Assembly (NCBI GenBank): GCA_027314915.1
Contig: DAHUZZ010000007.1
Coordinates: 1-64,000, forward strand
Length of the DNA stretch: 64,000 nt
Reading direction: 5' to 3'
Source of the DNA: Thermoplasmata archaeon
Lineage (GTDB): Archaea > Thermoplasmatota > Thermoplasmata > Lutacidiplasmatales > UBA184
The translations under genes were made by a program, and so were the position numbers. The notes under the pieces are model-generated. The model was not told the origin of the DNA, made no database searches, and saw only the letters and a list, made by a program, of their open reading frames with translations. This document shows, piece after piece, positions 1-64,000 of the stretch; position 1 is the first letter of the stretch; every line of letters begins with the position of its first letter.

Positions 1-1
1 G

Positions 2-193
2 GCAAAGAAGATCCTCTTCGTGAGTGAATCCCTCGGGGGCCTCGCGCGGATTACGTTCCAGATGGGCGTGTCGTACGTTCCGCACGAGAGAATGCAACGG
101 TCGATCGAACTCCTGGGGACTCGGGTCGCCCCGCTCGTTCGCCAGCAACTCACGACGGAACCTCCTGTCGGTCGGCAAACTAAGGATTCGTAA
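2..193 (+). CDS. C-terminal fragment of a luciferase-like (LLM class) flavin-dependent monooxygenase, truncated by window start
   Basis: Frame 2 reads AKKILFVSESLGGLARITFQMGVSYVPHERMQRSIELLGTRVAPLVRQQL...KDS* (TAA 191-193). This resembles LLM C-termini. It is absent from the ORF track because it has no start inside the window. Confidence 0.7.
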   Translation, partial: AKKILFVSESLGGLARITFQMGVSYVPHERMQRSIELLGTRVAPLVRQQLTTEPPVGRQTKDS

Positions 194-308
194 GCGACGC
201 GACGGGCGCGTCGGACACTCCCCCTTGGCGACTGGGCGGAGTCTGGCGTGGCCCGGAGGCCGAGATACGAGGTGCAAAGTCTCTAACACCCAACGTCTCG
301 ACCAGAAG

Positions 309-563
309 TCATTGGTGGCGGTCGAACAACTTTATTCGAAACTCTAGTGCCTTGCGATCCGGGAAATCGAACGGATCGTCGGGGAGATTTGGCAGTTTCT
401 TGCCCTCCGTCGTAATGATGTGTTTGGAGGTTGCCGTTCGACGAAATGGGACGTCAGCTGTGACTTGGACGTGAAAGTCCTCGTCCGGGGTCCATGTGTA
501 GTGCGGGCGCGAACTCGAGCCCCTCCGGGGCCGGAACCTCCATCCCTTGTCGAGCCGCCTCAC
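309..563 (-). CDS. Small hypothetical protein (84 aa)
   Basis: Open frame with protein-like composition (PHYTWTPDEDFHVQVTADVPF...) in a locally lower-GC stretch; no recognised family. Confidence 0.35.
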   Translation of the reverse strand: MRRLDKGWRFRPRRGSSSRPHYTWTPDEDFHVQVTADVPFRRTATSKHIITTEGKKLPNLPDDPFDFPDRKALEFRIKLFDRHQ

Positions 564-883
564 GGGGCGGCCCGCGCGCCACGTGCGTGGTAATCCGGGG
601 GAGAACGAAGGCGAGGCAAGTGACCGGTTCGCGAATGCAGAATGGCGATGGGGAGTGGATCCCTCAAGCTGGTGCGGGGTCTTGCCCGCTGATGGCTTGA
701 CCGATGTGAGGCCTTCTCTCCGACGGGGGTTGCTGGAACGGCCCGGTCTCCAAGTGCCAAAGCCGACCTCGGAGCGAAGCGGGTTTGTGCTTCTCGATCT
801 TGGGAGAACGCGTAGCGTCGCGGCGGGTTGTCCGGGGCCTTCCGGCAGCCCCTTTCTGTATGGGTTCTATAAGGAAAGTGTTA

Positions 884-957
884 CGGGCCCGCCGGGATTC
901 GAACCCGGGTTCGAGGCTCCGGAGGCCTCTGTGATGTCCAAGCTATACTACGGGCCC
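884..957 (-). tRNA. tRNA-Arg (anticodon CCG)
   Basis: Reverse complement GGGCCCG...GAGGC CUCCGGA GCCUC...CCGGG UUCGAAU CCCGG CGGGCCC G. Acceptor, anticodon and T stems pair; the D stem is weak by eye. Confidence 0.85.
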
Positions 958-1184
958 GCGCTGGAAACCGTGAGGGGACGAGGTTCCACCCTCTTAAGGT
1001 TCGGCCCCCTCCGCTCGCAGAACGCCGAGCCATCCTCGGTCCGCCGGGGGGATTGGTGCTCGCCGTGCCGCCCTTCCTGCGAACGGAGGACGTCAGGCTC
1101 CACGACCACCCGACCGGCGACGGCCACCGCGCCTGCGTCGCCCCACGCCCCAGTACCCCGCTACGGTCTCGGCTCAAACCGTCG

Positions 1185-2072
1185 TCACGTGAAGAGGTCC
1201 TCGAGGGGGTTTCCCATCTCCTTGACCTCCCGGACCTGCACGCCCCGGCGCTCGAGGTCCTGGATCAGCGGAGCCACGTCCTCGGGCCCGTTCAGTTCGA
1301 AGACATAGTACTCGCCGCGCTTCCTCTCCGGTGGGAGATGCTCCTCGCCGCGCGCGGCGCGGACGCCCACAGAGTAGGTCGCGGACCGGAGGTCCGAGAT
1401 CCGGCCGAAGAGGGAGAGTTGGCCGGCCTTGAGCGCGAGGACGTAGCTGCCGATCTCGCGGGCCTCGAACAGGTTGTGGGAGGAGTACAGCACGATCCTC
1501 CGGCGGCTGAGCGAGAGCAGGAGCTCCCGGATCTCCGCGGCCACCCGGGGGTCCAGGTTCGCGGTGGGCTCATCGAGCAGGTAGACATCGCGCTCCCGGA
1601 GGAAGACCCGGGCGATCGAAACGCGCTTCTTCTGGCCGGCGCTCAGCTCGGAGAAGAAGCGGTGGCGGAGCTCCTCCAGGCCGAGGAGCCCGATCACCCG
1701 GTCCACGTCCTCGCGGTGGGCCCGTTCGATCGCCGCGTAGTAGCCGACCGCCTCGTCGACGCGGAGCCCCTCGGGGATCCCGTCCAGGTGCGAGAGGAAG
1801 TGGATGCGGTCCCGGGTGCGCTGGTCCCGGACCGGGAGACCGTCGATGGCGACCGAGCCCTGGGTCGGGGCCAGGATGCCGGCGAGTGTCCGGAACAGGG
1901 TGGTCTTCCCTGCGCCGTTCGGCCCCAGCACCACGTAGACGCCGGGCGCCCCGATGGAGAACGAGACGCCGTTCAGCACCGGCGTGGCCCGGTACCCCGC
2001 GCTCACGTGGTCACAGACGAGCCCCGGCGTGCCGGGCCGCACCGGAGCCCGCCCCTGATCCCCCGTCGCCAC
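1185..2072 (-). CDS. ABC transporter ATP-binding protein
   Basis: Walker A GPNGAGKTT, signature LSAGQKKRVSIARVF, Walker B DEPTANLDP. Confidence 0.95.
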   Translation of the reverse strand: MATGDQGRAPVRPGTPGLVCDHVSAGYRATPVLNGVSFSIGAPGVYVVLGPNGAGKTTLFRTLAGILAPTQGSVAIDGLPVRDQRTRDRIHFLSHLDGIPEGLRVDEAVGYYAAIERAHREDVDRVIGLLGLEELRHRFFSELSAGQKKRVSIARVFLRERDVYLLDEPTANLDPRVAAEIRELLLSLSRRRIVLYSSHNLFEAREIGSYVLALKAGQLSLFGRISDLRSATYSVGVRAARGEEHLPPERKRGEYYVFELNGPEDVAPLIQDLERRGVQVREVKEMGNPLEDLFT

Positions 2073-2084
2073 CCGAACTCACCC

Positions 2085-2807
2085 CTACATCGGAGAGAGG
2101 TACCGCTCCGGGTCCATCCACCGCGTCGACAGGAGGATCATGGCGAGGGCCGCCACCACGAAGGCCGCCGCGGCCCCCCCGGTGATGTAGTAGTAGTCGG
2201 ACTTCGGCGACGCCTCGGCCACGACCAGCACGAGGATCGTGGGGGCGACGGCGAGGAGCGGAGCGATCCCGGCGGGGCTGTTCAGGCCCATCCTCGGAGT
2301 GGAGAGCGAGGACCAGATCATGCCCGTCACCGTGGAGAAGACCACGGCGGCGTAGGTCATCGGGACGGTGTAGAGCAGCAGCGTGTTCTCCAGATCGGTC
2401 GTGATCTGGCCCCCGGTGGCGAGAAAGGCCCCCATCCCGACCGCGAGCGCCGCGGCGAGGACCACGGAGGCGAGGACGATCGACGCCACCAGGATGTTCC
2501 CGAAGAGCCACCCCGGCCGGACCCCGTAGGCGATCGAGTACTCGAGAACGCCCTTCGAGCGGTCGCTCGCGAAGAGCATGAGGCCGCCCATCGAACCCAA
2601 TGTGGCGAACAGCGGCACCTCGAGCGGGAAGGTCACCGCAAAGACGCCCGACTTCGCGTGGACGAGGACGAGGGAGAGGATCAGCACGATCGCGGTGCCC
2701 ATGGCGAGGTAGAGCCGTCCCGCCACCAGGCCGCGGCGGACCGTGACCGCGGTGAGCGACGTCAGTTCCGGACCGGGGCTTGGATCCTTCGTCTCGGTCC
2801 GCTCCAC
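2085..2807 (-). CDS. ABC transporter permease-like multi-spanning membrane protein
   Basis: About 6 hydrophobic segments, adjacent to and co-oriented with the ATPase. Confidence 0.8.
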   Translation of the reverse strand: MERTETKDPSPGPELTSLTAVTVRRGLVAGRLYLAMGTAIVLILSLVLVHAKSGVFAVTFPLEVPLFATLGSMGGLMLFASDRSKGVLEYSIAYGVRPGWLFGNILVASIVLASVVLAAALAVGMGAFLATGGQITTDLENTLLLYTVPMTYAAVVFSTVTGMIWSSLSTPRMGLNSPAGIAPLLAVAPTILVLVVAEASPKSDYYYITGGAAAAFVVAALAMILLSTRWMDPERYLSPM

Positions 2808-2952
2808 GCGGGCTCGGAGAGTGCCGGTGGACTATCAAGACGTGGCCGGACCGGAACACCCTCCGTGCGATGCGCCGTACCCCTCCACGAGGGTCAGCAG
2901 AGCCGTGGACCTTCGGGGCCCGGGGGCCCTTGAAGGGCCCGCCATCGAGGGG

Positions 2953-3669
2953 TCAGCGCCGCACCGAGGGCAAGGCCGCCAAGGTCTCCGGTCGCGCGGC
3001 CGAAGGCGGCGGCGGAGCCTCAGGTCCTCCCGGGGGGATCCACCCCGCCCGTTCGAGCACATCGAGGATGTCCCCCGCCACCTCGGACGGCGGGCCCAGC
3101 GAGCCGTCCACGATCACATCGGGCCGGTCTCCGTTCGGCGAGGCGCGCGAGGGCATGACCCGCTCCTCGATCCGACCTTCGGACATCCACCGGTAGATGA
3201 CCGGGACCCCCTCCGGTCCCCGCAGCGGCCCCGCCGCCGACCGGATGTACACCTCCACGACCCGCTCGACACGGTCCTTCACCAACGCCCGGTCCACCAC
3301 CTCCATGAGCGGGTGGGCGACCACCACGGTCACCCCGTGACGGACGAGCGAGGCGGCCCCGTCGGCGAGGAGGCTCACCGCGTCCGAGGGGTCGAGCCGG
3401 GGCTCGGCCGGTTCCCCGGTCGCGTGCCGCGGAAGGAACTCCGCCTCGCGGAGCTGGGCACGCAGGCGATCGCACAGGGCCGGGCCGATCTGGCGGGGGA
3501 GCCCGGGCCGGCCCGAGGTGAGCCAGATGCAGACCCCCGTGCGCAGGGCCGCCGGCATCGCCGCCAGTCCCGGCCCCTCCTGGATCGCGGGCGTCATCGC
3601 CTCGACCTGGTCCGCGGTCTGCGGGACGTACATACGGCGGCTCACCGCCACGGGGAACTCCGGCGACAT
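2953..3669 (-). CDS. Adenylylsulfate (APS) kinase-like protein with degenerate P-loop
   Basis: GVCIWLTSGRPGLPRQIGPALCDRL aligns by eye with GFTVWFTGLSGSGKSTIANAL. VRHGVTVVVAHPL...VVEVYIRSAAG and the C-terminal DILDVLERAGWI resemble the APS kinase fold. Confidence 0.65.
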   Translation of the reverse strand: MSPEFPVAVSRRMYVPQTADQVEAMTPAIQEGPGLAAMPAALRTGVCIWLTSGRPGLPRQIGPALCDRLRAQLREAEFLPRHATGEPAEPRLDPSDAVSLLADGAASLVRHGVTVVVAHPLMEVVDRALVKDRVERVVEVYIRSAAGPLRGPEGVPVIYRWMSEGRIEERVMPSRASPNGDRPDVIVDGSLGPPSEVAGDILDVLERAGWIPPGGPEAPPPPSAARPETLAALPSVRR

Positions 3670-3811
3670 GTTTCAACCTCGAGCCATGACTTCGAGGCAG
3701 GTCTAAGGTGCGCCCGACCCGGCCGGGAAGTTCCTTCCCCTCCGGTCGGCCCGGCCGGCCCGGCCGGCAGCGGCCCCCGTGCCGGGCCGCCGCCGATCCT
3801 CCCGGAGCGTC

Positions 3812-5182
3812 TCAGCGGTCCGCGAGCCGGGCCATAGGCGCCAGGACGGGCCCAAGGGCCCCGGTCGGCGCGGTCACCGTGACGACGGGAGCCACCTCGC
3901 GACGGTACACTGCGACCGGCGTGGTCTGCGCGTTCGCCTTGAGCAGGGCGAGCTCCCGCCGGGTCCAGGACGGCTCCAGGGTCGCGCCGAGGATGAACCA
4001 CGCTCGCAGGCGCCCTTGGGGCACCCTCTCCCGGCGGAAGCCCGAGCGCACGAAGGGGTCCGGTGGCGCCCCCTCACTCCCCGGCGGTCCCGCGTCGGAT
4101 AGGCGGAAGTAACGCTGCGTGCGGGGCACGCCGACCAGGATCTCGCTCGTCAGGTCCGGGGCGAGCGGCGGCAGGGCCACCACCACGAGCGAGGTCGCGC
4201 GCGACGGGGGCGTCATCAGTACCGGGATCCGTGACTCGGAGGCGCGGTCGGACCAGGAGGCGGTCGCGACGGAGGCCTGCGGGACCGCGTCGACGAACCG
4301 CCGGGCCAGGACGTCCGCTTCCGGGATCCGGTCCGGCGAGGTCAGCACGACGATCCGCTCGGGGCTGAGCGAGACGATCATCGAGTGGAGGTCGTTGCCG
4401 CGCGCGGAGAGCTCGACCGCCGGCTGCGCCCGCGCGCGGGGGGTCTTGAGCGAGTACCGCAGGATCGAGAGCAGGATCCGGGAGCCGTCGCGGACGGCGC
4501 GGAGCTTGGCCTCCCCGACCCGCGGACGGTAGCTGACGGGGAACTGGGCGACGCGCAGTCCGCTCTGGAACGCCTTGATGAACAGCTCGGACTCGATCTC
4601 GAAGCCCTCCGACTCGAGGCCGAGCGCCGGGATCGACGCGCACCGGATCCCCCAGAAGCCGCTGCAGATGTCCAGGACCGGCTGCCCGCTGAACTGGGCC
4701 GCCGAGTAGTTGAGCAGGCCGTTCCCGACCCGGTGGACGAGGTCCCTCAGGCTCGCGAGCGGAGGCTTCTCGGGACGCCGGACCCCGATGACGACGTCGC
4801 GGCCGCCCTCCAGGAGGTCGAAGAGCGCCGGCAGCGCGCCCGCCGGGTAGGTGGCGTCGGCATCGAGGGTCGCCACCGACCGGTACTCCGCCGCGCGGGC
4901 CCACCCGAGCCCTTCGCGGACCGCCGCCCCCTTGCCGCGCCCGTGCTGTCGGAGGACCACGGCCCCCGCCCGCTCCGCGACCGACACGGTGCCGTCTTCC
5001 GAGTGGCCATCGATGATGGCGACGGTGGGCGGGAGCGAGCTCGGGGGGAACCGCACCTCGGCGATCTCCCCGAGCGTCTGGGCAAGCCCGGCCTCCTCGT
5101 TCAGCGTGGGCAGGAGGATCAGGCGTTCGGGCAGCCCCGGCCCCGGGGGATCGAGCGCCATGCCCTGGGTCTCCCCTCTCAT
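3812..5182 (-). CDS. Family 2 glycosyltransferase (polyprenyl-phosphate glycosyltransferase-like) with extra C-terminal domain
   Basis: LILLPTLNEEAGL, IIDGHSEDGT, GKGAAVREGL, TLDADATYP, VVIGVRRP motifs; about 200 aa unrecognised C-terminus. Confidence 0.85.
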   Translation of the reverse strand: MRGETQGMALDPPGPGLPERLILLPTLNEEAGLAQTLGEIAEVRFPPSSLPPTVAIIDGHSEDGTVSVAERAGAVVLRQHGRGKGAAVREGLGWARAAEYRSVATLDADATYPAGALPALFDLLEGGRDVVIGVRRPEKPPLASLRDLVHRVGNGLLNYSAAQFSGQPVLDICSGFWGIRCASIPALGLESEGFEIESELFIKAFQSGLRVAQFPVSYRPRVGEAKLRAVRDGSRILLSILRYSLKTPRARAQPAVELSARGNDLHSMIVSLSPERIVVLTSPDRIPEADVLARRFVDAVPQASVATASWSDRASESRIPVLMTPPSRATSLVVVALPPLAPDLTSEILVGVPRTQRYFRLSDAGPPGSEGAPPDPFVRSGFRRERVPQGRLRAWFILGATLEPSWTRRELALLKANAQTTPVAVYRREVAPVVTVTAPTGALGPVLAPMARLADR

Positions 5183-5336
5183 TCCCGGGCGGAGATCGGG
5201 CCGTGCGATTAAGGAGGGCCGTATGGCCCACCATATCCGGTGTCGTTTCCGGGCCCCCCGGCCGCGAACCGTTACGGAATCACCGGTACGCGTCGTAATG
5301 GTCGGGCGCGCGGCGTACGTCGTTCCCGGGCCCGAC

Positions 5337-5768
5337 CTACCGCCCGCGGTGGCGGAGGTAGAGCAGGGCCGGCTCGGTCATCCGGGCGAGCGCGAGACCG
5401 TCCGCCGAGAGCCGGTATTCGACCCGGGGAGGCCGCGTGTCCAGCACGCTGCGGAGGAGGAGCCCCCGCGCCTCGAGTTGCTTGAGCTTGCCGGAGAGGA
5501 CCCGCGGGGTGATGCCCCGGAGCTGGCGCCGCAGCTCCTCGAATCCGACCCCGCTCAGGGCGTAGAGCACCAGCACGATCTCGATCGACCACTTGCCGAG
5601 CAGCCCCCGCAGCACCTCGAGGTCGGCCTCGATCTGACGGGCCGGGTCGCCCGCGAGCTTGGAATCCACGACCGGCCCCACCTCGTCGAGGAGCATCGCC
5701 GCCCGACGGTGGAACTCCTCGAAACGGGCGCCCACGTCGCGAACGGAGAGGGCGCGCTGCACGGGCAT
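5337..5768 (-). CDS. HxlR-like winged-helix transcriptional regulator
   Basis: LLGKWSIEIVLVLYALSGVGFEELRRQLRGITPRVLSGKLKQLEARGLL. Start placed at ATG 5768 (MPVQRAL) because a TATA-like element lies at 5835-5843, between this ATG and the ORF-track start. Confidence 0.85.
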   Translation of the reverse strand: MPVQRALSVRDVGARFEEFHRRAAMLLDEVGPVVDSKLAGDPARQIEADLEVLRGLLGKWSIEIVLVLYALSGVGFEELRRQLRGITPRVLSGKLKQLEARGLLLRSVLDTRPPRVEYRLSADGLALARMTEPALLYLRHRGR

Positions 5769-5834
5769 CCTGAACTGCTCCCCGCGGCCGCGGTGCTCCG
5801 TGGAGGAACGGCGTTTCCGTTCAAGAGGTGTCGC

Positions 5835-5843
5835 GATATAAAT
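5835..5843 (-). promoter_or_regulatory. TATA-box (box A) candidate for HxlR-like gene
   Basis: Minus-strand ATTTATATC about 65 nt upstream of ATG 5768. Confidence 0.5.
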
Positions 5844-5961
5844 GCGCCGCAACCCGCTAGGTTGGCGCGCGGCTCGTTCCGGCTTCCGCGCGCGAAACGC
5901 GGGAGTTCCGCCGCGTTCGCGCGCCGGTTCGGCGGCCCGGTCCCCGGGAGCGCGCCGCGCG

Positions 5962-7104
5962 TTACCAGGGTCGGCGGGAGGATGCCTCGTCCACCGGGAC
6001 CGTCGGGGGAGCCCGCGAGCTCTCGGGGGGATCCTCCGGCGAGGCCACGCCCTCGGAGCCCCGCGCCCGCCGGCGTCCGGCGGCCCACAGGAGCCCGAGG
6101 ATCACCGCGGCGGAGAGAAGGAGCACGAGGGGGCTCACCCAGCCGAGCCAGATGGGCGTCCAGAGCGCGGCGGGCCAGGCCGCGCCGCCGCCACCACCGG
6201 CAGGGGGGAGCACGCCACCCGAGGCGTTGGTCAGCTGGATCGGCTGCTGGTAGAGCATGTAGCTCAGCGACGAGAGCTCCCAGATGTGCGCCAAGACCGT
6301 CTGCGGACCCCAGGTCGAGGGGATCGTGGTGTTCCAGCAGAAGAACGACCCGAAGCTGGCGGGGACGGTCACCGTGGGCCCGTTGAAGGTCTGGATGGGG
6401 GCCGTGGTGGCGATGTGGACGGTGAATTCGCGGCCGGCGATGGGTCCCGCCAGGCAGATCGGGAAGGCCCCGCCGACGGCCAGCGAGCTCGGAGGCTGGC
6501 CCACGATGGTCGCGATCTGGGCGGGGGAGATGGTGCTCCACCCGGACCACGGCCCGGCCGTCTGGGTGCCGTCGGCGAGCGTCACGACCCACTGCCACTG
6601 GAGGCGGACCGGATAGGTGCCCGGCGCCCAGCTCGCCTGCACGGCGTACCCGTTGCTCGAGATCGTGGCGTTCGCCCCGGCCACGAACGTCTCCCCGGTC
6701 GCGAGCCGCATCGAGCCGTTCGCAACCTCCGAGACCGCGCCGTCCCCGCGGAGGACGAAGTTCGTGGGGGACAGGAAGACCCGGATCACGCTGCCCCCCG
6801 TCGTCGCGAACGTCGCGAGCGTCGCCGGGACCCGGACGGTGGCCGGTCCGGACGAGGCCGGATAGGTGGGATCGTAGATCCGGTACTGGACGGTGAGGCG
6901 GCTCCCCGGGTCGACGAACCCGGAGGGCCCGGTCGTGTTGAGGTAGAAGTTCCCGCTCCCCTGCAGTTCGACCTGGGGCTGGCTGGCCCCGGCCGGCGCG
7001 AACGACCACGGCCCCGCGAGGAGGATGATCCCGGCCACGGCGACCGCCGCCCCCAGGGCGAACCCGACGCGCGCCCTTCCCGAACGCCCTGTGATGGACA
7101 CCAT
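5962..7104 (-). CDS. Exported or membrane-anchored protein with N- and C-terminal hydrophobic segments
   Basis: N-terminal ALGAAVAVAGIILLAG, Ser/Thr/Asn-rich extracellular part, C-terminal SPLVLLLSAAVILGLLWAAGRRR. ATG at 7104 preferred over TTG 7113. Confidence 0.75.
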   Translation of the reverse strand: MVSITGRSGRARVGFALGAAVAVAGIILLAGPWSFAPAGASQPQVELQGSGNFYLNTTGPSGFVDPGSRLTVQYRIYDPTYPASSGPATVRVPATLATFATTGGSVIRVFLSPTNFVLRGDGAVSEVANGSMRLATGETFVAGANATISSNGYAVQASWAPGTYPVRLQWQWVVTLADGTQTAGPWSGWSTISPAQIATIVGQPPSSLAVGGAFPICLAGPIAGREFTVHIATTAPIQTFNGPTVTVPASFGSFFCWNTTIPSTWGPQTVLAHIWELSSLSYMLYQQPIQLTNASGGVLPPAGGGGGAAWPAALWTPIWLGWVSPLVLLLSAAVILGLLWAAGRRRARGSEGVASPEDPPESSRAPPTVPVDEASSRRPW

Positions 7105-7354
7105 GGAAACCAAGCGGTCCGACGCGGGGTCATGGCTAAGAGACTCGGGGTTCGGACCGAACCGGTCCGGTACGACCGCCCCAGTGGGAGACGGGCCCCG
7201 CGGCTCCCCCCCGCCCCGGCGGGGGGAGGCGGGGCGTGCGCCGAGAGGGAGGGGTCGTATCCCGTAACCAGCCCGTCAGCGAGCGCATTTCCCTCCGGCT
7301 CAGGTCCCCACCGCCCGGTCCCACCCCTACCAATGGGCGATCCGACCGGGCGAG

Positions 7355-9739
7355 ATGAATCAGCGAACGAGCTCCCCGGCCCCCGCTCCCCCTCCCGTTC
7401 CGCGCGACGGGGCCCCGGCGCCGGCGAGCCGCGCCTACTTCCTCCCGATGGGGCTCCTCCTCGCCCTCGTCGTCGGGCTCCTCGTGTACGAGTACACGCG
7501 GAACCCGCTGCCCCCCGGCGTCGACCCGGGCCACTGGCTCTCCGCCGCCTACTCCTACGTGGGGCTGCCCAGCGCGCCCGACCCGGCGAACCGGCCGCTG
7601 TTCTACTCGCCCCTCATCTTCCCCTTCCTGGGCGGGCTCTTCCTCGTCACCCGGGACGCCGCCACGGCGTCCACGATCTTCGCCGCCCTGCTCCTGACCT
7701 TCTACGGGCTCTCGGTCATCCACCTGGCCCGCAGGTTCCTCCGGACCGGGGTCGTCCAGGTCGCCTTCGTCGGGGGGGCGCTCCTCTGCGGCACGACCCT
7801 CCAGATGCTCTACTGGGGGGCCTATCCGAACTACCTCGGGTTCATCTTCTTCAACGAGTCGATGCTCCTCTTCCTCCTCTACGTCCGGGCGCGCACCGCG
7901 CTCTACGGGCTCGGCTTCTTCACCGCGGTCGCGGTCACCTACTTCGCCCACGACCTGAGCTTCTTCGTCCTGCTCGCGTGCCTCGGCGGGGCCACGATCT
8001 TCCTCCTCCTCTTCGGGAAGATGTCCTGGAGGTTCCTGGTCGAGCCCCAAAACCTCGCGGGGGTCCTCACGATCGCCGGGATCGTCGAAGGCTACAGCCT
8101 CTACACGGCCCGGCTCGGGATCCCGCATCCGAGCTACTTCTACTCGAACTCCTCGGCGTACGTCATCGACGAGATCGGCGAGATCTTCGAGCCCCTCGGC
8201 CACGCCCCGGCGTTCCTGCCGCGCGGGACGGTCCTGTACTTCGGGCCGTTCGCCACGGTGGCCCTCCTGCTCTCCGCCTCGCTGATCGCCGTCGTGGTCC
8301 TCGCGCTGGTCCGCCGGGCCCGGCCGGACCGGGTCAACGCCCGGGTGCTCATCGCCGCGGGCTGGCTGTGCGGGGCCGCCGCGGTGCCCGCGCTCGGCTA
8401 CCTGGTCCACGTGGACACCGACTACACCCGGTTCCTCTACTTCCTCCCGCTGCCGTTCGCCCTCCTCGCCGTGATCGCGCTCGAGCAGGGTCTCGCCCCG
8501 TACGTGCCGCTGGGCGCGCCTCCGGCGCTCCCGGCCCCGGAGCCGCCCCGGGCGCGGTCGGCCGACCGGAGGCGGCGACCGCTCCGGTACTCGGAACGGC
8601 GCGGATCACCGGTGGTCGCCGCGAGCTTCGTGGGGCTCGTCCTGATGCTCCTGTTCTTCACCGTGACCGTGCCCGTCGCGCAGGCCTCCGAGTACTTCGG
8701 CGCGGGCGGCCCGGGCCACCAGACCTCCCTCCTCGAGGCGACCCGGTGGCTCAAGGAGAATCCGGCCCCGGGGGGCGTCATCACCCAGCCGACGGTGGCC
8801 CGGTGGGTCGAGGCGCTCAGCGATCGCCAGGAGTTCACCGTGGGGCCCGTGTGGCTCCTCTTCAATCCCTTCCAGGTCGTGAACGCCGAGGAGACCTTCT
8901 GGGCCTCGAACGCGGCCTACGCGGTGACGAACTCCCAGGTGGTCCTCTCCTACTCCGGGTTCAACAGCTCCGTCTTCAGCCAGGACCCGATGTACTCCCC
9001 GTACATCCAGGGCGTTCCGTTCCCCACCTTCCGGGTCCTGCCGGGGGGCTTCCTCCTCAATGTCACGGCCGCGAACGGGACCCAGCTCGTCCCGCTCGGG
9101 GCGGCCCAGGGACCGATCGCCCCGCTGTCGGCCACCGACCGCGGCGACTGCACGGTGATCTACCAGAACTGGGCCGCCCAGGTCATCGAGATCGGTACCC
9201 CCCTGTCCGGCGGCCAGGCGGCCATCCAGTTCTACGTGCACCCCGCCGCGGGCGTCGCGATCCACGCCGTCACGGTCACCCTCGACCGGCCGCCCTACGG
9301 GGCGCTCGCGCTGCAGCACGCGGGCCTGGCCGGGATCTACTACTCCGACAATGGGACGCTCGCCTGGACGGTTTCGGGGCGGATCGGCCAGTACCCGGTC
9401 CCGGCCGACGTCACGAGCACGATCGCGTTCTCGGAACCGGCGACCCAGCAGGGGCTCGGCCCGTTCGCGGGCGGCGCGACCTGGCGCGGGGTCTTCCCCG
9501 ACCCGAACGGTTCGAAGCCGTTCCAGCTGGGGCTCACCGTCTCCACCCCGCGCACGAGCAACCCGACCCACTCGCTGCCGCGGGTCTTCGATTCGGCCAG
9601 CTTCCTGGCGAGCGAGTCGATCCACTTCATCTTCTGGTCGAACGCGCGCTACTTCGCCGAGCAGCTGTTCTATTTCGAGGTCCAGTTCGGATTCCGCATC
9701 GTCTACTCGAACTCGGCCTGGGTGATCCTCGAACGATGA
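7355..9739 (+). CDS. Large polytopic membrane protein, glycosyltransferase-C/oligosaccharyltransferase-like topology
   Basis: Many TM segments in the N-terminal half followed by a long soluble domain. Confidence 0.7.
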   Translation: MNQRTSSPAPAPPPVPRDGAPAPASRAYFLPMGLLLALVVGLLVYEYTRNPLPPGVDPGHWLSAAYSYVGLPSAPDPANRPLFYSPLIFPFLGGLFLVTRDAATASTIFAALLLTFYGLSVIHLARRFLRTGVVQVAFVGGALLCGTTLQMLYWGAYPNYLGFIFFNESMLLFLLYVRARTALYGLGFFTAVAVTYFAHDLSFFVLLACLGGATIFLLLFGKMSWRFLVEPQNLAGVLTIAGIVEGYSLYTARLGIPHPSYFYSNSSAYVIDEIGEIFEPLGHAPAFLPRGTVLYFGPFATVALLLSASLIAVVVLALVRRARPDRVNARVLIAAGWLCGAAAVPALGYLVHVDTDYTRFLYFLPLPFALLAVIALEQGLAPYVPLGAPPALPAPEPPRARSADRRRRPLRYSERRGSPVVAASFVGLVLMLLFFTVTVPVAQASEYFGAGGPGHQTSLLEATRWLKENPAPGGVITQPTVARWVEALSDRQEFTVGPVWLLFNPFQVVNAEETFWASNAAYAVTNSQVVLSYSGFNSSVFSQDPMYSPYIQGVPFPTFRVLPGGFLLNVTAANGTQLVPLGAAQGPIAPLSATDRGDCTVIYQNWAAQVIEIGTPLSGGQAAIQFYVHPAAGVAIHAVTVTLDRPPYGALALQHAGLAGIYYSDNGTLAWTVSGRIGQYPVPADVTSTIAFSEPATQQGLGPFAGGATWRGVFPDPNGSKPFQLGLTVSTPRTSNPTHSLPRVFDSASFLASESIHFIFWSNARYFAEQLFYFEVQFGFRIVYSNSAWVILER

Positions 9740-9791
9740 GGGGCGGGAGCGGGCGCGCCGGGGGCCGGGCGCCGGGGAACGGAGGGGGCCG

Positions 9792-11291
9792 GTGAGCGCC
9801 TCCGATCGCGCGCCGGTCCCCCCCTCGGCGGGCCGGCCGAACCTCCTCCTCGTCGTCCTGGACTGCGCGCGGGCGAAGAGCTTCCCGGGCGGACCGGACG
9901 GGATGGACGGGATGGTGGCCCGGACCCCGACCCTCGACCGGCTGGCCCGGGAGGGGACCCGCTTCCCCCGGGCGGTGGCGCCGTCGAACTGGACGATCCC
10001 GTCGCACATGTCCTTCTTCACCGGCGCCTACCCGGCGCACCACGGGCTCCGGACCTTCCGCGCCGGCGCGGCGCCCGAGGAGACGATCGCGAGCTGGCTC
10101 GGCCGGCGCGGCTACGAGACGGCGCTGTTCAGCGAGATGGTCCACCTGACGGGTGGCTACGGACTGGAGGAGGGGTTCTCCGAGCGGTTCGGACGGAAGC
10201 TCGGCATCTCGGACGAGGAGCGGACGGTCGTGAACCGGCTCGCCGGCCACGCCGACATCCTCTACTCGGAGCGGGTCCGGCGCCTGATCGGGCGGCTCCC
10301 GCCGACCATCGTGCCGATGAACGCGTTCAACCACTCGCAGGAAGTGACGTACAAGCGGGAGGTGTGCAGCGAGGGGACGGTCACCGAGTTCGACGGCTGG
10401 CTCGCGCGGCGCCGCTCCGGGTCCCCCTTCTTCGCCTTCGTGAACTTCGTCGACCCCCACGAACCGTACCCGCACGTCGAGGACGGCGCACCCGTCGGGC
10501 TGCTCTCGAAGTGGTACGCGCGGACGCCGCGGTACTACCTCCTCGCCGTCGAGGGGCTTCAGGAGAAGGTGCCGTGGAACTACCTGCTCCGCGGCTACCT
10601 CGCGACCCTCGCCGAGGCGGACCGGAAGGTGGGGCTCCTGCTGGACGCGCTCGCCCGGCGCGGCGAGCTCGATCGCACGCTGGTGGTCGTCACGGCCGAC
10701 CACGGCCAGTCGTTCGGCGAGTCCGGCAACGTCTACCACGGCTGCGGTGCCACCGAATCGATCGCCCGGGTGCCGCTCGTCGTCCGGCCCCCGGCCGGGA
10801 CCTCCCTGCCCGCGCACGTGGACCGCTGGACGAGCCTCTGCGAGATCCCGTCCTGGCTCCGGTCCGTCGCGAGCGGCCGCCCGCCCTACGACGAGGAGGG
10901 GCACGCCCCGTTCCCGTTCCGGGCGGCCGCCCCGGACGACACGGTCGTCTACTGCGAGGGGGCGCCGGCCTCCGACCCCAACCGGTCGCTGCGCGGGATC
11001 GGCCGGGACCGGAGCTGGAACCACCGGCTGCTCGCCGCCTACCGCGGCCGGGAGAAGTACGTCCTCGACCTGGTCACGGGCGAGCTCGTCGGATGGGAGG
11101 CCCGGGGCGACCTGGACGCACGGCCCGGCACCGCCTACGACCGGCGCGAGCGCGACGCGCTCCGCGACGAGCTGTTCGGCCCCTACGATGCCTGGGAGGC
11201 GGAGCGGCGGGCGCGGCGGCCCTCGGATCTCGAGCGGGACGTGGCGCCCGCCGATGTGTCCGGCCGGCTCCGTTCCTGGGGTTACGGCTGA
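9792..11291 (+). CDS. Sulfatase-like alkaline phosphatase superfamily hydrolase
   Basis: RPNLLLVVLDCARAKSF, TPTLDRLAREGTRF, NWTIPSHMSFFTGAYPAHHG, VVTADHGQSFGESG. GTG start. Confidence 0.85.
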   Translation: MSASDRAPVPPSAGRPNLLLVVLDCARAKSFPGGPDGMDGMVARTPTLDRLAREGTRFPRAVAPSNWTIPSHMSFFTGAYPAHHGLRTFRAGAAPEETIASWLGRRGYETALFSEMVHLTGGYGLEEGFSERFGRKLGISDEERTVVNRLAGHADILYSERVRRLIGRLPPTIVPMNAFNHSQEVTYKREVCSEGTVTEFDGWLARRRSGSPFFAFVNFVDPHEPYPHVEDGAPVGLLSKWYARTPRYYLLAVEGLQEKVPWNYLLRGYLATLAEADRKVGLLLDALARRGELDRTLVVVTADHGQSFGESGNVYHGCGATESIARVPLVVRPPAGTSLPAHVDRWTSLCEIPSWLRSVASGRPPYDEEGHAPFPFRAAAPDDTVVYCEGAPASDPNRSLRGIGRDRSWNHRLLAAYRGREKYVLDLVTGELVGWEARGDLDARPGTAYDRRERDALRDELFGPYDAWEAERRARRPSDLERDVAPADVSGRLRSWGYG

Positions 11292-11310
11292 GGTGGATCG
11301 CGCGCCCGCG

Positions 11311-12795
11311 CTACGGGTGGCTGCCCGCCGGGACCAGGCCCGGCGCGGGGGGACGCCCGGTCACCGGGGGCTCCTCGGTCCTCAGCCCGGCGATCACGCT
11401 TCCCTGGACATGGGCGGGCGGGTGCTCCCCGAGCAGGTCGAGGATCGTCGGCGTGATGTCCCGGATGTGCAGGAGGGGAAGGGTCCGCTCGACGGGGTAG
11501 CGCGGGTCGTGGAAGAGGAAGACCCCGTCGAAGGAGTGGACCGCGTCGTCCGGCCCGCTGTCGTTCTCCTCCAGGAAGAGCCCGGGATGTCCCATGGAAC
11601 CGGCGGAGCGCCACTTGAGCTCCCCCAGGTAGACGATCAGGTCCGGCGCGTCGCCCCGGACCGTCTGGTAGATCTCCCGGGGGTCCAGGACCCGGGTGCC
11701 CATCGGCTGGCCGTCCGGCGCGATGACGGCGCTCAGGTCGCGGGCGATCTGCTGACGGAGGTTCGGGAGCTGGCCGATGGGGACCACCCCCTGGGGCTCG
11801 CGGCCGCGGACGTTGAAGAAGATCCGGGCGTAGTAGCCGCCCTCGCCCCACGCGGTCGTCCGGTGCCAGTCGACCTCCATCTTGCCGAGCGGGGTCCCGG
11901 GGGCGGGGGCCGGCCGCTTCAGGACGAGGTAGCCCTGCTGCTCGAGCCACTCGTTGACGCAGAAGCAGCCGTTCATCGCCATCGACCCGTGGTCCGAGAC
12001 GACCATCACGTAGGTCCGGTCGTCGACCTGCCGCAGGAGCTTCCCGATGGACTCGTCGAGGGCGGTGTAGTAGTCGACCGCGGCGTTCTCGAACCGGTTG
12101 CCCCGGACGAACTTCGGATGGTCCGGGTCGAAGTACTTCCAGTAGGCATGGTGGAGGCGATCGGTCGCGATCTCGTGCACGGCGAAGACGTCCCAGGCCT
12201 CCTGGCCGTACAGCCACTCCGCCACGTCGAAGTGGAGGCGGGTCATCCGGAGGAGCTCCTCGAAGAGGTGCTCGCGCTCCGTCGACCGGAAGACCACGTC
12301 GAAGATGTACGGTCCGAACTTCCGCTCGAGCTCCTCCCGCAGCTCCGGCGGGTGGATGTAGTCGGTGACGCCCGCGGGGGTGAGGAAGTCGGAGATGTAC
12401 ACGCCCTGCACCGCCGGCGCCGGATAGCCGAGCGGCATGCCGATCACGCCCACGCGGTACCCCCGCGCGGAGAGGATCTGCCAGAGCGTCGGGACCGGGA
12501 CGTCCTTCGAGGTCGGCACGTACATCGTGTTGTACGTGCCCGGCTTGCGGTGCCGGAACCCGTAGAGACCGAGCGTGCCCGGATCCACGCCGGTGAACAT
12601 CACCGGCCAGGCGGGCACCGAGACGGGCGGGTCGGAGGTCCGGAGCGGCGCCCTAAGCCCGCTCCCGATCAACCGTCGGATGTTCGGCATCACCGGGCGC
12701 ATGCGATCGAACAGGAACTCCGGCGGGACCCCGTCCAGGCCGATGAGCAGCACCCGGCGTCGCGTTCCCTCGCGGTCCTCCGCGCGGTCGGTCAC
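11311..12795 (-). CDS. Type I phosphodiesterase/nucleotide pyrophosphatase family protein (AP superfamily)
   Basis: RRVLLIGLDGVPPEFLF, PPVSVPAWPVMFTGVDPGTLGLYGF, VMVVSDHGSM. GTG start. Confidence 0.85.
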   Translation of the reverse strand: MTDRAEDREGTRRRVLLIGLDGVPPEFLFDRMRPVMPNIRRLIGSGLRAPLRTSDPPVSVPAWPVMFTGVDPGTLGLYGFRHRKPGTYNTMYVPTSKDVPVPTLWQILSARGYRVGVIGMPLGYPAPAVQGVYISDFLTPAGVTDYIHPPELREELERKFGPYIFDVVFRSTEREHLFEELLRMTRLHFDVAEWLYGQEAWDVFAVHEIATDRLHHAYWKYFDPDHPKFVRGNRFENAAVDYYTALDESIGKLLRQVDDRTYVMVVSDHGSMAMNGCFCVNEWLEQQGYLVLKRPAPAPGTPLGKMEVDWHRTTAWGEGGYYARIFFNVRGREPQGVVPIGQLPNLRQQIARDLSAVIAPDGQPMGTRVLDPREIYQTVRGDAPDLIVYLGELKWRSAGSMGHPGLFLEENDSGPDDAVHSFDGVFLFHDPRYPVERTLPLLHIRDITPTILDLLGEHPPAHVQGSVIAGLRTEEPPVTGRPPAPGLVPAGSHP

Positions 12796-12875
12796 GGCCG
12801 CTGCGGAGGGAGGGTGGCTACTAATCCGACCGCTGAGCCGTCGGTGAGACCGGGACGGCCGGGTGACTCCGACGT

Positions 12876-12905
12876 CCGGTAGTTACTTCGACCCGGAGTT
12901 ACCGG
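12876..12905. promoter_or_regulatory. Candidate operator dyad upstream of HxlR-like gene
   Basis: CCGGTAgttacttcgacccggagtTACCGG, inverted arms CCGGTA/TACCGG. Confidence 0.35.
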
Positions 12906-12957
12906 CGCGGTCCGCCGGCTCCGATCCCATGGGTCCTAATCGGTCCGTTACTACAGA

Positions 12958-12964
12958 TTTATAG
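12958..12964 (+). promoter_or_regulatory. TATA-box candidate
   Basis: TTTATAG about 30 nt before ATG 12991, consistent with a near-leaderless transcript. Confidence 0.55.
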
Positions 12965-12990
12965 GTCCTTCCGAAGTCCGACCGCCGTAC

Positions 12991-13509
12991 ATGACGCTGG
13001 CGACCACCACCCCCCCGCGCACCTCGAAGGGCGGACCGACCACGATCCCCGCGGCCTCCTCCACGGACGAGGCGCTCGAGCGGGAGTTCTCCGAGTTCCG
13101 CGAGTCCGCCGTGCGGCTCATCGAGCGCGTGACCGACCTGGTGGGTCCGAGCGGCGACCCGGTGGGGGCCGCCCAGGCCGATCTCAAGATCGTGCGCTCG
13201 ATCTTCGGCAAGTGGTCGGCGGACCTCCTCCTCGCCCTCCACGCGGTCCCCTCGATCGGCTTCGAGGAGCTGCGGCGCAGCATGCCCGGGATCAGCCCGA
13301 GGGTGCTGTCGATGAAGCTCAAGGAGCTCGAGCAGAACGGGATGGTCCAGCGGGAGATCATCGATACCCGACCGCCCCGGGTCCGCTACTCGCTCACGCA
13401 GCGCGGATGGACGGTGGCCTGGCTCTCCCAACCGGTCTTCCTCTTCCTCCGTCTCACCGACCGGGGTCCCCGACCGGAGCCGGACGGCGCCCCGACGCTC
13501 GGCCGCTGA
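12991..13509 (+). CDS. HxlR-like winged-helix transcriptional regulator (paralog of 5337-5768)
   Basis: IFGKWSADLLLALHAVPSIGFEELRRSMPGISPRVLSMKLKELEQNGMVQREIIDTRPPRVRYSLT. Confidence 0.9.
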   Translation: MTLATTTPPRTSKGGPTTIPAASSTDEALEREFSEFRESAVRLIERVTDLVGPSGDPVGAAQADLKIVRSIFGKWSADLLLALHAVPSIGFEELRRSMPGISPRVLSMKLKELEQNGMVQREIIDTRPPRVRYSLTQRGWTVAWLSQPVFLFLRLTDRGPRPEPDGAPTLGR

Positions 13510-13765
13510 GCGGACCCGGCGTGCTCCGGATCCCGGCCCGATAGGCCTCCGGTACCGGCCGGCACGGTCCCCCGGAGTTCGGGACCCCCGAGCCCTCCGG
13601 GCCACGACGTCCTTTGCGGCCGGTCACGGGTCGGGGAAATACCGTCCCCCCGTCGGAAGGTACTCCGATGCGGAATCGCGCGATGCGCCCGAAGGGGGCT
13701 CCGACCTTCCGGAACTCCGGCCGCCCACCGGGGCCGCCCGCGCGCGCGCGGGAGGGGGCGCATCC

Positions 13766-15022
13766 GTGATCCCGCTCCCGCACGGCGGCCACCTGATCGA
13801 CCGGAGGCTCTCCCCCGGGACGGCGGCGCGGCGCCGCGAGGAGATCGACGACCTTCCGAGCCTCCGGGTCGAGACCGAGCAGGCGCTCGACGCCGGGCAG
13901 ATCGGGACGGGGGCCTACAGCCCGCTGACCGGCTTCATGGACCGGGAGGTCCTCACCAGCGTGCTCGAGCACCGCCGGCTCCCCGACGGCCTCCCCTGGA
14001 CCCTCCCCATCCTGCTCACGCCGCCCGGCGACGCGAACCGCCGGGGGATCGACCGGCTCCGGATCGGCGAGGAGGTGCTCCTCCGGGGTCCCCGGGACGA
14101 GCCCGTCGCCCTCCTCCACCTGCGCGAGCGCTTCGCGGTACCCCGCACCGAGATCGCCCGGCAGGTCTACGGGACGACCGACCCGACCCACCCGAACATC
14201 TCCGACCTGCTCCGTTCGGGCGACGTCGCCCTCGCCGGCCCCCTCGAGACGTGGCCCGCGGAGCCCGGCGCGCGGTCGCCCTACGAGCTCACCCCGCTCG
14301 AGGCCCGGCAGGAGTTCCAACGGCGCGGGTGGTCCTCCGTCGTGGGCTACCAGACCCGGAACGTCCCGCATCGGGCCCACGAGTACCTGCAGCGGATGGC
14401 GCTCGAGCGGGAGGACGTCGACGGGCTGTTCATCCATCCGGTGATCGGCCGGCTCCGGCCGGGCGACTACCGGGCGGAGATCGTCGTCCGCGCCTACGAA
14501 CAGCTCCTCGCGAACTACCTGCCGCCGGACCGCGCCCTCCTCGCCACGCTGGCGATCGGGATGCGCTATGCCGGACCGCGGGCCGCGGCATTCCTCGCCA
14601 TCGTCCGGAAGAACTTCGGCTGCAGCCACTACATCGTGGGCCGGGACCAGGCGGGAATCGGGGACGTCTACGCGCCGTACGCGAGCCAGCTCATCTTCGA
14701 CGAGCTGCCGGTCGGCGTCGTCCCGCTCCGCTTCCCCGAGGCGTTCTTCTGCCGGCGGTGCGACGGCATCTCGACGTCCAAGACCTGCCCCCATCCGGCT
14801 TCGGAGCACGAGAGCGCGAGCCAGACCCGGATCCGCACGGCGATCCGGGAGGGGCAGCCGCTGCCCCGGGGCCTCCTGCGCCCCGAGATCGCCCAGATGC
14901 TGCTCCGCGAGGGGGAGCTCGCCCTCCACCTGCCGCCGCCGCCCACGGTGACGGTGCGACCGCGGGCCGTTCCCGCGGGGATGGGGGCGGCTCCGGTCCC
15001 GGCGCCGCCCGGTCCACCCTAG
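13766..15022 (+). CDS. sat: Sulfate adenylyltransferase (ATP sulfurylase)
   Basis: GAYSPLTGFM, QTRNVPHRAHEYLQR, VIGRLRPGDY, MRYAGPRAAAFLAIVRKNFGCSHYIVGRDQAGIG, Cys motif FCRRCDGISTSKTCPH. Confidence 0.95.
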   Translation: MIPLPHGGHLIDRRLSPGTAARRREEIDDLPSLRVETEQALDAGQIGTGAYSPLTGFMDREVLTSVLEHRRLPDGLPWTLPILLTPPGDANRRGIDRLRIGEEVLLRGPRDEPVALLHLRERFAVPRTEIARQVYGTTDPTHPNISDLLRSGDVALAGPLETWPAEPGARSPYELTPLEARQEFQRRGWSSVVGYQTRNVPHRAHEYLQRMALEREDVDGLFIHPVIGRLRPGDYRAEIVVRAYEQLLANYLPPDRALLATLAIGMRYAGPRAAAFLAIVRKNFGCSHYIVGRDQAGIGDVYAPYASQLIFDELPVGVVPLRFPEAFFCRRCDGISTSKTCPHPASEHESASQTRIRTAIREGQPLPRGLLRPEIAQMLLREGELALHLPPPPTVTVRPRAVPAGMGAAPVPAPPGPP

Positions 15023-15158
15023 GGCCGGAGGAGAGGGTCTTATTCGGCATCGTGGTATCCCCCGCGGGCCGGAGGAGGCGGGTGACCGCTAACTCGAAGA
15101 TTAGGGCCTTACGCTCCGTTCACGCACCCGGCTTATCCGTCCTTCCCTCCGGCGAGCG

Positions 15159-18100
15159 GTGCCGCCGGTGAGCGCGTCTCCCCCGTCGAAGCCCGCTCCT
15201 CCGGCCGCTTCCTCGCCGGCGGTCCACGAGACGGAGGATCCCGGGGGGCTCCTCCACCGCGTGCTGGACGCCTCCACCGAGTACGCCCTCATCACCTCCG
15301 ACCTCACCGGCCAGATCACGCTCTGGAACGAAGGGGCGCACCGCGCCTACGGGTACCCCGTCGAGGAGATCCTCGGCCGGGGCACGCGCACGCTCTACGC
15401 GAGCGAGGACATCAAGGACGGCACCCTCGAGCGGGTCTTCCGCACCGCGCTCGCCCAGGGGAAGTACGAGGGGATCCTCCGGCAGCAGCGGCAGGACGGG
15501 GAGAAGTTCACCGCGCGCATCGTGGTGACGGTGCTGCGGGACCCGGCGGGCCATCCCACCGGCTTCCTGATCGTCGCGAAGGACACCTCGGAGGAGATCA
15601 CGCACCAGCAGCGGCTCATCGAATCCGAGGAGTACTACCGCGGGCTCATCGAGTCCAGCGTCGACGCCATCCTGACGACCGATACCGTCGGGCTCCTCAC
15701 CGACGTGAACCGTCGCTTCGAGGACCTCACGGGGATCGAGCGCGACCAGCTCCTCGGCACGCCGTTCAAGCAGTACTTCTCGGACCCCGCCCGGGCCGAG
15801 GAGGCGATCCGTCGCGTCCTCGCCGAGGACCGGGTGACCAACCTCGAGCTCACGCTCCGGTCGCGCCGGGGGACCCTGACCCAGGTCGCGTACAACGCGA
15901 CGACCTTCCGGGGCCGGGACGGCAAGCTGCGGGGGGTCTTCGCCACCGCCCGCGACATCACCGAGCACAAGGCGCTCGAGGCGGAGCTACGGGACTCGGA
16001 GGCCTACAACCGCGGGCTCATCGAGGCCTCCCTCGACCCGCTCCTCACCGTCGACCACCACGGCGGGGTCACCGACGTGAACCGCCAGATGGAGCGCCTG
16101 CTCGGGCTCCCCCGGGAGGAGATCATCGGCAGCCAGTTCGCCGACCACTTCACGGACGGTCCCCGCGCGTCGGCGGCGATCGCCCGGGCGCTCCGCGAGG
16201 GGTTCGTCGCGGACTGCGAGCTCGAGATCGAGCCGGAGCGGGGCCCGACCCGGATCGTCGCCCTCAACGCCTCCGTGTTCAAGTATCCCGGCGGCCGGGT
16301 CAAGGGGATCGTCGCGTCGGCCCGGGACGTCACCGAGCAGAAGCGGCTCCAGGAGCAGCTCCACGAGTCGCAGCGGTACCACCGGAGCCTCATCGAGGCA
16401 TCGCCGGACGCGCTCGTCGTCGTGGACCCGGACTACGTGATCTCCGACGTCAACGAGCAGATGGTGAAGATGACCGGGTACGCCCGGGCGGAGCTCGTCG
16501 GGGCCCCGTTCAAGAACTTCTTCCGGGAGCCGCACAGCGCGGTCCATGTCGTCCGCCAGACCTTCGAGAAGGGCGTGGCGACGAACTACCAGCTCGAGCT
16601 CGTGCCCCGCGACCGGGCCCCGCTGCCGGTCTCCCTGAGCGCGAGCGTGTTCACGGACCCCTCCGGCCAGGTCAAGGGGGTCTTCGCCTCCGCCCGCGAC
16701 ATCACCGAGCAGCGGGCGCTCGAGGAGAAGCTCCGGGAGTCGCAGAACTACAACCGGGGGCTCATCGAGGGCTCCCCGGACGCGATCTTCATCGTCGACA
16801 CGCAGCTGTACCTCACCGACGTCAACGAGCAGTTCGTCCGGCTCACCCGGCAGTCGCGGCGGCAGCTGCTCAAGTCGCCGTACCTGGACCACTTCGCCGA
16901 CCCCGAGGCGGCCTCGGCGGCGATCCGCCAGACCTTCGAGAAGGGGTCCCTCGCGAACTTCGAGCTGCTCCTCCGGGGGAAGCGCGGCGCGACGACGCCC
17001 ATCTCGCTGAGCGCCTCCGTCTTCCGGGACGTCCACGGCCGGGTCCGGGGGGTCTTCGCGACCGTCCGGGACATCTCCGAGCAGGCCCGGCTCGCCGGGC
17101 AGCTCCGCGAGTCCCAGAGCTACAACCGCAGCCTCATCGAGGCGAGCCCCGACGCGCTCGTCATCGTCGATCCGGTCGGGACGATCACCGACGTGAACCG
17201 CCAGATGGAGGTCCTGACGGGGCTCCCGCGCGAACGGCTCATCGGGACCCCGTTCAAGGACTCCTTCCACCCCTCCGACCGGGCGACGGAGGCGATGCGG
17301 AGGATCCTCGAGCAGGACCGTCTGACCAACTTCGACCTCGCGCTGCTCGCGAGCGACGGCCGGGAGACGCCGATCTCGCTCAACGGCGCGACCATCCACG
17401 GGGCGGACGGGGCGCTCCGGGGGCTCTTCCTGTCGGCCCGGGACATGACGGAGTACCGCCGGCTCGAGCTCGACCTGGTCGAGTCGCAGCACTACAACCG
17501 CAATCTGATCGAGGGCTCGGTGGACTCCCTCGTGGCGGTCGACCCCGACCTCACCATCACCGACGTGAACGAGCAGATGGTGAAGGTCTCGGGCTACCCC
17601 CGGGGCGACCTCCTGGGCTCGCAGTTCTACGAGTACTTCACCGACCCCGGCCGGGCCTCGGACGCCGTGCGCCAGACGCTCGCGCAGGGGACGGTGACCA
17701 ACTTCGAGCTCACGCTGCGGAGCCGGCACGGGCGGCTCCTCCAGGTCTCCTACAACGCCTCGGTGATCAAGAACACCGACGGCCGGGTGGTCGGCATCTT
17801 CGCGTCGGCCCGGGACATCACCGAGCAGAAGCGGCTCCAGGAGCAGCTCCGCGAGTCGCAGCTGTACAACCGCAGCCTGGTCGAGGCGTCCCCCGACGCG
17901 CTCGTGACCGTGGACCCGGACCTCGTCATCACCGACGTCAACGAGGAGTTCGTCCGCACGACCGGATCCTCCCGGGACGCCCTCATCGGCAGCTCCTTCA
18001 AGGACTACTTCAGCGACCCGGACCGGGCGGCCGCCGGGGTCCGCCGGACGCTGCGGGAGGGCTCGGTCGCGAACTACGAGCTCCTCCTGAACTCCGTGGA

Positions 18101-19754
18101 CGGCCGGCGCACGCTCGTCTCGCTGAACGCCGCGGTCTTCCGCGACAGCGAGGGCCGGATCGTCGGGATCTTCGCCTCGGCCCGGGACATCTCCGAGCAG
18201 AAGCGGACCGAGGAGAAGCTCCGGGAGTCGCAGAACTACAACCGGGGGCTCATCGAGGCGTCGCCCGACGCCCTCGTCACCGTCGCGCCGGACCTCGTCA
18301 TCACCGACGTGAACGAGCAGATGGTCCGGCTCACGGGCTTCGCCCGGAAGCACCTCATCGGCAGCCGGTTCCCCGAGCTGTTCGTCGAGCCCCGGTGGGC
18401 CGAGCACGGGGTGCGGCGCGCGCTCGAGGAGAACACCGTCTCGAACTACGAGCTCATGCTCCGCAAGCGGAACGGGCAGCGCATCCCCGTGTCGTTCAAC
18501 GCCGGGACCGCCTACGACATGGCCGGCAACGTCCGGGGGGTCCTCGCCACCGCCCGGGACATCACCGAGCAGAAGCGGCTCGAGGCCCAGCTCCGCGAGT
18601 CGCAGAACTACAACCGGGGCCTGGTGGAGTCCAACGTCGACGCGCTCATGACGACGGACGTGCTCGGGATCATCACCGACGTCAACCGGCAGATGGAGGT
18701 GGTGACCGGGCTGACCCGGGAGCAGCTCATCGGGACCCCGTTCAAGAAGTACTTCACCGACCCGGCGCTGGCCGAGGAGGGGATCCGCCGGGCCCTGAAC
18801 GAGAACAAGGTCACCGACTTCGAGCTCACCATCTGCGCCGCGGGCGGGAAGACCGTCGACGTCTCCTACAACGCCACGACCTTCCGGGACACGGAGGGGC
18901 GGCTCCGCGGCGTCTTCGCCTCCGCCCGGGACATCGTCGAGGCCAAGCGGCTCCGCCAGCAGCTCGAGCAGAAGAACCGGGGGCTCGAGATCCAGAACGA
19001 GCGGGTGCAGGAGGCGAACCGGATGAAGAGCGAGTTCCTGGCCAACATGTCCCACGAGCTCCGGACGCCGCTCAACAGCATCATCGGGTTCTCGGAGTTC
19101 CTCCTCTCCTCCGACGACCGGTCCACCCCGGAGGAACAGCAGGAGTACCTCTCCTACATCCTGAGCAGCGGCCGGCACCTCCTCCAGCTCATCAACGATG
19201 TCCTCGACCTCGCCAAGGTCGAGGCCGGCAAGCTCGAGCTCTTCCCCGGTCCGTTCTCCGCGCCGCGCGCCGTCGCCGAGGTCTGCGCGATGGTGAAGCC
19301 CCAGGTCGAGGAGAAGCACCTCCACCTGGAGACCACGATCGCCCCCGAGATCGGCACCGTGACGCTCGACATGCTGCGGTTCAAGCAGATCCTGTACAAC
19401 CTCGTCTCGAACGCGGTGAAGTTCACCGACGAGGGCGGCCGGGTCGAGGTCCAGCTCGCGCCCCAGACGGAGCGGGCGTTCGTCCTCAAGGTCACCGACA
19501 CGGGCATCGGGATCGCGCCGGAGGACCTCCCCCGGCTCTTCCGCGAGTTCGAGCAGCTCGATGCCGGGCCCGGCCGCCGCTTCCAGGGCTCGGGGCTCGG
19601 GCTGTCGCTCACGCGCCGCCTGGTCGAGCTCCACGGCGGCACCATCGAGGTGACGAGCCGGCTCGGCGTCGGGTCCGCCTTCACCGTCACCCTGCCGCTC
19701 AGCGTGGGCGGCCCGGGCGACCACGCCTCCGACCCGACGGAGGTCCCCGCGTAG
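15159..19754 (+). CDS. Multi-PAS sensor histidine kinase (10 PAS domains + HisKA + HATPase)
   Basis: One divergent plus nine tandem PAS units (YNRGLIEASPDALVTVDPDLVITDVNEQMVRLTG type); FLANMSHELRTPLNSIIGFSEFL; NAVKFTDEGG; DTGIGIAPEDL; GSGLGLSLTRRLVELHGG. GTG start. Confidence 0.95.
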   Translation: MPPVSASPPSKPAPPAASSPAVHETEDPGGLLHRVLDASTEYALITSDLTGQITLWNEGAHRAYGYPVEEILGRGTRTLYASEDIKDGTLERVFRTALAQGKYEGILRQQRQDGEKFTARIVVTVLRDPAGHPTGFLIVAKDTSEEITHQQRLIESEEYYRGLIESSVDAILTTDTVGLLTDVNRRFEDLTGIERDQLLGTPFKQYFSDPARAEEAIRRVLAEDRVTNLELTLRSRRGTLTQVAYNATTFRGRDGKLRGVFATARDITEHKALEAELRDSEAYNRGLIEASLDPLLTVDHHGGVTDVNRQMERLLGLPREEIIGSQFADHFTDGPRASAAIARALREGFVADCELEIEPERGPTRIVALNASVFKYPGGRVKGIVASARDVTEQKRLQEQLHESQRYHRSLIEASPDALVVVDPDYVISDVNEQMVKMTGYARAELVGAPFKNFFREPHSAVHVVRQTFEKGVATNYQLELVPRDRAPLPVSLSASVFTDPSGQVKGVFASARDITEQRALEEKLRESQNYNRGLIEGSPDAIFIVDTQLYLTDVNEQFVRLTRQSRRQLLKSPYLDHFADPEAASAAIRQTFEKGSLANFELLLRGKRGATTPISLSASVFRDVHGRVRGVFATVRDISEQARLAGQLRESQSYNRSLIEASPDALVIVDPVGTITDVNRQMEVLTGLPRERLIGTPFKDSFHPSDRATEAMRRILEQDRLTNFDLALLASDGRETPISLNGATIHGADGALRGLFLSARDMTEYRRLELDLVESQHYNRNLIEGSVDSLVAVDPDLTITDVNEQMVKVSGYPRGDLLGSQFYEYFTDPGRASDAVRQTLAQGTVTNFELTLRSRHGRLLQVSYNASVIKNTDGRVVGIFASARDITEQKRLQEQLRESQLYNRSLVEASPDALVTVDPDLVITDVNEEFVRTTGSSRDALIGSSFKDYFSDPDRAAAGVRRTLREGSVANYELLLNSVDGRRTLVSLNAAVFRDSEGRIVGIFASARDISEQKRTEEKLRESQNYNRGLIEASPDALVTVAPDLVITDVNEQMVRLTGFARKHLIGSRFPELFVEPRWAEHGVRRALEENTVSNYELMLRKRNGQRIPVSFNAGTAYDMAGNVRGVLATARDITEQKRLEAQLRESQNYNRGLVESNVDALMTTDVLGIITDVNRQMEVVTGLTREQLIGTPFKKYFTDPALAEEGIRRALNENKVTDFELTICAAGGKTVDVSYNATTFRDTEGRLRGVFASARDIVEAKRLRQQLEQKNRGLEIQNERVQEANRMKSEFLANMSHELRTPLNSIIGFSEFLLSSDDRSTPEEQQEYLSYILSSGRHLLQLINDVLDLAKVEAGKLELFPGPFSAPRAVAEVCAMVKPQVEEKHLHLETTIAPEIGTVTLDMLRFKQILYNLVSNAVKFTDEGGRVEVQLAPQTERAFVLKVTDTGIGIAPEDLPRLFREFEQLDAGPGRRFQGSGLGLSLTRRLVELHGGTIEVTSRLGVGSAFTVTLPLSVGGPGDHASDPTEVPA
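15633..18980 (+). repeat. Nine tandem PAS-encoding units of 372 bp
   Basis: Unit-start Tyr codons at 15633, 16005, 16377, 16749, 17121, 17493, 17865, 18237 and 18609; every interval is exactly 372 nt. Confidence 0.95.
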
Positions 19755-19765
19755 GGGGTGCCACC

Positions 19766-20170
19766 ATGGCCCGCATCCTGCTCGTCGAGGACAACCCGCT
19801 CAACGCCAAGCTCGCGCGGGTGATCCTCGAGCGGGCCGGCTACCGGGTGGAGGTCGCGGCCGACGCGCCGGAGGCCGAGCAGTCGATCCGGGCGATGCGA
19901 CCGGACCTCATCTTGATGGACCTGGGGCTGCCGGGGAAGGACGGCTACACGCTCACCCACGAGCTCCGGCAGGCGCCGGAGACCCACGACATCCCTGTCC
20001 TAGCGGTAACGTCGTTTGCGATGAAGGGTGATGAACAGAAGGCCATGGAGGCAGGATGCAGCGGGTACCTCACCAAGCCGATAAGCCGGGAGAGTATGTT
20101 GCGCGAAGTGCGCGGGCTGCTCGACCGGTCTTCGGGGCCGGACGGGACGCCACGGGCGGAGGGTATATGA
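19766..20170 (+). CDS. Response regulator, CheY-like receiver domain
   Basis: RILLVEDNPLNAKLARVIL, DLILMDLGLPGKDG, PVLAVTSFAMKGD, GYLTKPIS. Confidence 0.95.
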   Translation: MARILLVEDNPLNAKLARVILERAGYRVEVAADAPEAEQSIRAMRPDLILMDLGLPGKDGYTLTHELRQAPETHDIPVLAVTSFAMKGDEQKAMEAGCSGYLTKPISRESMLREVRGLLDRSSGPDGTPRAEGI

Positions 20171-20685
20171 CGAGCTACCGGGACCGGGAGACCTCGAGCT
20201 TTAGCGGACGCGGCGATCACGACGCGGCCTCGCTCCGGATCCTCGCGGTCGAGGATTCGCCGTCGGCCCGGAAGCTGTTCCAGGGGCTCCTCCTGCGGCT
20301 CGGGGTGGGGCTGCCGGACCTGCGCTTCGCCTCGAACTCGTCGGAGGCGCTCCAGCTCTTCACGCAGTGGCGACCGGACCTCGTCTTCGTCGACGTCGAG
20401 CTCCGGGCCCAGCCCGCGGCCCGGCCGGCGACCCTCGGGGCCTCGCCGCCCGAGCCGAACCCGCCGGCGCCCGTCGACGGCGACGACCTCGCGCGCCAGC
20501 TCCTCGACCGGAACCCGCGGCTCAACCTGGTCGTCGTCACGGCCTTCGACCCGGACCACCCCCGGGTGAAGGCGCTCGTCCAGCGGGGGGCCGCCGACGT
20601 GATCGTGAAGCCCGTCCTCGCCGCCCGGGTCCAGGAGGTCCTCGAGAGGTTCTCCGGGCCCAAGGTGAACGACCGGCGCCGCTAG
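20167..20685 (+). CDS. Receiver-domain protein with Pro/Ala-rich insertion after the phosphoacceptor Asp
   Basis: LRILAVEDSPSARKLFQ, DLVFVDVEL, LVVVTAFDPDHP, VIVKPVLAARV. ATG overlaps the upstream stop (ATGA 20167-20170). Confidence 0.85.
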   Translation: MTSYRDRETSSFSGRGDHDAASLRILAVEDSPSARKLFQGLLLRLGVGLPDLRFASNSSEALQLFTQWRPDLVFVDVELRAQPAARPATLGASPPEPNPPAPVDGDDLARQLLDRNPRLNLVVVTAFDPDHPRVKALVQRGAADVIVKPVLAARVQEVLERFSGPKVNDRRR

Positions 20686-20697
20686 GCGGGCCCCTCC

Positions 20698-22842
20698 CTA
20701 GCTCCCCGGCGGCGGAGGCGGCTCCCCGGGAGGGGGCGCTTCCGTCCGCGCCGGCGCGGGGGACGGGCCGGCGCCCTCGGTGGCCGACCCCGATGGACCC
20801 GGAACGGTCGGACCGCCCGGGGGCGGCGATCGCCGACGGTAGATCGCCCACCCGAGGAGGCCAACGACCACCACGGCGGCCCCCAGGAGCGCGTAGGTGA
20901 CCTCCCAGGGCAGCTCCGCGCCGGGGGTCGTGGGGGGAGGTGGGGGGCTCTTCGGGGAGCCCGTTCCACCGAACGCGGTGAAGTTCGCCTGGTCCCGCGC
21001 GACCTCGCCCAGCCGATCGCGGACCGTCACCGCGAGCTGGTAGGTGCCGTTCCCCCTCGGCACGTAGACCAGCTTCGAGGAGTTGGTCCCCACCGGGAGC
21101 GTACCGTTGAGGGTCCACGCAAAGCTCGCCCCCTGCGGCGGGCCTCCCGTGAGGGCGGCGGTGGCGTTCTGGGCCACCCCCACCCGGATCGTCGGCGAGC
21201 CGAGGAGGAGATGCACCGAGAGCGGGCGCACCAGCGAAACGTTGACCACGTTCCCGCCGATGGATCCGCGGGCGTCGATCGCCGCCGCCGCCACCGAGTA
21301 GTTGCCGGGCGAGGGGAACCGCTCCGACGCGGACGGGCCCGTGGCCGGCGGGGCCCCGTTGCCGAAGTACCAGCGGACCTGGTACGGGGGGGTCCCCCCG
21401 CGGACGGAGGCGGTGAAGGTCACGTTGGCGGGGGCGACCGCCAGCGTGCGGTTCGCCGCCACCTGGACCCGGACCGGAGAGGTCGCGTTCTCCACGACCA
21501 CCTCGAGCGACCCCGTGGCGGTCTGGTTCGCGGCGTCGGTCTGCTCGATCGTGACCGGATAGGTCCCGCTGTCGAGGTAGACGTGCGTGGGCGCCGCGAG
21601 CGTGGAGCCGTTGCCCTCGCCGAAGCTCCAGCGGTAGGTGTACGGCGGGGAGCCACCGGTCACCGTCGAGCGGAAGCTCACGTTCAGGGGCGCCGCCCCG
21701 ATCATCGGGCTCGCCGAGGGCTCGACCGCGAAGGGGACCGGGAGACGGAACAGCCCGGTCATCGGCGGAAACGCCGGACTGTCGTTGTGGCCGGTGCTCG
21801 GGAGCCCGAGCAGCCACTCGATCGTGGAGAGCAGGTTGTAGTGGCCGGCGTCGAGCGGGTAGGTGTAGTTCTGCTGGACCCACGGTCCGATGGCCGAGAA
21901 GTAGACGTGGCCGCCGTCGGTCCCGTTGAAGCCGGAGGGGTCCGGTACCCCGTTGAGGAACCCCTCGTCGTAGGTCACGAAGACCACGCTCGACCTCATC
22001 CAGCTCGAGTTCAACTGCGGACCGAGGAACCCGCGGAGCCAGGCGTCCGAGGTGGGGACGTTGGTGTCGTGGCCGTCGTGGAGCATGTTCGGCGTGATGA
22101 AGGAGAACTGTGGCAGCGTCCCGTTCGCCACGGACCGGTTCCAGGCGTTGAGATCGAGCACGTGGCTGTCGCAGAGCGTGGCGTTCCCGACGAGGTCGGA
22201 GTAGTAGACGAAGGGGTCGTGCTTGACCGCGTAGGGATAGGCGTTCGTCGTGTCGCACGGCGTGGGCATGCTCTCCATGTAGCCGGCCCAGCTGAGCCCC
22301 GCCGACTGAAGGAGATGGCCGAGGTTCGAGGTGGAGTAGACCGAGTAGCCGTCGGAACCGCACTGCCAGGCCTTCCCCGAGGTGAGGGCCAGGTAGTTCG
22401 GGGCGGAGGGGTGGCAGACCCCGAAGTAGTGGCTCGCGTAGGCGTAGTGCTCCGCCAGGTAGCGGAAGAACGGCCCGTTCTTCCACACCGCCGTCGCCCC
22501 CGCGTTCTCGAACATGATCACGACGACGTGCCGGATCGGGGTCGGAAGACCGGCGGTCGCGGCGGGCGCCCGCAGGGGTGCGGCCGACTCCGGGGCGGGG
22601 GCGGCCGGGGCGGTGGATGCCGGGCCCCCGACCGGGATCAGGGCCCCCGCGGCCAGCAGTGCGGCCAGGAGGAGGACGAGCGGCCGGTCCCCCCCGCGGC
22701 GCGCCCCCGGGGGTCGGCGCGGCCTCGGGCGGGGGTCCCGATCAGGGCACGACGTCGGATCCCCTCCATGGGTCCGCCGGACCCACGGCCGAGCTCCGTC
22801 TCGCCGGCCCCGACCCCCTACCCGGTGGTGCGAGCGAAGCAC
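20698..22842 (-). CDS. Secreted or anchored phosphoesterase-family protein with PKD-like domains and C-terminal TM
   Basis: RHVVVIMFENAG, CHPSAPNYLALTSG, VFVTYDEG (phosphoesterase/acid phosphatase-like); PKD-like YTYRWSFGEGNGS; TM and Pro-rich tail. Confidence 0.8.
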   Translation of the reverse strand: MLRSHHRVGGRGRRDGARPWVRRTHGGDPTSCPDRDPRPRPRRPPGARRGGDRPLVLLLAALLAAGALIPVGGPASTAPAAPAPESAAPLRAPAATAGLPTPIRHVVVIMFENAGATAVWKNGPFFRYLAEHYAYASHYFGVCHPSAPNYLALTSGKAWQCGSDGYSVYSTSNLGHLLQSAGLSWAGYMESMPTPCDTTNAYPYAVKHDPFVYYSDLVGNATLCDSHVLDLNAWNRSVANGTLPQFSFITPNMLHDGHDTNVPTSDAWLRGFLGPQLNSSWMRSSVVFVTYDEGFLNGVPDPSGFNGTDGGHVYFSAIGPWVQQNYTYPLDAGHYNLLSTIEWLLGLPSTGHNDSPAFPPMTGLFRLPVPFAVEPSASPMIGAAPLNVSFRSTVTGGSPPYTYRWSFGEGNGSTLAAPTHVYLDSGTYPVTIEQTDAANQTATGSLEVVVENATSPVRVQVAANRTLAVAPANVTFTASVRGGTPPYQVRWYFGNGAPPATGPSASERFPSPGNYSVAAAAIDARGSIGGNVVNVSLVRPLSVHLLLGSPTIRVGVAQNATAALTGGPPQGASFAWTLNGTLPVGTNSSKLVYVPRGNGTYQLAVTVRDRLGEVARDQANFTAFGGTGSPKSPPPPPTTPGAELPWEVTYALLGAAVVVVGLLGWAIYRRRSPPPGGPTVPGPSGSATEGAGPSPAPARTEAPPPGEPPPPPGS

Positions 22843-22867
22843 GGTGCTCTCCGCTGGTCCCCCCGCC

Positions 22868-24181
22868 TCACGGGTAGGTGACCGCGATGGACCCGCTCGC
22901 GCTCACAAGGAGCGCCGAGTCGTTGAGGATGTGGAGCCCCCCGCTCGTCGTCCGGTTCGTGTAGCTGGCCCCGCCGCAGGCCCCGATCGTGTACGGGACC
23001 GGGCTGGACGAGGGCACGAGCGTGGCCTTCTCACCCGAGACGTAGGTCTGCTGGTCGAGCTGGATCCCGCCGCAGCTGCTGGGGCTGATCACGAACTCGA
23101 TGGTCGCCGAGGGGGCGTACAGGGCATCCAGGGTCAGGCTGTGGAGGATGGCCCCGCAGCTGTCGTGGACGTGCACGAGGTAGGCGCCGGGGTAGAGGAG
23201 GCCGTTCTCGCCCAGGAGCTGGATCGACGCCGGGACGCTCGGCGGATCCCCCGCGGGCGCCACGAAGGTCTGCTTCGCGAGGGGAACGCCCGTGCGGGCC
23301 GGCTCGAGCTCGATGAGGAAGCTCCGGCCGCCCGTATCGCCCCCCAGCCAGGCGGTGTAGTTCGATCCAATCTCGCCCGTCGTGCCGGTGGTCTCGAGCA
23401 CGGAGACCATCGGCGCCGGCAGGAAGATGCTGGGCAGGGAGTTCGGCCAGGCAGCCTGGGTCGTCGGGACGGTCCAGGGGCCCTGGAGCACGGTGCCGTT
23501 CGGCTCGCCGACCGTCCATCGCCAGCGGAACTCCAGGGCGACCTGACCGTAGCCGGCGCTCGCCATGACGGCGAGCCGGGAGGTCGACAGCACCGCGGGG
23601 CTCGTCGCGAACCCTCCGCCTCCGGGGAAGACCGTGGAGTGGGTCGCGAAGGAGGGCGACTCCCACCCGGGACCGCTCGGCTGGACCTCGGCCGGGGGGA
23701 TCACGACCTGGAGCGGGAGCCCGGACGTCGAAGGGAACGTCGCCGCCATCGAGGGCAGGTAGAGGCCGACCGTCGCATCGCTGGACGTGTAGTTCACGAC
23801 CCCGAACTGGTAGCTCACGGTGATCTGCCCGTTCGGCGCCAAGGAAACGTTCGGGGGCGGTGCGGGGATGAGCAGCGCGGACGGGGTCAGGCTCGGCACC
23901 GCGTTGCAACCGGCCTGGAGCAGGTTCTGGGTCACCGGGACCAACGCGCCGGGCGTGGAAGGGGGCGGCGCGCCGGGGGGCTGGTAGCCGAGGTAGGGGG
24001 CCACCAGCCCGAAGTAGAGCAGCACGGCGACGGCGATGGCGGCGACCGCGAGGACTGCTCCCGCCCACGTCCTCGCACGACGGCGCGCGGCGGCCCGGGC
24101 GCCGGGCCCGGACCGCGGTACGGAAACCTCCCGGGAGTCATGGTCCCTCTCCTTCGGACCCCGGGGGTCGCTCTCGGCCAT
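22868..24181 (-). CDS. Exported or anchored protein, related to 5962-7104
   Basis: N-terminal TM ARTWAGAVLAVAAIAVAVLLYFGLVAP; shared module FRWRWTVGEPNGTVLQGPW. ATG 24181 (MAESDPRG) preferred. Confidence 0.7.
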   Translation of the reverse strand: MAESDPRGPKERDHDSREVSVPRSGPGARAAARRRARTWAGAVLAVAAIAVAVLLYFGLVAPYLGYQPPGAPPPSTPGALVPVTQNLLQAGCNAVPSLTPSALLIPAPPPNVSLAPNGQITVSYQFGVVNYTSSDATVGLYLPSMAATFPSTSGLPLQVVIPPAEVQPSGPGWESPSFATHSTVFPGGGGFATSPAVLSTSRLAVMASAGYGQVALEFRWRWTVGEPNGTVLQGPWTVPTTQAAWPNSLPSIFLPAPMVSVLETTGTTGEIGSNYTAWLGGDTGGRSFLIELEPARTGVPLAKQTFVAPAGDPPSVPASIQLLGENGLLYPGAYLVHVHDSCGAILHSLTLDALYAPSATIEFVISPSSCGGIQLDQQTYVSGEKATLVPSSSPVPYTIGACGGASYTNRTTSGGLHILNDSALLVSASGSIAVTYP

Positions 24182-24248
24182 CGTGGTTCTCCCTCGGAAC
24201 GTGGCCGCACCAGCACGGCCGAATCCTCCAACTCCGGAGGCTTCCATA

Positions 24249-24491
24249 CTCGTTTCCTAACGAGGCGGCCACGACCTTTGAAGAGGGTCCGCCACCCTCC
24301 TCCGGCCGGGGGACGGTGCACCGCCCCCAGCTCGGATCTCGAGCGGACCGAGGATACGGGGTATCTAGGGTGCGCGATCGCGCGATCGGGTCGCGCGCCA
24401 CGACGGCACGGACCCCCCTCGGCTCGACAGGGGAGCTCGGGATGGGGCCATCACCGGGTCGTTCCGGCCATAACGATACGGGCTATCTTGG
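24249..24491. promoter_or_regulatory. Dyad-rich intergenic regulatory region
   Basis: CTCGTTtcctAACGAG (24249-24264); GATACgggGTATCTAGG (24353-24369); palindrome GCGCGATCGCGC (24372-24383); GATACgggCTATCTTGG (24475-24491). Confidence 0.55.
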
Positions 24492-24497
24492 TAACCT

Positions 24498-24506
24498 ACT
24501 TATACC
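24498..24506 (+). promoter_or_regulatory. TATA-box candidate
   Basis: ACTTATACC about 85 nt upstream of the TTG start at 24588. Confidence 0.45.
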
Positions 24507-24587
24507 GCCGGCACCAGATATTCATCCAGTTACGACGTAGGCGACCGGCGAGCCCCCTCCGCGTCGCCCCGTCGGGGGAGAGCCGCA

Positions 24588-27326
24588 TTGCCCTTCAGTC
24601 ACCTGCGTGCTGCATCGTCGAACGGCAGCGCGAGGAGACGCCCCGCGTTCACGTGGCTCGCGCTCGCCGTGGTGGGGATCGTCCTCCTGTCGGGAGGGTT
24701 CCTTGCGAGGTCGCCCCCGGGTCATCTCCCGCCGCTCGCCGGGGGTCCCTGGGCCGCGGTGCGCGGGACCTCCGAGCGGGCCGCCGTGAGCCCCCCGGGA
24801 ACGGCGAACCTCACCCTCGGGGGCCCGATCGCCACGACCGGCCCGGACTTCTGGGGGATCGTCCCCCAGACCGCGACGGCCAACGGCCTCGCCGACGACC
24901 CGGCGATCGGGAAGTTCCTCAATGCCACGCCGTTCGGGGCCTTCCGGTACGCGGACCTCTCGGACAACTGCAACATCTCGGCGAACGTGGCCTACGCGAA
25001 CGCCGGCGGGGTCTCCGGTCCGTGCGCCCTCAGCATCGCCGCGCTCAAGGCGTGGTGCAGCTCGCGGACGACCCCCTGCGAGACCCTCCTCGACCTTCCG
25101 GCGGAGAACAACAACAGCGCGGAGGATGCCTACATCGCGAACTGGATCGTCCACACGGAGGGGTTCCAGCCGACGTACTGGTCCATCGGCAACGAACCGG
25201 AGATGTGGACCCACTACGGGATCCCCTGGACCCAGTGGAGCTCCTCGGACCGGTCGACGCCGAGCCCGCTCGCCTACGCCCTCGAGGTCCGGGCGGTGAT
25301 CTCCGCGGTGAGGGCCGTCGACCCGGCCGGCAGGTTCATCGGGATCGAGGCCGACTGCCAGTGCATCGCGTCCTGGTTCCAGGAGACCGTGGCGATCAAC
25401 GGGCCGAACCTGTCGGCGATCGCCTACCACACCTACCCGTCGACAAGCCTAGCGACCTCCGAGTCGCTCGCCCAGTTCTACGACCCGCTCGCGAGCTCGG
25501 CCAACCTCAGCACGAGCTCGACGATCGTGCGCAACGACATCCGGGGATGGTGCGCCGCCTGCGACTCGCTGCCGATCCTGGTCACCGAGTACAACGCGGG
25601 GCCGGGCTGGGCTCCGTCGAACCTCGCCGGCACCTACGCGAACGCGGTCTTCCTCGCGGCCTCCACCGTGCAGGGCCTGCTCGCGAACCTGACGACGCTC
25701 ATGGTGTTCAACCTCCAGACGGGCAGCACGAGCACCTTCGGCTACTCGATGATGAACGGCGCGGACCTCGTGGGGCCCACGGGGCAGCTCTATACGGAGC
25801 TCCTCCGGTACCTGCCGGTCGGGACGGTCCGCTCGACCCGGATCCCGGGCGCCCCGTGGAACGTCTGGCCGGTGGCCACCTCGAACTCCACGGACGCCGG
25901 GCTCCTCGTGGTGAACGCGGACCTGACGTCCTGGACGAATTTCTCGACGGCGGATGCGCTGCCGCCCGGGCGCGCGACGCTCATCTCCTGGCAACCGGGG
26001 GAGGCCGCACCGGTCCGCGCGACCGTCGCGCTCCCGGGCCCGGTCTCCGTTCCACCGCAGGGGATCGCGCTCCTGGTCGACCCCCTGGCCGCCCCGGCGC
26101 CCGGCCTCGCGGCCGAGCCGACCGCGTCGCCCGCGGCCGGGATCGCTCCCCTCGCCACCCAGCTCGCGGTCGCCCCGACGGGAGGCGCCCCGCCCTACTC
26201 GGCCACCTGGGCGTTCGGCGACGGCGGCACCGGTCGCGGGCTCGTGACCCACCACAGCTACGCCGCGGCGGGCAACTACACGGCCACGGTCACCGTCACG
26301 GACTCGGCCGGGCGCTCGGCGAACGGTTCGGTCGAGGTCCACGCGTTCGCGCCGCAGCCCGGCTGGTTCGTCTCCGCGTGGGCGAACGTCTCCGCCGGGA
26401 CCGCACCGCTCTCCGCCGAGTTCTCGGCGACGATCCACGGCGGCACTCCGCCCTACCTCGTCACCTGGGACCTCGGGAACGGTGCGAGCGAGCTCGGATC
26501 GAACGCGTCGACCCTCTACACGACGCCCGGCAACTACACGGCCGCGGTCACCGTCATCGACGGCCGCGGGAACACGACCCAGACGACCGTCCCGGTCGAC
26601 GTCGCGCCCACGGACCCCTCCCTGTCCGCGTGGTCGCTCGCGAGCCGGGCGGCGGGCGCCGCGCCGCTCGCGGTCTCGTTCGCCGCGCAGGCCAACGGCA
26701 GCGCGGCGGCGAACTACAGCTGGTCGTTCGGGACCCCGACGGGTCCCGCCTACGGTCCTTCGGTGACGCACACCTTCGAACTCGCGGGCACCTCCTCGGC
26801 CGAGCTCACGATACGTTCCTCCTCGAACACCACGGTCTCGCTCTGGATCCCCGTCCGCGTCTTCGCGCCCCTCTCGGTCGCGCTCGCGTCGCCCTCCCCG
26901 AGCGTGGACCTCGGCCGCTCCGCGAACCTCACGGCGACGCCGGACGGCGGCACGGACCCCATCACCTACTACTGGGCGGTGAACGGGGTCCCCGCGCCCG
27001 GCAACGGGGCGGAACTGAACGTGACCCCGAGCTCCGGGGGCGCGGTGAACGTCTCGGTCACCGCCGTCGATGGGGCCGGGGAGCGGGCGGTCTCCGACCT
27101 CCACCTCGCGGTCCTCCTCCCCTCCGGACCGGGCGACGCCCGCGTCGGCCCCCGGGCGGGCACCGGGTTCGCGGCCGTGGAAGGAGCGGCCCTGGCGATG
27201 GGGCTGCTCCTCGCCGCCGGGCTCGTCGTCGCGGTGCGTCGCCGGGGCCGCGCGCAGCTCCGGCGGACGAGCCCGCTCGGAAGGGCGCCGAAGGGACTCC
27301 CCCGGGCGGGCGACCGCCGGCGCTAG
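24588..27326 (+). CDS. Secreted or anchored GH-A-clan-like glycoside hydrolase with PKD domains
   Basis: Signal/TM LALAVVGIVLLSGGF, YWSIGNEPEMW (acid/base-like NEP), PILVTEYNAGPGW (nucleophile-like Glu), PKD repeats (ATWAFGDGGTG, SWSFGTPTG), C-terminal TM. Confidence 0.75.
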   Translation: MPFSHLRAASSNGSARRRPAFTWLALAVVGIVLLSGGFLARSPPGHLPPLAGGPWAAVRGTSERAAVSPPGTANLTLGGPIATTGPDFWGIVPQTATANGLADDPAIGKFLNATPFGAFRYADLSDNCNISANVAYANAGGVSGPCALSIAALKAWCSSRTTPCETLLDLPAENNNSAEDAYIANWIVHTEGFQPTYWSIGNEPEMWTHYGIPWTQWSSSDRSTPSPLAYALEVRAVISAVRAVDPAGRFIGIEADCQCIASWFQETVAINGPNLSAIAYHTYPSTSLATSESLAQFYDPLASSANLSTSSTIVRNDIRGWCAACDSLPILVTEYNAGPGWAPSNLAGTYANAVFLAASTVQGLLANLTTLMVFNLQTGSTSTFGYSMMNGADLVGPTGQLYTELLRYLPVGTVRSTRIPGAPWNVWPVATSNSTDAGLLVVNADLTSWTNFSTADALPPGRATLISWQPGEAAPVRATVALPGPVSVPPQGIALLVDPLAAPAPGLAAEPTASPAAGIAPLATQLAVAPTGGAPPYSATWAFGDGGTGRGLVTHHSYAAAGNYTATVTVTDSAGRSANGSVEVHAFAPQPGWFVSAWANVSAGTAPLSAEFSATIHGGTPPYLVTWDLGNGASELGSNASTLYTTPGNYTAAVTVIDGRGNTTQTTVPVDVAPTDPSLSAWSLASRAAGAAPLAVSFAAQANGSAAANYSWSFGTPTGPAYGPSVTHTFELAGTSSAELTIRSSSNTTVSLWIPVRVFAPLSVALASPSPSVDLGRSANLTATPDGGTDPITYYWAVNGVPAPGNGAELNVTPSSGGAVNVSVTAVDGAGERAVSDLHLAVLLPSGPGDARVGPRAGTGFAAVEGAALAMGLLLAAGLVVAVRRRGRAQLRRTSPLGRAPKGLPRAGDRRR

Positions 27327-27330
27327 GGCC

Positions 27331-29340
27331 CTAGGGGCCGAGCGGGCGCTCGCAGACCGGGCAGAAGGGCGCTCCCGCGGGGGCCGTCGCCCCGCACTCC
27401 GGGCAGGGGACCACGGGACCCGCGGCCGGAGGATGCGGCGCGGGCTTCCTCCCCGCGGGGCGGTGCCGGGCCCCGTTCCAGGCCACCGCGATCCCCACCA
27501 GAAGGAGCGCCGCGATGACCGCCACGCCCACGTAGGCGAGCACGCCCGCGAAGGGGCCGGTGGGCGGCGGGGCGATGGGGATCGTGGCCGTCGCCGGCCG
27601 GACGGTGACGATCGTGCGGGCCGAGACCTTCCCGCCGGAGGCATCCCCGACCGTGAGCACGACCGTGTACTCGGAGGGGGACGCCCACGCGTGGGAGGTG
27701 GTGCAGCCGGTGGCGGTGTGGGAGTCCCCGAACGCCCACGTGCACTGGTAGGCCCCGATCCCGCCGTCGACCGCGGCCGAGAGGTTGATCGGGTCGCCGG
27801 CCGGGGGGAGCGCGTCGGAGAGGCCGATGTGCGCCGTCAGGGGCAGACCGATCTCGACGTTCGCCAGGCTCACGTTCGCCGCGACCCCCAGGCCGTCGGT
27901 GACGGTGAGCTCCACGGTGTAGTTGCCCGCGTGGAGGTAGGCGTGCTCGGCGAGCGGCCCGGTGGCGGTCCCGCCGTCGCCGAACTCCCAGAGGTAGCTG
28001 TAGGGCGGGCCCGCACCCCCGGAGGCCGCGCCGGAGAAGTTGAGCGTCTGCGCGATCGCGGCGTCCGACTCCGAGACCTGGCCCGCGACCAGGAGCGGGG
28101 CGATGCGGACCGGGACCGAAGCGGAGGACCGGCCCCCGGCCGAGTCGACGACCGTGACGACGGCGGTGAAGTTCCCCGGGGCGGTGTAGCCGTGCGTGAC
28201 CCGGGCCCCGTCCGCCGTCCCGCCGTCGCCGAAGTTCCACGAGATGCTGCGCAGCGGGGCGAGCCCGCCGGTCACCGACGCGTTGAACTCGAGGGCGTAG
28301 CCGGGGTCCGCCACCGCGTGGCTCACGGTCGCGTTCACCGCGGGGAGCGCGTACACGGCGAGGGAGAAGTCCGTGGACGAGGCCGGGTCCGAGAGGAGGT
28401 CCGTCACGGTGCACTGCGCGGTGTAGATGCCGGGCTGCCGGTAGGCGTGGGTCGTGTTGGCCGTGTCGGAGCTCGTCCCGTCCCCGAAGCTCCAGAGGTA
28501 CTGGTAGGGCGGCAGACCCCCGCTCGCCGAGCAGGAGAAGTTCCCGGCCTGTCCGACGTCCTCGGCGGCGGGCTGGACCGCCGCGTTCGCCGACAGCGGC
28601 GCGATCCAGGAGATGTTCACGACGTCCGAGGGGTTGCTCACCGCCTGCTCCCCGCAGCAAAAGTCCACGATGGTGACCTCGAACTGGTCGTACTGCCGGA
28701 ACGGGGAGGTGAGCGCGAGCGTCGTGTTGTTGACGTCCCCGATCTGGTCGAGGGCCGTCCACGGCCCGCCGGAGCTCGCGCCGCTGAACACGTAGTCCGA
28801 GAAGGTGATCGGCCCGCCGTACGTCGCGTAGTTCGTCCAGGCGAACTCCGGCCGCGCCCGGTGCGGGTGCAGGACGAGACGCGGGTCCCTGGGCTGGGTC
28901 GCGCGGAGGACCGAGGAGCTCGCGCTCCGGTCGAGCGGCCCCTGGACCGCCACCTGGTAGTCGTAGGTCGTGGCGGGCGCGAGGCCCGTGACGGTGAAGT
29001 TGGCGGAGGTCGCGTTGAGTACGCTGGTCACGTTCGACCACGGCCCCCCGGGCCCCTCGGTGGAGACCTGGAGCGTGCTCGTCCCCTGGGCACCCTCGCT
29101 CGATCCGTTCCAGCTCAGCCCGAGGACCGTGGGGTCCATCCCGGTGACCTGGAGCTGGCCCCCGGTCCCGTGGTCCCCCGCCACGGGAGCGTCCGCCCCC
29201 CGTCCGATCGCCGCCCGGTCGATCCCGGGCGGAGCGCCGGGCGCCCCCGGTGCACGGGGCGTCTCGAAGCCCGAGAGGGCGATCGAGAGCACCACCACCG
29301 ACGTCGCCAAGGCAAGAAGCCGTCCCGGCCGTGACTCCAT
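27331..29340 (-). CDS. PKD/Fn3-like repeat surface protein with C-terminal TM and zinc ribbon
   Basis: Several repeats of the WxFGDGxxxxxxxxxHxYxxxGxY type; TM AYVGVAVIAALLLVGIAVAW; C-terminal CPECGATAPAGAPFCPVCERPLGP. Confidence 0.85.
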   Translation of the reverse strand: MESRPGRLLALATSVVVLSIALSGFETPRAPGAPGAPPGIDRAAIGRGADAPVAGDHGTGGQLQVTGMDPTVLGLSWNGSSEGAQGTSTLQVSTEGPGGPWSNVTSVLNATSANFTVTGLAPATTYDYQVAVQGPLDRSASSSVLRATQPRDPRLVLHPHRARPEFAWTNYATYGGPITFSDYVFSGASSGGPWTALDQIGDVNNTTLALTSPFRQYDQFEVTIVDFCCGEQAVSNPSDVVNISWIAPLSANAAVQPAAEDVGQAGNFSCSASGGLPPYQYLWSFGDGTSSDTANTTHAYRQPGIYTAQCTVTDLLSDPASSTDFSLAVYALPAVNATVSHAVADPGYALEFNASVTGGLAPLRSISWNFGDGGTADGARVTHGYTAPGNFTAVVTVVDSAGGRSSASVPVRIAPLLVAGQVSESDAAIAQTLNFSGAASGGAGPPYSYLWEFGDGGTATGPLAEHAYLHAGNYTVELTVTDGLGVAANVSLANVEIGLPLTAHIGLSDALPPAGDPINLSAAVDGGIGAYQCTWAFGDSHTATGCTTSHAWASPSEYTVVLTVGDASGGKVSARTIVTVRPATATIPIAPPPTGPFAGVLAYVGVAVIAALLLVGIAVAWNGARHRPAGRKPAPHPPAAGPVVPCPECGATAPAGAPFCPVCERPLGP

Positions 29341-29464
29341 ACTCGGGCGACCCAATGCCCGCTCGGACCCGGGTCGCCCGCTTATCGGGGTCGTTGTGGA
29401 CCGGTTATCCGCTCGCCGGTCCGTGCGTGGGGGCGACCCGACGCGCGGAGCCCCTCGGCGGAGC

Positions 29465-29725
29465 TCAGGAGCTCGCCGGGGCGGCGGGGGCCGCCGGTGG
29501 GGCGGGGGCGGCGGGCTTCGGGCCCCGTCCCTTGGGCTTCTCGGCCTTCGGGGGCGGGGGAGCCTTCGATTCGGAGTAGCCGCACCGGCCGCACGAGCGC
29601 CGGTTGGCGTGCTCGGCCAGGAAGATGCCGGGGCCGCACTTGGGGCAGGACTTGTGGGTCCGGCCCAGCGTCTCGCCCTTCGCCTCGTACAGCCCGATGC
29701 GTGCTTTCGCCACGGTCCCGCTCAC
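29465..29725 (-). CDS. rps27ae: 30S ribosomal protein S27ae with Ala/Pro-rich C-terminal extension
   Basis: [26 protein letters not shown]; coupled to upstream S24e by ATGA overlap. Confidence 0.9.
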
Positions 29726-30204
29726 TCCTTCTTGGCGTCCGGCGCCGCAGGGGCCTTGGGAGCCTTGGCGGCCTTGGTCGGCTTCGCCGGCTTCGCGGCG
29801 GCCTCCCCCTCCGCCGGGGCGGGTGGCTTCGGCGCGGGCTCCGGTTCCGCCTTGGGCGGGGCGGGCGCGGCGGGGGCCGCGACCGGGGCCGCTTCGGTGC
29901 CGGGGGCTTGGGCGACGGCCTTCTCCTTGAGCCCGTTGCGGATCAGGATGTGCTCGCGGCTGATGGACTTCGCCGCGTCGGCGCTCGTGTAGGCGAGGGC
30001 CTCCCCGCGGGTCTGCGGGGCGCCGAACCGCGCGCGCATCCGCTCGATGACGAGCCGCTCCTTGGGGACCTTGAGCTGCTTGGCGAGCTCGCCGCGCACC
30101 TGATCGATCGTCGGCGTGGGGGCCTCGGCGTGGGTGATCTCGAACCGGTACTCGGTGCGCTGGAGGAGCGGGTTCGCCCGTTCCTCGAGAATCTTAAGCT
30201 CCAA
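29722..30204 (-). CDS. rps24e: 30S ribosomal protein S24e with Ala/Pro/Lys-rich C-terminal extension
   Basis: [32 protein letters not shown]...[16 protein letters not shown] start inferred at 30204. Confidence 0.9.
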
Positions 30205-30751
30205 GGTCCACCCGCCTGAGTTCCATCTGTGCGATGAGCGCCCGTACTCGCTCCTTCCCCACGGCGTCCACCGGGACGAAGGAGACCCCAGCACCCGGGA
30301 TGCCGTATATAACGGTGGCCCCGACGGGGAGCGACTCGACGAGGGCGAGGGCGCCGAGGTCCTCCTCCCCCCGCACCACGATGAGCCCGCCGTCCCCCGC
30401 CGCGAGCTCCCGCACCGCGCGGCGGAGCCGTTCGGTGAGCATCCCGGGCGGGTTCCGGACCTCGACCGAGCGCTTCCGGGCCAGGACCTCGAAGGCGCGC
30501 CGGTCGACCGGCTCGTTCCGCTGCGTCGTGTAGTCCACGATCCCCACGAGCGGGACCTTCCCCAGCGCGAGCGCGAGCGCCGTGACGCGGTCCCCGCAGG
30601 AGCCGAAGAGGCGCAGGTGCCGGATGCGGGCCTCGGCCTCCTCGCCGGCGAAGACCGGCCCGTAGCGGTCGGCGAGCGCGCCGCGGAGTCCCTCGGGGAC
30701 TACCCAGACGCGCTCCTCACTTGACTCGGAGCGCGTAGCGGCCCGCGGCAT
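30194..30751 (-). CDS. GTP-dependent dephospho-CoA kinase (DUF359 family)
   Basis: LVGIVDYTTQRNEP, VRNPPGMLTERL, LIVVRGEEDLGALALVESLPVGATVIYGIPGAGV. Confidence 0.85.
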   Translation of the reverse strand: MPRAATRSESSEERVWVVPEGLRGALADRYGPVFAGEEAEARIRHLRLFGSCGDRVTALALALGKVPLVGIVDYTTQRNEPVDRRAFEVLARKRSVEVRNPPGMLTERLRRAVRELAAGDGGLIVVRGEEDLGALALVESLPVGATVIYGIPGAGVSFVPVDAVGKERVRALIAQMELRRVDLGA

Positions 30752-30902
30752 GGATCCCCATCTTCCGGGCGATCTCCGACCGCTCGGGATCGATCACGAC
30801 GAGGTAGCCCTGCCACTCGCGGGAGACCTCTCCGCCGCACCGGGGGCACTTGTTCGCCTCGGTGATCGTCCGGCAGTTCTTGCACGCCTTGAGGCTGATC
30901 AT
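30717..30902 (-). CDS. spt4: Transcription elongation factor Spt4
   Basis: MISLKACKNCRTITEANKCPRCGGEVSREWQGYLVVIDPERSEIARKMGI. Confidence 0.95.
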   Translation of the reverse strand: MISLKACKNCRTITEANKCPRCGGEVSREWQGYLVVIDPERSEIARKMGIHAAGRYALRVK

Positions 30903-31552
30903 GAGGATCCTGCCGCCGGGGTGGCCTTCGCGCCGGCGGACTTCGCGGGCGCCTCCCGCTTCCCGGTCGTCCGCTCCGGCTTGCGGCCGCCGGCCTTCTC
31001 CTCCGCCTTCTTGCGCGCCTCCTGGATCCACTCGAGGCGGCCCAGGCCCGGCTGGCGCATCGTGAGCCCGATGCGGCTGTCCCGGGGGGAGATCTCGGAG
31101 AGCGAGAGGGAGACGATCCGGCCCCGCACCTTGTAGCCGACCTTGAGGTCCTTCTTGGTCTCGACGCCGACGAGCCGCTGGTTGTGCTCGTCGATGTTGA
31201 CCCGGTCGTCCATGATCTGGGAGACGTGGAGGAGGCCGTCGAGCGGCCCGAACCGCACGAACGCGCCGAACTTCCGGATCTCGACGATGGCGCCCTCGAC
31301 GACCTCCTGGAGCTCGGGACGGAAGAGGAGGGCGTGGTACTCGACCTCCTGGTAGACGCCGCCGTCGCCGTGGATGATGTGCCCCTCCCCGATGGGGGTC
31401 ACCTCCCGGATCATCACGGTCAGGTTCTGGCCGTCGACGAGCTTCCCCTCGAACTGCTGCTGCGCGAGCTCGGGGAGCACCGTCGCGAGCTTCAGGCCGA
31501 GGCGCTCGGGGGGGATGCGAACGACCGCGTGCCGGTGGTCCAGATAGTACAT
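30899..31552 (-). CDS. rpo7: RNA polymerase subunit Rpo7 (RpoE')
   Basis: MYYLDHRHAVVRIPPERLG...VEYHALLFRPELQEVVEGAIVEIRKFGAFVRFGPLDGLLHVSQIMDD; ATGA overlap with spt4. Confidence 0.95.
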   Translation of the reverse strand: MYYLDHRHAVVRIPPERLGLKLATVLPELAQQQFEGKLVDGQNLTVMIREVTPIGEGHIIHGDGGVYQEVEYHALLFRPELQEVVEGAIVEIRKFGAFVRFGPLDGLLHVSQIMDDRVNIDEHNQRLVGVETKKDLKVGYKVRGRIVSLSLSEISPRDSRIGLTMRQPGLGRLEWIQEARKKAEEKAGGRKPERTTGKREAPAKSAGAKATPAAGSS

Positions 31553-31622
31553 TCCGGCCGCCGACCTAGACGGCGTATATGATGGTTGCGAGGAGCGCGG
31601 AGGCCCCTCCCGCCGCGCGTTC

Positions 31623-32648
31623 CTACGGCCGGAGCCCCAGGGTCCGGTCCGTGATCGCCATCGAGCGCTCGGCGTCGGGGGCCAGGTCGAACATGGCGCG
31701 GACCGCGTCGATGTTCTCGGGCACGACGATCGACTCCTGGTGGATCGCCTGGAAGAACGCGATCTCCCGGCCGTCCAGGTGGAACCCCTCGTCCCAGAGG
31801 ACGTTCTCCATCATGTCGGGCCGGGGCCCGATCCCGAGGTCCCGGGCGTACTCCATCACCTGGGGCGTCCCGGCCACCCCCTCCCACGCGTGGAAGAGCC
31901 GGAACCGCCGCGTGCCGCGGAAGGCCTCGCGCAGCTCCTCGACGTCGCGGGGCGCGCGGGCGAGCTCGACCTGGTTCACGTGGACGTGCATGAGCGTGGT
32001 CGGCACCACGACCGCGGTCGTCCGCAGGTGGAGATCGGGGTAGATGGTCCGGACGTCGGGGCCGTGGTGGCTCGGGATGTGGAAGCTCGGAAGGATGCCG
32101 TTGATCGGCCCGCGCTGGCTCTCGGCCGGGTCGGCGGCGCGCCGGATGATCGTCGCATCCCACCGCGCGACCCCCCAGCGGGACCGGAGGATCGCCGCCG
32201 CCCGGGCGAGCCCGGTCGTGTTGCAGGAGACGACGCGCACCCGGCGGAGCCCCCGGCACTCCCCATAGTTCGCGAGCGCGCTGAAGGAACGCTCGGCGAT
32301 CTCTGCCTTCTCGCCCCCCTGGAAGATGGCCTTGAGCGAGCTCCGCCGGTCGTACAGCTTCGCGTTCTCCTTGCCCACCTTCTCCGGCGCGCAGTCGATC
32401 ACGACGTCGCACTGGCCCAGCAGATCGTCGAGCGACCCGGCGGTCGGGATCCCGGCCGCCTCGAACGCCTTCGTCCCCGCGTCGCCCGCGATGAAGAGCG
32501 GGTAGCCCTTCCGCACGGCGGTGGCGGCCTCGAAGCTGGGCCGGGTCTTCGCCACCCCGACGAGCTTCAGGTCCGGCTGGCGGGCCACCGCGTCGGCGAC
32601 GCGCTTGCCGATGGTGCCGTACCCGTTGACCGCGACCCGAACCGCCAT
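31623..32648 (-). CDS. gap: Glyceraldehyde-3-phosphate dehydrogenase (archaeal type)
   Basis: VRVAVNGYGTIGKRVADAV, VVSCNTTGLARA, FHIPSHHGPDVRT. Confidence 0.95.
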   Translation of the reverse strand: MAVRVAVNGYGTIGKRVADAVARQPDLKLVGVAKTRPSFEAATAVRKGYPLFIAGDAGTKAFEAAGIPTAGSLDDLLGQCDVVIDCAPEKVGKENAKLYDRRSSLKAIFQGGEKAEIAERSFSALANYGECRGLRRVRVVSCNTTGLARAAAILRSRWGVARWDATIIRRAADPAESQRGPINGILPSFHIPSHHGPDVRTIYPDLHLRTTAVVVPTTLMHVHVNQVELARAPRDVEELREAFRGTRRFRLFHAWEGVAGTPQVMEYARDLGIGPRPDMMENVLWDEGFHLDGREIAFFQAIHQESIVVPENIDAVRAMFDLAPDAERSMAITDRTLGLRP

Positions 32649-32677
32649 GGTCTCCGCGCCGGGAGCAGCCGGCCCGG

Positions 32678-32687
32678 CATAAAAACG
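32678..32687 (-). promoter_or_regulatory. TATA-box candidate for gap
   Basis: Minus-strand CGTTTTTATG about 30-40 nt upstream of ATG 32648. Confidence 0.55.
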
Positions 32688-32718
32688 GTCCCGGACCCGG
32701 GATCCCCCGCGCGGGTGG

Positions 32719-32744
32719 GCGCGCCGAACGCTTTATCGGCGCGC
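32719..32744 (+). promoter_or_regulatory. TATA box embedded in a 9-bp perfect inverted repeat upstream of acyl-CoA dehydrogenase
   Basis: GCGCGCCGA acgcttta TCGGCGCGC; the spacer carries the TTTAT element, 18 nt before ATG 32762. Confidence 0.6.
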
Positions 32745-32761
32745 GTTCCCGCTCGGTCGGC

Positions 32762-33955
32762 ATGGATTTCGAGCTGGGCGATGAGGAGCTCGCCTTCCAG
32801 TCCGCCGTCCGGAAGTTCGGGGACACCGTCCTGCGCCCGCACGAGAAGGAGATCGACTCCACGGGCACCATCCCGCCGGGCGTCCTCCGCGAGATGGCGC
32901 ATCTCGGGCTGCTCGCCATGCCGGTGCCGACCGAGTACGGCGGGCTCGGTGCCTCCGCGGTCCTGACCGAGCTCGCGGCCGAGGAGATCGGCCGGGGCGA
33001 CTTCTCGATGGCGACCGCCGTCTTCTTCCTCCTCGAGGCCGGCTGGGGTCACATCCTCGCGCGGTTCGGCACCGAGGAGGCGAAGCGCGAGGTGCTCCCG
33101 CCGGTCTGCCGGGGGGAGGCGTTCCTGGGCGTCGCCACCACCGAGCCGGGCGGGGGCAGCGATCTCGCCAACCTGCGCACCGAGTCCCACCGCGAGGGCT
33201 CGGGCTTCGTCCTGCGGGGCGAGAAGGCGTTCCTCTCCGGCGTGGAGGAGGCGAAGCGGCTCGGCGGGGGCCACCTCACCCTCACGCGCGTCCGGGGCGG
33301 CCGCGGCTTCAACCTCCTCTACGTGCCGACGAAGCACCCGGGCCTCGCCACCCAGCGCTTCTCCAACATGGGCCGGATGGGGATCTCCACCGGCGCCATC
33401 ACCTACGACGACGCGCGCGTGCCCGAGCAGTACCTGATCGGCCGGGAGGGCGACGGCTTCTCCTGCGCGATGGCCGGGTTCACCGTCGCGCGGACGTTCG
33501 TGGCGGCCGCCTGCATCGGGGCCGCCGAGCGCGCGCTCGAGGTCGGCACCGCCTACATCAAGGAACGGAAGGCCTTCGGGCAACCGCTCGGGAAGTTCGA
33601 GGGGATCCAGTTCGAGCTCGTGGACCTCTACGCGCAGGTGGAGGCGGTGAAGTGGCAGTGCCGGCGGGCGGCCTGGCTCCTCGACCGGTACACGCTGCGG
33701 GGCGATGATTCGCACCGTTCGGAGGTCGACCGGGCCGTGGCGGCGGTGAAGCTCACCGCCCCGCCCATCGCGTTCGAGGCGGTGAAGCGGGTGATGATGT
33801 GGCACGGCGCCGCGGGCTACACCAAGGACGTCGGGCTCGAGCTCGGACTGCGCGGGATCATGTCCTACCTGGTCGGCGCCGAGGGCGGGCTCAACATCAT
33901 GCGGATCATCCTGGGGCGCGAGCTGCTCGGCCGGGAGTTCGTGCCGTACAAGTAG
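32762..33955 (+). CDS. Acyl-CoA dehydrogenase
   Basis: ATTEPGGGSDLANL, GEKAFLSG, FGQPLGKFEGIQFELVDLY, WHGAAGYTKDVGLE. Confidence 0.95.
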   Translation: MDFELGDEELAFQSAVRKFGDTVLRPHEKEIDSTGTIPPGVLREMAHLGLLAMPVPTEYGGLGASAVLTELAAEEIGRGDFSMATAVFFLLEAGWGHILARFGTEEAKREVLPPVCRGEAFLGVATTEPGGGSDLANLRTESHREGSGFVLRGEKAFLSGVEEAKRLGGGHLTLTRVRGGRGFNLLYVPTKHPGLATQRFSNMGRMGISTGAITYDDARVPEQYLIGREGDGFSCAMAGFTVARTFVAAACIGAAERALEVGTAYIKERKAFGQPLGKFEGIQFELVDLYAQVEAVKWQCRRAAWLLDRYTLRGDDSHRSEVDRAVAAVKLTAPPIAFEAVKRVMMWHGAAGYTKDVGLELGLRGIMSYLVGAEGGLNIMRIILGRELLGREFVPYK

Positions 33956-33984
33956 GTCCCGTGCCCGCGCGTAGGCCGACCCGC

Positions 33985-34938
33985 ATGGACGAGCGCCGGT
34001 TCCACGACTGGCTCGCCCGGAGCTCGCGACCGGGCGATGCGGGGATCCTCCCCGTCGGCGACGACGTCGCGGCCCTGCGCTCGGGCCCCGGGCTCCTCCT
34101 CCTGACCACCGACGCCTTCTCGGAGGGCACCCACTTCCGGGCGGAGTCCCCGCCCGCGGCCATCGGCCGCGCCCTCGTCGAGGCGAACCTGAGCGACCTG
34201 GCCTCGAAAGGGGCGCGGCCGGTCGCGTTCCTCCTGGACCTCCTGGTGCCCCCCGAGACCGATCCGGCGTGGGCGCGAGCGGTGGTCCGGGGGGTGCGCT
34301 CCGCCCTGCGCGCGCGCGGCCTCGGGCTCTCCGGAGGGGACACCAAGCCCGCCCGAACCCGGGTGCTGGTCGGCACCGCGGTCGGCACGAGCCGCCGCCG
34401 CCGGCTGCCCCGGCGCGACGGGGCACGGCCCGGCGACCTGGTCGCCACCACGGGCCTCGTGGGCCGGGGGGGCGCGGCGGCGCTCGCCCTCCGGGGGGAC
34501 GGCCCGATCTCCGCGGCCGCCGCGCGGGCGCTCCTTCGCATCCGCGCGCGGCTCGCGGAGGGCGCGGCGCTCGCCCCCTACGCCCGGGCGATGCTGGACA
34601 CCTCCGATGGGCTGTTCGAGGGCGCGCGGCTGCTGGCGCGCGCGAGCCGGGTCGCGGTCCTCCTCGAGCCGGGGCGCCTCCCGCTCGTGCCCGCGCTCCG
34701 CCGAACCCCCGTCCGGCGCCGGCTCGCGACCGCCGGCTTCGGGGGGGACTACGAGCTCCTCCTGACCCTCCCCCGGGACCGGCTCGCGGCGGCCCGGCGC
34801 GCGCTGGCGGCGACGGGGACGCCCCTCACCGTGGTGGGACGGATCGCCCCCGGTGCCGGGGCGTGGTGGGCGGAGGGCGCGACGCGGCGGCTCCTGCCGC
34901 GCGCCGGGTGGGACCCGTTCCGGCCGGCGCCCCCGTAG
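33985..34938 (+). CDS. thiL: Thiamine-monophosphate kinase
   Basis: VGDDVAAL, TTDAFSEGTHFR, ANLSDLASKGARPV, GGDTKPA, LDTSDGL, GGDYELLLTLP. Internal ATG 33985. Confidence 0.9.
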   Translation: MDERRFHDWLARSSRPGDAGILPVGDDVAALRSGPGLLLLTTDAFSEGTHFRAESPPAAIGRALVEANLSDLASKGARPVAFLLDLLVPPETDPAWARAVVRGVRSALRARGLGLSGGDTKPARTRVLVGTAVGTSRRRRLPRRDGARPGDLVATTGLVGRGGAAALALRGDGPISAAAARALLRIRARLAEGAALAPYARAMLDTSDGLFEGARLLARASRVAVLLEPGRLPLVPALRRTPVRRRLATAGFGGDYELLLTLPRDRLAAARRALAATGTPLTVVGRIAPGAGAWWAEGATRRLLPRAGWDPFRPAPP

Positions 34939-35036
34939 CGGACCGCCGCGGACACCGTGGACGCCCTCGTCGAGACGGGAAGCCCCGGACCGCAGGGCAG
35001 GGCACCGCTTTTCCCCCTCGGCGCTCACCGAGGGCG

Positions 35037-35957
35037 ATGGACGCCCTGGTCGCCGAGTCGCTGACCAAGGTCTACCTCGGCCGGGGGCGGCGCCGCACGC
35101 TCGCGCTCGACGGGGTGGACCTCCGGATCGGGAAGGGCAAGCTCTTCGCCTTCCTGGGCCGGAACGGGGCCGGCAAGACCACCTTCATCAAGATCGCCGC
35201 GACGCTCCTCGCGCCCACCTCCGGCCGGGTGTCGCTCTTCGGCGAGGATGTCCTCGCCCACGCGCCCCGGCTCCGCGAGCAGATCGCCGTGGTGCCGCAG
35301 GAGGGGCGGCCGTTCTTCCACCTCACCCCGCGGGAGCACGTCTACGAGTACCTCAGGGTCCGGGGCGCGGGCGCGGAGTCGGCGCACGCCCGGACGGAGG
35401 AGGTGATCGCCGCCATGGGGCTCGAGCCGTACGCGGGCATCCAGGCCCAGGCGCTCTCGGGAGGGCTCCAGCAGCGGACCCTCGTCGCGATGATCCTCGC
35501 CACCGAGGCGCCCTTCCTCTTCCTCGACGAGCCCACGCTCGGGATGGACCCGTTCGCCCGGCGCCAGGTCTGGAAGGTCATCCGGCAGGCGACCCGGAAG
35601 GGGTCGACGGTGCTCCTCACGACGCACTACCTGGACGAGGCCGAGCACCTGTCGGAGGAGCTCGCCGTGATCGAGGCGGGCCGGATCCGCTACCGCGGGA
35701 CCGCCTCCGACCTCAAGTCGAGCCTCGCGCGCGAGGTGCGTCTCGAGTTCGGCCCGGGGTTCACGGCGGAAGAGCTCACCCCCTTCGGCCGGGTCTACGT
35801 CGAAGGGGACCGCACCGTGCTCCTCACCCGGCGCTCCGCGGTCCGCGAGCTGACCGAGCTCGCCCTGGAGCGGGGGAGCGAGGTCGCGCTCGGACCGGTC
35901 ACGCTCGAGGAGGCGTTCCTGGAGCTCGTCGGCCGGCCCATCGAGGAGGAGGCCTGA
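35037..35957 (+). CDS. ABC transporter ATP-binding protein
   Basis: GRNGAGKTTFIK, LSGGLQQRTLVAMIL, FLDEPTLGMDP. Internal ATG 35037. Confidence 0.95.
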   Translation: MDALVAESLTKVYLGRGRRRTLALDGVDLRIGKGKLFAFLGRNGAGKTTFIKIAATLLAPTSGRVSLFGEDVLAHAPRLREQIAVVPQEGRPFFHLTPREHVYEYLRVRGAGAESAHARTEEVIAAMGLEPYAGIQAQALSGGLQQRTLVAMILATEAPFLFLDEPTLGMDPFARRQVWKVIRQATRKGSTVLLTTHYLDEAEHLSEELAVIEAGRIRYRGTASDLKSSLAREVRLEFGPGFTAEELTPFGRVYVEGDRTVLLTRRSAVRELTELALERGSEVALGPVTLEEAFLELVGRPIEEEA

Positions 35958-35958
35958 G

Positions 35959-36732
35959 ATGACGCGCGGTTCGCAGGCCTACTCGGCGCTCCGGATCTGC
36001 TGGTTCAACGGGCTCATCCCGCTGTGGCGGAGCCCGCTCCTCGTGGCCGCGGTCTTCCTCACGCCGTTCAGCTTCCTGTTCTTCCTGTTCGTGATCGAGG
36101 GTCCGACCAACCCCGGCCTCCTGCCCTTCGGGATCACGGGCGGCATCCTCTTCTCGACCCTCTTCGCGGGCAACGGGATGCTCAACGACTGCGCCTACCT
36201 GCGGCTCGAGCGGCAGCTGCAGACGATCTTCGTGGCGAGCCCGGTCCGCCCGTTCTCCTACCTGCTCGGCATGGCGCTCAGCGAGCTCGCCTTCGCGGCG
36301 CCGGCGATCGGGCTGTTCATCCTCATCCTCGCGCTGGTGCATCCGTTCGGCCTCGGGACCCTGCTCGTCCTGCTGGGGGTGATCGGCCTCACCTGGCTCA
36401 TGGCGACCACGCTCGGGTTCCTGATCTCGACCTTCTTCCGGCAGCTCCGGGAGATCTGGCCGATCGGGACGCTCATCTTCTCCACGCTGGCCATCCTGCC
36501 GCCGATCTTCTACCCCGCCTCCGTGATCCCGGCCCGGTGGCAGTGGGCGGCCTTCCTCGTCCCCTCCACCTACGCGAGCCAGCTCGCCCGGGTCGCGCTC
36601 GGGCTCTCCTTCGGGAGCCCGCTCACGCCCCCCCTGCTCAACGCGCCGTGGTTCTACGTCCTCGGCCTCGTGGGCTCGACCGCCCTCTTCGCGGGGCTCG
36701 CGAGCGCGCTCTCGCGCTGGCGGGAGCCGTAG
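35959..36732 (+). CDS. ABC-2 type transporter permease
   Basis: Six hydrophobic segments; immediately follows the ATPase. Confidence 0.85.
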   Translation: MTRGSQAYSALRICWFNGLIPLWRSPLLVAAVFLTPFSFLFFLFVIEGPTNPGLLPFGITGGILFSTLFAGNGMLNDCAYLRLERQLQTIFVASPVRPFSYLLGMALSELAFAAPAIGLFILILALVHPFGLGTLLVLLGVIGLTWLMATTLGFLISTFFRQLREIWPIGTLIFSTLAILPPIFYPASVIPARWQWAAFLVPSTYASQLARVALGLSFGSPLTPPLLNAPWFYVLGLVGSTALFAGLASALSRWREP

Positions 36733-36780
36733 CGCCGGCGCGGACCGCGCCATGCCGACGCACGGTAGAGCCGGACTTAC

Positions 36781-36798
36781 GGCTACCTTCAAGTAGCC
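36781..36798. promoter_or_regulatory. Inverted repeat upstream of glutamate dehydrogenase
   Basis: GGCTAC cttcaa GTAGCC, 38 nt before the TTG start. Confidence 0.45.
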
Positions 36799-36836
36799 AC
36801 TTCCACCTCGCAGTCTTGTCCGGAAGGTGACCCAAG

Positions 36837-38099
36837 TTGCCCGCAGAAGCTGTGAAGGTGAACCCGTTCGAGACGGCCAAGCGACAGGTCGACATCGTCT
36901 GCGACATCATCGGCGTGAACGGTGGCGTCCGGGAGATTCTCAAGAACCCGAAGCGGGAGCTCACGGTGAACTTCCCCGTCCGGCTCGATGACGGGAGCTA
37001 CCGGGTGTTCCAAGGCTACCGGGTCCAGTACAACATGGCCCGCGGACCCACCAAGGGCGGGATCCGCTACCACCCCGACGTGACCCTCGACGAGGTCCGC
37101 GCGCTCGCCGCGTGGATGACCTGGAAGTGCGCGGTCGTGAACCTGCCCTACGGCGGCGCCAAGGGTGGCGTCATCTGCGACCCGAAGCACATGAGCATGT
37201 CCGAGCTCGAGCGGCTCACCCGCCGCTACGCGAGCGAGATCAGCCCGCTCATCGGCCCGGAGATGGACATCCCGGCGCCGGACGTGTACACCGACTCCCA
37301 GACCATGGCCTGGATCATGGACACCTACTCCATGCAGAAGGGCTACTCCGTGCCCGGCGTCATCACGGGCAAGCCCATCGCGCTCGGCGGCAGCGAGGGG
37401 CGCGGCGAGGCCACCGGCCGGGGCTGCGCCTACGTCATCCGCGAGGCGGCGCCCCACGCGGGCCTCAAGGTCAAGGGATCCGCCGTGGCGGTCCAGGGGT
37501 TCGGCAACGCCGGCTCCGTGGCCGCGAAGATCCTCCACGACGAGCAGGGGGCGAAGATCGTCGCCATCTCGGACTCCAAGGGCGGCATCTACACCGCCGG
37601 CGGGATGGACCCGCACAAGGTCGAGGAGTACAAGCACAAGACCGGCTCCGTGACCGGCTTCCCCGGCGCGCAGCCGATCACCAACGAGGAGCTCCTCGCG
37701 TCGAAGTGCGACATCCTGGTGCCGGCCGCGCTCGAGAACGTCCTCACGAAGCGGAACGCCGACAAGGTCCAGGCGAAGATGGTCGCCGAGGCCGCGAACG
37801 GCCCGACGCTCCCCGAGGCGGACGAGATCCTCTTCGAGAAGAAGGTCACCCTCCTGCCCGACATCCTCGCGAACGCGGGCGGCGTCACGGTGAGCTACTT
37901 CGAGTGGGCCCAGGACATCCAGGGGTTCTTCTGGACGCTGGACGAGGTGAACCAGCGGCTCGAGCGGACCATGGTGAGATCCTACGGCGACGTCCACAAG
38001 GAGGCGCAGGCGCGCAAGGTCCACAACCGGACCGCCGCCTACGTGGTCGCGATCCAGAAGGTCGTCGACGCGATCCAGCGCCGCGGGATCTACCCGTAA
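36837..38099 (+). CDS. gdhA: Glutamate dehydrogenase (Glu/Leu/Phe/Val dehydrogenase family)
   Basis: GGIRYHPDVTLDEVRALAAWMTWKCAVVNLPYGGAKGG, AVQGFGNAGSVAA, DILANAGGVTVSYFEWAQD. TTG start. Confidence 0.95.
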   Translation: MPAEAVKVNPFETAKRQVDIVCDIIGVNGGVREILKNPKRELTVNFPVRLDDGSYRVFQGYRVQYNMARGPTKGGIRYHPDVTLDEVRALAAWMTWKCAVVNLPYGGAKGGVICDPKHMSMSELERLTRRYASEISPLIGPEMDIPAPDVYTDSQTMAWIMDTYSMQKGYSVPGVITGKPIALGGSEGRGEATGRGCAYVIREAAPHAGLKVKGSAVAVQGFGNAGSVAAKILHDEQGAKIVAISDSKGGIYTAGGMDPHKVEEYKHKTGSVTGFPGAQPITNEELLASKCDILVPAALENVLTKRNADKVQAKMVAEAANGPTLPEADEILFEKKVTLLPDILANAGGVTVSYFEWAQDIQGFFWTLDEVNQRLERTMVRSYGDVHKEAQARKVHNRTAAYVVAIQKVVDAIQRRGIYP

Positions 38100-38151
38100 G
38101 CCGCGCCGTGCGGACCCGCTCCGGCCCGAACCCCTTCCCCTCCCCCGCCCC

Positions 38152-38790
38152 ATGAGCGCCGGCGGCCTTCCCCGGTGCCGCCTCACGGGCTGGGAGGACG
38201 TGGACCGCTGGGCCGACCGGCTCTCCGGCCGGATCCGCGCCGCCGACCGGGTGCCCGAGACGATCGTGGCGCTCACCCGGGGCGGCTGGGTGCCGGCCCG
38301 GCTCCTGGCGGACCGGCTCGGGATCCATCGGCTCCTCGCGCTCCGGGCGCAGCACTGGGGGGTCACCGCGACCCGGAGCGGGAAGGCCGAGCTCACCGAG
38401 GGGTTCCTCGGCTCGGTCGCCGGCCAGCGGGTGCTGGTCCTGGACGACATCACCGACACCGGCGAGAGCCTCGAGCTCGCCCGGGCCCACGTCCTCGAAA
38501 AGGGACCGGCGCGGCTCGAGACCGCCACCTTCCTCCACATCACGCACTCGAAGTTCGTCCCGGACTACTACGCCGAGGAGATCCCCCGGGACGCCTGGGT
38601 CTGGGTGGTCTTCCCCTGGAACTACTGGGAGGACCTCCGGGCGCTCGCGACGCGCGCCCGGACGGACGGCGGGTCATTCGAGCTCCTCCGCGACACGCTC
38701 GCGCGGGAGGCGGACCTTCACGTGCCCCTCGAGCACGTGCGGCTCGCGCTCGCGGGCGCGGCCCCCGTCGACGCGCGCGGCAGCGCATGA
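38152..38790 (+). CDS. Phosphoribosyltransferase (purine PRT-like)
   Basis: VALTRGGWVPARLLADRLG; PRPP motif VLVLDDITDTGESLELA. Confidence 0.85.
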   Translation: MSAGGLPRCRLTGWEDVDRWADRLSGRIRAADRVPETIVALTRGGWVPARLLADRLGIHRLLALRAQHWGVTATRSGKAELTEGFLGSVAGQRVLVLDDITDTGESLELARAHVLEKGPARLETATFLHITHSKFVPDYYAEEIPRDAWVWVVFPWNYWEDLRALATRARTDGGSFELLRDTLAREADLHVPLEHVRLALAGAAPVDARGSA

Positions 38791-38820
38791 CCCCGTAGGG
38801 GGCCCCGACGGGGGCGCCCG

Positions 38821-40800
<1,980 letters not shown>

Positions 40801-40845
40801 CCCGTGCTTCCGTCCCGCCGTCGCCGGATCCGCGCCGGGCGCCCG

Positions 40846-41943
40846 TCAGCCCAGGAGCGAGCTCGGGTCCCCCGGGAGCTCCTTCTCGCCCGGGACCTTG
40901 AAGTACTGGGAGAGGACCGCCGCGGTCACCATCAGCGCGAGCCCGAGGACGAGCCCCCCGATGATGAGCGGGAGGGAGAAGGGGGTGGGCAGCTGCTCGA
41001 GGAACTGGATCATCCCGACGATGGCGTAGCTGATGAAGCCGAGCCCCACGATCGAGATCATCGCGATCGGGTAGGACGGACCGACCCGCCCGAGGGCCAG
41101 GTAGCGGCGCAGCGCGCGACCGGACTCCCAGATGGTCCCGGCGAGGAACCACCAGATGAGCCCGGAGTGGACGAAGTCCAGCACCCGGGCGATGGGCTCC
41201 TCCGTCGGGGAACCGATGTAGGCGTTGTACCCCTCGAGGAACCCCACGCCGGCCAGCGTGAGCGCGAGGAGCCCGAGCCCGAAGGCGACGGAGCCCTGCC
41301 GGATGTCCGAGGAGGCGCTCCGCACCGAATCGATGATCGCCTCGTCGACGTCGAAGGTCCAGAGGACCAGGTAGACGCCCAGGAGCAGCAACAGCGCGAC
41401 GACGCCCCACCAGATCACGCCGGCCGCCGCGGCCGCGCCGAGCGTCACCAGCGTGAGGGCGAACGGGAGCACCGTCTTCGCCCGGAACTTCGGGTCCTTG
41501 AGCGCCCGGACCATCGTGTAGTAGGTCGACTCGATGCTGGCGCTCTGCCGGACGTAGACCCGGTGGACCCCGTCGACGCGGATCCGGCTCTGGATGATGG
41601 GGAAGAGGTACTCGTCCTCCGCCCCGTCGGAGACCAGGTGCGCGGCGGTCGCCGGATGCTCCTTGAGGACCCGGTCGAACTGCTCGGCGACCTTCCGGTC
41701 GGAGAGCAGCCCCACCTTGGGCGAGCCCGTGAGGACCACCACCTCCGCCTCGTCCTGGTTCCGGAGGAGCTCGTCGAGCAGCTGCACGGCGGCGAACATC
41801 GCGTTGGTGTCCGTGTCGCCCGGGTCGGCGACCCCGAGCCGCTGTGCGGCGGAGAGCACCGAGGCCCGCCCGACGACCGGACCGACGATCCCGGCCTTCC
41901 GGCCCAGGTCGTCGTCGCGGTCGACGCAGACGACGAGCCGCAT
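40846..41943 (-). CDS. DUF373 family membrane protein
   Basis: MRLVVCVDRDDDLGRKAGIVGPVVGRASVLSAAQRLGVADPGDTDTNAMFAAVQ...VVVLTGSPKVG; multiple TMs. Confidence 0.9.
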   Translation of the reverse strand: MRLVVCVDRDDDLGRKAGIVGPVVGRASVLSAAQRLGVADPGDTDTNAMFAAVQLLDELLRNQDEAEVVVLTGSPKVGLLSDRKVAEQFDRVLKEHPATAAHLVSDGAEDEYLFPIIQSRIRVDGVHRVYVRQSASIESTYYTMVRALKDPKFRAKTVLPFALTLVTLGAAAAAGVIWWGVVALLLLLGVYLVLWTFDVDEAIIDSVRSASSDIRQGSVAFGLGLLALTLAGVGFLEGYNAYIGSPTEEPIARVLDFVHSGLIWWFLAGTIWESGRALRRYLALGRVGPSYPIAMISIVGLGFISYAIVGMIQFLEQLPTPFSLPLIIGGLVLGLALMVTAAVLSQYFKVPGEKELPGDPSSLLG

Positions 41944-42079
41944 GGAGAAACCAAGGTCGTCCGGACGGATAAGAGGTTGGAGGAAGCGGCGGCGACGGTC
42001 CACCCCCCGCCCGGGGGCGGGCGCGCTCCGCGCGTCGGCCGGGAGCGCGCCCCCGGGCGGCGCCCGCGGACGGGACGAC

Positions 42080-45000
42080 CTAGGAGGCTCCGCCGCCCGG
42101 CTCGGTTTCGGGGGGGTCCGGGTGGGTCGCCTCCGGCTCCCCGGAGGGTTCGCCGGCGGCCGGCTCCGGGCCGGGGTCGGCCGGAGCGTACTCTTCCTCC
42201 GCGGGAGCGGCCGGAGGCCCCCGGCCGCGCCGCAGGACGAGGACCACCGCCACGACCCCGATCCCGACGACCACGAGGGCGAAGGCGAGGATCTCGAGCC
42301 CGAGGTTGCCCGGCAGCCCGAACAGGCCGCCCGTCGGCGAGCCGCCGCCGGGGGAGCTCGATCCGACCTGGAAGGAGACGGTGGCGTTGTCCCAGCGACC
42401 GACGTGGTCGCGCGCCTCCACCTGGACCGAGAAGGTGCCCGGCCCGGTCGGCGTGCAGGTCAGCGGCACCGTGTTCGCGCTGGTGCAGCCCGGGGGGAGC
42501 CCGCTGTACAGGTAGGTGAACGGCGCCGTCCCGCCGCTCACCGCGACCGAGAGGGTCGTACCGTTGCCGAGCTCGAAGAGGGCGGGGTCGGCCGTGAAGC
42601 TCTGGATCCGGGGATCCGGGTTCACGACGAGCAGGACGGTCGCCGTGAGGGGAGACGCGGCGCCCGAGATCGCGACCGAGACGTTGACCGAGAACTGGCC
42701 GGCGTGGGTCGGGACGCACTCGACCTGCGACTGGTCCGGCACGGAGCAGCCGGGGAGCCCGGAGTAGGTGTAGCTCAGCCCGTGGGCGCTCGAGAGGTTG
42801 GTCCACAGGACGACGGGCACCCCGACGTCGGTCGCCGCCGCGCTCGCCTGGAGGGCGGCCGAGGGGGTCGGGCCGGACTGGCTCGCGGCGCCCAGGATCC
42901 GGATCCCCGCCCAGAGCTGAGCGTCGAAGCCCCCGAGCATCGGGTTCGAGTTGAGGGTGGACGGATCGATCCAGGCGGCCACGGCGTTGGAGGTGTCGAG
43001 CTGGTAGTTGGCCGCGTAGAGCCCCAGCTCGGAGACGATGCGGTCGGCCATCGCGTAGTCGACGGTCCGGCCGGCGCCGAGGGGGGCGTTCGACGCCCCG
43101 CCCACGAGCCCCTGGAGCGCCTGGAACGCGGCGCCCTCGCAGGCGTAGGGGACCGGGGTCGTGAGCTGCGACCAGTAGGAGGCCGAGGCCGAGCAGCCCG
43201 AGCCGTCCGGCGAGGACTCCGCGACCGAGTCGGGAAAGGTGTAGGTGCTGTCCACGGACCAGGTCGCCCGGACGTAGTCCGAGAGGTCCGGGTAGTCGGC
43301 CACCCACCCGCCCTGGTAGACGGGCAGGGGGTTCGTCCCCGGCACGGAGAAGAGGAACGAGTAGGCGTCGGCCGAGGGCAGGTCGACCGGCACGGCCTGG
43401 AGCGCGTTCCCCGACAGGAGCGAGATGTTCTGGGCCCACTCCGTGTAGCGCGGGGTGAGGGCGCTGCCGTTGTAGACGAGGGGGAAGGTGCACGGCACGG
43501 AGGCCGTGCAGTTGTTCCCGGCCTGGTGGTCCTGCTGGACCTGGGTCCACCACCAGGCCGCCGTGCCGACCGTCCCGGCGTTGGGGCTCGGATCGGTGAC
43601 CGGCCAGGAGACGTTCGCGGGGGCGCCGCTCCCGATGAGCTCGGGGACCTGACCGCCGCCCAGGAACTGGGTCTGGTAGGCGACCTGCTCGCCCTCCCGG
43701 GTCTGGACGGTGGCCGTGGGGAAGGCCGTGATCAGGAACTGGCGGACGTTCGGGTCCGCGAACAGGGAGGAGGGCGCGGTGAAGCTCCGGCCGGTGAGGT
43801 TCTCGGCGCCCGTCACGTTGAGGGCGAAATTGAACGGGTCGTACTCGAGGATGCTCGAGGGGATCGAGCGGACGTAGACCGATCCGTCCTGCACGGCGGT
43901 GGTCACCGCCCCGCTCTCGCCGCCCACCACGTCGGTGAGGTCCGCGGTCCCGGTCGCGACCGCGGCGAGCCCGGCGCCCGGCGCCACGTCGTAGGTGAGG
44001 TTGACGCGCCCGAAGGAGGGGCGCGGCGCGCAGGTCGTCCAGGTGCAGGACGGGTTCGGGGCGTACGCCGGGTTGGCCACGAACTGGCTCGCGGCGGCCG
44101 AACTCGTGAGGACCGCGTACGGCCCGCTCCCGACCATGAGGTTCGTGAGCTGCCCCACGGGGGGGTACCCGAACAGGCGACCCGCGCTCTGGAGGGCCCA
44201 CGCGTCCCACGCGGTGGGGGCGATGGCCGCGACCGCCGACTCGAAGGCCGGTGACGTCGAGGAGGTGGCCCCGCCCGGCAGCGTGCAGGGCTGGTCCGCC
44301 TCGTCGCCCGGGGTCCCCGCCGTCCAGTTCGGGATCCCCGCCTGGCCGCCGGTGGTGGCCGGCGAGGACGCCCAGCCGCAGGAGAGCACCGAGCCGCCCT
44401 GCGGATCGGCGAGCAGCCCCAAGAGGAACGGCCAGGACTCCCCGTTGCCGCCCGCCTCCAGCGTGACGCAGCCGTGGTAGTTCGTGAGCGCGATCGGCGG
44501 GCAGGCGCTCGTGTTCACGCCGATGGCCGAGAAGATCTGCTGCGGGGTGTTGTTGTAGGGAGCGTGCTGGCCCCCGTCGTAGAGCGGGTTCGCGGCCCCC
44601 TGCGGCGAGTTCGGCCCCGGCAGCAGCGCCTGGGCGAGGATCCAGCCCGGCGTGCCCCCGGGCGCGACATCGGCGAAGGCCAGGTCCCGGGCGAAGGAGA
44701 AGAGCACGTCGCTGGGATACACCGGCCAGACGGCCTTCGTGGAGGGATCGTAGAACCGCGCGTGCGGATCGAGGACGAAGGTGTAGTTGTTCCCGCTCAC
44801 GAGGCTCGTCCCGAAGAGGGCCTGGCAGAGCGCGGAGCCGGGCACGCACGCGGCCAGGTCGGGGTTGTAGTCCGAGGCCGAAGGGCCGGCGAGCGACCCG
44901 TTGTAGGTGATCAGCTGCTCGTAGGTGTTCGCGAGCGCCGCGAGCCCGGCCGTATCGTAGTCGAACGCCGGATCGAAGGTCGCGCCCGGCCCGCCCGCGA

Positions 45001-45859
45001 GGTCGATCCGCAGCGTCGACGGGGAGGGGGAGGCCGGCACCGTGTAGCCCCGGCTCGCGTCGCCCGGGCCGACCACGAGGGTGAAGGTGTAGACGTTCGG
45101 GAACACCGAGCTGCCGACGTCCGTCGGCACCGAGTAGTTGAGCAGATAGACCCCCGGGGCCGCCCCGACGGGAACCGTCACGGTGGCGTTCCCGCTCCCG
45201 TCGGCGCCGAACCGCGCGGCGATCGAGAGCGGGGAGCCGACGGTGAAGGCCGGCGTCCCGAGCGAGGAGCCGGCCGCCGTCGGGGGATGCGCCACGGAGA
45301 CGGCGACGGTGACCGCGTCGCCGGGCCGGAGCACCCCGGTCGCCCCGGCGCCGCTCGTGGTGTTCGAGAGGAACCGTCCGGAGAGCTCGGCGAAGTCCCC
45401 CACGGTCAGCGCCGCGCCCGGCCGGGTCGCGTCGGCGACGAAGGAGGGCTCGACCTGGAGGTAGGGGATGCCCTGGAGATCGTCCTGCGAGGTCCCGCCG
45501 GTGTCCGTGATGTTGACGGTCAGCGCGTACCAGCCGGGGTTCGTGTAGGTGTGCGTCAGGACCAGGGCGGTGCCGCCGCCCGTGCTCCCGTCGCCGAAGT
45601 TCCACCGGGAGGAGGCGGTCACCTCTCCGTAGGGCAGGGGCACGCTCCAGACCATCGGCACCCCGGCGAGCCCGCCGACGACGCTCGACGTGGGATTGAG
45701 GTCGTGGGAACTGCCCGGGACGGGGGCGAGCACGGGGCCCGCGGGGCGTCCTGCGGCCCCCGGCAGGGCTCCGGCCGGCAGGAGCAGCAGCAGGGTGAGA
45801 ACGAGGACCGGCGGTACGAGGGGGGCCCGCGCCCCCGGGAGCCGGAAGCCGCCTCGCAC
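42080..45859 (-). CDS. Giant family-5 extracellular solute-binding-like protein with flanking PKD-like domains and C-terminal TM
   Basis: SBP_bac_5-like core (FDPAFDYDTAGLAALANTYEQLITYNG, YVFVLDP-like ARFYDPSTKAVWPVYPSDVLFSFAR), N-terminal PKD (SSRWNFGDGSTGGG), C-terminal Ig/PKD-like repeats, TM, acidic Pro-rich tail. Confidence 0.8.
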   Translation of the reverse strand: MRGGFRLPGARAPLVPPVLVLTLLLLLPAGALPGAAGRPAGPVLAPVPGSSHDLNPTSSVVGGLAGVPMVWSVPLPYGEVTASSRWNFGDGSTGGGTALVLTHTYTNPGWYALTVNITDTGGTSQDDLQGIPYLQVEPSFVADATRPGAALTVGDFAELSGRFLSNTTSGAGATGVLRPGDAVTVAVSVAHPPTAAGSSLGTPAFTVGSPLSIAARFGADGSGNATVTVPVGAAPGVYLLNYSVPTDVGSSVFPNVYTFTLVVGPGDASRGYTVPASPSPSTLRIDLAGGPGATFDPAFDYDTAGLAALANTYEQLITYNGSLAGPSASDYNPDLAACVPGSALCQALFGTSLVSGNNYTFVLDPHARFYDPSTKAVWPVYPSDVLFSFARDLAFADVAPGGTPGWILAQALLPGPNSPQGAANPLYDGGQHAPYNNTPQQIFSAIGVNTSACPPIALTNYHGCVTLEAGGNGESWPFLLGLLADPQGGSVLSCGWASSPATTGGQAGIPNWTAGTPGDEADQPCTLPGGATSSTSPAFESAVAAIAPTAWDAWALQSAGRLFGYPPVGQLTNLMVGSGPYAVLTSSAAASQFVANPAYAPNPSCTWTTCAPRPSFGRVNLTYDVAPGAGLAAVATGTADLTDVVGGESGAVTTAVQDGSVYVRSIPSSILEYDPFNFALNVTGAENLTGRSFTAPSSLFADPNVRQFLITAFPTATVQTREGEQVAYQTQFLGGGQVPELIGSGAPANVSWPVTDPSPNAGTVGTAAWWWTQVQQDHQAGNNCTASVPCTFPLVYNGSALTPRYTEWAQNISLLSGNALQAVPVDLPSADAYSFLFSVPGTNPLPVYQGGWVADYPDLSDYVRATWSVDSTYTFPDSVAESSPDGSGCSASASYWSQLTTPVPYACEGAAFQALQGLVGGASNAPLGAGRTVDYAMADRIVSELGLYAANYQLDTSNAVAAWIDPSTLNSNPMLGGFDAQLWAGIRILGAASQSGPTPSAALQASAAATDVGVPVVLWTNLSSAHGLSYTYSGLPGCSVPDQSQVECVPTHAGQFSVNVSVAISGAASPLTATVLLVVNPDPRIQSFTADPALFELGNGTTLSVAVSGGTAPFTYLYSGLPPGCTSANTVPLTCTPTGPGTFSVQVEARDHVGRWDNATVSFQVGSSSPGGGSPTGGLFGLPGNLGLEILAFALVVVGIGVVAVVLVLRRGRGPPAAPAEEEYAPADPGPEPAAGEPSGEPEATHPDPPETEPGGGAS

Positions 45860-46122
45860 GACCGTCAGCTATCCACCGTCCTATTTGGACCTCGCCCCTG
45901 CCTTCCGTGGGGTGGTACCAATGGGGACGGAAGCCCTACCAATCTGCCAAACTGTAGCAACCTCGACGGTGGGCTCGTCGACGGGTCGGGGACTCCGCCC
46001 CAAACCCAAGCCACCCAACCCACCGCACCGAAATCGTGAGGGTCCGCTGGGAAGCAAGACAAACCCATCGAGCCCTACCCAGCGAGAAAACGCGGCCGTC
46101 AGGCAGGGGGACGAACTACGTT

Positions 46123-46665
46123 TCAGTGCAGGTCGATAATCAGAGTCCCTGAATATGCGGTCGTCGGAGTGATCAGCTTGACCGTCACGGTTGCAGTCGC
46201 TCTGCTCGAGCCACTGTACCATGTGAATGGCGCGTTCGTGCTTCCCACCCCGAACCCGACCGTCTCGATGTAGACGCTCCCGCTTGAGCACGTGTTCGGA
46301 CCGAAGAACCCAGGGTAGCAAGTCAGGGTGTAGGAGACCGTTGGCGTGCTCCCGGCCTTAACGGAGAAGCCAGGAGAACTGCCAAGACTGTTGCCATTCT
46401 GGGTCCAAATGACTTGGCTCACACGAATCTTGTAAGGATTGAGCAGGTTGCCCGGTTCAGCCTCGTAGAAATAGAGCGACAGAGCGACCACGACGACGAC
46501 GACCACGGCCGCTATGGCCAAAGCACCCCTTCTTCCACCTCCACGCCGATGTGCTTTCGCGGGCTGGCCATCGGAGTGGGCGGCGGAGTTGCCACACTTC
46601 GGACAAAAGGCCGCGCCAGCCCTCAATGGGTTGCCGCACTTGGAACAGAAACCGCCCTCCGCCAT
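46123..46665 (-). CDS. N-terminal double zinc-ribbon, TM, extracellular domain protein
   Basis: FCSKCGNPLRAGAAFCPKCGNS; TM LAIAAVVVVVVVALSLYFY; about 110 aa Thr/Ser-rich C-terminal domain. Confidence 0.8.
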   Translation of the reverse strand: MAEGGFCSKCGNPLRAGAAFCPKCGNSAAHSDGQPAKAHRRGGGRRGALAIAAVVVVVVVALSLYFYEAEPGNLLNPYKIRVSQVIWTQNGNSLGSSPGFSVKAGSTPTVSYTLTCYPGFFGPNTCSSGSVYIETVGFGVGSTNAPFTWYSGSSRATATVTVKLITPTTAYSGTLIIDLH

Positions 46666-47079
46666 TTACTGTCCTCGGCGGCGGTGAAGGCTGATCTGGT
46701 GAAGTGCCCAGCCAATGGGCGCGAGGAAGAAGCCCGTCCCTGCCAAGGCCGCGAACTCCTCCAAGTAGGTCTTCAGCGAATCGAGAGTCGTGGACGACCC
46801 CAAGGAGGCCGTGCCCACGACGAAGACCATGAAACCCACGAGAATGAGCAAGCCTCCGAGCAGAACGAGAATCATGCCCACCGTGAGCCCCTCGGGGAGC
46901 CCGACCGTTACGTAGCGGATTTCAGGTGTCCTCGAATTCGAGCCCGCCGAGCCACCTGAGGTGCCCGCAGGTAGCTCCGCGGCGCGGAGCTTCGCCCCGC
47001 ACTTCGCACAGAAGAGGTCGTCCGAAGTGTTCACGGCACCGCAGCTCGGACACACGGCCAAGCTTTCGGGCATTCTCAA
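46666..47079 (-). CDS. Zinc-ribbon membrane protein
   Basis: CPSCGAVNTSDDLFCAKCGAKL; two TM segments. Confidence 0.75.
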   Translation of the reverse strand: MRMPESLAVCPSCGAVNTSDDLFCAKCGAKLRAAELPAGTSGGSAGSNSRTPEIRYVTVGLPEGLTVGMILVLLGGLLILVGFMVFVVGTASLGSSTTLDSLKTYLEEFAALAGTGFFLAPIGWALHQISLHRRRGQ

Positions 47080-47220
47080 ACCATGAAAGGTCAGCCTGTA
47101 TCAACCTGCCGCAAGAGCCGCCCTCCGTCAGCTTCTCGGTAGTGTGAAAGAACAGGTGGTAGGCGGGGGGACCTCTCCCCGAGCCGGGACCGCTAAGAAC
47201 CGGAACGAAGAGAGGCCCAT

Positions 47221-48425
47221 GAGAGAGAATACCACCCACCGATAGAGCTGGCCGGTCTGCTGAACCGCGCCGACCACCTCGGACGGGACGCTGTGACCCG
47301 ACTCCTCGAGGAGACCCAAGAGGAACTATGGGTGAACCTCCGCCGAGAACATCTCCCCGATCGTCGACGGAGATTCGTCCGCCACGGTACCCGACCTCGG
47401 ACCCTGATCACCCGCCTCGGTCGGATCGACTCCATCGTCCGAGGGATCCATGACCGTCGGAGAGGAGGTACCTTCGCTCCGCTCCCCTGCGCCCTCGGTC
47501 TCGGGAAGAAGCGCTACACTCCCGAGCTCCGCCTCCCCGCGGCCGAGCTCGCGACCCGCACGAGCCACGGTGAGGCCGCTGAGGGGCTCGAGCCGACCGT
47601 GGGGCTGCGCATCCCTCGTCGGATCATCTGGAACTTCCTGGCCGAGATCGCCGTGAGCGTCGAGCGAGCACTCCACGCCCCGACGGCCCCTCCGTCCGTC
47701 GAGCGCTCGGTCCATCAGGCGGACTCGACCTTCGTCAAGAGCCAGCAGCGGAGAGACGCTTAGCACGCCATCCACGTGGCCATGACCCAGGACCCGGAAC
47801 ACCACGTGCATCTCGCAGCTGTGAAGGTCGACGGACCCGCCCAATCGGTGCTGGTGGGACTCGAGGTGGACGGTCTGGTCACCGACGACGATAGTGGGCT
47901 GGTGGCCGTGCCGAGCCGAGTTCACCAACTCTGCCACGTCCACTTCGTTCGGCTGGTGGGGGAGTTGCTCCGAGAGGAGGGTGTGGGTCTGCTCGATCGA
48001 GAGACGCCCACCGGCGAGGTTCGAGGGATCCTAGCGCGTCTGCGCCACTCGGTGGAGTTCCACGCGACCCGTCGGGAGTGGAGGGCGATCGCAGAGCGAG
48101 TGCGGGGCACCCTGAACGAGCTGGAGGGAGTGGCCCGACGGCTCGAGCGGGGGGCGTGCCCCCACTCGGCGCGGACCATTCGGCGGGAGGCGAAGGCGCT
48201 GGTGGTGTTCGCCGAGGTGGCGGTGCACGGGATATCCACATGCCCGCGACGTCGAACGGAGTGGAGCGGGTTATGGGGATGATCGCGGATCGGTGCGAGC
48301 GCAAGTGGGCGCGGTGGGGGGGAGGTTTGTGGAACCTGTTCGTGCTGCTCTTGGCGCGGAAGACTCGGCGCGCGACCTGCGAGCGGGCGGTCCACGAGTA
48401 TACGAGGCGGGGAGCCTACGATTGA
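47221..48425 (+). pseudogene. Degenerate ISH6/UPF0236-like transposase, interrupted by an in-frame TAG and a frameshift
   Basis: Same-frame segments IELAGLLNRADHLGRDAVTRLLEETQEELW...VHQADSTFVKSQQRRDA*HAIHVAMTQDPEHH...LVTDDDSG...VHQLCHVHFVRLVGELL, then another frame: MPATSNGVERVMGMIADRCERKWARWGGGLWNLFVLLLAR. The 5' boundary is approximate. Confidence 0.75.
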
Positions 48426-48775
48426 ACGGTTCCGTCAGGGGCGTCGTCCACCGATTCCGTCACACCACTCAGCTTCTCCAACTTCCCAGTTCGACCGAGC
48501 CCGATCTGCGGCCGTCCCTGATAGTCCTTGACCCAGCCTTCCGTGATACGGACCCGGTCGCCCTGAGCCACGAGGTCGACCTCGGAACCCCATAGCACCA
48601 ACGCGATCTCACCCGTGCCGTCCTTGAGGCGGGCATTCCGAACCTTCGTCTTGCCGCCTTGACGATTCTCGACCTCGCGGGCCTCGTCAAGTTGGACGAC
48701 TTCGGCCTCGATGGTCGCTACTCTCGACGGCCGCAGGTCCGAGATGAAGATCTTCGGGGGTTGACTCGTCGGCAC
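48416..48775 (-). CDS. OB-fold single-stranded nucleic acid-binding protein (archaeal SSB/RPA-like)
   Basis: ISDLRPSRVATIEAEVVQLDEAREVENRQGGKTKVRNARLKDGTGEIALVLWGSEVDLVAQGDRVRITEGWVKDYQGRPQI. Confidence 0.8.
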   Translation of the reverse strand: MPTSQPPKIFISDLRPSRVATIEAEVVQLDEAREVENRQGGKTKVRNARLKDGTGEIALVLWGSEVDLVAQGDRVRITEGWVKDYQGRPQIGLGRTGKLEKLSGVTESVDDAPDGTVQS

Positions 48776-48912
48776 GGTGGGGCGGTAGCTCGACGGGCCG
48801 ATAGAGATTGTCCCGAGCCGTCGGCGGGTGGGCCGATCCCGCCGGCGGGCGTGTCGAGGTGTGGCAGACTGGTATGGCTTCCGAGGGGACTGGTATCACC
48901 CCTGACGGTGCA

Positions 48913-48987
48913 TGGGCCCAGTCGGATTTGAACCGACGACCTCCCGGTTATCAGCCGGGTGCTCCAGCCAACCTAAGCTATGGGCCC
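48913..48987 (-). tRNA. tRNA-Ile (anticodon GAU)
   Basis: Reverse complement GGGCCCA UAGCUUAGGUUGGCUGGAGC ACCCGG CUGAUAA CCGGG AGGUC GUCGG UUCAAAU CCGAC UGGGCCC A; stems pair. Confidence 0.95.
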
Positions 48988-49007
48988 CATCGCGGGGGAC
49001 CATATCG

Positions 49008-49016
49008 GTCTAAAAC
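49008..49016 (-). promoter_or_regulatory. TATA-box candidate for tRNA-Ile
   Basis: Minus-strand GTTTTAGAC about 21-29 nt upstream of the tRNA 5' end. Confidence 0.5.
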
Positions 49017-49081
49017 ACTTTTCTCCGGATCGACGCGCCCGGTACGGCCCGCGGCGGCCGAACTAGGACGGTCTCTCCGCC

Positions 49082-49540
49082 TCACTCTTCGACACCATCG
49101 AACTTCCCTGCGAGCTCCTTCGCCAGGACGAGGACCAACTCGGAGAGACTCGGGGAGGTCCCGGCCGTCCTAGGTCGCGTCTCGAGGAAGATGTTCCTCC
49201 CGTCCCGCCTCCACTGGTAGGACGCTCGCTCGGCCGCGGGTTCCGACGGACCCGGCGTTTTCGATTCCTCCATCTTCCAGGAACGTGATTCGGGCGCCTC
49301 GACCAGGAAGAGGTGCCCCCAGTGCTCCGCGCCTCCGCCGGACCTCCGCTTCAGGACGGCGCGCTTCCAGCCCCGGACCTCGCCGTCCGCCGAAGGGAGC
49401 GGCCACCAGGGGCCCGCATAGACTCCCGCGAACTCCGGTCGTCCCAGGACCTCCCGGAGGACCCGATCGACCGTGTCGGCCGTGTCCGTGAGCAGCACGC
49501 GTGACTCCACGGGGTGAGGGGGTGACCCGCATGGCGCCAC
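49082..49540 (-). CDS. Hypothetical protein (up to 152 aa; start uncertain)
   Basis: Protein-like composition in this frame (TDTADTVDRVLREVLGRPEFAGVYAGPWWPLPS...); no recognised family. Confidence 0.6.
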   Translation of the reverse strand: MAPCGSPPHPVESRVLLTDTADTVDRVLREVLGRPEFAGVYAGPWWPLPSADGEVRGWKRAVLKRRSGGGAEHWGHLFLVEAPESRSWKMEESKTPGPSEPAAERASYQWRRDGRNIFLETRPRTAGTSPSLSELVLVLAKELAGKFDGVEE

Positions 49541-49582
49541 GCCCCCGAACGCTTAAACGGCCCTCGGGTAGGCAGGGGGGAG

Positions 49583-50329
49583 ATGTCCTCCTACGAGGCG
49601 GAGCTCCAGAAAGAGCGCGACGCCAAGGACCAGTTCATGGCCCGGCATCCGGAGTCTCCCTTCATCATCGGCGAGGTGCCGCAGTTCGAAGGACTGCACT
49701 ACTTCGCGATCGACCCGGCCTTCCGGGTCGAAGCGCGCCTGGAGCGGCTCCCGGCGCCGCAGGAGGCGACCCTGCGGACGAACCGCGACGAGGAGATGAC
49801 CTGCCGGTACCTCGGCGACATGCGCTTCACGCTGGACGGCCAGGAGTGCTCGCTCCGGGTCTTTCACGCGGGCGAACAGGTGGGCCCGTCGGTCTTCATC
49901 CCGTTCCGGGACGCCACGTGCGGCACCGAGAGCTACGGGCCGGGACGGTACCTGATCCTGCAGCTGACCGAGGACGACCGGTACGTCCTCGACTTCAATC
50001 TGGCGTTCAACCCCTACTGCGCCTACACCGACCGCTTCGAGTGCGGGTTCCCGCCGAGCGAGAACGACCTCTCGGTCCCGATCCGTGCCGGGGAGACCGC
50101 GTGGGCCGACGAGGACCCGAACGCGGTCGTGCTGGGTCCCGACGCCGTCGAACCGGCCCGCCCGACGACTCGGGGCCGGGCCGGTCCGCCCGGCAAGACC
50201 GCACCGGTGGCGGGCGCTCGTGCCCACCCTCCCCGCGGCGCGACGCCGGCCAAGGTCGAGGCCCCCCGATCGGTCGCCCGGCCGAAGGGGTCGAAGGCGA
50301 AGACCGCGCGCAAGGCCGCCGGACGCTGA
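49583..50329 (+). CDS. DUF1684-like protein with basic Ala/Pro-rich C-terminal tail
   Basis: YEAELQKERDAKDQFM...SPF, FIPFRDATCGTESYGPGRYLIL, VLDFNLAFNPYCAYTDRFECGFPPSENDLSVPIRAGE. Confidence 0.85.
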   Translation: MSSYEAELQKERDAKDQFMARHPESPFIIGEVPQFEGLHYFAIDPAFRVEARLERLPAPQEATLRTNRDEEMTCRYLGDMRFTLDGQECSLRVFHAGEQVGPSVFIPFRDATCGTESYGPGRYLILQLTEDDRYVLDFNLAFNPYCAYTDRFECGFPPSENDLSVPIRAGETAWADEDPNAVVLGPDAVEPARPTTRGRAGPPGKTAPVAGARAHPPRGATPAKVEAPRSVARPKGSKAKTARKAAGR

Positions 50330-50341
50330 GGCGGGCCGGGC

Positions 50342-50950
50342 TCAATCGGACGCCGGACCCCAGGACGACGTCCAGCTGGACAGCCGTTCCTCGACGGCCG
50401 AGGACTCGGCCCGGAAGCGTCGGATCAGGTCGCCCACCCGCGCGGCGGCCTCGCGCCGGAAGGAATCGGGCAGCTGGGCGAAGAGGTTCTCCTCCTCCGC
50501 GCGCGCGTGGGCGCTCCATCGGTCGGCCTCCCCGAGCAATGCCGCTTTGAACCGTTTCCGGGCCCCGGGCTCCTTCCTTCGCACGGCGTCGAAGTCCCGA
50601 CGGAACTCTTCCGAGGCTCGGACCGCCGCGTCGTGCTCCCGCCGACAGGCTTCCCGGGCCGCCTGAAGGGGCGAGCCCGGCAGCTGGTCCAGGGCGCCGT
50701 CGAGCATCTCGACGATCGTGTGGTGGATCTCGACCAGGAAGCGCCGGTGGATCTCGAGCCCCTCCTCGATCCGCTTCTCATCGAGCGCGGTCGTGGTGTC
50801 GAGCGAGCTCCCGAGGCGGCGGAACCCGGTGGCGAGCATCTCGAGCAGCGTGTTGTCCCGGCGCAGGATGGCCACCGGATCGAGCGATCGGGCCGGCGGC
50901 TCGGCCTGCGGAGGGATGGATCCCGCGGTCATACGGATCCTTCGGTTCAT
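50342..50950 (-). CDS. Hemerythrin-like (HHE-type) protein
   Basis: Helical protein with spaced His/Glu motifs IHRRFLVEIHHTIVEML, EHDAAVRA, HARAEEENLFAQLP. Confidence 0.65.
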   Translation of the reverse strand: MNRRIRMTAGSIPPQAEPPARSLDPVAILRRDNTLLEMLATGFRRLGSSLDTTTALDEKRIEEGLEIHRRFLVEIHHTIVEMLDGALDQLPGSPLQAAREACRREHDAAVRASEEFRRDFDAVRRKEPGARKRFKAALLGEADRWSAHARAEEENLFAQLPDSFRREAAARVGDLIRRFRAESSAVEERLSSWTSSWGPASD

Positions 50951-50996
50951 GCCGCGCCCGGTAGATAAGGCGGGCCCGTCCGACCGGGTCGACCGT

Positions 50997-51806
50997 TCAG
51001 AATCGGACGATGCTGCCCGTGGCGAGCGCCCGGCGCTCGAAGATCCCCCAGAGCGCCATCGCGAGGACGAGGCTCGCGAACGTGCCGAGGAGGAGGAAAC
51101 CCCAGTAGGGGAGCATCGTCGCGAGCCCGGCGCCGGCCACCGAGGCGCGGATCGCCGCCACGCCCCAGGTGAGCGGGAAGAGCTCGCCCGCGACGCGGAG
51201 GACCGGGGGCAGGAAGGAGAGCGGGAAGTTCACGCCGGAGAGGAGGAGTCCGGCGAAGAGGAAGATGTTCCCGAGGATGATCGAGGTCCGGAAGAAGAGG
51301 GCCACGCCCCCCAGGAAGAGCCCGAAGCCCACCATGGAGACGGTGGTCAGGAAGATCGAGAGCGCGAGGAAGGGGAAGTTCGCCCCGCCGAAACTCACGT
51401 GGTAGAGGAGCGCCGCGTAGAGGAGGCCGACGGTCACCGTCGCGAGGCTGACCAGGATGGGGATGACGCCCCGTCCCAGGTACATCGCGACCCGGTTCGC
51501 GGGCGAGACCAGGAGGTGCTCCATCGTCCCATGGTTCTTCTCCTGGTCGGTGGTCTGGCAGACCGAGAAGATGCTCGTGTAGGTGACCGTCGAGATGGCG
51601 TTGCCGAGCACGACGTACCCCACGCTCGCCTGCGCGTTGCCGGCGAGCGACGCGACGGTGGCGAAGAAGACCATCTGCGTGAGCGGCACGATGACGACGG
51701 AGCCGAACACGTAGTCGGCGCGCATGAAACCGAGCGACATCCTCGGGGCGAGGACCGCATTGGTCCAGAAGGTCCGCCAGATCGAGGCCCGGTGCGCGAC
51801 GGTCAT
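50997..51806 (-). CDS. ABC-2 type transporter permease
   Basis: DQEKNHGTMEHLLVSPANRVAMYLGR plus about 6 TMs. Internal ATG 51806. Confidence 0.85.
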   Translation of the reverse strand: MTVAHRASIWRTFWTNAVLAPRMSLGFMRADYVFGSVVIVPLTQMVFFATVASLAGNAQASVGYVVLGNAISTVTYTSIFSVCQTTDQEKNHGTMEHLLVSPANRVAMYLGRGVIPILVSLATVTVGLLYAALLYHVSFGGANFPFLALSIFLTTVSMVGFGLFLGGVALFFRTSIILGNIFLFAGLLLSGVNFPLSFLPPVLRVAGELFPLTWGVAAIRASVAGAGLATMLPYWGFLLLGTFASLVLAMALWGIFERRALATGSIVRF

Positions 51807-51817
51807 CTTCTCCTTCC

Positions 51818-52618
51818 CTAGTAGTCGCCCAGGTTCCCGGACTCGAGCACGTGCTGCTCGACCCGGCGGAAGATCGTGCCGGCGATGCCGATGTAGATGA
51901 GCGTCGTGGCGACCGCTCCCGCGATGTCCCAGTAGAGCCCCCAGGAGAAGCCGACGTATCCGGGGAGCGTCGCGTACCGGAGGGCGTCGAGCGCCCAGGT
52001 CGGCGGCAGGAGCAGGGCGATCGGGTTGGTCCAGAAGGGCAGCAGGATGACCGGGAACATGCAGCCGGTGCCGATGTAGAAGGCGAACTCGCCGAAGTTC
52101 TGGATGAACCCGGCGTACCGGGTGTAGACGTACACGGCCGCGAGCACCACGCCGACGCTCGCGAGCGTGAGCAGCACGAAGATGAACAGGACGGCGAAGG
52201 TGAGCGGCTGCTCGACGGGCAGGGGCCGCCGGTACGCGGCCGCGACCACCAGGTAGACCAGTACGCCCCCGACCAGCCCGGTGATCGCGTTCACGATCAC
52301 CCGGCCCGAGACGACCCAGAGGTACGGGGTCGGCGTGGTGAGCGTCGGCTCGAGGGTGCCGAGCTCGCGGTCCTGCCCGGTCGCCCAGCCGCTCCCGTAC
52401 AGCGTCTGGCCCCACATGCTCATCATCGCCGCCCCGAGCACCGCCTCGAGGACGAGCACGGGACCGGCGTACCGGTAGAGCTCGAACGCGGCGAACCCGA
52501 AGACCACGGGCGCGATCGTGCTGGGGATCACCCACTGCGGGTCCGCCAGGAAGCTCAGGAAGGCGAGACGGGTGGAGGCGGAGAGCGCGCGGAGCCGCGT
52601 CCCGGAGGCGTTCGCCAC
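51818..52618 (-). CDS. ABC-2 type transporter permease
   Basis: GSGWATGQDRELGTLEPTLTTPTPYLWVVSGRV plus 6 TMs. Confidence 0.85.
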   Translation of the reverse strand: MANASGTRLRALSASTRLAFLSFLADPQWVIPSTIAPVVFGFAAFELYRYAGPVLVLEAVLGAAMMSMWGQTLYGSGWATGQDRELGTLEPTLTTPTPYLWVVSGRVIVNAITGLVGGVLVYLVVAAAYRRPLPVEQPLTFAVLFIFVLLTLASVGVVLAAVYVYTRYAGFIQNFGEFAFYIGTGCMFPVILLPFWTNPIALLLPPTWALDALRYATLPGYVGFSWGLYWDIAGAVATTLIYIGIAGTIFRRVEQHVLESGNLGDY

Positions 52619-53599
52619 CTACAGCGCCTCCTCCTCCACCAGGTCGAGGTAGATGTCCTCCAACGAGGTGCGGCGCTCGCGGATCTCGATCTGGGGGCGG
52701 CCGGGGAGCGAGGACCGGACGCGGGGAAGGTCCACCTCGAGGCCACGCACCCGGAGCGTGATCCGTTCGAGGGGCCCGAACTCCTCCGTGAGGAGCCGGG
52801 AGACCCCGGGCAGCCTCCGGAGCCGATCCAGCTCCGCATCCTCGAAGTCGTGGCCCTCGAGCTCGATGGTACGGTCGCCGCCCACGAGCCCGCGGAGGGC
52901 GGCCACCGTGTCGGTCGCCACGATCCGCCCCCGGGTGAGGACGGCGATCCGCTGGCAGAGCTCCTCGGCCTCGAACATGTAGTGCGAGGTGAGGAAGATC
53001 GTGACCCCCCCCGCGACCAGGCTCCGGACGAACTTCCGGGTCTCGCGGGCGCTCTTCGGGTCGAGCCCGATCGTCGGTTCGTCCAGGAAGAGGATCTCCG
53101 GATCGTGGAGGAGCCCGCGGGCCAGGTGGAGCTTCTGCTTCATCCCCCGCGAGTACTCCTCGACGCGCCGGTCGGCCGCGTCCGACAGCCCGACCAGCTG
53201 GAGCATGTCGTCGATCCGCCGGTCCCGTCCCGCGAGCTCGATCCCGTACAGGTCCGCGAAGTACCGGAGGTTCTCGCGCCCGGAGACCCGGTTGTACAGG
53301 CCCCGCTCTCCGCCGAGGACCAGGCCGATCCGGGGGCGGATCCGGTAGGCCTCCTTCGCCACGTCGAGGCCGAGCACCTCGGCCCGTCCCGACGTGGGCA
53401 GGAGCAGCGTCGCGAGGATCTTCGTGAGCGTGGTCTTGCCCGCGCCGTTCGGGCCCAGGAGCCCGAAGATCTCGCCCCGGCGGACCTCCAGGTTCACCCC
53501 GCGGAGCGCCTCGGTGCGCACGACTTCGTTGAAGAGGAACCCCTTGCGCGCGCTGTAGACGCGCGTGAGGTCCTGGATCCGGATCGCGGGAGGCTCCAT
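52619..53599 (-). CDS. ABC transporter ATP-binding protein
   Basis: GPNGAGKTTLTKIL, YSRGMKQKLHLARGL, FLDEPTIGLDP. ATG 53599. Confidence 0.95.
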   Translation of the reverse strand: MEPPAIRIQDLTRVYSARKGFLFNEVVRTEALRGVNLEVRRGEIFGLLGPNGAGKTTLTKILATLLLPTSGRAEVLGLDVAKEAYRIRPRIGLVLGGERGLYNRVSGRENLRYFADLYGIELAGRDRRIDDMLQLVGLSDAADRRVEEYSRGMKQKLHLARGLLHDPEILFLDEPTIGLDPKSARETRKFVRSLVAGGVTIFLTSHYMFEAEELCQRIAVLTRGRIVATDTVAALRGLVGGDRTIELEGHDFEDAELDRLRRLPGVSRLLTEEFGPLERITLRVRGLEVDLPRVRSSLPGRPQIEIRERRTSLEDIYLDLVEEEAL

Positions 53600-53783
53600 G
53601 GAGGGCCCCTCCGTGACGACCGCTCTATTCAAAGGTTGCAGCATCCGACAGGGACGGCCGGACCCCGTACAAGCCCTCACGGCAGGCGAGGGCTGGCTCC
53701 CTCCGTGGAGGTGGCCGACCGGTTCCGCTTCCGGGCCCGAGCCCGGGGCGCCGGAACGGCCGGCGCGGAGCGCTCCGGCCAGT

Positions 53784-53790
53784 CTTTATA
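53784..53790 (+). promoter_or_regulatory. TATA box for 2-oxoacid dehydrogenase operon
   Basis: TTTATAT 33-39 nt before ATG 53823. Confidence 0.6.
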
Positions 53791-53822
53791 TCACGACCTT
53801 CGCGTGCGGCCGTCGAGCTCTC

Positions 53823-54902
53823 ATGGCCGAAGCCTCCACGACCCCCGAGGCGAGCCCCCGGACGCCGGCCGAGGACCTTTCACCGGACCAGCTCCGGGCC
53901 GCCTACCGGCTGATGGTCCTCGCGCGCTCCGTGGACGAGCGGTGCCTGGCCCTGCAACGCCAGGGTCGGATCGGGTTCTACGCCCCGCTCCAGGGCCAGG
54001 AGGCGGCGCAGGTCGGATGCGCCTGGGCGCTGCGGCCGGAGGACTGGATCTTCCCCGCCTACCGGGAGATCGCGGTCGCGCTCGTGCGGGGCGTCCCGCT
54101 GCAGGCCATCATCGACCAATTCTACGGCAACGCCGAGGACGAGGTCAAGGGTCGGCAGATGCCGAACCACTTCGGCTACCGCCAGTTCCGTTTCGTCACC
54201 GCGTCGAGCCCCGTCGGGACCCAGATCACGCAGGCGGTCGGGACGGCGATGGCGGCCAAGATGCGGAAGGAGCCCATCGTCACGATCTCCTTCTTCGGGG
54301 ACGGGACGACGAGCTCGAACGACTTCCACGCCGGGCTCAACTTCGCGGGCGTCTTCCAGGCGCCCTCGATCTTCTTCATCCAGAACAACCAGTGGGCGAT
54401 CTCGCTCCCGCGGGAACGCCAGACGCGCAGCGCGACGCTCGCGGAGAAGGCGCAGGCCTACGGGATCGCGGGGGTCGTCGTCGACGGGATGGACCTCTCC
54501 GCCGTCTACCGGGTCGTCCGCGAGGCCCGGGAACGGGCGCTCTCGGGGGGCGGGCCCACCCTGATCGAGGCGCAGGTCTACCGGCTCGGTCCGCACTCCA
54601 CCTCGGACGATCCGAAGCGGTACCGCACCGAGGCGGAGCTCGCCGAGTGGAAGGGACGGGACCCGATCGCCCGGATGAAGCAGCAGCTGCTCTCCTCGGG
54701 CGACCTGACCGAGGCGCAGGACCAGGAGTACTGGGGGGAGGCGCGCGAGCAGCTCGCCTCCGTCATCAAGCACGCCGAGAGCGTTCCCCCGGTCGCCCCC
54801 TCCACGCTCTTCGAGGACCTCTTCGCCCGGCCGACCCCGGCGCTCGAGGAGCAGCGGGCCGAACTCGAGCGCCTTCTCTCGGAGGGCGTGGTGAAACCAT
54901 GA
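53823..54902 (+). CDS. 2-oxoacid dehydrogenase E1 component alpha subunit (copy 1)
   Basis: GRIGFYAPLQGQEAAQVG; ThDP motif FFGDGTTSSNDFHAGLNFAGVFQAPSIFFIQNNQWAISLP; HSTSDDPKRYR. Confidence 0.95.
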   Translation: MAEASTTPEASPRTPAEDLSPDQLRAAYRLMVLARSVDERCLALQRQGRIGFYAPLQGQEAAQVGCAWALRPEDWIFPAYREIAVALVRGVPLQAIIDQFYGNAEDEVKGRQMPNHFGYRQFRFVTASSPVGTQITQAVGTAMAAKMRKEPIVTISFFGDGTTSSNDFHAGLNFAGVFQAPSIFFIQNNQWAISLPRERQTRSATLAEKAQAYGIAGVVVDGMDLSAVYRVVREARERALSGGGPTLIEAQVYRLGPHSTSDDPKRYRTEAELAEWKGRDPIARMKQQLLSSGDLTEAQDQEYWGEAREQLASVIKHAESVPPVAPSTLFEDLFARPTPALEEQRAELERLLSEGVVKP

Positions 54903-55876
54903 GCGAGCTCACTCTCGTGCAGGCCGTGAACCGCGGCCTCCAGCAGGCGATGCGCGCCGACCCGGACGTCGTCCTCCTCGGCGAGGACATCGGGGTGAAC
55001 GGTGGGGTGTTCCGGGCGACCGAGGGGCTCCAGAAGGAGTTCGGCGCCGACCGGGTGATCGACACCCCGCTCTCCGAGACCGGGATCGTCGGCACCGCCA
55101 TCGGGATGGCGCTCTACGGCCTCAAGCCGGTGCCCGAGATCCAGTTCCAGGACTTCATCTACCCGGCCTTCGACCAGATCGTGAGCGAGCTCGCCAAGTT
55201 CCGGTACCGGTCGGGCGGACAGTACCCCTGCCATGTGGTGCTCCGGGCGCCGTACGGGGGCGGGATCAAGGGCGGGCTTTACCACTCGCAGAGCGCCGAG
55301 GCCTACTTCGCGCACACCTCGGGGCTCAAGGTCGTGATCCCGAGCACGCCGGCCGACGCCAAGGGGCTGCTCCTCTCCGCGATCCACGACGAGGACCCGG
55401 TGCTGTTCTTCGAGCCGAAGCGGATCTACCGGGCGGTGACCGGCGAGGTGCCCGACGGGGACGTGCGGGTCCCGATCGGCACCGCGAGCATCGTGCGGGA
55501 CGGGACCGACGTGAGCCTCTTCGCCTACGGGGCGATGATCCCGCCGACGCTCAAGGCCGCCGAGAGCCTGGAGTCGGAGGGGATCTCCGCGGAGGTCATC
55601 GACCTGAGGACGCTCTCCCCGCTCGACGAGAAGGCGGTGCTCACCTCGGTCGAGAAGACCGGCCGCGCGGTCATCGTGCACGAAGCCCCCCGGTTCTGCG
55701 GGTACGGGGCCGAGCTCGCGGCGATCCTCGCGGAGAAGGCCTTCTTCTCGCTCAAGGCCCCCATCCAGCGCGTCACCGGCTGGGACACTCCGTTCCCCTA
55801 CGCCCTCGAGCATCTGTACCTGCCGAACGCCGAGCGGATCGTCCACGCGGCGCGCTCGACCGCCCGGGCCGGGTGA
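54899..55876 (+). CDS. 2-oxoacid dehydrogenase E1 component beta subunit
   Basis: VVLLGEDIGVNGGVFRATEGLQKEFGADRVIDTPLSETGIVG; EIQFQDFIYPAFDQI. ATGA overlap with E1-alpha. Confidence 0.95.
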   Translation: MSELTLVQAVNRGLQQAMRADPDVVLLGEDIGVNGGVFRATEGLQKEFGADRVIDTPLSETGIVGTAIGMALYGLKPVPEIQFQDFIYPAFDQIVSELAKFRYRSGGQYPCHVVLRAPYGGGIKGGLYHSQSAEAYFAHTSGLKVVIPSTPADAKGLLLSAIHDEDPVLFFEPKRIYRAVTGEVPDGDVRVPIGTASIVRDGTDVSLFAYGAMIPPTLKAAESLESEGISAEVIDLRTLSPLDEKAVLTSVEKTGRAVIVHEAPRFCGYGAELAAILAEKAFFSLKAPIQRVTGWDTPFPYALEHLYLPNAERIVHAARSTARAG

Positions 55877-55888
55877 GGGAACGGATCC

Positions 55889-57277
55889 ATGACGTTCGAG
55901 TTCCGGCTCCCCGACATCGGGGAGGGGGTCGCCGAGGGCGAGGTGGTCCACTGGTTCGTCGAGGAGGGCGGATCGATCCAGGAGGACGCCCCGCTCGTCT
56001 CCGTCCTGACCGACAAGGCGAACGTCGAGATCCCCTCGCCGCGCGGCGGCCGCATCGCGAAGCTGCACGCGAAGGAGGGCGAGAAGGTCAAGGTGGGCGC
56101 GCTCCTGGTCACGATCGAGGAGGCGGGGGCGACCGGGCCCGCCCCCGCCGCGGGCCAGACCCCGACCCCCGCCGCGGGCCCCTCCGGAGGCACGGCCGAG
56201 ACGGCCTCCTCCCGCGGAGCCGCGACTCCCTCGGCCGCAGTGCCTCCGCCGACCGCGGCTCCCCCGCCCACCCCGGCGCCCGCGGCGTCGGCGCGCGTCC
56301 TCGCCGCGCCGTACGTCCGACGCCTCGCCGCCGAGCGCGGGATCGACCTGTCCCAACTGCGTGGATCGGGGCCCAACGGGCGGATCACCGAGCAGGACCT
56401 GGACCATCCCACCCCCACGCCGGTCGCCGCTCCGGCGCCCGCACCCGCGGCGGCCCCCGCGGCCCGGGCGGTGCCCGAGGGGGCACCGGCCCCACGAACG
56501 GAGCCCGCCCACGCCCCCACCCCTTCGCGCGGCGCCCCCCCGAGCGCCGGCCCGCCCGTCGCGGCGGGCGCGGACGACGAGAGGATCCCGATCCGGGGCC
56601 TTCGGCGGGTCATCTCCGAGCACATGACCGAGGCGACCCACCGGGCCGCCCATTTCACCTACGTCGAGGAGATCGACGTTTCCGAGCTCGTGCGGACGCG
56701 CGAGAAGATGGCCCAGCACCTGGAGAAGCAGGGCACGCGGCTCACCTTCCTGCCGTTCATCATGAAGGCGGTGGTCGCGGGGCTCCGGGCCCACCCGCAG
56801 ATGAACGCGAGCATGGACGACGAGAAGAACGAGCTCGTCGTGCATCACCGCTACCACCTGGGGATCGCGATGGCCGCCCCGGAAGGGCTGATCGTGCCCG
56901 TGGTGCGCGAGGTGGACTCGAAGAGCGTCGGGCGGCTCGCCCGCGAGCTCCAGGACCTCAGCGAGCGCGGCCGCGCCGGAAAGCTCGGACGGTCCGAGCT
57001 CACGGGCAGCACCTTCACCATCACGAGCCTGGGCTCCCTTGGCGGCGTGCTCGCGACCCCCATCCTCAACTACCCGGAGGTCGCGATCCTCGGCGTCCAC
57101 AAGATCGTGCGCCGCCCGGTGTACCGGACCGACGGCACGCTCGGTCCGGCGGACCTGATGAACCTCTCCGTCTCGCTCGACCACCGGGTCATCGACGGGA
57201 TCGTCGGCGCCCAGTTCCTGAGCGTGGTCAAGGCGAACCTGGAGGACCCGCACCTGCTCTTCTCCGAGCTCGCCTGA
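55889..57277 (+). CDS. 2-oxoacid dehydrogenase E2 (dihydrolipoamide acyltransferase)
   Basis: Lipoyl motif VLTDKANVEIPSP, E3/E1-binding APYVRRLAAERGIDLSQLRGSGPNGRITEQDL, catalytic SVSLDHRVIDG. Confidence 0.95.
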   Translation: MTFEFRLPDIGEGVAEGEVVHWFVEEGGSIQEDAPLVSVLTDKANVEIPSPRGGRIAKLHAKEGEKVKVGALLVTIEEAGATGPAPAAGQTPTPAAGPSGGTAETASSRGAATPSAAVPPPTAAPPPTPAPAASARVLAAPYVRRLAAERGIDLSQLRGSGPNGRITEQDLDHPTPTPVAAPAPAPAAAPAARAVPEGAPAPRTEPAHAPTPSRGAPPSAGPPVAAGADDERIPIRGLRRVISEHMTEATHRAAHFTYVEEIDVSELVRTREKMAQHLEKQGTRLTFLPFIMKAVVAGLRAHPQMNASMDDEKNELVVHHRYHLGIAMAAPEGLIVPVVREVDSKSVGRLARELQDLSERGRAGKLGRSELTGSTFTITSLGSLGGVLATPILNYPEVAILGVHKIVRRPVYRTDGTLGPADLMNLSVSLDHRVIDGIVGAQFLSVVKANLEDPHLLFSELA

Positions 57278-58344
57278 TGACCGCCGCGGCGGCGCTCGAG
57301 GGGACGGTCCCGCTCCCCTACGGCCCCCCGGAGCTCTTGGCCGCGCTCGGCGAACGGTGGAGCGAGCAGCTGGTGAGCGCCTACCGTTGGATGACGCTCG
57401 CCCGGGCCCTCGACGGCCGGATGCTCGGGCTCCAGCGCCAGGGCCGGATCGGCTTCTACGGCCCGGCGACCGGCCAGGAGGCGGTGGGGGTCGGTGCCGG
57501 GCTCGCGAGCCGGCCGGAGGACTGGATCGTCCCGGGGCTGCGGGAGCAGCTCATCGCGCTCGTGCGCGGGCACCCGCTCGGCCGGTACGTGGACCACCTC
57601 TTCGCGAACGACCGGGACCCGGCGCGGGGCCGCCAGATGCCCTGCCACCCGAGCGCCCGGGAGGTCCATTACGTGTCGATGTCGAGCGTGATCGGCACCC
57701 AGATCACCCACGGGGTCGGGATCGGCTTCGCGCTCCAGCGGTCGAAGGACCCCGGGGTGGCCTTCACCTTCTTCGGCGACGGGGCCACCAGCTCGAACGA
57801 TTTCCACGCCGGGCTCAACTTCGCGGGCGTCTACCGGCTCCCCGTCGTCTTCTGCTGCACCAACAACCAGTGGGCGATCTCGCTGCCGGTCGAGCGCCAG
57901 ACCCGGGTCGAGCGGCTCTCCGACAAGGCGCCCGCCTACGGGATCCCCGGACGCCGGGTCGACGGGACCGACCTCATCGCCGTGATGGACGCGCTCCTCG
58001 CGGCGGGCGCGAGCGCGCGGGCGGGCGAGGGACCCACCCTCCTCGAGTTCGTGGTCTACCGGATGACCCCCCACTCGAGCTCCGACGACCCGTCCCGCTA
58101 CCAGGCCCCGGACTGGATGCTGCGGGCCCAGGCGCACGATCCCTACCGGCGGCTCGAGCAGCTCATCGACGCCCTCGGGCTCCTCTCCTCCGGGGCGCGC
58201 GCGGAGGTCGCGGCGGGGGCCGACGAGCAGGTGAAGCAGGCGATCCAGGAGGCGGAGCAGGTCGGTCCCCCGAGCGCCGAGTCGCTCACGACCGATGTCT
58301 GGGCGACCGGGCCCCGGCCCGCCGGTCCCGCCGGGGAGGCGTGA
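57277..58344 (+). CDS. 2-oxoacid dehydrogenase E1 component alpha subunit (copy 2)
   Basis: GRIGFYGPATGQEAVGVG; FFGDGATSSNDFHAGLNFAGVYRLPVVFCCTNNQWAISLP. TGATGA junction with E2. Confidence 0.95.
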   Translation: MTAAAALEGTVPLPYGPPELLAALGERWSEQLVSAYRWMTLARALDGRMLGLQRQGRIGFYGPATGQEAVGVGAGLASRPEDWIVPGLREQLIALVRGHPLGRYVDHLFANDRDPARGRQMPCHPSAREVHYVSMSSVIGTQITHGVGIGFALQRSKDPGVAFTFFGDGATSSNDFHAGLNFAGVYRLPVVFCCTNNQWAISLPVERQTRVERLSDKAPAYGIPGRRVDGTDLIAVMDALLAAGASARAGEGPTLLEFVVYRMTPHSSSDDPSRYQAPDWMLRAQAHDPYRRLEQLIDALGLLSSGARAEVAAGADEQVKQAIQEAEQVGPPSAESLTTDVWATGPRPAGPAGEA

Positions 58345-58347
58345 CGG

Positions 58348-59799
58348 ATGGCCGGCACCTACGCGCGCGAGACCGAGCTCCTCGTCATCGGGGGGGGGCC
58401 GGGCGGCTACATGGCCGCGATCCGGGCCGGGCAGCTCGGCAAGAAGGTCCTCCTCATCGAGCGGGACGAGCTCGGCGGGGAGTGCCTCAACCGGGGCTGC
58501 ATCCCCTCGAAGGCGCTCCTGCATGCCGGTGCCCTCTTCCACGAGGTCCGCACGCTCGGCCCCGAGATCGGGGTCGTCGCGGGCTCCCTCGCCTTCGACA
58601 TGGCGAAGGCCCAGGCCTCGAAGCAGGCGCTCGTGGCGAAGGAGCGGCAGGGCGTGGCGCTCCTGCTCAAGTCCGCCGGCGTCCAGGTCCTGAAGGGCAG
58701 CGCCCGGTTCACCGGGCCCCGCTCCGCGGAGTACATCGCCCCCGACGATGGCCGGGAGCGGATCGACTTCGGGGACGCCGTGATCGCGACGGGGGGCGTG
58801 CCGCTGGTCCTTCCCGGGTTCGAGCCGGACGGCCGGCAGGTGCTGACCGCCACGGACCTGCTCGACCTGAAGCAGCTGCCGAAGTCCCTCCTCGTCCTCG
58901 GCGGGGGCGTGAGCGGCTGCGAGCTCGGCGAGTTCTGCGCCCAGGCGGGCGTTGCCGTGACCATCGTCGAGCTCCTCCCGCAGCTCCTCCCCGGGCTCGA
59001 TCCCGATCTCGCCCGGGAGCTCACGGGGGCGTTCGAGAGGCTCGGCATCGCCGTGCGGACCGGGCACCGGGCGACCGGGGTGCGGCGCGACGCGGAGGGC
59101 GTGGTGCTCGGGGTGACCGCCCCCGACGGAGCCGCGAGCGAGCTCCGCGCCGAGCAGCTCTTCCTGACCATCGGCAAGCGCGCGGCCACGAAGGAGCTCG
59201 GGCTCGGCGAGGCCGGCGTGGAGGCGGACCCGCGGACGGGGGCCGTCCGGGTCGATGACCAGCAGCGGACCAACGTCCCGCACATCTTCGCGGTCGGGGA
59301 TGTGGGCCGGCTCCCGATGCTCGCCCACAAGGCCTACCGGGAGGGGATCGTCGCCGCCGAGGTCATCGCGGGGAGGACGACCCGGTACAATTTCCAGGTC
59401 ATCCCCTCGGTGGTCTTCACCACGCCCGAGATCGCCTCGGTGGGCCTGACCCTTGCCGAGGCGACGTCGGGAGGCTACGCCGCGGCGCGCGAGGCGCGCT
59501 TCCCCTACGCGGCGCTCGGCCGCGCCCACGCCTACCACGCGACCCAGGGGTTCCTCAAGGTCGTGGGCGACGATGCGTCGGGTCTCTTCCTGGGGCTCCA
59601 CGCGGTGGGCCGCAGCTCCGGCGAGTTCGCCGCGGAGGCCGCGCTCGCGATCGAGATGGGCGCGACGGTGCGCGACGTCGCCCAGACGATCCACCCGCAC
59701 CCGACGTTCTCCGAGCTGGTGCAGGAGGCGGCGCTCCTCTGGCTCCACGAGCCGATGCACGTCGCCCAGCGGAGGCGCGAGGTTGCCCGACGTCCGTGA
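58348..59799 (+). CDS. lpdA: Dihydrolipoamide dehydrogenase (E3)
   Basis: IGGGPGGYMAAIRAGQLG, GGECLNRGCIPSKALLH, IHPHPTFSELVQEAAL. Confidence 0.95.
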   Translation: MAGTYARETELLVIGGGPGGYMAAIRAGQLGKKVLLIERDELGGECLNRGCIPSKALLHAGALFHEVRTLGPEIGVVAGSLAFDMAKAQASKQALVAKERQGVALLLKSAGVQVLKGSARFTGPRSAEYIAPDDGRERIDFGDAVIATGGVPLVLPGFEPDGRQVLTATDLLDLKQLPKSLLVLGGGVSGCELGEFCAQAGVAVTIVELLPQLLPGLDPDLARELTGAFERLGIAVRTGHRATGVRRDAEGVVLGVTAPDGAASELRAEQLFLTIGKRAATKELGLGEAGVEADPRTGAVRVDDQQRTNVPHIFAVGDVGRLPMLAHKAYREGIVAAEVIAGRTTRYNFQVIPSVVFTTPEIASVGLTLAEATSGGYAAAREARFPYAALGRAHAYHATQGFLKVVGDDASGLFLGLHAVGRSSGEFAAEAALAIEMGATVRDVAQTIHPHPTFSELVQEAALLWLHEPMHVAQRRREVARRP

Positions 59800-60436
59800 G
59801 TGGGGGCTCCGCGAGTACGCGCCCGCCCTCGAGGCGATGCGCGCGCTGCGGGCGGCCCGCCAGCGGGGCGAGGTCGGGGATACGCTGCTCCTCCTGGAGC
59901 ACCCCCCGGTGGTCACCGTCGGGGTCCAGGGGAACGAGGGGGAGCCCGCTCCGGAGGGGCTACATGTCTACCGCGTGGAGCGCGGCGGGAAGTCGACCTA
60001 CCACGGTCCCGGCCAGCTCGTCGGGTACCCCATCGTGGACCTGGGCCCCCGCGGCCGGGACGTGCGCAGGTTCGTCCGCGAGGTCGAGCAGATCGTGATC
60101 GACGCGCTCGCCGAGGTGGGCGTACCGGCCGGGAGGCGGGAGGGCCGGCGGGGGGTCTGGACGGGGACGGAGCGCAAGATCGCCTCCGTGGGGATCGCGG
60201 TCGAGGGCTGGATCACCTTCCACGGGTTCGCCCTCAACGTCGTCAACGACCTCCGCCCGTTCGAGCTCATCCAACCGTGCGGGTTCGACGGCCGTATCAT
60301 GACCTCGGTGAGCCGGGAGCTCGGGCGCCCGGTGCCGGTCTCCGATCTCGTCGCCCCGGTGCGCCGCGCGTGGGACGCCCTCTTCGGGGCCCCGCCCGGA
60401 GCGCCCGGGCCGGTCGCCGCGGTCGCGTCGGCATGA
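59783..60436 (+). CDS. lipB: Lipoyl(octanoyl) transferase LipB
   Basis: LLLLEHPPVVTVGVQG, RVERGGKSTYHGPGQLVGYPIVDL, RKIASVGIAVEGWITFHGFALNV, PCGFDGRIMTS. TTG start inferred. Confidence 0.9.
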   Translation: MPDVREWGLREYAPALEAMRALRAARQRGEVGDTLLLLEHPPVVTVGVQGNEGEPAPEGLHVYRVERGGKSTYHGPGQLVGYPIVDLGPRGRDVRRFVREVEQIVIDALAEVGVPAGRREGRRGVWTGTERKIASVGIAVEGWITFHGFALNVVNDLRPFELIQPCGFDGRIMTSVSRELGRPVPVSDLVAPVRRAWDALFGAPPGAPGPVAAVASA

Positions 60437-61338
60437 CCTCCGGCGCGGGCGCCCCGCCGCGGGTCCTCCTGGTCGGGGGCGGCGGCGGGCTCGTAGGCCG
60501 GGCGGTCCTCCGCGAGCTCGCGCCGAGCTTCCGCATCCGCTCCGTCCACCGGTCCCCCGTGCCCGCCGAGGCCGCGGCCGGAGTGGAGTGGGTCCCCGGC
60601 GACGTCGCCTCCGTGCGCGACTTCGACCCGCTGCTCGAGGGCGTCGACGCGATCGTGAACCTCGCGTGGTACCGCTGGGAATCCCCGCAGCGGTTCCGTG
60701 CGCTCTACGAAGGTCTGAGCCGGCTGCTCGAGGCGAGCGCCCGGCACACGTCGGTCCGGATCGTCCACGTGAGCGTTCCGGCCGCCCCCACGAGCCTCGA
60801 GACGGGGCTGCCGTACCTGACCTACAAGCGGCGGCTCGATCGCGAGCTCGCGGCGAGCGGGCTCTCCTACCGGATCCTCCGGCCGACGCTCCTCTTCGGA
60901 CCGGGCGACCGGCTCCTGACGGTGATGCTGCGCCTGATGGCCACCTACCACCTGTTCCCGATGTTCGGCGACGGATGCTACCATGTGAGCCCGCTCTCGA
61001 CGGCGGACCTCGCCCGGGTGGTCCGTCAGGAGATCGAGGGGACCGGGAACGGCACGGTGGACCTGGGGGGACCGGAACGGTGGGTGTACCGCGATCTCAC
61101 CGACCGGATGTTCTCGGCCCTCCGGCGGACGCCCCGCTACGTCGGGATGGGGGAGCGGACGGCGCTGTTCGTCGCCCGGCTCGTGGTCGGGGCGGGTTCG
61201 AAGCTGATCTACCCGTACGAGGTCGAGTGGCTCATGAGCGACCTCCTCGGGCTGCCGGCCTACCGCGGACTCGCGACCCCGCTCGAGGAGGTCGGACCCT
61301 TTCTGGACCGGATCGCGAACCAGCAGGCGCAAGTTTAA
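60433..61338 (+). CDS. NAD(P)-dependent epimerase/SDR family protein
   Basis: RVLLVGGGGGLVGRAVLREL; YLTYKRRLDRELAASGLSYRILRPTLLFGPGD. ATGA overlap with lipB. Confidence 0.85.
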   Translation: MTSGAGAPPRVLLVGGGGGLVGRAVLRELAPSFRIRSVHRSPVPAEAAAGVEWVPGDVASVRDFDPLLEGVDAIVNLAWYRWESPQRFRALYEGLSRLLEASARHTSVRIVHVSVPAAPTSLETGLPYLTYKRRLDRELAASGLSYRILRPTLLFGPGDRLLTVMLRLMATYHLFPMFGDGCYHVSPLSTADLARVVRQEIEGTGNGTVDLGGPERWVYRDLTDRMFSALRRTPRYVGMGERTALFVARLVVGAGSKLIYPYEVEWLMSDLLGLPAYRGLATPLEEVGPFLDRIANQQAQV

Positions 61339-61364
61339 GCCCCCGACGCGGCCATCATACGCCG

Positions 61365-62306
61365 ATGGACGCGAACGAGCTCTCCCGTCGGATGGGGGAC
61401 TTCTACCTGGTCGCGAGCGAAACGCTGCACGACGTCAAGGACCTGACCGAGCAGCAGATCAAGCACTGGATCGTGGGACCGTTCCTGGTGGCGCTCGGCT
61501 GGGACCCGCGGGACAAGAAGCAGGTCTTCCTCGACTACCCGGTCGGCAAGGACGACCACGCGGACTATGCGCTGCTCGACGCCCACGGACAGCCCCGTAT
61601 CCTGGTGGACGTCCGCACGACCGGCGAGAGCGCGGCGGAGCCCGCCGGGGCCTCCGCGACGGCCAAGCAGGTGGGCGCCCCCCTCGTCCTGATCACCAAC
61701 GGCCGCGAGTTCTCCCTCTGGCACGTCCCCACCGGGGCCGAGCACCCGACGCCGCTCGCCCTCCTCGCGCTCAAGGAGCTCCCCGAGAACGCGGAGACGC
61801 TCCTCGGCCTCACCGGGGAGTACCGCGGCTCCGACACCGGCATCCAGCAGCTCCGCCGGGTCGCGATCCGCCAGGCGGTCCTCCAGCTCCTCGAGGAGAA
61901 CTCGGAGAAGACCTTCGACGCCGTGCTCGGCTGGGTGAGGTCCCAGGTGGCCCCCAACGGCGGCCTCGACGAGCCGAGCGAGCAGGCGGTCCGCGAGGCG
62001 ACCCTGATGTGGCTCAACGAGGAGCACCTCTCCATGCCGAGCTTCGCCGGCGGACCGGACGCGGTCAAGCCGAGCGAGCTCCGCGCCACCACGATGCGCG
62101 ACTGGGAGCCGTTCCCCCGCGGCCCGCCGGGGACGTTCCAGTACCGCTTCGACACGGGCAAGACGCTCGACGTCCGGCAGAGCCCGAAGGAGGTCCGCGA
62201 AGCGCTCCGCAACCAGGGGCTGCGGACCAGCACCTCCACCGCGTTCGGAGGGTTCTACGCCTCCCTGCGCGGGAAGGCGGGGCTACCGACCGCGAGCGGC
62301 GGCTGA
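61365..62306 (+). CDS. Type I restriction R-subunit N-terminal domain-like (PD-(D/E)XK fold) standalone protein
   Basis: IVGPFLVALGWDPRDKKQVFLDYPVGKDDHADYALLDAHGQPRILVDVRTTG, LVLITNGREFSLW. Confidence 0.7.
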   Translation: MDANELSRRMGDFYLVASETLHDVKDLTEQQIKHWIVGPFLVALGWDPRDKKQVFLDYPVGKDDHADYALLDAHGQPRILVDVRTTGESAAEPAGASATAKQVGAPLVLITNGREFSLWHVPTGAEHPTPLALLALKELPENAETLLGLTGEYRGSDTGIQQLRRVAIRQAVLQLLEENSEKTFDAVLGWVRSQVAPNGGLDEPSEQAVREATLMWLNEEHLSMPSFAGGPDAVKPSELRATTMRDWEPFPRGPPGTFQYRFDTGKTLDVRQSPKEVREALRNQGLRTSTSTAFGGFYASLRGKAGLPTASGG

Positions 62307-62356
62307 ACCGGCCTGGGCGATCGACCGCGGGGCGCTTCCCCCGGGCCGGTCTTCGG

Positions 62357-63175
62357 CTAGCTCGCCCGGACCCCGACCGAGACCTCTTCGAGGGTGGTAC
62401 AGGTGGGGCAGAGTGCGCCGTGGCCCGCCGATTCCGCGGCGCCGGCGCAGTCGGCGCAGAGCGGAAGCCCGCATCCCCGACAGAGCGCGGCCGCCCCACC
62501 GGAGGGCAGGTGGCCGTCGCACCCGGCGCAGCCCTTCGCGGTCGCTCCGTTCGGGGGCGGGATGCTCGTCGGAGCCGCCGCGCGGGGGCTCGGTCGGACC
62601 GGCCGGGGGGCCTGGAGGAAGCTCGACAGCTCGTCCAGGCTCTCGAGGGTCTCGTCCCGCCCCGCCGCGCCCGTGCCGGGGAGGAAGGGCAGCGGACCGG
62701 TCGCCTCGGAGAACCCCGCGGCCCCGACGGCCGCGGCGTAGTCGATCCAGGCCCGGGCCGCCGCGGCATCGCCGCTCCCCACCGGGCGCGCCGGGGAGCG
62801 CGCGACCCGCGGGGCGGGGGGCCCCGGCCGGGATGCGGCGAACCGGGGGGCCCGGGGCTCCCACCGCCGCTCGGGGGCGGGATCGGGGTACTCCTCGGGA
62901 GCGGGGGTCGGGGCGACGTCCCGGCGAGATGCGGGTTCCGGCTCCTCCCCTTCGTCCGCGGCCAGCAGGGCGCCGACGAGCCCGCCCACCAGGGCGATCA
63001 TCCCGATGCCCACGAGGAGGATCCAGATGGGGATCGGGTCGTTCCGCACCGGGTTCGTGGCGTACATCCAGACGGAGAGCACGAGGCAGACGACGCCGAA
63101 GAAGAGGAACGGCATGCTCTCCCGGATCCCGTCCAGGTACCGGTGGAACCGGGGGGGCGTCGAGGGACGCCGCAC
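62357..63175 (-). CDS. Membrane protein with two N-terminal TMs and C-terminal multi-Cys zinc-binding domain
   Basis: TM MPFLFFGVVCLVLSVWMY and IWILLVGIGMIALVGGLVGALL; C-terminal CAGCDGHLPSGGAAALCRGCGLPLCADCAGAAESAGHGALCPTC. Confidence 0.75.
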   Translation of the reverse strand: MRRPSTPPRFHRYLDGIRESMPFLFFGVVCLVLSVWMYATNPVRNDPIPIWILLVGIGMIALVGGLVGALLAADEGEEPEPASRRDVAPTPAPEEYPDPAPERRWEPRAPRFAASRPGPPAPRVARSPARPVGSGDAAAARAWIDYAAAVGAAGFSEATGPLPFLPGTGAAGRDETLESLDELSSFLQAPRPVRPSPRAAAPTSIPPPNGATAKGCAGCDGHLPSGGAAALCRGCGLPLCADCAGAAESAGHGALCPTCTTLEEVSVGVRAS

Positions 63176-63383
63176 CGAGGGGTAGGCTCGACCCCCGGTC
63201 CACCGGGGCGGCTCCTCCCCATCCTCTCGAGGTCCGCGGACGCTCCGCCCGGTCGAACCTACCGTACTGGCGCCCGTACGCCCCTCACTTCGTTCGTGTA
63301 TCCATGGGAGGATGCGAGATTTGAGACTTCCCCGTCGGGAGCCCGCCCCCCGGCCCCCGTCCGGGGGCCCCCCGGTGGCCGAT

Positions 63384-63953
63384 CTACGGGCAGCTCGCGA
63401 TCGCGGAGCACTGGTAGAGGGTGACCGTGAGCCCCCGGAGCGACTGGTTCTGGTGGCCGAGGTCCCAGATCAGGAGGAGGTTGCCGGCGACCGGGACCGG
63501 CGTCGCCTGCTTGACGTAGAGCGACTGGACCGCTCCGCCCTGGCTGCCCGAACCCACGAACATCGTGAGCTCCATCGCGCCGGAGAACCCCGTCGAGAAC
63601 GAGTAGTTCTCCCACTCGCTGAAGTCCCCGAAGGTGCAGGCACTCCCCTGGGCGGAGGAGCCGGAGCTCATGCAGAAGACGTTGAGCCCGGCCCCGAGCG
63701 TGTCGGGGGCCGCCGGGCTTCCGAGGCCGCCCACGAAGGTCATGCGCGCGGGGTTCGGGGTGACGTTCAGGACCGTCGCGACGTAGGCCACCCCGGCCAC
63801 CGAGCCGCTGGTGGCGGTCGCGTTGCCCCCGCCGGTCTCGTTCTGCTGCGTCAGGAGGAGGTTCGCCGCCGCGAGGGTGAACCCGATCGTCAACGCCAGG
63901 ATGGCGATGACGGTACCGATGTAGGCGGTGCGCCGCCGGACGACCTGGGCCAC
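63384..63953 (-). CDS. Single-TM exported protein, possibly type IV pilin-like
   Basis: N-terminal RRRTAYIGTVIAILALTIGFTLAAANLLLTQQ followed by Ser/Gly/Thr-rich beta-type sequence. Confidence 0.6.
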   Translation of the reverse strand: MAQVVRRRTAYIGTVIAILALTIGFTLAAANLLLTQQNETGGGNATATSGSVAGVAYVATVLNVTPNPARMTFVGGLGSPAAPDTLGAGLNVFCMSSGSSAQGSACTFGDFSEWENYSFSTGFSGAMELTMFVGSGSQGGAVQSLYVKQATPVPVAGNLLLIWDLGHQNQSLRGLTVTLYQCSAIASCP

Positions 63954-64000
63954 GGAGGGGCTCCTGTCCTCGCCGAGGAGGGCCCCCGTACGTCTCGAGG

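Follow-up and report, generated by a model that had tools for sequence, protein, structure and literature searches.

A stand-alone archaeal receiver with an enlarged beta3-alpha3 loop, encoded behind a multi-PAS histidine kinase

The window analyzed here, a stretch of 64,000 nucleotides from a Thermoplasmata archaeon, carries a histidine kinase gene followed on the same strand by two receiver genes, the second of which encodes a receiver with an enlarged loop just after its phospho-acceptor Asp (hereafter the insert-receiver). The features are as follows.

15159..19754, + strand: multi-PAS histidine kinase, 1531 aa, with HisKA and HATPase_c but neither a receiver nor an HPt domain (Pfam; clade-A gene order)
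19766..20170, + strand: canonical stand-alone receiver, 134 aa, without the loop insertion (Pfam Response_reg in one piece, 1.6e-28)
20167..20170, + strand: ATGA overlap between the stop of the first receiver and the start of the insert-receiver (sequence; NTGA in 14 of the 16 clade-A loci)
20167..20685, + strand: insert-bearing stand-alone receiver, 172 aa (translation, two-piece Pfam match, AlphaFold receiver fold, 36 further family members)
20392..20394, + strand: codon of the phospho-acceptor D76 (invariant in alignments)
20404..20478, + strand: expanded beta3-alpha3 loop, residues 80-104, RAQPAARPATLGASPPEPNPPAPVD (alignment; pLDDT below 50 at residues 86-94)

The kinase gives ten PAS matches together with HisKA (1.6e-24) and HATPase_c (5e-29) in Pfam and adjoins a receiver, the pairing by which a two-component system is recognized. 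In the window's own clade of relatives (clade A, see below), the gene order is uniform, all on one strand: kinase, canonical receiver and insert-receiver follow each other in 16 loci, the kinase being seen wherever the contig reaches it. Besides the 14 loci with the NTGA overlap, one has abutting receiver genes and one could not be resolved. An earlier note on this DNA, made from the sequence alone, had described a receiver coupled by ATGA to a canonical one behind a giant PAS kinase, and both observations hold well beyond the window. The number of detected PAS domains ranges from 1 to 10 per clade-A kinase, indicating that the PAS array has expanded or contracted across orthologous operons. 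Of note, the window's kinase contains repeats of ~124 residues, many pairs of which are 40-60% identical. Gene order thus supports a system of one kinase and two receivers in the window.

The region 20167-20685 is a single open frame whose translation reads DLVFVDVEL-RAQPAARPATLGASPPEPNPPAPV-DGDDLARQLL. Pfam Response_reg (PF00072) matches it at 8.8e-13, above the curated cut-off (48.8 bits vs 30.2), the match being broken in two by the insert, with the first piece spanning residues 25-79; likewise, receivers from the PDB align in two pieces, ending at residue 79 and resuming at residue 103. The AlphaFold model shows the five strands and five helices of the (beta-alpha)5 fold that characterizes receiver domains, and its top matches in structure comparison are PDB receivers (TM up to 0.89 by target), the nearest solved structures being ordinary receivers. 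The acid pair E29-D30, the phospho-Asp D76, T125 and K148 are all retained, as the earlier note had read for the acidic residues and the Lys. Indeed, D76, K148 and a Thr/Ser at position 125 are invariant across 37/37 homologues, and the acid pair reads ED or DD in all but three clade-A members, which have EN, and the truncated L089, from which it is absent. The three, L025, L069 and L070, carry Asn as the second acid of the metal-binding pair (VENS). Conservation of these residues supports a genuine receiver with an intact catalytic set, expected to be phosphorylatable as far as sequence can predict, and rules out a degenerate pseudo-receiver.

What sets this protein apart is the stretch that follows the phospho-Asp. 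The Gly that starts the next helix (G105) is separated from D+3 (L79) by 25 residues, against 4 in a canonical receiver. As the spacing from D76 to G105 is 28 residues vs 7 in canonical receivers, the net insertion amounts to 21; the insertion announced by the earlier note is therefore real, if slightly smaller than the "about 25" residues it gave. The usual gamma-turn, with Pro at D+4 and Gly at D+8, is not formed by these residues, D+4 being Arg and the Gly being displaced to D+29. Both positions are common in receivers without being required for membership of the domain family. In bacterial receivers the Pro is found in 88% and the Gly in 91% of sequences (PMC8510515), which makes an expansion at exactly this place unusual. 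Among the 122 receivers of the compared DNA, an insertion of at least 10 residues at the loop position was found in the 36 family sequences and in only two others, a concentration beyond chance. The insert of the window is predicted to be disordered, since AlphaFold renders the loop as a low-confidence coil (pLDDT below 50 at residues 86-94) on a confidently modelled receiver fold, in a run that drew on three aligned sequences and whose models 2-5 were of lower confidence.

Relatives were sought in 60 related genomes and then, with a profile, over 103 genomes of the same family. The profile search gave 42 places in 32 genomes belonging to 5 of the 7 genera, three of the places being short fragments. 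Removal of duplicates left 37 distinct homologues, 36 complete over the domain and one cut at a contig end; all come from one Thermoplasmata family and 37/37 have the insert at the same place. The closest named records are metagenome-assembled genomes of Thermoplasmata. The short contig G005:C135 carries an insert-receiver with the very sequence of the one on G087:C143 (L034/L065), which might reflect a cross-binned contig. Outside the family, sampling of 390 phylum genomes and 400 class genomes yielded no additional full-length match with an insert; a spread of the lineage beyond the family was rejected on this basis. The matches obtained there are canonical receivers, mostly reported in two adjacent pieces, with two exceptions from other families of the phylum: L090, which has a 13-residue acidic insertion in the same loop, and the distant L100, which has one of 17 residues. 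In what could be searched, the insert-receiver lineage is thus restricted to a single family. Being genuine and present in all complete relatives found, the insert sets a receiver lineage apart and is not an error.

In a tree built without the insert columns, which rests on few columns and has only some well-supported forks, the 36 family insert-receivers form two clusters within one clade (support 98). Seven receivers of other Thermoplasmatota families group there as well, among them the short-insert L090. Clade A, the window's, is distinct, with 16 rows and a support of 99. The canonical receivers paired with its members likewise form a clade of their own (support 98) with several matching subgroups, consistent with joint inheritance of the two receivers. 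Regarding the other loci, 12 lie beside operons of a histidine kinase, an Rcp1-like receiver and a REC-HPt protein (clade B; two of them are cut by contig ends), and the remaining nine, called C, are not a single clade.

Clade-A inserts differ sharply from the receiver core in composition: Pro, Ala, Gly and Ser make up 59% of the insert vs 27% of the core, Pro 22% vs 6%, and hydrophobic residues 7% vs 39%. They also change faster. In six clade-A pairs (window/L021, L034/L068, L022/L067, L070/L069, L078/L080 and L071/L073), amino-acid change is 2.3-4.4 times as high in the insert as in the core and pN/pS is ~0.6-0.9 vs 0.2-0.4; these values are rough, synonymous sites being close to saturated and the alignment of the insert in part arbitrary. 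The alignment of clade-A inserts reveals no conserved motif. In the sister clade, a hydrophobic motif (FDILSRPR, LDLLxxPR, FFGFLxxxP and similar types), followed by a Pro-containing stretch, is conserved in the second half of the insert (L072, L074, L076, L077, L079, L081, L083 and L085-L089). Constraint on the insert sequence thus appears weak in the window's clade and clearer in a sister clade. Measured from D+3 to the Gly, insert length is 18-25 residues within clade A and 18-29 over all family homologues. The N-terminal extension, taken as a control for length, is more variable (9-30 residues), but it splits by subclade and row L073 was misread, so that this control was given little weight. 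No tandem repeat was detected in the insert stretch, and an origin by tandem-repeat expansion was accordingly rejected.

Neighboring genes relate the lineage to HPt-containing systems. Except at contig ends, clade-B insert-receivers lie tail-to-tail with an operon encoding a kinase, an Rcp1-like receiver and a receiver-HPt protein. Among the C loci, two are next to hybrid kinase-receiver-HPt proteins; of the others, some border a set of kinase, receiver and receiver-HPt genes and some occur alone. In L027 (6261-11070) and L028 (6165-10995), one kinase / receiver / receiver-HPt set has a different insert-receiver on each side. Moreover, L149 and L150, relatives from outside the family, adjoin an HPt. 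Over the 103 family genomes, 15 of the 23 HPt matches are next to an insert-receiver, whole or fragmentary. An HPt is found in 17/19 genomes with B- or C-type loci vs 0/12 with clade A only (Fisher p ~6e-7, uncorrected for relatedness). At E<=0.001 none was detected in these 12 genomes, including the window's (~84% complete), and a family-specific HPt profile gave nothing convincing in clade-A genomes either (best value 0.003; 6.5e-36 for the positive control G010). The gene order in the other clades suggests a lineage of terminal receivers, whose ancestor would have closed an HPt relay, while the window's clade would now operate with one kinase and two receivers.

The earlier note had proposed a dual-receiver phosphorelay. 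The kinase and two-receiver operon stands, but the HPt that a multistep phosphorelay in the strict sense calls for is neither present in the window's operon nor recognized in its ~84% complete genome. As clade-A genomes have no recognizable HPt, calling the window's system a phosphorelay lacks support. A link of the insert to HPt recognition only is likewise disfavored, the insert being kept in these same genomes. The loop may, as the note also supposed, gate phosphorylation or the binding of a partner.

Taken together, these data are best explained by a working stand-alone receiver of the CheY-like kind, in which the beta3-alpha3 loop grew by ~14-25 residues early in the history of the family. 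As for what the loop does, our preferred reading, to which we give a probability of about 0.42, is that of a flexible or disordered flap, selected for its length, that tunes access to the phospho-Asp. The multi-PAS kinase would phosphorylate both receivers, and the insert-receiver, having no effector domain, would act as an output arm through protein-protein contact. The loop, in the least certain step of this proposal, would lie by the phospho-Asp and the face on which a kinase or an HPt docks, and might there influence the choice of the donor between the two receivers and the lifetime of the phosphoryl group, no specific motif being needed in clade A. In favor of such a flap, the catalytic residues and the enlarged loop are always kept, the gene is locked into the kinase, receiver and insert-receiver operon, and insert length stays within its narrow range in clade A despite fast amino-acid change, a constancy to be read knowing that 16 related sequences represent few independent length changes. 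Against it, a loop can be tolerated without function. Moreover, clade B, where the donor is likely an HPt, and clade A, where it is likely the kinase itself, both keep the loop, which weakens any donor-specific role. A broader scenario, in which a disordered, length-selected loop served as a tunable lid on the active site, first in an HPt relay and later also in a branch that dropped the HPt and turned into a system of one kinase and two receivers, is an unlikely one on present evidence.

That the loop is idle, a surface segment enlarged early in the family, then tolerated and left to drift on a receiver acting like any CheY-like one, is somewhat doubtful to us, yet this explanation ranks close behind the flap. 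It accounts well for the near-neutral change and the Pro/Ala/Gly/Ser-rich, hydrophobic-poor composition seen in clade A, in a GC-rich genome that readily makes such codons. It accounts less well for the lack of any loss or strong shortening in complete family members, with never fewer than 18 residues where 4 suffice, for the hydrophobic motif conserved in the sister clade, and for an expansion that covers positions normally strongly conserved. The earlier note had itself considered that the insert might be common and non-functional in homologues: universal in the lineage and near-neutral in sequence it is, but its length range is narrow. Docking, whereby the insert would bind an output target or the kinase or HPt through a short motif, seems to us improbable for the window, although the motif and Pro-containing stretch kept in clade B would suit it and disordered Pro-rich inserts of fungal receivers such as Ssk1 have been proposed to bind targets (PMC8510515). 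Those inserts sit in other loops, and clade A has neither a conserved motif nor more than a few hydrophobic residues in its inserts, so that docking is a better explanation for the sister clade than for the window. Still less probable is a complete relay of the His-Asp-His-Asp type, ending at the insert-receiver and using an HPt encoded elsewhere: it is in line with the frequent adjacency of HPt matches and insert-receivers in the family and at odds with the contrast between clade-A-only genomes and those of the other type. Finally, an error of sequencing or assembly, or a wrong gene model, has a negligible probability. In-frame inserts occur at the same place in independent genomes, in a stretch without tandem repeats, and the sequencing indel entertained by the earlier note, like a frameshift, is refuted by every homologue.

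Few parts of receivers are as well conserved as the turn following the phospho-Asp, and this turn contributes to holding the metal and the partner. A lineage that retains a long, probably disordered stretch at this place and an intact catalytic set offers a natural test of how much of the turn is necessary for phosphotransfer. Within a single family, it is also possible to compare an HPt relay with a related one-kinase, two-receiver system devoid of HPt. Archaeal stand-alone receivers are mostly found outside conserved neighborhoods, and a fixed operon is hence a useful handle.

Receivers without an output domain are themselves familiar in archaea, where they account for ~40% of response regulators; a census of 2018 found only 3 kinases and 4 regulators in 11 Thermoplasmata genomes (PMC5847659). 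These alignments show a conserved receiver lineage with an enlarged active-site loop; in the literature consulted, whose coverage was incomplete and included few subscription journals, no receiver lineage with a Pro-rich or long disordered beta3-alpha3 insertion is described. Like archaeal CheY-like stand-alone receivers, the insert-receiver is a single domain with the phospho-Asp, the acid pair, the Thr/Ser and the Lys and without an output domain; unlike them, it has a loop longer by ~21 residues, no Pro turn at D+4 and a distribution limited to one family. The methanogen FilI/FilR1/FilR2 system also combines one kinase with two regulators, one being a stand-alone receiver (PMC5847659), whereas both regulators are stand-alone receivers in the window, with no DNA-binding partner in the operon. 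In the plant receptor ETR1, the same beta3-alpha3 loop (gamma loop) is altered and its flipped conformation has been proposed to control, indeed to prevent, phosphorylation of the Asp (PMC4972365); it bears no long disordered insertion, and the likeness is one of loop position. Fungal Ssk1 and several groups of hybrid kinases share with the insert-receiver a large, Pro-rich and disordered insert inside the receiver domain, but theirs is located in the alpha2-beta3 or alpha3-beta4 loops, away from the active-site turn (PMC8510515), whereas the insert of the window directly follows the phospho-Asp.
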